Made by a program: the position numbers and the translations under genes. Shown here piece after piece: positions 1 through 39,244 of a DNA stretch of 39,244 nt. How positions within the stretch are numbered: the stretch's first letter is position 1; every line of letters starts with the position of its first letter. The DNA is taken from assembly GCA_002154585.1 (NCBI GenBank), contig MUNG01000003.1, forward strand, positions 1 to 39,244, written 5' to 3'. Source of the DNA: Streptomyces pseudogriseolus (lineage in GTDB: Bacteria > Actinomycetota > Actinomycetes > Streptomycetales > Streptomycetaceae). A model generated the notes under the pieces. It worked only from the letters and a program-made list of their open reading frames with translations. It made no database searches and was not told where the DNA came from.

Positions 1-2198
1 CCCGCCGCGGCGGGCCGGACCGGGAGACGTCCACCCGCGTGGTCCGCGAGCACCTGCCCGGGCGGCGCGCGACCCCCGACCACCAGCACGCGCCGCCGCC
101 CGGCGGGGGAGCGGGCCGCTACCAGCTCTCCCGGCCCATCGCCGGATCGCTCGCCGCGCTCACCCCGTACCTCGCCGCCGCCGTGTGCACGCTGGGGATC
201 CTCTACAACGTCCTCAACGGCCGCAGCGTCGACCGGGTCGTGCTGATCACCGGGGGCACCGTGGCGCTCGCGCTCGTGGCGCGCCAGGGCATCATGCTCC
301 TCGACAACATCACGCTCACCCAGGAGCTCGCCCAGGCGGAGAACCACTTCCGCTCCCTGGTGCAGGGATCGAGCGACGTCATCATGATCGCCGCCCCCAG
401 CGGCGTCCTGCGGTACGTCTCCCCGGCCGCCGCCGGGGTGTACGGCCGCCCCGCCGAGGACCTGGTCGGCACCGAACTGGCCTCCCTGATCCACCCCGAG
501 GACCTCGGCCGTGTGGTGCACGAGGTGCGCAGATTCCTCGCCGCCGACCCGGTGGAAGAGCCCACCATGCGCATCGAGTGCCGCTTCCGCTCCGGCGGGG
601 GCGCCGCCCGCTCCTGGGAGGAGGCCGACGGCCAGGGAACCTGGCTCAACGTGGAGTCGACCGTCAACCGGCACCACGGCGGCCTGATCTTCAACAGCCG
701 GGACGTCACCGAGCGGGTCCGGCTCCAGGCCCAGCTCCAGCACAACGCGGAGCACGACCCGCTGACCGACCTGCCCAACCGCGCCCTGTTCACCCGGCGC
801 GTGCAGCAGGCCCTCTCCGGCCGCCGCGCCTCGGACCGGGGCGCCGCCCTGCGCGGCACGGCGGTGCTCTTCATCGACCTCGACGGCTTCAAGGGCGTCA
901 ACGACACCATCGGCCACCAGGCCGGGGACGAACTGCTCGTGCAGGCCGCGCGCCGGCTCCAGGACGCCGTCCGCAAGGGCGACACCGCCTCCCGGCTCGG
1001 CGGCGACGAGTTCGCGGCGCTCATCGTCGGCGACGGCGTACGCGACCGGGACGCGCGCGAGCGGCACATCCTCGAACTGGCCGACCGCCTCAGAACCACG
1101 CTGTCCCAGCCCTACCTCATCGAAGGCAACGATGTCCGGGTCAACGCCTCCATCGGCGTCGCCTTCGCCGAACCGGGCTTCGGCGCGGGCGAGTTGCTGC
1201 GCAACGCCGATCTCGCGATGTACCGGGCGAAGGCGGCGGGCAAGGGCCGGGTCGAGCTGTACAAGCCGCACATGCAGCAGGACGTCGTCCGCAGGGCCGA
1301 GCTGGCCACGCGGCTGCGCGCGGCGCTGCACCACGGCGAGTTCGCCCTGCTGCACCAGCCCGTGGTGTGCCTGGCGGACGGCCGCATCGCCTCCGTGTGC
1401 GCCCAGGCGCGCTGGCGCTCCTCCCAGGGTGTGCTGTTCACGCCCGCGGAGTTCCTGCGCGTCGCCGAGGACAGCGAGAAGACCGCCGAGCTGGGCCGCT
1501 GGGTGCTGGAGGAGGCCGTCGAGCAGGCCGCCGAGCGGCACGCGACGGGGCTGCCGGTGCCGGTGGCCGTACGGCTGAGCGCGCGCCGCCTGCTGGACCG
1601 GTCGCTGCCCCTCGGCTCGGTCGAGGCGCTGCTCACGCGCCACGGTCTGCCGTCCGGCTCGTTGATCGTGGAGCTGGCCGACACCGACCCGCGGGTGTCC
1701 CTCGACGAGCTGGAGCGCCGGCTCGCCGTGCTCAAGCGGCTCGGCGTGCGGATCTCCCTGGACGGCTTCGGCAGCGGACGCGCGGCGATCACGGCCCTCA
1801 GGCGGCTGCCCGTCGACATGCTGAAGCTGGACCGCAGCCTGGTCGACGGGGTGGCGGAGTCCGCGCGCCTGTACAAGATCACCCACGGGCTGCTGCGGAT
1901 CGCCTCCGACCTGGGCCTCCAGACGGTGGCCGACGGCGTGGACCTGCCCGAGCAGGCCGAGGCGCTGCGCGCGATGGGCTGCACGCACGCGCAGGGGCTG
2001 GCGTTCTCCGGGCCGCTCGACGAGTACCGGCTGCGCCGGGCGCTGGCCGCCGGGCGGTACCCGGTGGCGCATGCCCAGGCCGAGCCGGTGCTGGCCGGCG
2101 GGGGCGTATCCCCGGTGTACTCCACAGGGGTGACGGCGGTGCTCAAGAGCGCCACGACACTCCGCTCACATGATGAGACTCCCGTCCCACCCACTTGA
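1..2198 (+). CDS. Membrane PAS-GGDEF-EAL protein, 5' end missing
   Basis: The frame is open to the left edge, so the true start lies upstream; a GTG at 39 is only the first start codon visible. Residues below count from that GTG. Two hydrophobic segments (about 33-53 and 66-86) look like the last helices of a membrane domain. A PAS domain follows (about 102-230), then GGDEF (about 240-405) with an intact GGDEF at 321-325 and an RxxD inhibitory site (RKGD) five residues before it, so cyclase activity with product inhibition is expected. The C-terminal EAL-type domain (about 430-680) is degenerate: the EAL position reads AQARW, the ELTE-like motif is ELAD, the DDFG motif is DGFG, and the late Glu is Asp (VADGVD). 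It is probably not a working phosphodiesterase. From memory, the S. coelicolor gene at this position (SCO5511) is called cdgE; the symbol is left blank. Its stop codon overlaps the ilvB promoter. Confidence 0.93.
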   Translation, partial: RRGGPDRETSTRVVREHLPGRRATPDHQHAPPPGGGAGRYQLSRPIAGSLAALTPYLAAAVCTLGILYNVLNGRSVDRVVLITGGTVALALVARQGIMLLDNITLTQELAQAENHFRSLVQGSSDVIMIAAPSGVLRYVSPAAAGVYGRPAEDLVGTELASLIHPEDLGRVVHEVRRFLAADPVEEPTMRIECRFRSGGGAARSWEEADGQGTWLNVESTVNRHHGGLIFNSRDVTERVRLQAQLQHNAEHDPLTDLPNRALFTRRVQQALSGRRASDRGAALRGTAVLFIDLDGFKGVNDTIGHQAGDELLVQAARRLQDAVRKGDTASRLGGDEFAALIVGDGVRDRDARERHILELADRLRTTLSQPYLIEGNDVRVNASIGVAFAEPGFGAGELLRNADLAMYRAKAAGKGRVELYKPHMQQDVVRRAELATRLRAALHHGEFALLHQPVVCLADGRIASVCAQARWRSSQGVLFTPAEFLRVAEDSEKTAELGRWVLEEAVEQAAERHATGLPVPVAVRLSARRLLDRSLPLGSVEALLTRHGLPSGSLIVELADTDPRVSLDELERRLAVLKRLGVRISLDGFGSGRAAITALRRLPVDMLKLDRSLVDGVAESARLYKITHGLLRIASDLGLQTVADGVDLPEQAEALRAMGCTHAQGLAFSGPLDEYRLRRALAAGRYPVAHAQAEPVLAGGGVSPVYSTGVTAVLKSATTLRSHDETPVPPT

Positions 2199-2224
2199 CA
2201 GTGAGTGCGCGCCGGGGGGAGGGT
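2195..2224 (+). promoter_or_regulatory. Candidate promoter of the ilvB leader
   Basis: A perfect TTGACA -35 element (2195-2200) overlaps the stop codon of the upstream gene. Eighteen bases later GAGGGT (2219-2224) fits the loose Streptomyces TAnnnT -10 pattern at its second and last bases. Transcription would begin at about 2231-2232, the leader-peptide ATG itself, so the leader may be leaderless. The same purine-rich stretch could instead act as a Shine-Dalgarno if transcription starts further upstream. Confidence 0.5.
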
Positions 2225-2231
2225 CAGTGCC

Positions 2232-2273
2232 ATGCGCACCCGAATTCTCGTACTTGGAAAGCGCGTCGGCTGA
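2232..2273 (+). CDS. ilvB leader peptide (13 aa)
   Basis: This short frame encodes MRTRILVLGKRVG. Residues 5-8 are Ile-Leu-Val-Leu, the three branched-chain amino acids whose synthesis starts with the downstream enzyme, and three of these four codons (ATT, GTA, CTT) are rare in this high-GC genome. The stop codon (2271-2273) directly abuts a perfect hairpin, and a U-tailed terminator lies 42 bases further on. This is the layout of a transcription-attenuation leader; attenuation of actinobacterial ilv and leu operons is established in general. Stalling for lack of charged Ile, Leu or Val tRNA would be the regulatory signal. Confidence 0.85.
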   Translation: MRTRILVLGKRVG

Positions 2274-2296
2274 CGCTGAGCGGCGAACGCTCAGCG
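2274..2296 (+). promoter_or_regulatory. Leader hairpin directly after the leader stop codon
   Basis: Perfect 9-bp arms, CGCTGAGCG (2274-2282) and CGCTCAGCG (2288-2296), enclose a 5-base loop. The 5' arm begins at the base after the leader stop, so a ribosome finishing the leader would cover it while one stalled at the Ile-Leu-Val-Leu codons would not. It probably takes part in choosing between terminator and antiterminator. Confidence 0.75.
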
Positions 2297-2315
2297 ACCC
2301 ACCACCCGGCGCGCT

Positions 2316-2349
2316 CCCCTCGCTTGCCTTACGGCACGAGGGGTTTTTT
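2316..2349 (+). terminator. ilvB attenuator (intrinsic terminator)
   Basis: CCCCTCG (2316-2322) pairs with CGAGGGG (2337-2343); inside it TGCC pairs with GGCA around a TTAC loop. Six T residues follow at once (2344-2349). A U-tailed terminator is rare in Streptomyces intergenic DNA, and this one lies between the leader peptide and ilvB. Confidence 0.88.
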
Positions 2350-2423
2350 GTTGCACAGGCACCTGCCGAGCAGCACGCGTAACCCGCACGAACTTCGCAA
2401 AAACCCTCAGCATCGAGAAGAGA

Positions 2424-4280
2424 ATGCCGATGACCGAGCAGGCCACCGGGGCCCATCACCCGCAGCCGAGGCCCCGTTCCGGAGGACAGCAGTCCGCCCC
2501 CGTCGAGCACGTCACGGGCGCGCAGTCCCTCATCCGCTCCCTCGAGGAGGTCGGCGCCGACACGGTATTCGGTATCCCCGGCGGCACGATCCTGCCCGCC
2601 TACGACCCGCTGATGGACTCGACCCGGGTGCGCCACGTCCTGGTCCGGCATGAGCAGGGCGCCGGCCACGCGGCCACGGGGTACGCGCAGGCCACCGGCA
2701 AGGTGGGCGTCTGCATGGCGACCTCGGGACCGGGCGCCACCAACCTGGTCACGCCGATCGCCGACGCGCACATGGACTCCGTCCCGCTGGTGGCCATCAC
2801 CGGTCAGGTCGTCTCCAAGGCGATCGGCACCGACGCCTTCCAGGAGGCGGACATCGTCGGCATCACCATGCCGATCACCAAGCACAGCTTCCTGGTCACC
2901 AAGGCGGAGGACATCCCGCGGGCGATCGCGCAGGCCTTCCACATCGCCTCCACCGGCCGTCCCGGCCCGGTGCTGGTGGACATCCCCAAGGACATCCTCC
3001 AGGCGAAGACCACCTTCTCCTGGCCGCCCGTCATGGACCTGCCCGGCTACCGGCCCGTCACCAAGCCGCACGCCAAGCAGATCCGCGAGGCCGCCAAGCT
3101 GATCACGGCAGCCAGGCGGCCCGTCCTCTACGTCGGCGGCGGCGTCATCAAGGCGGGCGCCACCGCCGAGCTGAAGATGCTCGCCGAGCTCACCGGAGCG
3201 CCCGTCACCACCACCCTGATGGCGCTCGGCGCGTTCCCCGACGGCCACCCGCTGCACGTGGGAATGCCGGGCATGCACGGTTCGGTCACCGCCGTCACCG
3301 CGCTGCAGAAGGCCGACCTGATCGTCGCCCTCGGAGCCCGCTTCGACGACCGCGTCACCGGCAAGCTGGACAGCTTCGCCCCGTACGCCAAGATCGTCCA
3401 CGCCGACATCGACCCGGCGGAGATCGGCAAGAACCGCGCCGCCGACGTGCCGATCGTCGGTGACGCCCGCGAGGTCCTCGCCGACCTCATCCAGGCCGTC
3501 CAGAAGGAGCACGCCGAGGGCCACCGCGGCGACTACTCCGCCTGGTGGAACGATCTGAACCGCTGGCGCGACACCTACCCGCTGGGCTACGACCTGCCGG
3601 CGGACGGCTCCCTCTCCCCGCAGCAGGTCATCGAGCGCATCGGACAGCTGGCCCCCGAGGGCACCGTCTTCGCGGCGGGCGTCGGCCAGCACCAGATGTG
3701 GGCCGCGCACTTCATCCAGTACGACAAGCCCGCCACCTGGCTGAACTCCGGCGGCGCCGGGACCATGGGCTACGCGGTGCCCGCCGCCATGGGCGCCAAG
3801 GCGGGCGTGCCCGACCGCACGGTGTGGGCGATCGACGGCGACGGCTGCTTCCAGATGACCAATCAGGAGCTCACCACCTGCGCCCTGAACAACATCCCGA
3901 TCAAGGTCGCCGTCATCAACAACGGCGCGCTCGGGATGGTCCGCCAGTGGCAGACCCTCTTCTACAACCAGCGGTACTCCAACACGGTCCTGCACTCCGG
4001 CCCCGACGACGTCAATCCGGAGGCGAGGGGCACCCGCGTCCCCGACTTCGTGAAGCTGGCCGAGGCGATGGGCTGCTACGCGATCCGCTGCGAGGACCCC
4101 GCCGACCTCGACAAGGTCATCGAGGAGGCCAACTCGGTCAACGACCGCCCGGTCCTGGTGGACTTCATCGTCCACGAGGATGCGATGGTCTGGCCGATGG
4201 TCGCCGCCGGCACCTCCAACGACGAGATCATGGCCGCCCGGGACGTGCGCCCCGACTTCGGCGACAACGAAGACGACTGA
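2424..4280 (+). CDS. ilvB: Acetolactate synthase large (catalytic) subunit
   Basis: Acetohydroxyacid synthase condenses two pyruvates, or pyruvate and 2-oxobutyrate, in the first common step of Val/Leu and Ile synthesis in the cytoplasm. The 618-residue protein has the usual three-domain layout: an N-terminal ThDP pyrimidine-binding domain with the catalytic Glu in [13 protein letters not shown] (E77), a central FAD-associated domain, and a C-terminal ThDP-pyrophosphate domain with the GDG...NN motif starting at 472. The chosen ATG at 2424 follows GAGAAGAGA; an ATG two codons later is also possible. Upstream lies the leader and attenuator, downstream ilvN after 21 bases, so the subunits are co-transcribed. 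The length is normal and no key residue is missing. Confidence 0.97.
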
Positions 4281-4301
4281 GCGAGAGAGACCGAAGAGAT
4301 C

Positions 4302-4826
4302 ATGTCCAAGCACACGCTCTCCGTCCTGGTGGAGAACACCCCCGGCATCCTGGCCCGGATCGCCGCCCTGTTCTCCCGCCGCGGCTTCAACATCGACTCG
4401 CTCGCCGTCGGCGTCACCGAGCACCCCGACATCTCCCGCATCACCATCGTGGTGAGCGTCGACGAGTTCCCGCTCGAGCAGGTCACCAAGCAGCTCAACA
4501 AGCTCGTCAACGTGCTGAAGATCGTCGAGCTCGAACCCGGGCAGGCGGTCCAGCGCGAACTCGTCCTGGTGAAGGTGCGCGCCGACAACGAGACGCGCTC
4601 CCAGATCGTCGAGATCGTCCAGCTGTTCCGCGCCAAGACCGTGGACGTCTCCCCGGAGGCGGTGACCGTCGAGGCCACCGGAAGCAGCGACAAGCTGTCC
4701 GCCATGCTCAAGATGCTGGAGCCGTTCGGCATCAAGGAGCTGGTCCAGTCCGGCACCATCGCGATCGGACGCGGTGCCCGTTCGATCACGGACCGGTCGC
4801 TGCGCGCCCTGGACCGGTCGGCTTAA
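4302..4826 (+). CDS. ilvN: Acetolactate synthase small (regulatory) subunit
   Basis: The 174-residue protein starts with an ACT domain (about residues 3-77; LSVLVENTPGILARIAALFS is the typical opening, with the valine-binding region near GFNIDSLAVG) and ends with the C-terminal domain of AHAS small subunits (about 80-158). It activates the catalytic subunit and gives it feedback inhibition by valine. It lies 21 bases behind ilvB and is clearly its partner. The name ilvH is used for the same family in some annotations. Confidence 0.96.
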   Translation: MSKHTLSVLVENTPGILARIAALFSRRGFNIDSLAVGVTEHPDISRITIVVSVDEFPLEQVTKQLNKLVNVLKIVELEPGQAVQRELVLVKVRADNETRSQIVEIVQLFRAKTVDVSPEAVTVEATGSSDKLSAMLKMLEPFGIKELVQSGTIAIGRGARSITDRSLRALDRSA

Positions 4827-5942
<1,116 letters not shown>

Positions 5943-5957
5943 GCACGGCCGTCCTGA

Positions 5958-5982
5958 GGGCCGGGGCACCGCGCCCCGGCCC
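5958..5982 (+). terminator. Terminator after ilvC
   Basis: Perfect 10-bp arms GGGCCGGGGC (5958-5967) and GCCCCGGCCC (5973-5982) with a 5-base loop. There is no real T run, as is usual for Streptomyces terminators. It lies 15 bases after the ilvC stop. Confidence 0.75.
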
Positions 5983-6026
5983 TTCGGGCGAACCAGGGGT
6001 AACGTCGGTGGTACGGCGTTGTCCAT

Positions 6027-6182
6027 CCCGTCCGCCACGGACGGGTGATCCTTCCGAAGCGGCGTAAGACGACGCCCTCGGCGCCACTACACTGCTGCAC
6101 TACATACGCGTCAGGCCCACAGCGTCGTGCGTCTTCCACGCGGCTAGCACTTCTTCACCGCCTGCGGCCGTCGGGACGGCCG
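6027..6182 (+). other. serA upstream region with two hairpins
   Basis: The 267-base gap between ilvC and serA holds two perfect inverted repeats after the ilvC terminator: CCCGTCCG/CGGACGGG (6027-6034 and 6038-6045) and CGGCCGT/ACGGCCG (6165-6171 and 6176-6182). A -10-like TACACT lies at 6088-6093 without a convincing -35. I see no leader peptide and no known riboswitch. Confidence 0.35.
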
Positions 6183-6209
6183 TCCGCATTGGGACTTGTG
6201 AGGACTCAC

Positions 6210-7799
6210 GTGAGCTCGAAACCCGTCGTACTCATCGCTGAAGAGCTGTCGCCCGCCACCGTCGACGCACTCGGCCCGGACTTCGAGATCCGGCACTGCA
6301 ACGGCGCGGACCGCGCCGAACTGCTCCCCGCCATCGCGGACGTCGACGCGATCCTGATCCGCTCCGCCACCAAGGTGGACGCCGAGGCGATCGCCGCGGC
6401 GAACAAACTGAAGGTCGTCGCACGAGCCGGCGTCGGCCTCGACAACGTCGACGTCTCCGCCGCCACCAAGGCCGGCGTGATGGTCGTCAACGCCCCCACC
6501 TCCAACATCGTCACCGCCGCCGAGCTCGCCTGCGGTCTGATCCTCGCCACCGCGCGCAACATCCCCCAGGCCAACGCCGCGCTGAAGAACGGCGAGTGGA
6601 AGCGGAGCAAGTACACGGGCGTCGAGCTCGCCGAGAAGACCCTCGGTGTCGTGGGTCTGGGGCGGATCGGCGCCCTCGTCGCGCAGCGCATGTCCGCCTT
6701 CGGCATGAAGGTCGTCGCCTACGACCCCTACGTACAGCCCGCGCGGGCCGCGCAGATGGGCGTCAAGGTGCTGTCGCTGGACGAGCTGCTCGAGGTCTCC
6801 GACTTCATCACCGTCCACCTGCCGAAGACCCCCGAGACGCTGGGCCTGATCGGCGACGAGGCGCTGCGCAAGGTCAAGCCGACCGTGCGCGTCATCAACG
6901 CCGCGCGCGGCGGCATCGTCGACGAGGAGGCGCTGTACTCGGCGCTCAAGGAGGGCCGCGTCGCCGGCGCCGGCCTCGACGTGTACGCCAAGGAGCCGTG
7001 CACCGACTCCCCGCTCTTCGAGTTCGACCAGGTCGTCTGCACCCCGCATCTCGGCGCCTCCACCGACGAGGCCCAGGAGAAGGCCGGCATCGCCGTCGCC
7101 CGCTCGGTGCGCCTCGCCCTCGCCGGTGAGCTCGTCCCCGACGCGGTGAACGTCCAGGGCGGTGTCATCGCCGAGGACGTCAAGCCGGGCCTGCCGCTCG
7201 CCGAGCGCCTCGGCCGCATCTTCACCGCCCTCGCGGGTGAGGTCGCGGTCCGCCTCGACGTCGAGGTGTACGGCGAGATCACCCAGCACGACGTGAAGGT
7301 GCTGGAGCTGTCCGCGCTCAAGGGCGTCTTCGAGGACGTCGTCGACGAGACCGTCTCCTACGTCAACGCCCCGCTCTTCGCCCAGGAGCGCGGTGTCGAG
7401 GTGCGGCTGACCACCAGCTCGGAGTCGGCCGACCACCGCAACGTCGTCACGGTGCGCGGCACCCTCGCGGACGGCGAGGAGATCTCGGTCTCCGGCACGC
7501 TGGCCGGCCCCAAGCACGTCCAGAAGATCGTCGCGGTCGGCGAGTACGACGTCGATCTCGCGCTCGCCGACCACATGGTCGTCCTGCGCTACGAGGACCG
7601 CCCCGGTGTCGTCGGCACCGTCGGCCGCATCCTCGGCGAGGCGGGCATCAACATCGCCGGCATGCAGGTCGCCCGTGCGACGGTCGGCGGCGAGGCGCTC
7701 GCCGTGCTGACCGTCGACGACACGGTCGCCGCCTCCGTGCTGGGCGAGCTGGCCGCGGAGATCGGCGCCACCTCGGCCCGCTCCGTGAACCTCGTCTGA
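6210..7799 (+). CDS. serA: D-3-phosphoglycerate dehydrogenase, long form with ASB and ACT domains
   Basis: It oxidises 3-phosphoglycerate to 3-phosphohydroxypyruvate, the committed step of serine synthesis. The GTG at 6210 gives 529 residues starting SSKPVVLIAEEL, the expected length for actinobacterial SerA, with GAGGA just upstream; earlier in-frame starts would add a non-conserved extension. The NAD-binding motif GLGRIG is near 149-154 and the catalytic triad is R233 (AARGG), E262 (AKEP) and H280 (CTPHLGAS). An allosteric substrate-binding domain follows, then a C-terminal ACT domain (about 455-529, YEDRPGVVGTVGRILGEAGI) expected to bind serine. The gene ends 32 bases from the convergent efflux gene with no visible hairpin between them. 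Confidence 0.97.
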   Translation: MSSKPVVLIAEELSPATVDALGPDFEIRHCNGADRAELLPAIADVDAILIRSATKVDAEAIAAANKLKVVARAGVGLDNVDVSAATKAGVMVVNAPTSNIVTAAELACGLILATARNIPQANAALKNGEWKRSKYTGVELAEKTLGVVGLGRIGALVAQRMSAFGMKVVAYDPYVQPARAAQMGVKVLSLDELLEVSDFITVHLPKTPETLGLIGDEALRKVKPTVRVINAARGGIVDEEALYSALKEGRVAGAGLDVYAKEPCTDSPLFEFDQVVCTPHLGASTDEAQEKAGIAVARSVRLALAGELVPDAVNVQGGVIAEDVKPGLPLAERLGRIFTALAGEVAVRLDVEVYGEITQHDVKVLELSALKGVFEDVVDETVSYVNAPLFAQERGVEVRLTTSSESADHRNVVTVRGTLADGEEISVSGTLAGPKHVQKIVAVGEYDVDLALADHMVVLRYEDRPGVVGTVGRILGEAGINIAGMQVARATVGGEALAVLTVDDTVAASVLGELAAEIGATSARSVNLV

Positions 7800-7831
7800 C
7801 CCCACCCTTCGTCACCCACCATTCGTCGGGC

Positions 7832-9373
7832 TCACGCGCCGGACGGGCTGAGTTCCTCGGCCTGTCCGGCGTTCTCCGTCTCCGGACGCACCCGGATGTG
7901 CCGCAGGCCGGCCACCGCGACGCCCGCCGCGACGAGGAGCAGCAGCGCCCCGGCGATCGCGGCGCCCCGCATCCCGTCGGTGAACGCCGCGCGCGCCGCC
8001 GCGGCCAGGGCGTCCCCCGCGCGCCCCGGCAGCTCGGCGGCGACGGCGAGCGCACCGCCGAGGGTCTCCCGCGCCGGTTCGGGCGCCGTGTCCGGCATCG
8101 CGTGCCGGTAGACGGCCGTGCCGATCGACCCGAGGGCGGCCATGCCCAGGGCTCCGCCGAACTCTGTGCCGGTCTCCAGCAGCGAGGACGCCGAGCCCGC
8201 CCGGTCCACCGGGGCCGAGCTGAGCGCCAGGTCGGTGAGCAGGGACATCACGACGACGATGCCCGCGGCCATCACCCCGCACGCCGCCAGTACCAGCCAC
8301 AGGGAGTCCGTGCCGGCCAGGGCGAGCAGCCCGTAACCGCAGGCGGAGATCACGAACCCGGCGGTGACGACGTGCGCGCGCTCCATGCCCCGCTGGACGA
8401 GCTGGGCGGCGACCGGGGCGGCGGCGCCGATGAGCACCGACGGCAGCAGGCTCCACAGCGCGGCCTCCAGCGCGCTCTTGCCGAGCACCGACTGGAGGTA
8501 CTGGGTGGTGAAGAGGGCCGAGCCCATCATCCCGAAGGCCGACAGGGTGTTGAGGGTGAGCGCGGGGGTGAAGCCGTGCCCGCGGAAGAGGGCGGGGGAG
8601 ATCATCGGTGAGGCCGTGGTGCGCTGGCGGTGCACGAACAGCGCGGCGAACAGCAGGCCGACGGTGATCGAGACGACGTACCGGACGTTCCAGCCCTCCG
8701 AGGGCAGCTCCTTGAGGCCGTAGACCACGGGCAGCACGGCCGCCATCGACAGCGGGACGCTCGGCAGGTCGAAGCGTCCCGGGGAGGGGTTCCTGGACTC
8801 CGGCAGCAGCAGCGGGCCGAGGACGAGGAGCAGCACCATCGCGGGCAGGTTGACCAGGAAGACCGAGCCCCACCAGAAGTGCTCCACGAGGAGCCCGCTC
8901 ATCACGGAGCCGAGCGCGATGCCGCCCGTCATCACCCCGGACCACAGCCCGATGGCCTGCGCCCGCTGGCGGGGGTCGCTGAACATCGTGCGGACCAGCG
9001 CCATCGTCGACGGCATCAGGGTGGCGCCGCCGATGCCGAGGACCGCGCGGGCCGCGATCAGCGTCTCGGCGGACTGCGCGTAGGCCGCGAGCAGGGAGGC
9101 CGCGCCGAAGGCGGCCGCGCCGCACAGCAGCAGCCGGCGGCGGCCGATGCGGTCGCCGAGCGCGCCCATGGTCATCAGCAGACCGGCCAGCACGAAGCCG
9201 TAGATGTCGAAGATCCACAGCTGCTGGGTGCCGGTCGGCTCCAGGTCGGCGCTGATCTCGGGGACAGCGAAGTAGAGGACGGAGACGTCCATCGAGACCA
9301 GCAGCAGCGGAAGCATCAGCACGACGAGCGCGGTCCATTCACGGCGGCCGGCGCGGGGCGGGTTCGTTGTCAT
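7832..9373 (-). CDS. DHA2-family MFS multidrug efflux transporter (14 TM)
   Basis: The 513-residue protein is hydrophobic throughout, with the alternating loops of the 14-helix DHA2 drug:proton antiporters (QacA/SmvA group). The motif A loop between helices 2 and 3 reads GALGDRIGRRR; the antiporter motif C region is near GSVMSGLLVEHF. The ATG at 9373 (MTTNPPRAGRREWTALVVLM) places the first helix shortly after the start; another ATG 18 bases upstream would fall next to the operator. It is divergent from a TetR-family gene with a strong dyad between them, the usual layout of a repressor-controlled pump for lipophilic or cationic drugs. The substrate cannot be read from the sequence. Confidence 0.93.
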   Translation of the reverse strand: MTTNPPRAGRREWTALVVLMLPLLLVSMDVSVLYFAVPEISADLEPTGTQQLWIFDIYGFVLAGLLMTMGALGDRIGRRRLLLCGAAAFGAASLLAAYAQSAETLIAARAVLGIGGATLMPSTMALVRTMFSDPRQRAQAIGLWSGVMTGGIALGSVMSGLLVEHFWWGSVFLVNLPAMVLLLVLGPLLLPESRNPSPGRFDLPSVPLSMAAVLPVVYGLKELPSEGWNVRYVVSITVGLLFAALFVHRQRTTASPMISPALFRGHGFTPALTLNTLSAFGMMGSALFTTQYLQSVLGKSALEAALWSLLPSVLIGAAAPVAAQLVQRGMERAHVVTAGFVISACGYGLLALAGTDSLWLVLAACGVMAAGIVVVMSLLTDLALSSAPVDRAGSASSLLETGTEFGGALGMAALGSIGTAVYRHAMPDTAPEPARETLGGALAVAAELPGRAGDALAAAARAAFTDGMRGAAIAGALLLLVAAGVAVAGLRHIRVRPETENAGQAEELSPSGA

Positions 9374-9391
9374 GCCGGTGACTGTACGCAC

Positions 9392-9426
9392 GTCTTATAC
9401 GAGTGTCTAGAACAAGCGTATAAGAC
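9392..9426. promoter_or_regulatory. Probable TetR operator between the repressor and pump genes
   Basis: Ten-base arms GTCTTATACG (9392-9401) and CGTATAAGAC (9417-9426) are perfect inverse complements around a 15-base core that itself contains a near-dyad centred on TCTAGA (9406-9411). It sits in the 84-base gap between the divergent starts, and its TATAC/GTATA parts would coincide with -10 elements for both directions, so a bound repressor would block both genes. Confidence 0.85.
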
Positions 9427-9457
9427 AGCTGTATGGAGGGATGGGTAAGGTGACGCC

Positions 9458-10069
9458 ATGGGACACCGTGAGGATCTGCTGGAGGGCGCGAAGCGCTGCC
9501 TGCTCGCCAAGGGGTTCGTGCGCACCACGGCGCGGGACATCGTCAAGGAGTCGGGGACCAACCTGGCGTCCATCGGCTACCACTACGGGTCGAAGGACGC
9601 GCTGCTCGCGCAGGCCTACATCTCCCTGGTCGAGGGGATGGGCGACGCCTTCGAGGGCGACGGGACCGTGGACGAGACCGTGCCCGGTTCCCTGGAGCGG
9701 TTCGAGCGGGTGTGGTCGAACATCATCAGCACCATGAAGGAGCCCGGCTCGGTATGGCGGCTCAGCATGGAGGTGCTCGCCTTCGGCGACCGGCTGCCCG
9801 AGGTACGCGCCCATCTGTCCGTTGCCCAGCGCGAGGCCGGACGCGGTCTTGTCCCGCTGCTGATGGGCGGCCGGGAGGAGGACGTGTCCGACGCCACCGC
9901 CGACACCCTCGGCTCGTTCTACGTCACCCTGATGACCGGCCTCATCGCCCAGTGGACCTTCGACCCGGTCGGCGCTCCCGACGCCGGACGGCTCACCGTC
10001 GGTCTGCGCCAGGTGGTGGAGGCTGCCACGTCTGCTGAGCAGGGCGCGTCTACAGACGGTGCGCCTTGA
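9458..10069 (+). CDS. TetR-family transcriptional repressor
   Basis: The 203-residue protein begins with a TetR_N helix-turn-helix (about residues 3-50: [33 protein letters not shown]), followed by an all-helical ligand-binding domain without recognisable specificity. The ATG at 9458 follows AAGGTGA. It faces away from the MFS pump and is expected to bind the palindrome between them, releasing it when a pump substrate binds. Its 3' end overlaps the convergent PucR-type gene by 20 bases. Confidence 0.93.
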
Positions 10070-11249
10070 GCGCCATGTGCAGCAGCAGGCGGTCCTCGCC
10101 GTCGTCCAGGTCCAGGCCGGTGAGCCGCTCGACCCGCGACAGCCGGTAGTACAGCGTCTGCCGGTGCACGCCCAGCTCCGCCGCCGTGCGCCCGGCCTGG
10201 CCCGCGCAGTCGAGGTACACCTCGGCGGTGCGGGCCAGTTCCGTGTGGGCGGGGGAGAGCAGCGGGCTGACGGCGGGGTCGTGCGCGGCGCCGGGGGACA
10301 GCGCGGTCAGCAGCCGGTACGGGCCGATCGACGCCCAGCGGGCCACCGGACCGAGGCGCGGCTCGGCCAGCGCCGCCCGCGCCGACGCCGACGCCTCGTC
10401 CCAGGCCGTGCCCAGGTCGGCCAGGCCCGTACGCGGTGCGGCGATGCCCGCGGCCACCGGGGGCGGCCCGGGCCGGCCCGCCGCCCCGCCGTCCCGGGCC
10501 CGCTCCAGCAGACGCCCGGCCGCAGTCGTCGCCGGCGTCAGCACGTCGGCGGAGCGCAACCGCAGCAGCAGCGCCAGGGACACGGCCGTGGCGCCCCACG
10601 GCAGCGTGCACAGGGCCGTCGCCCCCGGCACCGTGCGGACCGAGGGCGCCTCGTCGGGGTCGGCGGACGGCCAGGGCGCGACGCAGACCACCGTGTGCAG
10701 GCCCTCCGCGCGCGGGCCGAGGGCGGTGCGCAGCTCGGCGACCGCCATGTCCCGCTGCCAGCCCCGCTCCGCCGTCAGCACCGCCCGCAGTTCCCGGGTG
10801 AGGTCCGCGCCGTGCTGCGCCTCGTCGGCGAGCAGCGCGCCGATCCGCGCCGTCACCCGCATGGCCGCGTCGAGCTGTTCCGCCGAGGGGCCCGGGTCGT
10901 CCTCCAGCAGCCAGACGTAGCCCAGGGCCACCCCGCGATGGCGGACGGGCAGGCAGACGCGGCCCCGGTGCACGCCCGCCTCCGGGGTGCGCGGGATGTG
11001 GACAGGACCGGTCGCGCGGGTGATGCCGAAGCCCTCGAACCAGGCGCGGACGGCCGGTGTGGAGCGCCGGGTCAGGATCGAGCGGGCGCGCACCGGGTCC
11101 AGCGCGGACGGGTCGAGGTCGCCCTCGCTGTCGTACGCGCCGAAGGCGATCAGCTCGAAGTCGCGGTTCTCCAGGGTCGCCGGAGCGCCGAGGAGCTCCG
11201 AGATCTCGTCCACGAGCTCCTGGTAGTCGTCCCTGTATTCCGACGTCAC
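10050..11249 (-). CDS. PucR/CdaR-type regulator, probable activator of proline catabolism
   Basis: The roughly 399-residue protein ends in the PucR helix-turn-helix ([20 protein letters not shown], then [20 protein letters not shown]), and its N-terminal two thirds hold a sensory region with a GAF-like part. It is divergent from proline dehydrogenase, and regulators of this family commonly activate an adjacent catabolic operon in response to its substrate; control of the two proline genes is thus inferred, not seen. The GTG at 11249 ([20 protein letters not shown]) is chosen because homologous start regions begin near here; ATG codons at 11288 and 11348 would add a poorly conserved, basic leader. 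Codon use matches the neighbourhood. Confidence 0.88.
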
Positions 11250-11426
11250 CCGGGCATTCTGCCGCAAAAGCCGGCGCCCTTCATACATCTGTCTGAGATC
11301 TCGTCCAGGGATGCGTGACGTCTGTCGATGGCCCAGGATCAGGGTCATCCTTAGGTTTCACGGTGGTTCTCCGTGCCGTCCCCGAAACGTCGGGTGGCGG
11401 CCTCTCGCAGCTTGTGGAGGTGCCCC

Positions 11427-12353
11427 GTGCTGGGTCCCGTGATTCTCGCCGCGTCGCGCAGCGACCGGATGCGACGCCTGATCTCGGCGGCCCCGGTGAC
11501 CAAGCAGGTCGTCGACCGCTTCATCCCCGGTGAGACCGTGGACGAGATCCTGCCGATCGTGCGGGAGCTCACCGACAACGGTCTCGAGCTGACCATGGAC
11601 GTCGTCGGCGAGGACATCACCACGCCCGAGCAGGCCGAGGCCGCCCGCGACGCCTACCTGGAGCTGATCGACCGGCTGAAGCCGCTGGAGCTCGGCCCGC
11701 GCGCGGAGATGTCCGTGAAGCTGTCGATGTTCGGCCAGGCGCTTCCCGGCGGCCACGAGCTGGCCCTCGCCAACGTCCGCCCGGTCGTCGAGACCGCCGC
11801 CGAGATCGGCACCACGGTCACCCTGGACGCGGAGGACCACACCACCCTCGACTCGATGTTCGCCATCCACGAGGAGCTGCGGAAGGACTTCCCGGGGACC
11901 GGCTGCGTCATCCAGGCCTACCTCTTCCGCACCGAGGAGGACGCACGCCGGCTCGCTGCCGCGGGCAGTCGCGTACGGTTGGTGAAGGGCGCCTACAAGG
12001 AGCCCGCCGAGGTCGCCTACCAGCAGAAGCACGAGATCGACAAGGCGTACGTGCGCATCCTGCGGACGCTGATGGAGGGCGAGGGGTATCCGATGATCGG
12101 GTCCCACGACCCGCGCCTGATCGCCATCGCCCAGGAACTGGCCCGCACCGCCGGACGCAAGCTCGACGAGTACGAGTTCCAGATGCTCTACGGCATCCGC
12201 GGCGACGAGCACGTCCGGCTCGCCGCCGAGGGCCACCGCATGCGCGTCTACACGGCCTACGGCACCGACTGGTACGGCTACTTCATGCGGCGCCTGGCGG
12301 AGAAGCCGGCCAACCTCCGGTTCTTCGCCCGCAGCATGATCACCAAGGGCTGA
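11427..12353 (+). CDS. Proline dehydrogenase (FAD-dependent)
   Basis: It oxidises L-proline to 1-pyrroline-5-carboxylate, passing electrons to the membrane quinone pool. The 308-residue monofunctional protein is a (beta/alpha)8 barrel of the Pro_dh family, with conserved parts LTMDVVGEDI, the KLSMFG strand, the QAYLFRTEEDA strand, LVKGAYKEP and the C-terminal RLAEKPANLRFF with the arginines that bind the proline carboxylate. The GTG at 11427 is chosen because TGGAGG lies six bases upstream. It pairs with pruA 36 bases downstream; many Gram-negative bacteria have the two fused as PutA, Streptomyces keeps them separate. Confidence 0.95.
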   Translation: MLGPVILAASRSDRMRRLISAAPVTKQVVDRFIPGETVDEILPIVRELTDNGLELTMDVVGEDITTPEQAEAARDAYLELIDRLKPLELGPRAEMSVKLSMFGQALPGGHELALANVRPVVETAAEIGTTVTLDAEDHTTLDSMFAIHEELRKDFPGTGCVIQAYLFRTEEDARRLAAAGSRVRLVKGAYKEPAEVAYQQKHEIDKAYVRILRTLMEGEGYPMIGSHDPRLIAIAQELARTAGRKLDEYEFQMLYGIRGDEHVRLAAEGHRMRVYTAYGTDWYGYFMRRLAEKPANLRFFARSMITKG

Positions 12354-12389
12354 CACCACACCGCTCAGAGATAAGGAGTTACGGAACCC

Positions 12390-14021
<1,632 letters not shown>

Positions 14022-14040
14022 CATCCCGTCGCACGTGACA

Positions 14041-14067
14041 GGGGCCGGGCGCGTGACGCCCGGCCCC
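14041..14067 (+). terminator. Terminator after pruA
   Basis: GGGGCCGGGCG (14041-14051) and CGCCCGGCCCC (14057-14067) form a perfect 11-bp stem with a 5-base loop. It lies between the convergent pruA and the small minus-strand gene, so it probably serves both. Confidence 0.8.
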
Positions 14068-14084
14068 TTCGCGTCGTCCCGGGG

Positions 14085-14300
14085 TCAGCCCGGCATCTCC
14101 GTCCGCTCCCACCACTCGTACACCGGCAGCCGCCCCTCGGGCGTGTCCGCCTCGCGCGAGGCGGGCCGGAAGTGCTCGTAGCCGTTGCGGAGCTCGATCT
14201 TGACGTCCGGGCCGGGGTCGGGGGCCGGGACGATCCGCTCGGGCAGATCGTCGGGCCCGCCTTCGAGGAACACCTTCGCCGTGTCGTTCATGCCGGACAC
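14085..14300 (-). CDS. DUF5988-like small protein (71 aa)
   Basis: The product has the features I associate with the DUF5988 family, common and uncharacterised in Streptomyces: an N-terminal VFLEGGPDDLPERIV, a central YEHF, and a C-terminal LPVYEWWERTE. It has no signal peptide or membrane segment and is acidic. GTG at 14300 lies six bases after GGAGG; an ATG three codons later (14291) is an alternative but less well spaced. It is convergent with pruA. Function unknown. Confidence 0.75.
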   Translation of the reverse strand: MSGMNDTAKVFLEGGPDDLPERIVPAPDPGPDVKIELRNGYEHFRPASREADTPEGRLPVYEWWERTEMPG

Positions 14301-14627
14301 CGTTCCCCTCCCGCCCGCGGCAGTCGCCCGCCGGGCGCGGGGATCAGCCGGGTGGCCGATCCGGCAAACCGCAAAAGCGCAGGTCGGCGGGGCAGGGGCG
14401 GTGCCGCCGTCTCAGATAGTAGGAAGCCCAAGTAATTGGGCAGACAGATGCGACGCGCGCCCTTACTTTTGTAGGAGCCGAACGCATCGCTCGATCCAGC
14501 GAACGGCGGTTGTGAGCAGGCCCCGCGCAGGCGACCCCTGCGGCCCGGCTCCCCGCCCCTTCCGGCGTCTCGTCACCCTCCGCGCCTCTTCGAGTCCGCG
14601 CGTTCCACACGAAGGAGTCGATCCCTC
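14301..14627. other. Intergenic region before the 43-aa gene
   Basis: I see no convincing gene in these 327 bases. It must hold the divergent promoters of the DUF5988-like gene and of the 43-residue gene. Part of it (14415-14480) is markedly more AT-rich than its surroundings, which suits a promoter, but I cannot assign -35 and -10 elements with confidence. Confidence 0.4.
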
Positions 14628-14759
14628 ATGCCCGAGACGACCGCCCGCCGCCGCGTCCGCCGCTCCGTCCGGGGCGCCGAGAACGACCGCAAGAACGCCG
14701 CCGCCGCCCTTCAGCGCGCCCTCGACCGCCGGGACAACGGCGGCTCGACCGGCCACTGA
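14628..14759 (+). CDS. Small basic protein (43 aa)
   Basis: The frame encodes a 43-residue protein beginning MPETTARRRVRRSVRG, with an Arg-rich N-terminal third, a predicted helix (NDRKNAAAALQRALDRR) and a short Gly/Ser tail. The ribosome binding site GAAGGAG (14611-14617) is well placed and the third codon positions are almost all G or C, both in favour of a real gene. It has no signal peptide, membrane segment or cysteines. A compact basic helix might bind nucleic acid or an acidic partner, but I do not recognise it. Confidence 0.7.
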   Translation: MPETTARRRVRRSVRGAENDRKNAAAALQRALDRRDNGGSTGH

Positions 14760-14779
14760 GTCGCCGCCGGCCGGCCTCT

Positions 14780-14818
14780 GACACGCCCGAGGCGTCCGTA
14801 TGCCGGACGCCCCATGTC
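14780..14818. terminator. Inverted repeat before leuB
   Basis: GGCGTCCG (14791-14798) and CGGACGCC (14804-14811) pair perfectly around a 5-base loop, and outer TGACA (14780-14784) can pair with TGTCA (14814-14818). It lies 31 bases before the leuB start: either the terminator of the 43-aa gene or an element in the leuB 5' region. No leader peptide or T run is seen. Confidence 0.5.
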
Positions 14819-14848
14819 ATCCCGTGGGACGAGGAGTAGGGTGCCCGC

Positions 14849-15892
14849 ATGTCTCGCAGCATCAATCTCGCAGTGATCCCCGGTGACGGCATCGGCCAGG
14901 AGGTCGTGACCGAAGGCCTGAAGGTCCTCTCCGCCGTCCTTCCGCAGGATGTGAAGCTGGAGACCGAGGAGTACGACTTCGGCGCCCGGCGCTACCACGC
15001 CACCGGTGAGACCCTCACCGACGCCGACCTCGACGCCCTCAAGCGGCACGACGCGATCCTGCTGGGCGCCATCGGCGACCCGGGCGTCCCGTCCGGCGTC
15101 CTGGAGCGGGGCTTCCTGCTCAAGCTCCGCTTCGCCTTCGACCACCACGTCAACCTGCGTCCGTCGAAGCTCCTCCCGGGCGTCGCCACCCCGCTCGCCG
15201 GGCAGCCCGAGATCGACTTCGTGGTCGTCCGCGAGGGCACCGAGGGCCCCTACACGGGCAACGGCGGCACCATCAGGAAGGGCACGCCGCACGAGGTCGC
15301 CACCGAGGTCTCCGTGAACACGGCCTTCGGTGTCGAGCGCGTGGTCCGCGACGCCTTCGCCCGCGCCCAGGCGCGCCCGCGCAAGAAGCTGACGCTGGTT
15401 CACAAGAACAACGTGCTGACCTTCGCCGGCCACCTGTGGACGAACGTCTTCACCAAGGTGGCCGCGGAGTACCCGGACGTCACCACCGACTACATCCACG
15501 TCGACGCCGCGACCATCTACCTGGTCACCGACCCCGGCCGGTTCGACGTCATCGTCACCGACAACCTCTTCGGCGACATCATCACCGACCTCGCCGCTGC
15601 CGTTTCCGGCGGCATCGGCGTCGCGGCCTCCGGCAACATCAACCCGAGCCGCGAGTACCCGTCCATGTTCGAGCCCGTGCACGGCTCGGCCCCGGACATC
15701 GCAGGACAGGGCAAGGCGGACCCCACCGCCACGGTCCTGTCCGTCGCCCTCCTGCTGCGCCACCTCGGCCACGACGCCGAGGCCGCCCGCATCGAGGACG
15801 CCGTCTCCGCCGACCTCGCGGAGCGCGGCGCCCTGCCCGCCCGCTCGACCTCTCAGATCGGCGACGCCCTCGCCGCACGAGTAGCCGGCTGA
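14849..15892 (+). CDS. leuB: 3-isopropylmalate dehydrogenase
   Basis: It oxidatively decarboxylates 3-isopropylmalate with NAD+ in leucine synthesis. The 347-residue protein starts [12 protein letters not shown], the family's opening, and has the substrate arginines around [15 protein letters not shown], the catalytic Lys/Tyr region ([21 protein letters not shown]), the metal-binding aspartates in the segment from [14 protein letters not shown] on, and the nucleotide-binding [16 protein letters not shown]. With about 347 residues it belongs to the shorter actinobacterial type. A GAGGAG lies about a dozen bases before the ATG. It is followed by a terminator and then ilvE, so the two are probably separate units. 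LeuB of this type may also act on the citramalate-derived substrate for isoleucine. Confidence 0.96.
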
Positions 15893-15915
15893 CCCGGCGC
15901 CCACCTCGACACACT

Positions 15916-15952
15916 CGAAGCCGCCGGGTCGCATCCGCACCCGGCGGCTTCG
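15916..15952 (+). terminator. Terminator after leuB
   Basis: A perfect 14-bp stem, CGAAGCCGCCGGGT (15916-15929) with ACCCGGCGGCTTCG (15939-15952), and a 9-base loop. No T run. Confidence 0.85.
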
Positions 15953-16005
15953 ACGTGTTCCTCCGCCGGGTGCAGGTCAACGACCACCGGGTCGCATTCA
16001 CCCTG

Positions 16006-16035
16006 TTTCTTCCGCCGCCTCCGCCGGGCGATAAT
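16006..16035 (+). promoter_or_regulatory. Candidate ilvE promoter
   Basis: GATAAT at 16030-16035 is a good -10 hexamer in otherwise GC-rich DNA; a weak -35 (TTTCTT, 16006-16011) is 18 bases upstream. Transcription would begin near 16042, leaving a 5' untranslated region of about 100 bases. No branched-chain-rich leader peptide is present in it. Confidence 0.35.
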
Positions 16036-16144
16036 CGAACGCGGAGCCGCGGCTTGAGGGAATGCTCGGACGTCCTAGTACTGGCCACGCGCCGTACGGG
16101 CGTGAGCGCGGCCCGTCACTACAACCGGTGAAGGACAACCACTC

Positions 16145-17233
16145 ATGACGACGCCCACGATCGAGCTGAAGCCCTCGGCCCATCCGCTCTCCGACGCGGA
16201 ACGAGACGCGATCCTGGCCAGCCCCGGCTTCGGCCGCCACTTCACCGACCACATGGTGACGATCAAGTGGACCGAGGGCCGCGGCTGGCACGACGGCCAG
16301 CTCGTCCCGTACGCGCCGATCCCGATCGACCCGGCGACCACGGTGCTGCACTACGCCCAGGAGATCTTCGAGGGGCTCAAGGCCTACCGGCAGCCCGACG
16401 GGTCCGTCGCCACGTTCCGTCCCGAGAAGAACGCCGAGCGGTTCCAGCGGTCCGCCCGCCGGCTCGCCATGCCGGAGCTGCCGGTCGAGACCTTCATCGA
16501 GGCGTGTGACGTCCTGGTCGCCCAGGACCAGGCGTGGGTGCCGGCCCACGGCGGCGAGGAGTCCCTCTACCTGCGCCCCTTCATGATCGCGACCGAGGTC
16601 GGGCTGGGCGTGAAGCCCGCCAACGAGTACCTCTTCCTGGTGATCGCCTCCCCGGCCGGCGCCTACTTCCCGGGCGGCGTGAAGCCCGTCTCCATCTGGG
16701 TCTCCGAGGACCGCGTCCGCGCCGTCCCCGGCGGCATGGGCGACGCCAAGACCGGCGGCAACTACGCGGCCTCCCTGCTCGCGCAGGCCGAGGCGGCCGC
16801 CAAGGGCTGCGACCAGGTCTGCTACCTCGACGCCGTCGAGCACACGTGGGTCGAGGAACTGGGCGGCATGAACCTGTACTTCGTGTACGGCAACAAGATC
16901 GTCACGCCCACCCTCACCGGCTCCATCCTGGAGGGCGTCACCCGCGACTCCCTGCTGGACGTCGCCCGCGACCTCGGTTACGAGGCGGTCGAGGAGCGCG
17001 TCTCGGTCGAGCAGTGGCAGCGCGACTCGGAGAACGGCACGCTGACCGAGGTCTTCGCCTGCGGCACGGCCGCGGTGATCACGCCGGTCGGCACCGTGAA
17101 GCGGGCGAGCGGCGAGTGGCAGCAGGGCGGCGGCGAACCGGGCGAGGTCACCCTCCGCCTCCGCCAGGCCCTCCTCGACATCCAGCGCGGCACGGCGGAG
17201 GACAAGCACGGCTGGATGCACAGGCTGGCCTGA
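16145..17233 (+). CDS. ilvE: Branched-chain amino acid aminotransferase
   Basis: This PLP enzyme interconverts Ile, Leu and Val with their 2-oxoacids. The 362-residue protein belongs to the longer, class IV BCAT type shared by actinobacteria and eukaryotes. The Schiff-base lysine is K202 in [26 protein letters not shown] and [13 protein letters not shown] line the substrate pocket, and WVEELGGMN and [12 protein letters not shown] bind PLP phosphate. The ATG follows GTGAAGGA. It stands alone between two terminators, after leuB and before cimA, so it is probably its own transcription unit. Confidence 0.97.
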
Positions 17234-17246
17234 CGGCCGGGGGCCC

Positions 17247-17270
17247 GGGCCGGGGCAGGCGCCCCGGCCC
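17247..17270 (+). terminator. Terminator after ilvE
   Basis: GGGCCGGGGC (17247-17256) and GCCCCGGCCC (17261-17270) form a perfect 10-bp stem with an AGGC loop, 13 bases after the ilvE stop. Confidence 0.8.
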
Positions 17271-17550
17271 TCCGTCCGGTCGCCCGGGCCTTCCGGCCAC
17301 CTCGCTCGCCACTGCCAGGGCGGTTGAGTCCGGAACCTGAGCCACGCCGGGATGTGTCGGTGAGGTGCTGCGCGGGAGGCCGGGGCGAGCAGCCCGCCGG
17401 GGACCCGGCTCGCGAAACGCCGGTCGGCTACCGGTACGCGCCGTACCCGCCCGCGCCGCCGGAGCCCCGCCCCGTCCGCCGCGAGGCGACCCGCGTCGCG
17501 TCTTCGTGTCTCACCCTGCCGTCCTTACCGCCCGCATCTTGAGACGGGCG
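17271..17550. other. Intergenic region between ilvE and the cimA leader
   Basis: No supportable gene. The open frames here lack good start sites; the one that runs through about 17324-17542 is rich in Pro and Arg and looks like a by-product of base composition. No tRNA or insertion sequence is seen. Confidence 0.5.
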
Positions 17551-17579
17551 GTGAGGGGGTGGGCGCGGTGTGTCAAAAT
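17551..17579 (+). promoter_or_regulatory. Candidate promoter of the cimA leader
   Basis: CAAAAT at 17574-17579, in a locally AT-rich patch, would be the -10; GTGAGG at 17551-17556, 17 bases upstream, is a weak -35 matching TTGACA at three positions. Transcription would start at about 17586, the G of the leader GTG, so the leader peptide would be translated from a leaderless message. This arrangement parallels that before ilvB. Confidence 0.4.
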
Positions 17580-17585
17580 TGGGCC

Positions 17586-17636
17586 GTGCTCTCGTTCGCC
17601 ACGATTATTGGCAGCAGGCGCGCCGGTCCGCAGTGA
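17586..17636 (+). CDS. cimA leader peptide (16 aa) with tandem Ile codons
   Basis: The GTG frame encodes MLSFATIIGSRRAGPQ. Residues 7 and 8 are both Ile, written as ATT ATT, while Ile in cimA itself is ATC throughout the parts I read. The stop codon (17634-17636) abuts a perfect hairpin, and a U-tailed terminator follows before cimA, exactly as at ilvB. Citramalate synthase feeds the isoleucine pathway, so an Ile-only signal makes biological sense. There is no Shine-Dalgarno, which fits leaderless translation. The rival reading, a GTG at 17570 in another frame, has no such codon pattern. Confidence 0.7.
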   Translation: MLSFATIIGSRRAGPQ

Positions 17637-17662
17637 CCGCCCGTACGACACCGTACGGGCGG
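17637..17662 (+). promoter_or_regulatory. Leader hairpin directly after the cimA leader stop codon
   Basis: Perfect 11-bp arms CCGCCCGTACG (17637-17647) and CGTACGGGCGG (17652-17662) with a 4-base loop. As at ilvB it begins at the base after the leader stop, so leader translation to the end would prevent it forming. Confidence 0.75.
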
Positions 17663-17690
17663 ACACCGTCGTCCTCGACCCGCGCGCAGA

Positions 17691-17715
17691 CCTCTCGCAC
17701 CCGCGAGGGGTTTTT
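17691..17715 (+). terminator. cimA attenuator (intrinsic terminator)
   Basis: CCTCTCGC (17691-17698) pairs with GCGAGGGG (17703-17710) with one G-T pair and an ACCC loop, followed by TTTTT (17711-17715). Its loop-proximal CTCGC/GCGAG and the T tail resemble the ilvB attenuator. It lies 108 bases before the cimA start, with no other gene in between. Confidence 0.85.
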
Positions 17716-17823
17716 CTGTTTCTCGGCCCACCCGCAGCCGGGAACCTGGCGCGAGGGACCATGGGGGAACGGTGGAACCGGTCATTCCGGTAGACCGAGA
17801 TCCAGTACAGGAGCCTTCAGACC

Positions 17824-19425
17824 ATGACCGCAACCAGCGAGCTCGACGACTCGTTCCACGTCTTCGACACCACCCTGCGCGACGGCGCCCAGCGCGAGGG
17901 CATCAACCTCACGGTCGCCGACAAGCTGGCCGTCGCCCGGCACCTGGACGAGTTCGGCGTGGGCTTCATCGAGGGCGGCTGGCCCGGCGCAAACCCGCGG
18001 GACACCGAGTTCTTCGCGCGGGCCCGGCAGGAGATCGAGTTCAAGCACGCCCAGCTGGTCGCCTTCGGCGCCACCCGCCGCGCCGGCACCACCGCCGACC
18101 AGGACCCCCAGGTCAAGGCGCTCCTCGACTCCGGCGCACCGGTGATCACGCTGGTCGCCAAGTCCCACGACCGGCACGTCGAGCTCGCCCTGCGCACCAC
18201 CCTGGACGAGAACCTGGAGATGGTCCGCGACACCGTCTCCCACCTCCGCGCCCAGGGCCGCCGCGTGTTCGTCGACTGCGAGCACTTCTTCGACGGCTAC
18301 CGCGCCAACCCCGCCTACGCCAAGTCCGTCGTCCGCGCCGCCGCCGAGGCCGGCGCCGACGTGGTGATCCTGTGCGACACCAACGGCGGCATGCTTCCCG
18401 CGCAGATCCAGGCCGTGGTCGCCACCGTGCTCGCCGACACCGGCGCCCGGCTCGGCATCCACGCCCAGGACGACACCGGCTGCGCGGTCGCCAACACCCT
18501 CGCCGCCGTCGACGCGGGCGCCACCCACGTCCAGTGCACCGCCAACGGCTACGGCGAGCGCGTCGGCAACGCCAACCTGTTCCCCGTCGTCGCCGCGCTG
18601 GAGCTGAAGTACGGCAAGAAGGTGCTGCCCGAGGGCCGGCTGCGCGAGATGACCCGCATCTCCCACGCCATCGCCGAGGTCGTCAACCTCACCCCCTCCA
18701 CCCACCAGCCCTACGTCGGCGTCTCCGCCTTCGCCCACAAGGCCGGACTGCACGCCTCCGCGATCAAGGTCGACCCGGACCTCTACCAGCACATCGACCC
18801 CGAGCAGGTCGGCAACACCATGCGGATGCTGGTCTCCGACATGGCCGGCCGCGCCTCCATCGAGCTCAAGGGCAAGGAGCTCGGCATCGACCTGGGCGAC
18901 GACCGCGAACTGGTCGGCCGGGTCGTCGAGCGGGTCAAGGAGCGCGAGCTCAAGGGCTACACCTACGAGGCCGCCGACGCCTCCTTCGAGCTGCTGCTGC
19001 GCGCCGAGGTGGAGGGCGGGCCGCTGACGTACTTCGAGGTCGAGTCCTGGCGCGCCATCGTCGAGGACCGCCCCGACGGCACCCACGCCAACGAGGCCAC
19101 CGTGAAGCTCTGGGCCAAGAGCGAGCGCATCGTCGCCACCGCCGAGGGCAACGGCCCGGTGAACGCGCTCGACCGCGCCCTGCGCGTCGCCCTGGAGAAG
19201 ATCTACCCGCAGCTCGCCAAGCTGGAGCTGGTCGACTACAAGGTCCGCATCCTCCAGGGCGAGCACGGCACCCAGTCCACGACCCGGGTGCTGATCTCGA
19301 CCTCCGACGGGGCGGGGGAGTGGTCCACCGTCGGCGTCGCGGACAACGTCATCGCCGCCTCCTGGCAGGCGCTGGAGGACGCCTACGCGTACGGGCTGCT
19401 GCGCGCCGGGGTGGAGCCCGCCTGA
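17824..19425 (+). CDS. cimA: Citramalate synthase (LeuA/HMGL family)
   Basis: The 533-residue protein has the HMG-CoA lyase-like barrel with the signature DTTLRDGAQREGIN (about residues 15-28), metal-binding HAQDDTGCAVAN, NGYGERVGNANLFPV, and a C-terminal LeuA-type allosteric dimer domain (about 400-525, ending QALEDAYAYGLLR). The length and the opening match the CimA branch rather than 2-isopropylmalate synthase proper, which in Streptomyces has a different, longer N-terminus. CimA joins acetyl-CoA and pyruvate to (R)-citramalate, giving 2-oxobutyrate for isoleucine without threonine. Older annotation calls it leuA2. The ATG at 17824 follows CAGGAG. The upstream Ile leader supports the assignment. 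An isopropylmalate or homocitrate synthase activity cannot be excluded by reading alone. Confidence 0.88.
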   Translation: MTATSELDDSFHVFDTTLRDGAQREGINLTVADKLAVARHLDEFGVGFIEGGWPGANPRDTEFFARARQEIEFKHAQLVAFGATRRAGTTADQDPQVKALLDSGAPVITLVAKSHDRHVELALRTTLDENLEMVRDTVSHLRAQGRRVFVDCEHFFDGYRANPAYAKSVVRAAAEAGADVVILCDTNGGMLPAQIQAVVATVLADTGARLGIHAQDDTGCAVANTLAAVDAGATHVQCTANGYGERVGNANLFPVVAALELKYGKKVLPEGRLREMTRISHAIAEVVNLTPSTHQPYVGVSAFAHKAGLHASAIKVDPDLYQHIDPEQVGNTMRMLVSDMAGRASIELKGKELGIDLGDDRELVGRVVERVKERELKGYTYEAADASFELLLRAEVEGGPLTYFEVESWRAIVEDRPDGTHANEATVKLWAKSERIVATAEGNGPVNALDRALRVALEKIYPQLAKLELVDYKVRILQGEHGTQSTTRVLISTSDGAGEWSTVGVADNVIAASWQALEDAYAYGLLRAGVEPA

Positions 19426-19438
19426 GGCCGAGGGCTCT

Positions 19439-19474
19439 CCGGGCCGGAGGGCGGCAGGAATGCCTCCGGCCCGG
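19439..19474 (+). terminator. Terminator after cimA
   Basis: CCGGGCCGGAGG (19439-19450) and CCTCCGGCCCGG (19463-19474) form a perfect 12-bp stem with a 12-base loop. Confidence 0.8.
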
Positions 19475-19512
19475 ATGTCCGTTTCGCGGCGTATTCAGGT
19501 AGCTTCGAGTGT

Positions 19513-20865
19513 ATGAAGGCCGCATCGTCGCGCACCCTCCTCCGTCTGCTGATCCTGCCGGTGGCCGCCGTACTGGCGGTCCTGCTGGCCGGCGCTCCGG
19601 GGGCGCGGGCGGCGACGGACGTCTCCGTCGTCGCCGAGCACCTGCGCGAGAGCCCCGTCTACGTCGACCCCGCGGCCCGCGACATCCTGTCGGAGTCCGA
19701 CGCCGAGGCCCTCGCCGACAAGATCGAGGACGCCGACAAACCGGTCTTCGTCGCCGTCCTCCCGGCCGACTTCCCCACCCAAAACCTCTTCCGTGACCTG
19801 CGCACCGAGACCGGCGTCACCGGCCTGTACGGCGTCCGGCTCGGCGACCGGTTCGACGCCCGCGCCGACAGCAGCGTGCTGAGCCGGCAGGGTGTGTCCA
19901 ACCTGGTCGGGTCCGTGCAGGGCGCCGGGGACGCCAAGGCCCAGCTCAACGACTTCGTCGACACCGCGATCCGCAGCATCGACGGCGGCGCGCCGGGCTC
20001 CTGGAGCGACGGCTCCCCGGGTGTGCCCGTCGGCGGACTGATCACGGTCGGCGCGCTGGTGGCGGCCGGCGGGGTCGGCGTGTACACGGTGACCCGCCAC
20101 CGCAGGCGCCGTCACGAGGAGGAGCAGGCGGCCGCGCTGGAGAAGCTGCGGGTGGTGGTGGACGAGGACATCACCGCGTTCGGCGAGGAGCTGGACCGGC
20201 TCGACTTCCACCCGGGCGAGCCCGGCGCGGACGACGCGATGCGCGCCGACTACGAGCGCGCGCTGGACGCGTACGAGCAGTCCAAGACGTACATGGCGGC
20301 GGCCCGCAAACCGGAGGACGTCCGGGCGGTGACCCAGGCCGTGGAGGACGGCCGGTACGCGCTCGCCTCGCTGACCGCACGCCGTGCGGGCGAACCGGTG
20401 CCGGAGCGCCGTCCGCCGTGCTTCTTCGACCCGCGCCACGGCCCCGCCGTCGCCGACGCCCGGTGGACCCCGCCCGGCGGGACGGAGCGTGAGGTGCCGG
20501 TGTGCGCGGCCGACCGGGCGCGGCTGGCCGACGGGCGCGATCCCGCGGTCCGCGAGGTCGACACCGAGTACGGCCGCCGTCCCTACTGGGAGGCCGGCCC
20601 GGCGTACGGCCCCTGGGCGGGCGGCTACTTCGGCGGCGGACTGCTGCCGGGCCTGCTGGCCGGCACGCTGCTCGGCAGCATGATGGCCGGCCCCGGGTAC
20701 GCGTCCGACTACGGCTCCGGGTACGGCGACTTCGGCGGCTACGACGGCGGTGACGTCTCCGGCGCGGACTTCGACCCCGGTGACTTCGGCGGCGGGTTCG
20801 GCGGAGGCGGCGACTTCGGCGGGGGCGGCTTCGGAGGCGGCGGCGACTTCGGCGGAGGCTTCTGA
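19513..20865 (+). CDS. Membrane protein with signal peptide, one TM helix and Gly-rich tail
   Basis: The 450-residue protein has a signal peptide (LLILPVAAVLAVLLAGAPGARAA, cleavage near 34), an extracytoplasmic region of about 130 residues resembling TPM-type domains of actinobacteria, one transmembrane helix (about 172-194, GGLITVGALVAAGGVGVYTV), then a basic stop-transfer RHRRRRH. The cytoplasmic part holds a helical segment (about 200-290) and a conserved CFFDPRHGPA ... VPVCAADRARL pair of cysteine motifs that could bind a metal or form a disulfide. The last 90 residues are Gly/Asp/Phe/Tyr repeats (GGGDFGGGGFGGGGDF). The N-terminal region would sit outside the membrane. Function unknown; the domain name is my best match. 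Confidence 0.8.
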   Translation: MKAASSRTLLRLLILPVAAVLAVLLAGAPGARAATDVSVVAEHLRESPVYVDPAARDILSESDAEALADKIEDADKPVFVAVLPADFPTQNLFRDLRTETGVTGLYGVRLGDRFDARADSSVLSRQGVSNLVGSVQGAGDAKAQLNDFVDTAIRSIDGGAPGSWSDGSPGVPVGGLITVGALVAAGGVGVYTVTRHRRRRHEEEQAAALEKLRVVVDEDITAFGEELDRLDFHPGEPGADDAMRADYERALDAYEQSKTYMAAARKPEDVRAVTQAVEDGRYALASLTARRAGEPVPERRPPCFFDPRHGPAVADARWTPPGGTEREVPVCAADRARLADGRDPAVREVDTEYGRRPYWEAGPAYGPWAGGYFGGGLLPGLLAGTLLGSMMAGPGYASDYGSGYGDFGGYDGGDVSGADFDPGDFGGGFGGGGDFGGGGFGGGGDFGGGF

Positions 20866-20924
20866 CCGGGGCCGCGCACCCGGACCGGGGCGCGCACCTG
20901 GCCGGCGCGCGCACCCCGGACACG

Positions 20925-20968
20925 CCGAGCGCCCGCCCTCCCGTACGGGAAGGAGCGGGCGCGCTCGG
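20925..20968. terminator. Bidirectional terminator between convergent genes
   Basis: CCGAGCGC (20925-20932) pairs with GCGCTCGG (20961-20968), with further pairing inside, and a CCCGTACGGG palindrome at the tip. It lies between the Gly-rich membrane protein gene and the convergent YceI gene. Confidence 0.7.
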
Positions 20969-20980
20969 TGCGGCGGGGCG

Positions 20981-21583
20981 TCAGGCCTTGCGGATCGCCG
21001 AGATGTCGAAGTTCAGCTTGATCTTGTCGGAGACCAGCACGCCGCCCGTCTCCAGGGCCGCGTTCCAGGTCAGGCCCCACTCGGAGCGCAGGATCTCGGC
21101 CTTGCCCTCGAAGCCGACGCGCTCGTTGCCGAACGGGTCCTTCGCGGCGCCGTTGAACTCCAGGTCGATGCTGATCGGCCGGGTGGTGCCGAGGATCGTC
21201 AGGTCGCCGGTGATCCGGTAGTCGTCGCCGCCCAGGGCCTCGGCCTTGGTGGAGCGGAAGGTCATGGTCGGGAACTCGTCGATCGTGAAGAAGTCGGCGC
21301 TCCGCAGGTGACCGTCACGGTCGGCGTTGCCGGTGTCGATGCTGTCCATCACCACGTCGAGCGAGGCGGTGGACCTGCTCGGGTCCGCCCCGTCGAGGTG
21401 CAGCGTCCCGGAGAACTCCTTGAAGTGGCCCTTGACGTTGGTGACCATCGCGTGGCGGGCGACGAAGCCGATCGTGGTGTGCGCCGGGTCGAGCTCGTAC
21501 TCGCCGGTCAGTGCTGCCAGGTCCGGGCTCACGGCGGAGTCGGTGGCGCCCTTGTCGTCGTCCTTGCGGCCGAAGAGACCCAT
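20981..21583 (-). CDS. YceI family protein
   Basis: The 200-residue protein is a YceI-type lipocalin-like barrel (about 28-198): GEYELDPAHTTIGFVARHAMVTNVKG opens it, and FTIDEFPTMTFRST, YRITGDLTILGTTRPI and LRSEWGLTWNAAL follow. Homologues bind isoprenoid quinones or similar lipids. No signal peptide is present (the start MGLFGRKDDDKGA is polar), so this is the cytoplasmic type. The ATG at 21583 is chosen over an upstream in-frame ATG at 21628 because AGGAGG lies six bases before it. Upstream are repeated TTCAA half-sites typical of a MarR-family operator. Confidence 0.93.
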   Translation of the reverse strand: MGLFGRKDDDKGATDSAVSPDLAALTGEYELDPAHTTIGFVARHAMVTNVKGHFKEFSGTLHLDGADPSRSTASLDVVMDSIDTGNADRDGHLRSADFFTIDEFPTMTFRSTKAEALGGDDYRITGDLTILGTTRPISIDLEFNGAAKDPFGNERVGFEGKAEILRSEWGLTWNAALETGGVLVSDKIKLNFDISAIRKA

Positions 21584-21615
21584 GGTGTTCCTCCTGAGGG
21601 GACGGGGAAGATCCC

Positions 21616-21675
21616 GTTGAATGTTCAACTAACTCAACACGGCCCACCGTAGACCCATTCCCTTCAAACTTCAAC
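21616..21675. promoter_or_regulatory. Clustered TTGAA/TTCAA half-sites upstream of the YceI gene
   Basis: GTTGAA-TG-TTCAAC (21616-21629) has 6-bp palindromic arms. Further TTCAA-like half-sites follow: CTCAAC (21632-21637), TTCAA (21663-21667) and TTCAAC (21670-21675). TTGAA-type dyads are typical of MarR-family binding sites; no such regulator lies next to it here, so it would be encoded elsewhere. Confidence 0.6.
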
Positions 21676-21758
21676 ATCTTTCGGGGAAGGTGTCCCGATC
21701 CGTTCACTCGAACGAGTGAGAGTGCGCGGCTGGGCGTGCGGCCGGACGTACGGCCGCC

Positions 21759-23258
21759 CTAGTCCGGCAGCCGACGCGCCGGGGCGCCCTGGGTCGCGCC
21801 GCGGGTGTGGACGTACAGCTGACGCCGGTCGCCCACGTCGAGCCGCTGGGGGAGCGGCAGTTCGTGACGCACCGGACGCGCGTGGTCGGCGAGCTGCCGG
21901 CGCGGGTTGTAGACCTGGTTGAACTTCCACAGCATGCGGGCGAAGTTCGTCTGCCCGTGCGCCAGGTTCCTGGCCAGCACCCGCGCCGCCCCGAACGCCG
22001 TGCGCAGCCCCAGGTGCTTGCGATTGATGACCGCCTGGGTGCGCACCAGCTCCTCGTAGAAGCGGTCCAGCGGCAGCGTGGTGGGCACCACCGCGTGCTG
22101 GATGTCGAACAGCCGGTAGTCGCGGGTGGTGAGCCGGCGCGACTCGGTGTGCCAGATCTCCGTGCCCGGGTACGGCGTCATCACCGTGAAGTGCACGATC
22201 TCCGGCACGGCCATCGCGAACTCCCGCACCACCCGGAAGCGTTCCTCGTCCCAGGCCGGGTCCACGATCAGGTTGATGGCGACCCGGATGCCCATCCGCC
22301 GGGCCGTCTCCAGCGCCTTCAGGTTCTCGTCCGGGCTGATCCGCTTCCGGTACAGGTCGAGCCCTTCGGCGTCGATCGCCTCCATGCCGAGGAACATGTA
22401 CCGCAGTCCCAGCCGCGCCCACCGCTCGAACACCTCCGGGTGACGCAGCAGCACGTCGGCGCGTGTCTCCAGGTAGTACTGCTTGCGGATGCGCCGCCGC
22501 TCGACCTCCGCGGCGATGGCGTTGCCGTGCTCGGGCCGGATGAACGCCACGTCGTCGACGATGAACACGTTCGGCTCGCGGATCGCCGCGAGGTCGTCCG
22601 CCGCCGCCTCCGGCGACGCCTTGCGGTAGCTGCGGCCGTAGAACGTCCACGCCGAGCAGAACGAGCAGTCCCACGGACAGCCGCGGGTGAACTCGATCGA
22701 CGCGCACGGGTCCAGCTCGCCGATGAAGTAGCGGCGCCGGCTGCGCATCAGGTCCCGGGCCGGCAGGGGCGTGTCGATGCTGTGCAGCATCAGCGGGGCG
22801 GGCCCGCGCCCCGACGCCGTGACGACCCCCGGCACGCCGTCCACGCCGCCGTCCCGCACCGCCTCCAGCAGCGGCCCGACGGCCGGCTCGCCCTCGCCCC
22901 TGATCACCGCGTCGACGGCGCCCTTCGCCTGCTCGACGACCTCCTGGGCGACGAACGAGACGCTGTGGCCGCCGAGGAACACGAAGCAGTCCGGCAGCTC
23001 CTCCTTCACCCGCTCGGCCAGCCGGATCGCCTCGGGGATGTTCGCCAGGTAGTTCAGGGAGATCCCGAGCGCCTCCGGGCGGAACGACCGCACCTCGTCG
23101 CGCAGCCGCCGCACGCTCAGCACCTGGAGGTCGACCACCCGGACCTCGTGACCCGCCTCGCGGGCGGCGCCGGCCACCCGCTCCAGGCCCAGGGGTTCGA
23201 GCCGGAGGAAGATCTCGGAGTACATCAGGGCGCTGGGGTGGACGAGCAGCAGGCGCAT
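21759..23258 (-). CDS. hpnR: B12-binding radical SAM protein, probable hopanoid C-3 methylase
   Basis: The 499-residue protein begins with a cobalamin-binding Rossmann domain (about residues 1-145: VHPSALMYSEIFLRLEPLGL, and FLGGHSVSF), followed by a radical SAM barrel with the cluster motif C194-x3-C198-x2-C201 in TRGCPWDCSFCSAW. The C-terminal region of about 130 residues carries YPGTEIWHTESRRL and RTQAVINRKHLGL. The N-terminus and overall layout match my memory of HpnR, which methylates hopanoids at C-3 using methylcobalamin and SAM. Streptomyces makes hopanoids with a squalene-hopene cyclase cluster, not present here. The wider family includes other methyltransferases, so the substrate is inferred. 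It is divergent from an SDR gene. Confidence 0.72.
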   Translation of the reverse strand: MRLLLVHPSALMYSEIFLRLEPLGLERVAGAAREAGHEVRVVDLQVLSVRRLRDEVRSFRPEALGISLNYLANIPEAIRLAERVKEELPDCFVFLGGHSVSFVAQEVVEQAKGAVDAVIRGEGEPAVGPLLEAVRDGGVDGVPGVVTASGRGPAPLMLHSIDTPLPARDLMRSRRRYFIGELDPCASIEFTRGCPWDCSFCSAWTFYGRSYRKASPEAAADDLAAIREPNVFIVDDVAFIRPEHGNAIAAEVERRRIRKQYYLETRADVLLRHPEVFERWARLGLRYMFLGMEAIDAEGLDLYRKRISPDENLKALETARRMGIRVAINLIVDPAWDEERFRVVREFAMAVPEIVHFTVMTPYPGTEIWHTESRRLTTRDYRLFDIQHAVVPTTLPLDRFYEELVRTQAVINRKHLGLRTAFGAARVLARNLAHGQTNFARMLWKFNQVYNPRRQLADHARPVRHELPLPQRLDVGDRRQLYVHTRGATQGAPARRLPD

Positions 23259-23547
23259 CGGGGGACCTCGTCACGGTGCCGGGAACAGGGCGGGACGTCC
23301 CTTTCGTAACCCGGCGGGCCGGGCCGCGTACTGCCCGTACGCCCGCATGGCCCACCCGGCGGCACGCAGGAGTGGTCCTGCGGCGCGGCGCGGCGGCCCC
23401 GCGCCCGCCCGGAGCACCGGCGGTCGCGCACGCCGGAGGGCCGCCCGCACCGCTGCCGCGAACGCCCCGCTGCGCTGGCGAGGTTCCCCGGACCGGGGGT
23501 GTCCTGGATGGCGAGGCCCGCAGCGACAGCGCATGGGAGACCGACTC

Positions 23548-24387
23548 GTGACCACCACCGGCTCCGGTTCCACCTACGACCCCCCGGCGGACCCCGCCGC
23601 CTCCTCCGCCGCCGCGGCGGTCGAACAGACCCCGCCCCGCACGGACCGCCGCGTCGCCCTCGTCACCGGCGCGTCCTCGGGCATCGGCGCGGCCACCGCC
23701 CGGCGCTTCGCCGCCGGCGGCTGGCATCTGCTGCTCAGCGGACGCGACCGGCGGCGGCTGGAGGAGACCGCGTCCGGCACGTCCGCCGTCCTGCTGCCCG
23801 CCGACCTCGCCGCCCCGGACGGGGCGAAGATGCTCGCCGAGGCCGCGCTGCGGGAGACGGGCCGGATCGACCTGCTGGTCGCCGGTGCGGGCATCGGCTG
23901 GGCCGGCCCCTTCCTGACCATGCCGCACACCGACATCGACCGGGTGCTCTTCCTGGACCTCAACGCGACCCTCCACCTGGTCCGCGAGGTGCTGCCCGCG
24001 ATGGTGGCGGCCGGCGGCGGCCGGGTCGTGCTCGTCGGGTCGGTGGCCGGCGCGGTGGGCGTCCGCGAGGAGGCGGTGTACTCCGCGGCCAAGGCCGGAC
24101 TGGCCGCGTTCGCCGAGGCGCTCCGGCAGGAACTGCGCGGCACCGGCGTCGGCGTCACGCTGGTCGTGCCCGGCCCCGTCGAGACCGCCTTCTTCGCCCG
24201 CCGCGGCCGCCCCTACCACCGCTCCCACCCGCGCCCCACCTCGCCCGGCCGGGTCGCGGCGGCCGTCTGGGACGCGGTCGGCGAGGCCCGCGACGACACC
24301 TACGTCCCGTCCTGGCTCACCCTGCCCTCCCGCGTCCGCGCCCTCACCCCCCGCCTCTACCGCCGGCTCCTCCACCGCTTCGGCTGA
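23548..24387 (+). CDS. SDR family oxidoreductase
   Basis: The product of about 279 residues has the classical short-chain dehydrogenase fold: TGASSGIG (40-47), an NAG-like AGAGIGWAG, and the active site YSAAK. The C-terminal third (RRGRPYHRSHPRPTSPGRVA, then VPSWLTLPSRVRALTPRLYRRLLHRFG) ends in a basic amphipathic helix, as in SDRs that act at the membrane. The GTG at 23548 has GGGAGA seven bases upstream; an in-frame ATG at 23533 is the alternative. A low-complexity Ala/Pro N-terminal extension of about 30 residues precedes the fold. It is divergent from the radical SAM gene, so the two may share regulation; the substrate is unknown. Confidence 0.88.
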   Translation: MTTTGSGSTYDPPADPAASSAAAAVEQTPPRTDRRVALVTGASSGIGAATARRFAAGGWHLLLSGRDRRRLEETASGTSAVLLPADLAAPDGAKMLAEAALRETGRIDLLVAGAGIGWAGPFLTMPHTDIDRVLFLDLNATLHLVREVLPAMVAAGGGRVVLVGSVAGAVGVREEAVYSAAKAGLAAFAEALRQELRGTGVGVTLVVPGPVETAFFARRGRPYHRSHPRPTSPGRVAAAVWDAVGEARDDTYVPSWLTLPSRVRALTPRLYRRLLHRFG

Positions 24388-24900
24388 CCCGTGCGCGGTC
24401 CCGCCCGCCCGGGTGGGCACTGCGCGTTCCCCCACGCTCGGCACCGGCCACGACCCGGCCGCCGAGGCGCCAACCGCGTCGACCTGTGCCGGACAGCCGC
24501 CCTGCCCGCACGGGCACCTGCGGGCAGACCTGCTCGACGGGCTCGTCATGGACGCCGTCAACGGCCGCGCGGCGCCGCGGCGAGGGGAGTACCGCTACGC
24601 TGCGCGTGAGCGACCCGACCCGAACGGGTCAACCCGTGGAACCGGAATGGGATCACCCCCGTACGGGAGGGGTCCGACGCCCCGGAGGCCGTGGAAGTTC
24701 CGGCCACCGGGCCCCCGGCCGCGGCTGTGCGTCACTCCGGGGGAGGCATGCGTGGCCTCTGTGTGTGAGGCGGCTCTCAGTGGCCGGCCTTTGTGCGACT
24801 CCCACAAGCCGCAGGGCCTCTGAGCAGTCGGAACGCGTGAACTGCCCCCTGGTTCTGTTCAGTGCTACCAGGAAAACACCCCGGACACTGTGAGGAGTCG
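24388..24900. other. Region without a confident gene, with a possible decayed reading frame
   Basis: These 513 bases precede the accB promoter. A plus-strand frame (GTG at 24413, stop at 24823) shows coding-like third positions only in part (about 24470-24590). It carries Cys/His clusters CAGQPPCPHGH and CVASVC...CDSH that could suggest a small zinc-binding protein or its remains. I find no good ribosome binding site and no known family. Dyads occur, such as GACCCG/CGGGTC near 24616-24632. No known riboswitch was recognised. Confidence 0.3.
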
Positions 24901-24904
24901 ACGG

Positions 24905-24933
24905 CTCGCAATCAGCGCCCGGCTTCGTAAGGT
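24905..24933 (+). promoter_or_regulatory. Candidate accB promoter, possibly leaderless
   Basis: TAAGGT (24928-24933) is a typical Streptomyces -10; CTCGCA (24905-24910) at 17 bases upstream is a weak -35. Transcription would start at the A of the accB ATG (24940). The same AAGG could instead be read as a ribosome binding site 7-8 bases before the ATG, if transcription starts further upstream. Confidence 0.4.
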
Positions 24934-24939
24934 CACTAC

Positions 24940-26523
24940 ATGACCGTTTTGGATGAGGCGCCGGGTGAGCCGACCGACGCGCGCGGACGCGTGGCCGAAC
25001 TGCACGAGATTCGTGCGCAGGCTCTGGCCGGCCCGAGCGAGAAGGCGACCCAGGCGCAGCACGCCAAGGGCAAGCTGACCGCGCGGGAGCGTATCGAGCT
25101 GCTGCTGGACCCGGGGTCCTTCCGTGAGGTCGAGCAGCTGCGCCGGCACCGGGCGACCGGTTTCGGTCTGGAGGAGAAGAAGCCGTACACCGACGGTGTG
25201 ATCACCGGCTGGGGGACGGTGGAGGGGCGGACGGTCTTCGTCTACGCCCACGACTTCCGGATCTTCGGCGGTGCGCTGGGCGAGGCGCACGCCACGAAGA
25301 TCCACAAGATCATGGACATGGCCATCGCGGCCGGTGCGCCGCTGGTGTCGCTGAACGACGGCGCGGGCGCCCGTATCCAGGAGGGTGTGTCCGCGCTCGC
25401 CGGGTACGGCGGGATCTTCCAGCGCAACACCAAGGCCTCGGGTGTGATCCCGCAGATCTCGGTGATGCTGGGCCCGTGCGCGGGCGGTGCGGCCTACAGC
25501 CCCGCCCTGACCGACTTCGTGTTCATGGTCCGCGACACCTCGCAGATGTTCATCACGGGTCCGGACGTGGTGAAGGCGGTCACGGGTGAGGAGATCACCC
25601 AGAACGGCCTGGGCGGCGCGGACGTCCACGCCGAGACCTCCGGTGTGTGCCACTTCGCGTACGACGACGAGGAAACCTGCATCCACGAGGTGCGCTACCT
25701 GTTGTCGCTGCTGCCGCAGAACAACCGGGAGAACCCGCCGCGGGTGGAGAGCTCCGACGCCGTCGACCGGCGCGGCGACGTTCTGCTCGACCTGGTGCCC
25801 GCGGACGGCAACCGGCCGTACGACATGGCGAAGGTGATCGAGGAGATCGTCGACGACGGCGAGTACCTCGAGGTCCACGAGCGGTGGGCGCGGAACATCA
25901 TCTGCGCGCTGGCGCGGATGGACGGCCAGGTCGTCGGTATCGTCGCCAACCAGCCGCAGTCGCTGGCGGGTGTGCTGGACATCGAGGCGTCCGAGAAGGC
26001 CGCGCGTTTCGTGCAGATGTGCGACGCCTTCAACATTCCGATCCTGACGTTCCTGGACGTCCCCGGCTTCCTCCCGGGCGTGGACCAGGAGCACGGCGGC
26101 ATCATCCGCCACGGCGCGAAGCTGCTGTACGCGTACTGCAACGCCACCGTGCCGCGGATCTCGCTGATCCTGCGCAAGGCGTACGGCGGCGCGTACATCG
26201 TCATGGACTCCCAGTCCATCGGCGCCGACCTGACGTACGCGTGGCCGACGAACGAGATCGCGGTGATGGGTGCGGAGGGCGCCGCCAACGTGATCTTCCG
26301 CCGGCAGATCGCCGAGGCCGAGGACCCCGAGGCCATGCGGGCGCGCATGGTCAAGGAGTACAAGTCCGAACTCATGCACCCGTATTACGCCGCCGAGCGG
26401 GGTCTGGTCGACGACGTGATCGACCCGGCCGAGACCCGCGAGGTGCTGATCCGTTCGCTGGCGATGCTCCAGACCAAGCACGCCGACCTGCCGTCCCGCA
26501 AGCACGGCAACCCGCCTCAGTAA
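24940..26523 (+). CDS. accB: Acyl-CoA carboxylase beta subunit (acetyl/propionyl-CoA carboxylase carboxyltransferase)
   Basis: The 527-residue carboxyltransferase subunit moves the carboxyl group from carboxybiotin to acetyl-, propionyl- or butyryl-CoA. Two crotonase-like halves are visible: the N-terminal half with HDFRIFGGALGEAHATKI and SLNDGAGARIQEGVSALAGYG, then oxyanion-hole glycines in GPCAGGAAYSPAL; the C-terminal half with LDVPGFLPGVDQEHGGI and RKAYGGAYIVM. Residue 420 is Ile in the last motif; in S. coelicolor the same position is Ile420 in AccB and Asp422 in PccB and sets substrate range, so this is the AccB type with broad specificity. accE follows after 15 bases. The biotinylated alpha subunit must be encoded elsewhere. 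Products feed fatty acid and polyketide synthesis. Confidence 0.95.
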   Translation: MTVLDEAPGEPTDARGRVAELHEIRAQALAGPSEKATQAQHAKGKLTARERIELLLDPGSFREVEQLRRHRATGFGLEEKKPYTDGVITGWGTVEGRTVFVYAHDFRIFGGALGEAHATKIHKIMDMAIAAGAPLVSLNDGAGARIQEGVSALAGYGGIFQRNTKASGVIPQISVMLGPCAGGAAYSPALTDFVFMVRDTSQMFITGPDVVKAVTGEEITQNGLGGADVHAETSGVCHFAYDDEETCIHEVRYLLSLLPQNNRENPPRVESSDAVDRRGDVLLDLVPADGNRPYDMAKVIEEIVDDGEYLEVHERWARNIICALARMDGQVVGIVANQPQSLAGVLDIEASEKAARFVQMCDAFNIPILTFLDVPGFLPGVDQEHGGIIRHGAKLLYAYCNATVPRISLILRKAYGGAYIVMDSQSIGADLTYAWPTNEIAVMGAEGAANVIFRRQIAEAEDPEAMRARMVKEYKSELMHPYYAAERGLVDDVIDPAETREVLIRSLAMLQTKHADLPSRKHGNPPQ

Positions 26524-26538
26524 GGGGGAGAACCGACG

Positions 26539-26730
26539 ATGACGACACCTGACATCCGTGTGGAGAAGGGGCATGCCGAGCCGGAGGAGGTCGCGGCGAT
26601 CGCGGCGATCCTGATGGCTCGTGCGGCGAGTGCGCCCGCCGCTGAGCCGGCACATCGGGGGCGGCCCCGGGCCGGCTGGCGGCGCCTGGAGCGCGAACCG
26701 AGCTTCCGAGCCCCCCACAGCTGGCGCTGA
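26539..26730 (+). CDS. accE: Acyl-CoA carboxylase epsilon subunit
   Basis: The 63-residue protein starts IRVEKGHAEPEEVAAIAAIL, the helical motif of the actinobacterial epsilon subunit, and ends in a basic tail with the conserved WRRLER and a C-terminal SW. Epsilon subunits bind the beta subunit and raise carboxylase activity. It lies 15 bases after accB with GGGGGAGAA as the ribosome binding site, and a strong terminator follows at once. Length is normal. Confidence 0.92.
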   Translation: MTTPDIRVEKGHAEPEEVAAIAAILMARAASAPAAEPAHRGRPRAGWRRLEREPSFRAPHSWR

Positions 26731-26737
26731 CCCCAAC

Positions 26738-26768
26738 AAGGGCCCCTCCTGTCCCAGGAGGGGCCCTT
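26738..26768 (+). terminator. Terminator of accB-accE
   Basis: AAGGGCCCCTCCT (26738-26750) and AGGAGGGGCCCTT (26756-26768) form a perfect 13-bp stem with a GTCCC loop, followed by CT. Confidence 0.88.
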
Positions 26769-26782
26769 CTGCAACCCCCTAG

Positions 26783-26819
26783 AGGGGCGCGGGGAACTGC
26801 CGACTGCCCGCACCCGGCG
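26783..26819. repeat. Streptomyces intergenic repeat, copy 1 (short)
   Basis: Contains AGGGGCGCGGGGAACTGC followed by GACTGCCCGCACCCGGCG. The two halves are separated by only one base here, against about 14 in copy 2. I recognise the element as one scattered through many Streptomyces intergenic regions. Confidence 0.65.
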
Positions 26820-26890
26820 CTGAAGGGTGCCGCCTGCGCCCACCCGTGCCGCCCCTAGCGGCACGACTGCCCGCAGGCTCAGCGCCCTGA

Positions 26891-26939
26891 AGGGGCGCGG
26901 GGAACTGCGCGATCAGCCACGGACTGCCCGCACCCGGCG
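26891..26939. repeat. Streptomyces intergenic repeat, copy 2
   Basis: Same element as copy 1: AGGGGCGCGGGGAACTGC, then GCGATCAGCCACG, then GACTGCCCGCACCCGGCG. Between the copies lies a further dyad, GTGCCGC/GCGGCAC, around 26848-26866. Together they look like a degenerate non-coding repeat unit inserted between the accE terminator and the conservon terminator. Confidence 0.65.
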
Positions 26940-26976
26940 TCAATACAAGCCTCCACACCCCGGTGCCGTAGCCACA

Positions 26977-27015
26977 AGAACAGCCCCCGTGCTGACAAAG
27001 CACGGGGGCTGTTCT
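26977..27015. terminator. Long perfect terminator between accE and cvnD2
   Basis: AGAACAGCCCCCGTGCT (26977-26993) and AGCACGGGGGCTGTTCT (26999-27015) form a perfect 17-bp stem with a 5-base loop. It lies 17 bases from the stop of the minus-strand cvnD gene and probably serves the conservon. Confidence 0.88.
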
Positions 27016-27031
27016 CACGTCGGGGGGCGCG

Positions 27032-27613
27032 TCACCGCAGACGCGCCATCAACGCGTGCTCCACCAGCGTGATGAGCGTCGACTTCGCATCGGCCCGATG
27101 CCGCGCGTCCGTCGTGATGATCGGCGTGTCGGGCCCGATCTGGAGAGCCTCCCGGACCTCGTCCGGATTGTACGGCTGCTGGCCGTCGAAGCCGTTGAGG
27201 GCGATGACGAAGGGCAGTCCGCTGTTCTCGAAGTAGTCGACCGCGGGGAAGCAGTCGGCGAGGCGGCGCGTGTCGACGAGGACGACGGCGCCGATGGCGC
27301 CGCGGACCAGGTCGTCCCACATGAACCAGAAGCGGTCCTGGCCGGGGGTGCCGAACAGGTACAGGATGAGGTCCTGGTCCAGGGTGATACGGCCGAAGTC
27401 CATGGCGACCGTGGTGGTCGTCTTGTCCCCGGTGTGGGTGAGGTCGTCGATGCCTGCCGAAGCAGACGTCATGACGGCCTCCGTGCGCAGCGGGTTGATC
27501 TCCGAAACGGCCCCGACGAACGTGGTCTTGCCCACGCCGAAGCCACCCGCCACCACGATCTTCGCCGAGGTGGTGGAGCGGGAAGGACCGCCGCTAGAGC
27601 TTGCGAAGTCCAC
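27032..27613 (-). CDS. cvnD2: Conservon small GTPase (CvnD type), left conservon
   Basis: The 193-residue protein is a Ras-like GTPase of the MglA/CvnD group. The P-loop GGFGVGKT is at 23-30, the G3 region reads LFGTPGQDRFWF, and the G4 box is NGFD instead of NKxD, as usual in this family. It is the last gene of a four-gene unit, and its GTG start lies inside the end of cvnC (20-base overlap), so the two are translationally coupled. CvnD proteins bind GDP/GTP and join the membrane complex made with the A, B and C proteins. Residues 14-147 are encoded by DNA almost identical to the second cvnD in this window. The numeral follows my recollection of S. coelicolor (cvn2, SCO5537-5540). Confidence 0.95.
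   Translation of the reverse strand: MDFASSSGGPSRSTTSAKIVVAGGFGVGKTTFVGAVSEINPLRTEAVMTSASAGIDDLTHTGDKTTTTVAMDFGRITLDQDLILYLFGTPGQDRFWFMWDDLVRGAIGAVVLVDTRRLADCFPAVDYFENSGLPFVIALNGFDGQQPYNPDEVREALQIGPDTPIITTDARHRADAKSTLITLVEHALMARLR
27174..27574. repeat. cvnD gene-conversion tract, left copy
   Basis: These 401 bases match 32527-32927 with two differences (27266 and 27305), both silent. The flanking 142 bases (27032-27173) differ at about 36 positions from their counterpart, counted by eye. The other half of the repeat lies in the right-hand cvnD gene. Confidence 0.85.
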
Positions 27614-28166
27614 TGAGCACCCTTTCGAGCAGTGTCACGTCTGGCTGGCCGCCGGCGCTCTCGTCGCCGCCGGGCTGATGGATGGCGACCAGTCCCGCCT
27701 CCGCCAAGTCGGCGACGAGGATCCTGGCCACGCCGAGAGGGATGGTCAGCAGGGCCGAGATCTCGGCCACCGACTTGATTTCCCGGCAGAGGTTGCAGAT
27801 CCGCTGATGCTCGGGCAACTGGCCCTGCATCTGGTGCGGCTGCGCGGTGGTGTGCACCAGCGCCTCGATGGCGAGCTGGTACCGCGGCCTGGTGCGGCCA
27901 CCCGTCATCGCGTACGGACGCACCAGGGGATTGTTCGACGCCCCGGCGGGCGCCGCTTCGGGTGTCCGGCGCTGCGGCTGCACGGGCTGGATGCGCGGGC
28001 TGTGCGGCTGGTCGTACGGCGAGGGACCGGGGCCCTGCGGCGCGTACGGCTGACCGTGCTGCGGCGTGGAGGGGTAACCGTACCGGTTCTGGGAACCGTC
28101 GTTCTGGCCCTGGGCAGGGCCGTACGACCAGTTGCCCGCCGATGAACCGTCTGGGGGTGTTGCCAC
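27594..28166 (-). CDS. cvnC2: Conservon DUF742 protein (CvnC type), left conservon
   Basis: The 190-residue protein has a long N-terminal Gln/Pro/Tyr-rich disordered part (about 1-80), then the DUF742 core: NPLVRPYAMTGGRTRPRYQL, HQRICNLCREIKSVAEISALL (winged-helix-like, with two cysteines), and a conserved end with DVTLLERVLSGLRKL. The GTG start at 28166 has GGAGGAGG five bases upstream. The stop overlaps the cvnD start by 20 bases. The disordered extension is about 60 residues longer than in the other cvnC of this window. Confidence 0.94.
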   Translation of the reverse strand: MATPPDGSSAGNWSYGPAQGQNDGSQNRYGYPSTPQHGQPYAPQGPGPSPYDQPHSPRIQPVQPQRRTPEAAPAGASNNPLVRPYAMTGGRTRPRYQLAIEALVHTTAQPHQMQGQLPEHQRICNLCREIKSVAEISALLTIPLGVARILVADLAEAGLVAIHQPGGDESAGGQPDVTLLERVLSGLRKL

Positions 28167-28260
28167 TTTCTCCTCCTCCGACTGTGCCTGGCGCCCGTAC
28201 CTGTGGAGCCGCGTCCCGAAACCTTAAGGCCCCGGGACGCCATGTCGCACCGTCCGATTG

Positions 28261-28674
28261 TCAGTTGAGAAGGCTCCCCTGGAGCTCCGCTCGGAGGTCC
28301 GGCGTGAGGACCGTACCCGCTCGGTCGACCAGAAGGGCCATCTCGTAACCAATGAGACCGATGTCCGCCTCGGGGTGTGCGAGAACCGCGAGCGACGAAC
28401 CGTCGGAAATGGACATGATGAAGAGGAATCCCCGCTCCATCTCCACAACCGTCTGATTCACACTGCCGCCCTCGAAGATCCGAGAGGCGCCGGCCGTGAG
28501 TGAGGTCAGACCGGAGGCGACGGCCGCGAGCTGGTCGGCGCGGTCGCGGGGGAAGCCTTCGGACATCGCCAGAAGGAGTCCGTCGGCGGAGACCACCACC
28601 GTGTGGGACACCCCCGGGGTGTTGTCCACGAAGTTGGTGATCAACCAGTTCAGGTTCTGTGCCGCCTGGCTCAT
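28261..28674 (-). CDS. cvnB2: Conservon roadblock/LC7 protein (CvnB type), left conservon
   Basis: The 137-residue roadblock/LC7 protein starts SQAAQNLNWLITNFVDNTPGV and has the fold's core (HTVVVSADGLLLAMSEGFPRDRADQLAAVASGLTSLTAGA). Roadblock proteins act as partners, possibly GAP-like, of MglA-type GTPases. The ATG at 28674 is ten bases after the cvnA stop; its ribosome binding site CAGGAG lies inside the last codons of cvnA. Confidence 0.95.
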   Translation of the reverse strand: MSQAAQNLNWLITNFVDNTPGVSHTVVVSADGLLLAMSEGFPRDRADQLAAVASGLTSLTAGASRIFEGGSVNQTVVEMERGFLFIMSISDGSSLAVLAHPEADIGLIGYEMALLVDRAGTVLTPDLRAELQGSLLN

Positions 28675-28684
28675 CGGGCTCACA

Positions 28685-31600
28685 CTAACGCTCCTGGTTG
28701 TAGGTGCTGTCAGGACCGAGGCCCTGGCCGTTCGTTTCACTGCCTGCGGTGCGGCCTCGCTGGACGCCGCGGCGCAGGTTGCTCAGCCTGCCCCGGACGT
28801 CCTCCGGGGCGCGGGAGACCTGGGGGCCTCCCTGGGGGGTCGTCTCGGCGGCTCCCTGGACCAGGTTGGCCTTCGGGACCCTCCGCGGCAGGCCGGAGGA
28901 GGTCACTCCGCCCGCCTTGGGCTTCCGAAGCTGCGAGGCCTGCTGCCAGCGCTCGTCGTTCGCCGAGCGCCAGCCGCTGTCGCCGTTGCTCTCCGGAGTG
29001 GTGGCCGGCGGCTCCTGGTTACCGCGGCCCGTGCCGCCCGAGCCGCCTGCGCCGTTCGCGGTGGAACCGCGGCGCGGGAGCCCGGCATCGGTCAGCGCGT
29101 GGGCCTCGGAGGGCGCCGGTCCCGGACGGTCGAAGCCTACGCCGTCCGGCTCACGCGCGTCAGCGGCCTGCGAGGATTCCCCCTCCGGGGTCTGAGCAGG
29201 GTACTGGTCCTGGTAGCCGTCGCGGTAGCCGTCGTGGCGCGGCCAGTCGTCGTCCTGACGCCGCTCGCCGAAGCCCGGGAACGAGCCCGTGGCGCCCTGG
29301 CCGTTCCGGGCCGGCTCGGCGTAGGAGCCGTTGGAGTAGCCGCCGTTCTGCGGGAAGGCGTCGTTCTGCGGGAACGCGTTGCTCTGGAAGCCGTCGTTCT
29401 GCGGCAGATCGCCGTTCGGCGCGTAGTAGCCCTCGCCGTACGTCTGCCGCTGCTCGTCGTAGCCGCCCTGCCGGCCGTCGTCGTACGCCTGCTGGTCGTA
29501 CCCGCCGCCCTGCTGCTGCTCCTGGTAGCCGCCGTCGTAGCCCTGGGTGTCGTACCCCTGGCCGTTGTCGAAGCCCTGGCCGTCGTCGTAACCCTGCTGC
29601 TGCGCGGCGAACTCGTCCTGGTACGCGCCCTGCTCGGTGCCCTCCTGGGCGTTCCCGGCGGTCAACTCGCCCTGCTGGGCGGGCGACTGGGCCTCCAGGG
29701 CCGCACGCCGCTCCTCGCGCATCAGGGACCGGCCGACCGGGTCCAGCTCGCGGATGTCGTCGGGGACCTCCGCGTAGCGGCTGTCGTCGAAGCCGAGCTC
29801 CGCGGCCGTGCGCATCGGCTGGCCGAAGTTCTCACCCTGGAAGTTCTGCTCCGGGATGATCTGCGAGACCGTGAACTCGTCCTGCACCGGCGCCGCCTCG
29901 CCGCCACCGCCGTGGGTGATGGCGTCCGGCAGCATGACCAGCGAGGTGGTGCCGGCCTGCTCGCCCGAGGGGCGGAGCTGGACGCGGATGCCGTGCCGGT
30001 CGGACAGCCGGCCGACCACGAACAGACCCATGCGCTGCGAGATCGCGGCGTCCACGGTCGGCGGGTTGGCCAGCTTGTGGTTGATGTCCGCGAAGTCCTC
30101 GGCGGTGAGGCCGATGCCCTTGTCGTGGATCTCGATCATGATGCGGCCGTCGGGCAGCCGGGTCGCGGTGACGCGCACCTTCGTCTGCGGCGAGGAGAAC
30201 GTGGTGGCGTTCTCCAGCAGCTCGGCGAGCAGGTGCACGAGGTCGGTGACCGCGCGGCCGTGGATCTCGGCGTCCGGCACACCGGACAGCTCGATGCGCT
30301 CGTACTGCTCCACCTCGGAGGAGGCGGCGCGCAGCACGTCGACCAGCGGGACCGGCTGGTCCCAGCGGCGGCCCGGCTCCTCGCCGGCGAGGACCAGGAG
30401 GTTCTCGCCGTTGCGGCGCATACGGGTCGCGAGGTGGTCCAGCCTGAAGAGGTTCTCCAGCTGGTCCGGGTCGGCCTCGTTGTTCTCCAGGTCGGTGATC
30501 AGGGTCAGCTGGCCCTCGATCAGCGACTGGTTGCGGCGCGACAGGTTGGTGAAGATCGCGTTGATGTTGCCCCGCAGCAGGGCCTGCTCGGCGGCGAGCC
30601 GGACGGCCTCGCGGTGGACCTGGTCGAAGGCGCGGGCGACCTCGCCGATCTCGTCCGTGGAGTTGATCGGGATGGGCGCGACCTTGGTGTCCACCCGGCC
30701 GGGGTCGGTCCGGGAGAGCTGGTCGACCAGCATCGGCAGGCGCTGCTCGGCGATGCCGAAGGCGGCGTTGCGCAGCTGGCGCATCGACCGGGACATCTGG
30801 CGGGCCACCATGCCGGCCAGGATGAACGCGGCGAGCAGCGCGAGCACGACCGCGGCGCCGGTGATGAAGGCGTCCCGCTGGGCGTCGGAGGCGATCTGCG
30901 AGGCCGCGTCCACCGCGGTGTCGGAGAGGTCGGACTCGATCTGGCGGTAGCCGTCGAACTTGAGGGTGTTCATCGCCCACCAGTTCTCGGGCGTGATGCC
31001 CTTGGCGGCGAGGTCCTGACGGGCGGCTTCGTCCGTGGTGGACAGCCGGCCCAGCTCGGAGATCATCGTCTCCGGCTTGGACGGCGGCGGGACGTAGTCC
31101 GGGTCGCTCTGCGCCGCCTCCTTCGCCCTGGCGGCGCCCTCGCTCTGGATGTTCGCGGCGATCTCTTCGAGCTTGGCGTTGTCCGCCTCGGTGCCGCCGC
31201 CCTTGTACTCGTCGAGGGCGATGCGCTCGAGGTAGGCGTACGACAGGAAGGCCACGCGCTGGCTGGCGAGCTGGCTGTCGGTCGGGCCCGGCTTCACCAG
31301 CAGGTGCATGCCGATGGCGCGCTGGAGCGAGGCGGCGGACTTGGTGAGCGAGATGGCGTAGACCGTACGGCCGTAGCTGGTGACGTTGCCGGTGCCGAGG
31401 CTGAGCTCGTTGGCGACCTCCATCAGGGGGTGGGCGACGGCGACGTAGCCCTCCTCCGTCTCGACGCCCTTGAGCTTGGAGGTGTAGGCGGCGGCGCGCA
31501 GCGCGGACAGCTTGGGCTCGGCCTCGCGGACGAGCTGGAGCCGGCGCTGGAGGCCGGCCTTGTCCGGCGCGCTCTGCGCCGCCTCGTCGAAGGCGTCGGC

Positions 31601-32008
31601 GGCCTGGTCGGTCGCCTGGCGCGCCTTGGTGACGTCCGCGTCGTCCGGGCCCTTGCCGCTGAGCAGCGGCACGGCGCTGACGTCGCGCTCGTTGTAGAGG
31701 GCGTTGGCGTAGGTGAGGGAGGCCCGCACGAGGCGGGCGGTGTTCTCGGCGTCCTGCGCCTCGTTCCAGGTGTCGATCGAGCTCTTCACCTGGAAGCCGC
31801 CCATGACGAGGCCGACCAGCACGGGTATGAGCAGGATCGCGTTCAGCCTGGTGGCCACGCGCCAGTTCCGCGGGGACATGCGTCCCCCGCTCTGAGCGGG
31901 CGCGGCCTTCGGCTCGGGACCGGGCACGGGGGCGGGCGCCGCTGTGCGCGGCGGCGGCGTGAAGTTGCCCCGGGCCGACGGCTCGGGACTGTTCTTGCTT
32001 CGCCTCAC
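28685..32008 (-). CDS. cvnA2: Conservon sensor-kinase-like membrane protein (CvnA type), left conservon
   Basis: The GTG at 32008 gives 1107 residues. Two transmembrane helices (about 55-72 and 380-402) enclose a helical extracellular sensor region of the nitrate/nitrite-sensor type. A HAMP linker (about 403-460) leads to a histidine kinase-like module with conserved H524 in LDHLATRMRRNGENL, N-box Asn600 (AELLENAT), and EIHDKGIGL (D629) and GLFVVGRLS of the ATP-binding fold. Then come about 400 residues of disorder, with a Tyr/Asp/Gln/Gly repeat block (YD, GYD, QQ), and a conserved basic tail. The start is chosen because GAGGTTG lies upstream at the same spacing as in the other cvnA. It heads the operon cvnA-B-C-D. 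Confidence 0.93.
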   Translation of the reverse strand: MRRSKNSPEPSARGNFTPPPRTAAPAPVPGPEPKAAPAQSGGRMSPRNWRVATRLNAILLIPVLVGLVMGGFQVKSSIDTWNEAQDAENTARLVRASLTYANALYNERDVSAVPLLSGKGPDDADVTKARQATDQAADAFDEAAQSAPDKAGLQRRLQLVREAEPKLSALRAAAYTSKLKGVETEEGYVAVAHPLMEVANELSLGTGNVTSYGRTVYAISLTKSAASLQRAIGMHLLVKPGPTDSQLASQRVAFLSYAYLERIALDEYKGGGTEADNAKLEEIAANIQSEGAARAKEAAQSDPDYVPPPSKPETMISELGRLSTTDEAARQDLAAKGITPENWWAMNTLKFDGYRQIESDLSDTAVDAASQIASDAQRDAFITGAAVVLALLAAFILAGMVARQMSRSMRQLRNAAFGIAEQRLPMLVDQLSRTDPGRVDTKVAPIPINSTDEIGEVARAFDQVHREAVRLAAEQALLRGNINAIFTNLSRRNQSLIEGQLTLITDLENNEADPDQLENLFRLDHLATRMRRNGENLLVLAGEEPGRRWDQPVPLVDVLRAASSEVEQYERIELSGVPDAEIHGRAVTDLVHLLAELLENATTFSSPQTKVRVTATRLPDGRIMIEIHDKGIGLTAEDFADINHKLANPPTVDAAISQRMGLFVVGRLSDRHGIRVQLRPSGEQAGTTSLVMLPDAITHGGGGEAAPVQDEFTVSQIIPEQNFQGENFGQPMRTAAELGFDDSRYAEVPDDIRELDPVGRSLMREERRAALEAQSPAQQGELTAGNAQEGTEQGAYQDEFAAQQQGYDDGQGFDNGQGYDTQGYDGGYQEQQQGGGYDQQAYDDGRQGGYDEQRQTYGEGYYAPNGDLPQNDGFQSNAFPQNDAFPQNGGYSNGSYAEPARNGQGATGSFPGFGERRQDDDWPRHDGYRDGYQDQYPAQTPEGESSQAADAREPDGVGFDRPGPAPSEAHALTDAGLPRRGSTANGAGGSGGTGRGNQEPPATTPESNGDSGWRSANDERWQQASQLRKPKAGGVTSSGLPRRVPKANLVQGAAETTPQGGPQVSRAPEDVRGRLSNLRRGVQRGRTAGSETNGQGLGPDSTYNQER

Positions 32009-32310
32009 TCGACCAACAACCTCTCGGCGGTCGGCACCTTCGTCGTGCCGCAGTGTCTCAGAGCCCGGCATGCCATCGACTACTGAGTACGTCTTTGACC
32101 CATGGGCAGTTCAGGCATTCCAGCATGCCGACCAGCGCTCTTCCAAACATGGAAAGGCAGGGATCCCGAGTGATGTAAGCCCCAGATAAAACGGTCATAC
32201 AGAGCGAGGACCGTCAAATGACGAGGTCTCCGTGCGCACAGCGACACTGCGCGAACGCGTCGCGTGTCGGCCTCACCCGATTCCTCTGCCGAAACGTTAT
32301 GAACACCGGG
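32009..32310. promoter_or_regulatory. Promoter region of the left conservon
   Basis: The 300 bases upstream of cvnA2 (read on the minus strand) contain no gene. The AT-richest part is 32180-32225, with TTGACG on the minus strand near 32212-32217 and TTTTAT about 20 bases further; the spacing is long for a vegetative promoter. An inverted repeat CGGTC/GACCG brackets part of it. Confidence 0.35.
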
Positions 32311-32338
32311 GCCGGCCGTGTCAAAGGACACAGCCGGC
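32311..32338 (-). terminator. Terminator of the right conservon
   Basis: GCCGGCCGTGTC (32311-32322) and GACACAGCCGGC (32327-32338) pair as a 12-bp stem with one C-A mismatch and an AAAG loop. It lies 46 bases past the stop of the right-hand cvnD gene. Confidence 0.7.
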
Positions 32339-32384
32339 GCCGGTACATCTACGACAACTGAAGTATGCCGCTTTTGCTTTGGCT

Positions 32385-32975
32385 CTACCTGAGTCGTGCC
32401 ATAAGGGCGTGTTCGACCAGGGTGATCAGCGCACTCTTGGCGTCCGCGCGGTGGCGGGCGTCCGTGGTGATGATCGGGGCGTCGGGCCCGATCTGGAGCG
32501 CCTCGCGCACTTCCTCCGGGGAGTAGGGCTGCTGGCCGTCGAAGCCGTTGAGGGCGATGACGAAGGGCAGTCCGCTGTTCTCGAAGTAGTCGACCGCGGG
32601 GAAGCAGTCGGCGAGGCGCCGCGTGTCGACGAGGACGACGGCGCCGATGGCGCCGCGTACCAGGTCGTCCCACATGAACCAGAAGCGGTCCTGGCCGGGG
32701 GTGCCGAACAGGTACAGGATGAGGTCCTGGTCCAGGGTGATACGGCCGAAGTCCATGGCGACCGTGGTGGTCGTCTTGTCCCCGGTGTGGGTGAGGTCGT
32801 CGATGCCTGCCGAAGCAGACGTCATGACGGCCTCCGTGCGCAGCGGGTTGATCTCCGAAACGGCCCCGACGAACGTGGTCTTGCCCACGCCGAAGCCACC
32901 CGCCACCACGATCTTCGCCGAGGTGGTCGCACGGCTGTCGGAGACCGTCCCGCCGCTAGAGCTTGCGAAGTCCAC
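32385..32975 (-). CDS. cvnD1: Conservon small GTPase (CvnD type), right conservon
   Basis: The 196-residue CvnD-type GTPase has the same P-loop (GGFGVGKT) and G3/G4 motifs as the left copy. It differs from it by three extra residues near the N-terminus (position about 9-14) and by its C-terminal third; the 134 residues between are identical. The GTG start overlaps the end of cvnC by 20 bases. Role as for the left copy. Numbering follows my recollection of S. coelicolor (cvn1, SCO5541-5544). Confidence 0.95.
   Translation of the reverse strand: MDFASSSGGTVSDSRATTSAKIVVAGGFGVGKTTFVGAVSEINPLRTEAVMTSASAGIDDLTHTGDKTTTTVAMDFGRITLDQDLILYLFGTPGQDRFWFMWDDLVRGAIGAVVLVDTRRLADCFPAVDYFENSGLPFVIALNGFDGQQPYSPEEVREALQIGPDAPIITTDARHRADAKSALITLVEHALMARLR
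32527..32927. repeat. cvnD gene-conversion tract, right copy
   Basis: Counterpart of 27174-27574; its last 269 bases (32659-32927) are identical to the left copy as far as I can read. A second identical stretch of 54 bases (27588-27641 and 32950-33003), which covers the cvnC-cvnD overlap, follows after a short divergent, indel-bearing segment. Confidence 0.85.
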
Positions 32976-33351
32976 TGAGCACCCTTTCGAGCAGTGTCAC
33001 GTCCGGGGCGCCTGTCGCCTCGTCGCCGCCCGGCTGGTGCACGGCGACGAGTCCCGCCTCCGCCAGGTCAGCCACCAGGATCCGGGCGACCCCCAGCGGC
33101 ATGTTGAGCAGTGCCGACACCTCGGCGACCGACTTCACCTCTCGGCACAGGTGGCAGATGCGCTGGTGCTCCGGAAGGAGCCCCATGAGCGCTGCCGGGT
33201 CGGCCGTCGTACTGATCAGGGCCTCGATGGCCAGCTGGTAGCGCGGCCGGGTCCGGCCGCCGGTCATCGCATACGGACGAACCAGCGGCTGGTCGCCCTC
33301 GTCCTCGTACGGCTCCGCGTACGGATCATGAGAGGCGGTGGGCGGGGTCAT
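32956..33351 (-). CDS. cvnC1: Conservon DUF742 protein (CvnC type), right conservon
   Basis: The 131-residue protein is the compact form of the DUF742 family: a 20-residue acidic N-terminus, then PLVRPYAMTGGRTRPRYQLA, HQRICHLCREVKSVAEVSALL and DVTLLERVLSGLRKL. The ATG at 33351 has GGAGG upstream. It overlaps cvnD by 20 bases with the same overlap sequence as in the left conservon. Confidence 0.95.
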   Translation of the reverse strand: MTPPTASHDPYAEPYEDEGDQPLVRPYAMTGGRTRPRYQLAIEALISTTADPAALMGLLPEHQRICHLCREVKSVAEVSALLNMPLGVARILVADLAEAGLVAVHQPGGDEATGAPDVTLLERVLSGLRKL

Positions 33352-33462
33352 GAATCCTCCGGGCGGGACAGCAAGCGGTCAGTCAAGCCATCTGAAGGGG
33401 CCGGTGGGGGGAATTGTGGCGGCCGGACGGTGATTTGGTGAGACGGGTGGTGCCGGGGCCGA

Positions 33463-33876
33463 TCAGTGAAGCAGACTTCCCTGTAGCTCGGCGCGCAGGT
33501 CCGGGGTGAGGACCGCCCCCGCGCGGTCGACCAGGAGCGCCATCTCGTAGCCGACGAGGCCGATGTCGCACTCGGGGTGCGCGAGCACGGCGAGGGACGA
33601 GCCGTCGGAGACGGACATGAGGAAGAGGAACCCCCGCTCCATCTCCACGACCGTCTGAGCGACGTTGCCGCCCTCGAAGATCCGTGAGGCGCCGGCCGTC
33701 AGGGAGGTCAGCCCCGAGGCGACGGCCGCGAGCTGGTCCGCGCGGTCGCGCGGGAAGCCCTCGGAGAGCGCCAGGAGGAGACCGTCGGCGGACACGACGA
33801 CGGTGTGGGACACACCAGGGGTGTTGTCCACGAAGTTGGTGATCAACCAGTTGAGGTTCTGTGCCGCCTGGCTCAT
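33463..33876 (-). CDS. cvnB1: Conservon roadblock/LC7 protein (CvnB type), right conservon
   Basis: The 137-residue roadblock/LC7 protein is close to its left-hand paralogue (most differences are conservative; for example FEGGNVAQT against FEGGSVNQT). ATG at 33876; a TTG three codons upstream is also in frame. Its ribosome binding site CAGGAG lies in the last codons of cvnA, nine bases upstream of the gene boundary. It is separated from cvnC by a 111-base gap without gene-like features. Confidence 0.95.
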   Translation of the reverse strand: MSQAAQNLNWLITNFVDNTPGVSHTVVVSADGLLLALSEGFPRDRADQLAAVASGLTSLTAGASRIFEGGNVAQTVVEMERGFLFLMSVSDGSSLAVLAHPECDIGLVGYEMALLVDRAGAVLTPDLRAELQGSLLH

Positions 33877-33885
33877 CGGGCTCAA

Positions 33886-36800
33886 CTAACGCTCCTGCTG
33901 GTGAGTGGGGTGCGGGAAGCTGCCGGTCTGTGCGGACCCGGCCTGACGACCCTGTGCGATACCCCGACGGAGATTGGTCAGCCGGCCGCGCACGTCATCG
34001 GGGGCGCGCGAGACCTGAGGACCGCTCTGGTGGTTCTGCTGCTGAGCCGTGCCCGGGACGAGGTTCGCCTTGGGCACCCGGCGCGGCAGGCCGGAGGTGG
34101 TGACGCCGCCCGCGGCCGGCTTGCGGACGCGTTCGGCCTGCTTGACGAGCTCGTCGTTGGGCGAGCTGCGCCAGGCGGCATTGGACCGCTGCGAGCCGGT
34201 CGGGCTCTGCGGTTGCGGGGACTGCTGCTGCGGCTGGTGCTGCGGGGCGGCCGGCGCGGAGCCGTTGCCCTGCTCCTGCGCACCGCCCTGACCGCCGCGG
34301 AACCAGTTGGTCTCCAGCGTGTCGTAGAGCGGGGTGCGGCCGTCGCCCGGGCCGGTGGCCGGGGGCAGCGCCCACTGGTCGGACGGCTGGCGCTGCTCCT
34401 GCTGCTGCGGGGGCTGCGGAACCTGCGGACGCGGCGGGACGGGACCGGCGCCGTGCGTGCCGTTCACCCGCGGGCGCTCGAACTGGCCCGTGGCGGACGG
34501 GTCCTGGCGGCCGGGCAGCGCGTAGCCGCCGGTCGAGCCGTTGTCCTGGCCCGGGGCCGGGTACTGGCCCGCGCCGTTGTCGTAGCCCTGCGCGGGGAAC
34601 TGGCCCGTGGCGGCGGGGTTCTGCGCGCCGGGGCGGCCGCCCTGCGGGGCGCCGAAGATGTCACCGCGGACGAACTGGCCCGTGCCCTGCGCACCGTTGG
34701 CGGCGGGGCGGCCGTACTGGCCGGTGTCCTGTCCGGGCGCGTGCTGCTGCTCGTCGAAGCGCGGGATCTCCGCCGTGGCGCCGGGGCCCTGGCGGTCGTC
34801 GAAGCGCGGCATCGCGGCGGTGCGGGAGACGTCCGGCTCCTCGTGGCCGCGCGGGGCGTCCATCGGGGCGCGCGGCGCCGGCGGGCGGGCGTTGTCGTCG
34901 CTCCAGCTCGGGGTGCGCTGCTGCTGGTCGCCGCCCGGCAGTTCCGGACGGGCGCCGCCACGCGGCGGGAGCTGGGGACGGCGGCCGCGCTCGGGGGCGT
35001 TGCCCCGCTGCGGCGGAACCTGGCCCCGGCCGCCGCCGAAGGCGTCCTGGTCCTGGTTGCCGGCCGGACCCGCGGCCTGCGGGGCGTTCGGGCCCTGCTG
35101 CCCGAAGCCGGCGCCGGCGCCCGCCGGAGCGGGACGGCCCTGCGGGGGAGCGGACGGGGCGCCCTGGTCGAACAGCGAGGGAGTCTGGTTGGCGGAGGGA
35201 CCCTGCGGTCCCCGGCCGCCGGGACGGCCGCCGCCGTCCCGCCCGGGCAGTGCGGCGCGTGGACCCTGACCGGTGCCGAGGCGCCCGCCGGGCGCACCCG
35301 CGCCGAGCGGGCCGCCGCCGGACTGGCCGGCCCCCGCGGAGCGCCGCGCGGCGGCGGCGCCCGCGGCGGCCTGCGCGGCGGCCGGACCGCCCACGCCGCC
35401 CGGCTGACCAGGCTTGCCCTGCGGCTTCTTGCCGCCCTGGGCGACGTCGACGGGCAGCATGACCAGCGCGGTCGTGCCGCCGGAGTCGGACGGGCGGAGC
35501 TGGATGCGGATGCCGTGGCGCTGCGACAGACGGCCGACCACGAACAGACCCATGCGGCGGGAGACGGAGACGTCCACGGTGGGCGGCGAGGCGAGCCGCT
35601 CGTTGATCGCCGCGAGGTCCTCGGGGGACAGACCGATACCGGTGTCGTGGATCTCGATCAGCACGCGCCCGTCGGGCAGGGCGTGACCGGTGACCTTGAC
35701 CTTGGTCTGCGGGGAGGAGAACGAGGTCGCGTTCTCCAGCAGCTCGGCGAGCAGGTGCACGAGGTCGTTGACGACGCGGCCGGCCACTTCGGTGGACGGC
35801 ACCGCGGCCAGTTCGATGCGCTCGTACTGCTCCACCTCGGAGGCGGCGGCGCGGAGCACGTCGACCAGGGGGACCGGGCGGGTCCACCGGCGGCCGGGCT
35901 CCTCACCCGCGAGGACGAGGAGGTTCTCACCGTTACGGCGCATGCGGGTCGCGAGGTGGTCCAGCTTGAACAGCGAGGACAGCTGGTCCGGGTCGGCCTC
36001 GCGGGACTCCAGCTCGGAGATCAGCGACAGCTGGCGCTGGATCAGACCCTGGGAACGGCGCGAGAGGTTGGTGAACATCGCGTTGACGTTGCCCCGCAGC
36101 AGGGCCTGCTCGGCGGCGAGGCGGACCGCCTCGCGGTGCACGTCGTCGAACGCCGCGGCCACACGGCCGATCTCGTCCCGGGAGTGCACACCGACCGACT
36201 CCACGGTCGTGTCGACGTCCTGCGGGTCGGACTCGGAGAGCTGCTTGACCAGGTCGGGCAGGCGCTCCTGGGCGACCTTGGTCGCGGTCTCCTCCAGGCG
36301 GCGCAGCGACCGGATCATGGACCGGGCCACGACGAAGGCGCCGACGAGGGACACACCGAGCACGAGGAGGATCAGCGCACCGGAGATGAACGCGTCGCGC
36401 TCGGTGGCGCTGCGCAGCTCACGGGCCTTCTGTTCCATCTCCTCGAGCAGCGAGAGCTCGATGTTCTTCATCTGCTGGATCTTGGTGGAGCTGTCGTCCA
36501 GCCAGTCACGGTAGGAGCGCGCGCCCACCGACTGCAGACCGAACTCGGAGGCCAGCGCGCGGCCGGCGTACTCGTCGGTCGCCTTGATCGTGGTGTTGCC
36601 CTCTTCGATGGGCAGCAGCAGCTCGGCGGCGGGGTCCTCGCCGTAGATGCTCTTGAAGGCGCGGACCTCGGACTTCTGGCTCTCGAGGGCCGACTGCGCG
36701 TAGAGCCGGTCGTTCTCGTTGAGCTTGCCCTTGGTGGTGTTGCTGGCGGGCAGCGCGGCGGCCAGGACGGCGCGCTGGACCGACGCGTACTCCTTGGCGG

Positions 36801-37575
36801 AGGAGAAGGACGCCAGGGCACGCGTGCGCTGGATCATGTCGGGGTTGCTGGTCGCCTCCGCCATGTCCTGCGAGAGGTCGATCAGGTTCTCGATCAGGCG
36901 GTGGTAGCCCTCGACGGTCTGCGTCGAGTTGTCCTCCTGCTGGAACGCCGTGTTGCGGATCTTGGCGAGCTCGCTCAGGTCGCCGGCCAGCTGGACGAGG
37001 TTGTCGCGGACGCCCTTGAGGTTGCCGTCCTTGCTCGCCGCGTCGATCTCCTCGGAACTGTCGAGGAAGTTCGACATGGCGCGGTCGGTCTTCTCGCGGT
37101 AGCCCTTGACCGAGAAGTCCGTGCCCTTGCCGCCGTGCGCGAGCGGACCGGCCGACTGGTCACGCTCCTCCTGGAGGGCGTGCGCCAGCTCGGTGGCCTG
37201 CTTGGTCATCTCCGTCAGCAGCTTCATGTTGTCGAGCTGCTGGATGTCGTCCATCGACTGCTGGATACGCAGCGCGCCGAGCGAGGTGGCCGCGACCACC
37301 GGCAGCGCCAGCAGCGACACCAGGCGGGTCGAGATCCGCCAGTTGCGCAGGGCTATTCGCGAACCCGGGCCGGCCGGACCGGCGGGGGCGACCGGCGGAG
37401 TGGCGGGTGCGGACGGCGCGCCCGCACCGGGGCGCTCGCCGCCGCTGCTTCCGGGCGGGGTCGGTCCCTGGCTCTGGGCGTGCTGGGGCGAGGAGCTGAC
37501 GGCCTTGGGGCCAGTCCCGCCCTGCGGCTCCGGCTCCGCCGAAGCGCTGCCATCCCTCTTGAAACGTCCCTGCAC
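33886..37575 (-). CDS. cvnA1: Conservon sensor-kinase-like membrane protein (CvnA type), right conservon
   Basis: The GTG at 37575 gives 1229 residues. A Pro/Gly-rich cytoplasmic start (1-75) precedes TM1 (about 85-103); the extracellular NIT-type helical sensor spans about 104-394; TM2 is about 395-418. HAMP follows (about 419-475), then conserved H540 in LDHLATRMRRNGENL, N615 (AELLENAT), D644 (EIHDTGIGL) and GLFVVGRLSQRHGI. Residues 711-1229 are disordered, rich in Gly, Pro, Gln and Arg, with repeated TGQF/TGQY motifs, and end in a basic tail shared with the other CvnA. It heads a second cvnA-B-C-D unit. Such proteins are thought to sense an extracytoplasmic signal and pass it to the B/C/D proteins. 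Confidence 0.94.
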   Translation of the reverse strand: MQGRFKRDGSASAEPEPQGGTGPKAVSSSPQHAQSQGPTPPGSSGGERPGAGAPSAPATPPVAPAGPAGPGSRIALRNWRISTRLVSLLALPVVAATSLGALRIQQSMDDIQQLDNMKLLTEMTKQATELAHALQEERDQSAGPLAHGGKGTDFSVKGYREKTDRAMSNFLDSSEEIDAASKDGNLKGVRDNLVQLAGDLSELAKIRNTAFQQEDNSTQTVEGYHRLIENLIDLSQDMAEATSNPDMIQRTRALASFSSAKEYASVQRAVLAAALPASNTTKGKLNENDRLYAQSALESQKSEVRAFKSIYGEDPAAELLLPIEEGNTTIKATDEYAGRALASEFGLQSVGARSYRDWLDDSSTKIQQMKNIELSLLEEMEQKARELRSATERDAFISGALILLVLGVSLVGAFVVARSMIRSLRRLEETATKVAQERLPDLVKQLSESDPQDVDTTVESVGVHSRDEIGRVAAAFDDVHREAVRLAAEQALLRGNVNAMFTNLSRRSQGLIQRQLSLISELESREADPDQLSSLFKLDHLATRMRRNGENLLVLAGEEPGRRWTRPVPLVDVLRAAASEVEQYERIELAAVPSTEVAGRVVNDLVHLLAELLENATSFSSPQTKVKVTGHALPDGRVLIEIHDTGIGLSPEDLAAINERLASPPTVDVSVSRRMGLFVVGRLSQRHGIRIQLRPSDSGGTTALVMLPVDVAQGGKKPQGKPGQPGGVGGPAAAQAAAGAAAARRSAGAGQSGGGPLGAGAPGGRLGTGQGPRAALPGRDGGGRPGGRGPQGPSANQTPSLFDQGAPSAPPQGRPAPAGAGAGFGQQGPNAPQAAGPAGNQDQDAFGGGRGQVPPQRGNAPERGRRPQLPPRGGARPELPGGDQQQRTPSWSDDNARPPAPRAPMDAPRGHEEPDVSRTAAMPRFDDRQGPGATAEIPRFDEQQHAPGQDTGQYGRPAANGAQGTGQFVRGDIFGAPQGGRPGAQNPAATGQFPAQGYDNGAGQYPAPGQDNGSTGGYALPGRQDPSATGQFERPRVNGTHGAGPVPPRPQVPQPPQQQEQRQPSDQWALPPATGPGDGRTPLYDTLETNWFRGGQGGAQEQGNGSAPAAPQHQPQQQSPQPQSPTGSQRSNAAWRSSPNDELVKQAERVRKPAAGGVTTSGLPRRVPKANLVPGTAQQQNHQSGPQVSRAPDDVRGRLTNLRRGIAQGRQAGSAQTGSFPHPTHQQER

Positions 37576-38032
37576 TAGCGTCGCAACCTCTGAACCAGGC
37601 GCCCCTCCGCGTGAACGGCGAGGCACGGTGTCGGCGTCATAGGGGCGCCCTGAATACGCCCCCGTGGTGGTCGTGATGGTCCGGCGCCGGTTCCCCCATC
37701 TCGCCGCCGCTCGGCGCGTGGTCGCGCCCCCTGTGCGCCGGCTCGATCCCTGCGGCGGTCCGTGAGATTCCAGCACAGTGCAGGATCTCCAACAAGGCCC
37801 GTGGGCTTACCCGTGACATACGTGACACCCCGTGTCCGCCGGGTCACCAGACGTAGAGCGGGATCTTCCCCATTCCGGGCATACCGGCGCGGACCGGCGG
37901 GGTCCTGAGGGTGTCCCAGTCGGCATGATCAGGAGCGGAATGGTCGCTTCAGGGGGTCAATGTCCGATTCCGGTCACCCCGACGGGCGTCCAGGATGTCC
38001 GAAATGTCATTCCTGTCGTGAGCAAACTCACA
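37576..38032. promoter_or_regulatory. Upstream region of the right conservon
   Basis: About 460 bases without a supportable gene; open frames here have no ribosome binding site and unusual composition. A cluster of GTGAC half-sites is present: direct repeats at 37813-37817 and 37822-37826 (nine bases apart) and an inverted one at 37843-37847. They lie about 240-270 bases upstream of the cvnA1 start, where an activator or repressor could act. Confidence 0.35.
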
Positions 38033-38044
38033 CCGTGATCACGG
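38033..38044. promoter_or_regulatory. Perfect 12-bp palindrome upstream of the 62-aa gene
   Basis: CCGTGATCACGG is fully self-complementary and lies 24 bases before a -35-like element. Possible operator for the small gene. Confidence 0.35.
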
Positions 38045-38068
38045 CTGCCGCCCCCGGGCCGCCGGGAA

Positions 38069-38096
38069 TTGAATGTTTAGCCTGACGCTTTACAAG
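38069..38096 (+). promoter_or_regulatory. Candidate promoter of the 62-aa gene
   Basis: TTGAAT (38069-38074) and TACAAG (38091-38096) are 16 bases apart in an AT-rich patch. The message would start near 38103, giving an untranslated region of about 78 bases that contains the hairpin at 38117-38152. Confidence 0.45.
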
Positions 38097-38116
38097 GACG
38101 GCAGAACTGACAACCC

Positions 38117-38152
38117 GCGCCCGTCCGAGGGTCTTCCCGGCCCTCCGGGCGC
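38117..38152 (+). promoter_or_regulatory. Hairpin in the 5' untranslated region of the 62-aa gene
   Basis: GCGCCCG (38117-38123) pairs with CGGGCGC (38146-38152), and inside it GAGGG (38127-38131) pairs with CCCTC (38141-38145), leaving a three-base bulge. It ends 28 bases before the GTG start. Confidence 0.45.
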
Positions 38153-38180
38153 CCGTGCACAGGACAGGGTCAAGTAAACA

Positions 38181-38369
38181 GTGAAGACGACGACGATGTT
38201 CCACAAGATCGCCAACCCGCGGCGCACCACGCTCGCGCACCTCGACGGTGCCGACGAACTGCAGAAGCCGGTCCAGCAGGAGCACCCCGTCGAACTCCCG
38301 GCCCAGACAGCCAACCCCAAGCGCACCGTCCTCATGGAGATCCCGGTCACGGCCGCCGCCGCGAACTGA
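38181..38369 (+). CDS. Small protein with a duplicated motif (62 aa)
   Basis: The GTG frame encodes 62 residues with strong Streptomyces codon bias and is followed by a good terminator, so I take it as a real gene. It contains a near-duplicate: ANPRRTTL (about 10-17) and ANPKRTVL (about 44-51), separated by an acidic, Pro/Gln-rich linker (PVQQEHPVELPAQT). It has no signal peptide, membrane segment or cysteine. An in-frame ATG at 38196 is the alternative start; neither has a strong ribosome binding site (a CAGGG precedes the GTG). I do not recognise the family. It lies between a conservon and a metabolic gene and is divergent from cvnA1. Confidence 0.72.
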   Translation: MKTTTMFHKIANPRRTTLAHLDGADELQKPVQQEHPVELPAQTANPKRTVLMEIPVTAAAAN

Positions 38370-38422
38370 CACCGGTCCATACGCGCGGCCGCCGCGAAAC
38401 GCTCAACGCGCGCCGCGCACCC

Positions 38423-38462
38423 ACGAGGGGCGCCCCGCCGGCCGCGGTGGGGCGCCCCTCGT
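38423..38462 (+). terminator. Terminator after the 62-aa gene
   Basis: ACGAGGGGCGCCCC (38423-38436) and GGGGCGCCCCTCGT (38449-38462) form a perfect 14-bp stem with a 12-base loop. Confidence 0.85.
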
Positions 38463-38543
38463 CAGGTGCGCCGGGCCGGGACCCCTGCGCGTTAGCCTGG
38501 AGCGTCAGACTCCAGCCGCTTCAGTCAAGGGGACCAGCATCCC

Positions 38544-39244
38544 GTGCGCATCGCCAGATTCTCCATCGACGGGAACGTCGCCTTCGGCGCGGTCGAGGGC
38601 GAGAAGCAGGACGAGCTCGTCCTGGACATCATCAAGGGCATCCCGTTCGCGGACTTCGAGCTCTCCGGCACCAAGGTCCCGGTGAGCAAGGTCAGGCTGC
38701 TGCCCCCGGTGCTCCCCAACAAGGTGGTGGCCTTCGGGCGCAACTACGCGGACCACGCGAAGGAGCTGGGCAACGAGGTGCCCGACGCCCCCTTCGCCTT
38801 CTTCAAGCCCGCCACCTCGGTCATCGGCCCCGGCGACGAGATCCAGTACCCCTCCTTCTCCCAGGACGTGCACCACGAGGCCGAACTCGCCGTGGTCATC
38901 GGCCGGCTCTGCCGCGAGGTCCCGCGCGAGCGCGTCAAGGACGTGATCTTCGGCTACACCTGCGCCAACGACGTCACCGCGCGCGACGTCCAGAAGCGGG
39001 AGAAGCAGTGGGCCCGCGCCAAGGGCTTCGACACGTCCTGCCCGCTCGGCCCCTGGGTGGAGACCGGCCTGGACGTCGAGAGGGCGTCCGACCTGACGAT
39101 CCAGCTCACGGTCAACGGCGAACAGCGCCAGCTCGGCCGCACCAGCGAGATGACCCACTCCATCGAGGACCTGGTCGTCAACATCTCCGAGGCCATGACG
39201 CTGCTCCCGGGCGACGTCATCCTCACGGGCACCCCGGCCGGGGT
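38544..39244 (+). CDS. Fumarylacetoacetate hydrolase family protein, 3' end missing
   Basis: The frame runs off the right edge after 233 complete codons. The GTG at 38544 has AAGGGGA ten bases upstream. The product starts RIARFSIDGNVAFGAVEG, with the short N-terminal domain of the prokaryotic FAH family, and then the FAH core: VAFGRNYADHAKELG, FFKPATSVIGPGD, the metal-binding HHEAELAVVIG, FGYTCANDVTARDVQ, GFDTSCPLGPWV, and ILTGTPAG at the edge. Members hydrolyse or decarboxylate acylpyruvates such as oxaloacetate; substrate not predictable here. From memory, gltX follows this gene in S. coelicolor. Confidence 0.93.
   Translation, partial: MRIARFSIDGNVAFGAVEGEKQDELVLDIIKGIPFADFELSGTKVPVSKVRLLPPVLPNKVVAFGRNYADHAKELGNEVPDAPFAFFKPATSVIGPGDEIQYPSFSQDVHHEAELAVVIGRLCREVPRERVKDVIFGYTCANDVTARDVQKREKQWARAKGFDTSCPLGPWVETGLDVERASDLTIQLTVNGEQRQLGRTSEMTHSIEDLVVNISEAMTLLPGDVILTGTPAG

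Follow-up and report, generated by a model that had tools for sequence, protein, structure and literature searches.

A predicted isoleucine-sensing transcription attenuator upstream of the citramalate synthase gene cimA in Streptomyces and related actinobacteria

The window analysed in this study is a stretch of 39,244 nucleotides from Streptomyces pseudogriseolus (contig MUNG01000003.1 of assembly GCA_002154585.1), and all positions refer to it. Three genes lie there in the same direction, namely leuB (14849-15892) and ilvE (16145-17233), which we take to be such from their sequences, and cimA (17824-19425). The assignment of the latter to citramalate synthase, made in a preliminary description of this DNA, was confirmed with TIGR00977 (631.1 bits, curated cut-off 450). 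Upstream of cimA, the following features were identified:

17574..17579, forward strand: -10-like hexamer CAAAAT, 6 nt upstream of the leader GTG (motif count in cimA elements)
17586..17636, forward strand: leader open reading frame of 16 codons, MLSFATIIGSRRAGPQ, stop codon TGA (sequence; frame kept, with a compensating stop in deletion rows)
17604..17609, forward strand: Ile codons ATT ATT, the proposed sensor (genus-wide ATT at the first codon; ATT in 266 of 270 elements)
17618..17628, forward strand: 5' strand of helix P1, GCGCGCCGGTC, 14 nt downstream of the beginning of the first Ile codon (folding, covariation)
17637..17662, forward strand: P2, a perfect 11-bp hairpin with the loop ACAC, a variable apical hairpin within P1, directly 3' of the stop codon (sequence)
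17677..17687, forward strand: 3' strand of helix P1, GACCCGCGCGC, at the end of which the terminator stem begins (folding, covariation)
17688..17715, forward strand: intrinsic terminator with an 11-bp stem (17688-17698/17703-17713), the loop ACCC and a U-tract at 17711-17715 (sequence, pairing, covariation)
17824..19425, forward strand: cimA, citramalate synthase, the proposed regulated gene (TIGR00977)

The leader frame reads GTG CTC TCG TTC GCC ACG ATT ATT GGC AGC AGG CGC GCC GGT CCG CAG TGA, and this frame with its two ATT codons, as well as the perfect hairpin abutting its stop codon, were present as the preliminary description had placed them. The terminator, with the core CCTCTCGC-ACCC-GCGAGGGG at 17691-17710 followed by T17711-17715, was also correctly located 108 bases upstream of the cimA ATG at 17824. 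However, the extent of its stem had to be revised to 11 bp starting at 17688, because AGA pairs with the first three U, a pairing kept in 33 of 33 rows of the Streptomyces alignment A1. Helix P1, which had been overlooked, comprises ten pairs around one C-C mismatch, encloses P2 and is followed by the terminator stem with zero gap in the predicted fold. The 137-nt leader has a folding energy of -71 kcal/mol as opposed to -50.2 ± 3.7 kcal/mol for shuffled sequences, and none of the 200 shuffles was as good.

The distribution of the element was assessed at increasing taxonomic depth. A DNA search, the query of which also held 77 bases of cimA, matched 149 of 150 genomes of the genus at E ≤ 0.001, the window's own genome included. 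The covariance model R1, built from 33 genus rows, matched all 81 genomes and 17 of 17 genera of the family sample (15 of the 81 being the genus itself), as well as all 147 genomes of the order sample, of which 15 lie outside the family, one of these with a weak match (E 0.059). At class level, R1 found 142 of 296 genomes at E ≤ 0.01, and a second model, R2, built from 70 chosen rows, found 185 of 296 genomes and 84 of 114 genera at E ≤ 1e-4, tallies that include 28 genus genomes and some matches preceding genes other than cimA. In a phylum-wide sample, R2 matched 24 of 149 genomes at E ≤ 0.001, and these 24 include six from the class. Since cimA is present in 234 of the 296 class genomes and some of the 185 matches lie before other genes, many cimA genes have no recognisable element. 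Where the element does occur, its position is nearly constant: a listed cimA place in the same genome was entered by hand for 101 class matches, 100 of which are found on the cimA strand at a distance of 26-231 nt upstream of the gene, and the remaining one precedes an ilvA-like gene. One family with small genomes (f27), in which cimA is present, has no genome among the 185 R2 matches, and either the leader was lost in these streamlined genomes or the element is too diverged. Hits on tRNA genes (L254, L255; judged by eye) and weak hits in apparent coding DNA without a terminator (L219, L259, L360) were set aside as chance. One cimA (G397:C101:7133-8689) carries a single in-frame TGA in its match.

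For the comparison of codons within the genus, 170 rows were used, consisting of the best 80 named loci of a longer list, 29 loci from the DNA search, 60 added loci that were hand-chosen and mostly divergent, and the window. For geometry, P1 and the terminator were located by a detector that contains no covariance model and gives a bonus for a nearby Ile codon; it found 270 elements among 273 unique cimA upstream regions, most of them from Streptomyces, failed on L190, L274 and L302, and mis-set at least one (L222). Neither the genus rows nor the 270 cimA elements are independent, as they contain many close relatives and only identical rows were removed. The first Ile codon is ATT in 170 of the 170 genus rows (169 ATT-ATN, one ATT-ACG), and the second position is occupied by ATT in 121, ATC in 32, ATG in 16 and ACG in one. 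Thus, of the tandem rare Ile codons proposed in the preliminary description, the ATT at the first position holds throughout the genus, whereas a strict ATT tandem does not. Among the 270 cimA elements, 31 have a single Ile codon, and at least one ATT occurs in 266. ATT is rare in the window, with one ATT and 116 ATC, i.e. 1 of 117 Ile codons, in the seven open reading frames chosen as genes. The use of particular, little-used regulatory codons agrees with theory on attenuation sensitivity, as set out in passages of PMC1183508.

The behaviour of the frame in rows with a deletion is informative with regard to translation. Of the 144 unique genus rows, 118 have no deletion; all of them end at the same TGA, and the other frame has no stop at all in the examined stretch of these 118 rows. 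The other 26 carry a 1-nt deletion inside the frame, between the Ile codons and P1. In 25 of these, the shifted frame has gained a TGA and terminates there, seven bases more distant from the start of P1 than the usual stop codon, and the 26th (L148), which has an insertion, stops earlier. This pattern is hard to explain other than by selection on where the ribosome stops, and the comparison therefore indicates that the leader frame is under selection and translated. A -10-like motif lies 6-9 nt before an in-frame ATG or GTG in 239 of the 270 cimA elements, in 196 of these at 6 nt, as compared with 376 of 3292 other NTG triplets. Because the start codon follows just behind this hexamer, the cimA leader transcript is probably leaderless and would start at the GTG. 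In S. coelicolor, according to the part of PMC4895711 considered here, 21% of the primary transcription start sites give leaderless mRNAs.

The case for P1 rests on covariation. In an alignment of 70 chosen rows fitted to model R1, double changes in P1 and the terminator amounted to 96 cells, as opposed to 16.1 ± 3.2 after shuffling and at most 11 when the strands were slid; in a sequence-only MAFFT alignment, restricted to those 33 of the 42 class-level loci L272-L313 that have short loops, there were 48, as opposed to 10.7 ± 2.7 and at most 7, respectively. Within Streptomyces, P1 hardly varies and its strands are nearly invariant, so that covariation says little there. The helix score exceeded the 95th percentile of dinucleotide shuffles in 38 of 57 rows outside the genus and in 30 of 30 sampled Streptomyces rows, and the 99th percentile in only 20 of 57 and 1 of 30. 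A single P1 helix is not always beyond chance in GC-rich DNA, and since shuffled controls often match the score of an individual helix, it is the joint change of paired bases that carries the argument. The C-C mismatch in the middle of P1 (17624 and 17681 in the window) is kept in 33 of 33 rows of alignment A1; some other families pair at this place.

Between P1 and the terminator stem, the gap is 0 nt in 253 of the 270 cimA elements, 1 nt in 10 and 2 nt in 5, with a one-base overlap in two, one of which (L222) is a mis-set helix; 268 of 270 elements are without a shared base. The first Ile codon precedes P1 by 11-14 nt in 264 of 270. Of the 270, 57 rows with loci numbered from L220 upwards lie outside the genus; here the gap measures 0 in 41, 1 in 9, 2 in 5 and -1 in 2, P1 follows the Ile codon at 11-14 nt in 52, ATT occurs in 54 and a leaderless-type start in 51. 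The loop enclosed by P1 is between 3 and 64 nt long, with 106 nt in one further row. The hairpin at 17637-17662, noted in the preliminary description, does not belong to this conserved framework: P2 is variable in alignment A1, is too large for the space available in most of the A3 rows that come from outside the family, and in other families it is mostly absent, with the stop codon often at the foot of P1, e.g. ATT ATT GCC TAG CGC (L308), so that the spacing between the Ile codon and P1 is unchanged. P2 was accordingly rejected as a functional hairpin. The conservation of Ile codons, hairpin and terminator that had been expected thus applies to the codons and the terminator but not, outside the family, to the fast-changing P2, the conserved partner being P1. 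The preliminary interpretation of an Ile attenuator before cimA is partly supported as a whole; its central idea is strengthened, as conservation of the Ile codons and the terminator extends far outside the genus and the codon identity switches with the downstream gene.

In the rows compared, the frame, the Ile codons, P1, the terminator and their spacing are conserved, and the codon identity follows the gene. We consider it quite likely, judging from these comparisons, that the element is a transcription attenuator operated by the ribosome, with charged Ile-tRNA as the signal sensed. The transcript would start at the GTG of the 16-codon leader, which would be translated as it emerges. The front edge of a ribosome lies some 12 nt ahead, counted from the first base of the codon in the A site. 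With scarce Ile-tRNA, the ribosome would stall at ATT ATT and its front edge would stop at the foot of P1, leaving the 5' strand of P1 free to pair with the 3' strand. With ample isoleucine, the ribosome would reach the stop codon and cover the 5' strand; P1 would be blocked, the terminator would close and transcription would end. Antitermination would be steric, since the P1 duplex and the closing base of the terminator would have to occupy the RNA exit channel together. The start of transcription at the GTG, the direction of control and this steric role of P1 are our inferences.

Folding with the ribosome-covered stretch blocked agrees with part of this scheme. Over the 270 rows, P1 had a probability above 0.5 in 98.5% when the ribosome was stalled at Ile, in 0% when it was at the stop and in 98.9% without a ribosome, and the terminator core had a probability above 0.5 in at least 98.9% in all three ribosome states. 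P1 thus responds to the ribosome as an antiterminator should, yet takes no bases of the terminator. Since the two abut and share no bases, exclusive pairing does not explain the switch, and the zero gap in 253 of 270 points to a contact effect. As P1 forms without a ribosome, read-through of untranslated leaders is predicted, which counts against the scheme; untranslated leaders of trp-type attenuators are not known to read through in this manner. No conserved partner for the 5' arm of the terminator, CCTCTCGC, was found elsewhere in the leader by eye or by ensemble folding. The terminator loop ACCC could also pair with GGT in P1, but this interaction looks weaker than P1 itself. A 5-bp hairpin over the stop codon (CGGTC/GACCG) was not kept in all rows by eye and was dropped. 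With respect to the usual features of an attenuator, the comparative evidence supports a translated frame with codons of the pathway, a predicted terminator lies between this frame and the gene, and folding and covariation point to a helix, P1, that is permitted by the stalled ribosome and prevented by the ribosome at the stop; mutual exclusion through shared bases was not found, with no shared base in 268 of 270. We therefore file the cimA element, on sequence grounds, as attenuator-like in its presumed working, a variant without shared bases.

That P1 and the terminator coexist in the predicted ensembles also fits another explanation, in which the ribosome does sense Ile for attenuation as proposed, whereas P1 serves as a pause or timing hairpin or as a stacking aid to the terminator, and the switch is the ribosome close behind the polymerase, or a transient pairing that was not found. 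A hairpin about 11 nt upstream of the active site of the polymerase can pause it. However, timing needs no abutment, and the gap is 0 nt in 253 of 270 elements even though the P1 loop varies so widely in length, which makes this explanation rather unlikely compared with a sterically acting P1.

A hint that the codons act as the sensor comes from copies of the same build before other genes. These were found as follows:

ilvB leaders: L300, L321, L323, L325, L327-L331, L333, L335, L336, L339 and L358; 12 of the 14 from genomes outside the window's class
ilvA-like leader: L304, MQLHLMAIT
leuB-like leader: L337
leuA-like leader: L322, MSQNLLLT
leuS leaders: L218 (window's own genome), L334 and others
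leaders before ACT-like genes: L227-L234, L239, L240, L297 and L340; at least one Ile codon at the sensor place in 12 of 12, by eye

The codons of the compared leaders suit the gene: Ile before cimA and the ACT-like genes, Val, Leu and Ile before ilvB, and Leu before leuS. When the count is limited to frames that are set by a stop codon at P1, some cimA frames being second frames of one locus, the last five codons before cimA comprise 78 I, 14 V and 14 L of 235 (47 frames), and those before ilvB 17 V, 9 L and 6 I of 40 (8 frames). In this run, the detector failed on L336, L358, L304 and L355 and probably mis-set a few loci (such as L300, L333, L337 and L339), the leaders of which were read by eye. 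The ilvB leaders, L300 (MTSRRDRVVP) and 13 further loci, carry codons for Val, Leu and Ile, in many cases the rare GTA, CTT and ATT; in 7 of the 13, ilvB starts about 450-750 nt downstream, which leaves room for a small gene in between. By Pfam, the L300 gene has TPP-enzyme domains, that of L304 matches the broad PALP family and that of L218 carries leucyl-tRNA synthetase domains. The names ilvB (L300) and ilvA (L304), as well as those of the genes at L337 and L338, are our presumptions; the other ilvB genes and the leuS of L334 were named by tblastn to the L300 and L218 genes, and L235-L238, L253 and L258 from the leader peptide and the frame behind. L338, with an aminotransferase followed by a serA-like frame and no branched-chain codons, was left out of the targets, and L324, L326 and L332 were left out of the target count. 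This natural swap series, the same build with codons changed along with the gene, points to the codons as the sensor.

The near-invariance of the P1 strands in Streptomyces, C-C mismatch included, would also suit a metabolite- or protein-binding, riboswitch-like RNA with an incidental or secondary short frame. This is very unlikely, since in other families the P1 sequence and loop vary while the pairing is kept, the codons switch with the gene, and the deletion and stop pattern speaks for a translated frame. In addition, Rfam gave no family at the gathering cut-off in the window, T-box included, the matches below the cut-off being unrelated families, and nothing at the cut-off at eight related loci apart from one tRNA. 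The strong terminator and the conserved sequence within the genus led us to consider a terminated leader of about 130 nt that also acts in trans as a small RNA, which is more improbable still, as the frame, P1 and the terminator explain the conserved parts and 100 of 101 matches have retained their location upstream of cimA. That the structure is only the terminator of ilvE, which ends at 17233 on the same strand, with the frame there by chance, is hardly credible given the promoter-like site and start codon in between, the association with cimA across the class and the selection on the frame.

Compared with known systems, the ribosome-sensed attenuator proposed here comes closest to leaders of other branched-chain genes, and actinobacterial ilvB and leuS leaders are already known. 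In the passages used, PMC1262725 names trp, cys, leu, ilvB, leuS and ileS elements in actinobacteria, and PMC8079986 lists eight leader peptides for S. lividans; cimA does not appear in these passages of either paper. The leuS leader of Streptomyces (leuL2, MRAVRLLLSEPR), predicted as a classical attenuator in a passage of PMC1262725 and listed in PMC8079986, resembles that of cimA in its short frame with a run of one amino acid, a long-range helix just past the codons and a U-tailed terminator; it differs in its Leu codons, in its gene and in the spacing, as its helix stands, by eye, about 2 nt away from the terminator. In the window's own genome, this leader is matched by R1 (E 4.4e-4) and was not among the R2 matches at E ≤ 5. 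The ilvBNC attenuator of Corynebacterium, as described in parts of PMC11857589 and PMC10272879, likewise has branched-chain leader codons and places antiterminator and terminator bases side by side. In C. glutamicum, two hairpins lie side by side with three bases in common (from PMC11857589), and for C. ulcerans ilvB the proposed antiterminator uses the 3' shoulder of the terminator (from PMC10272879). The ilvBNC hairpins share a GCC trinucleotide and are mutually exclusive, according to these excerpts, whereas the cimA element shares no base (268 of 270); gene and codon set differ as well. The Streptomyces ilvB and leuA leaders, described in sections of PMC1262725 and PMC8079986 and called leaderless in the latter, are similar in being leader frames before branched-chain genes, and neither R1 nor R2 picked them up in the genome of the window. 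Earlier attenuation work on them gave conflicting results, as told in a passage of PMC1262725. According to the same account, regulation in S. coelicolor was unaffected when codons of the ilvB leader were altered (Craster 1999), which counts against the Ile-attenuator model; this kind of leader is not among the own-genome R1 and R2 matches. We recognised no description of the cimA leader in the literature searched; it may have been listed earlier, e.g. in supplementary tables.

More tentatively, and with considerable doubt, it can be proposed that Actinomycetota share one family of ribosome-sensed attenuators for branched-chain metabolism, in which a helix abuts and sterically blocks the terminator instead of competing for its bases, and which might comprise cimA, ilvB, an ilvA-like gene, an orphan ACT gene similar to the small subunit of acetohydroxyacid synthase (AHAS), a leuB-like gene and leuS. 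If so, the lack of base competition would leave the codons freely exchangeable to fit each gene. As cimA is the entry to threonine-independent isoleucine synthesis, this step would gain a specific Ile sensor in many actinobacteria, antibiotic producers included. Should P1 indeed stop the terminator without shared bases, the rule of mutually exclusive pairing in attenuators would need an addition, and the cimA leader would be a clean place for testing attenuation in Streptomyces.

In several genera, the orphan ACT-like protein, of about 75-114 amino acids and akin to the acetolactate synthase small subunit, has an Ile leader of its own a short distance upstream of its gene. Its ACT assignment lies below the curated cut-offs, and in a search against solved structures two AHAS small subunits followed with E 0.18 and 0.24 behind an unrelated match at 0.061; from its position, it may be an Ile-controlled regulatory subunit. 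At L241, a copy of the element has no recognisable ACT gene behind it and perhaps represents a decayed locus. At two phylum-level loci, L326 and L332, a protein of about 92-95 amino acids (starting MRFELYGRD and MKLQINNG, respectively) is encoded directly behind the leader.
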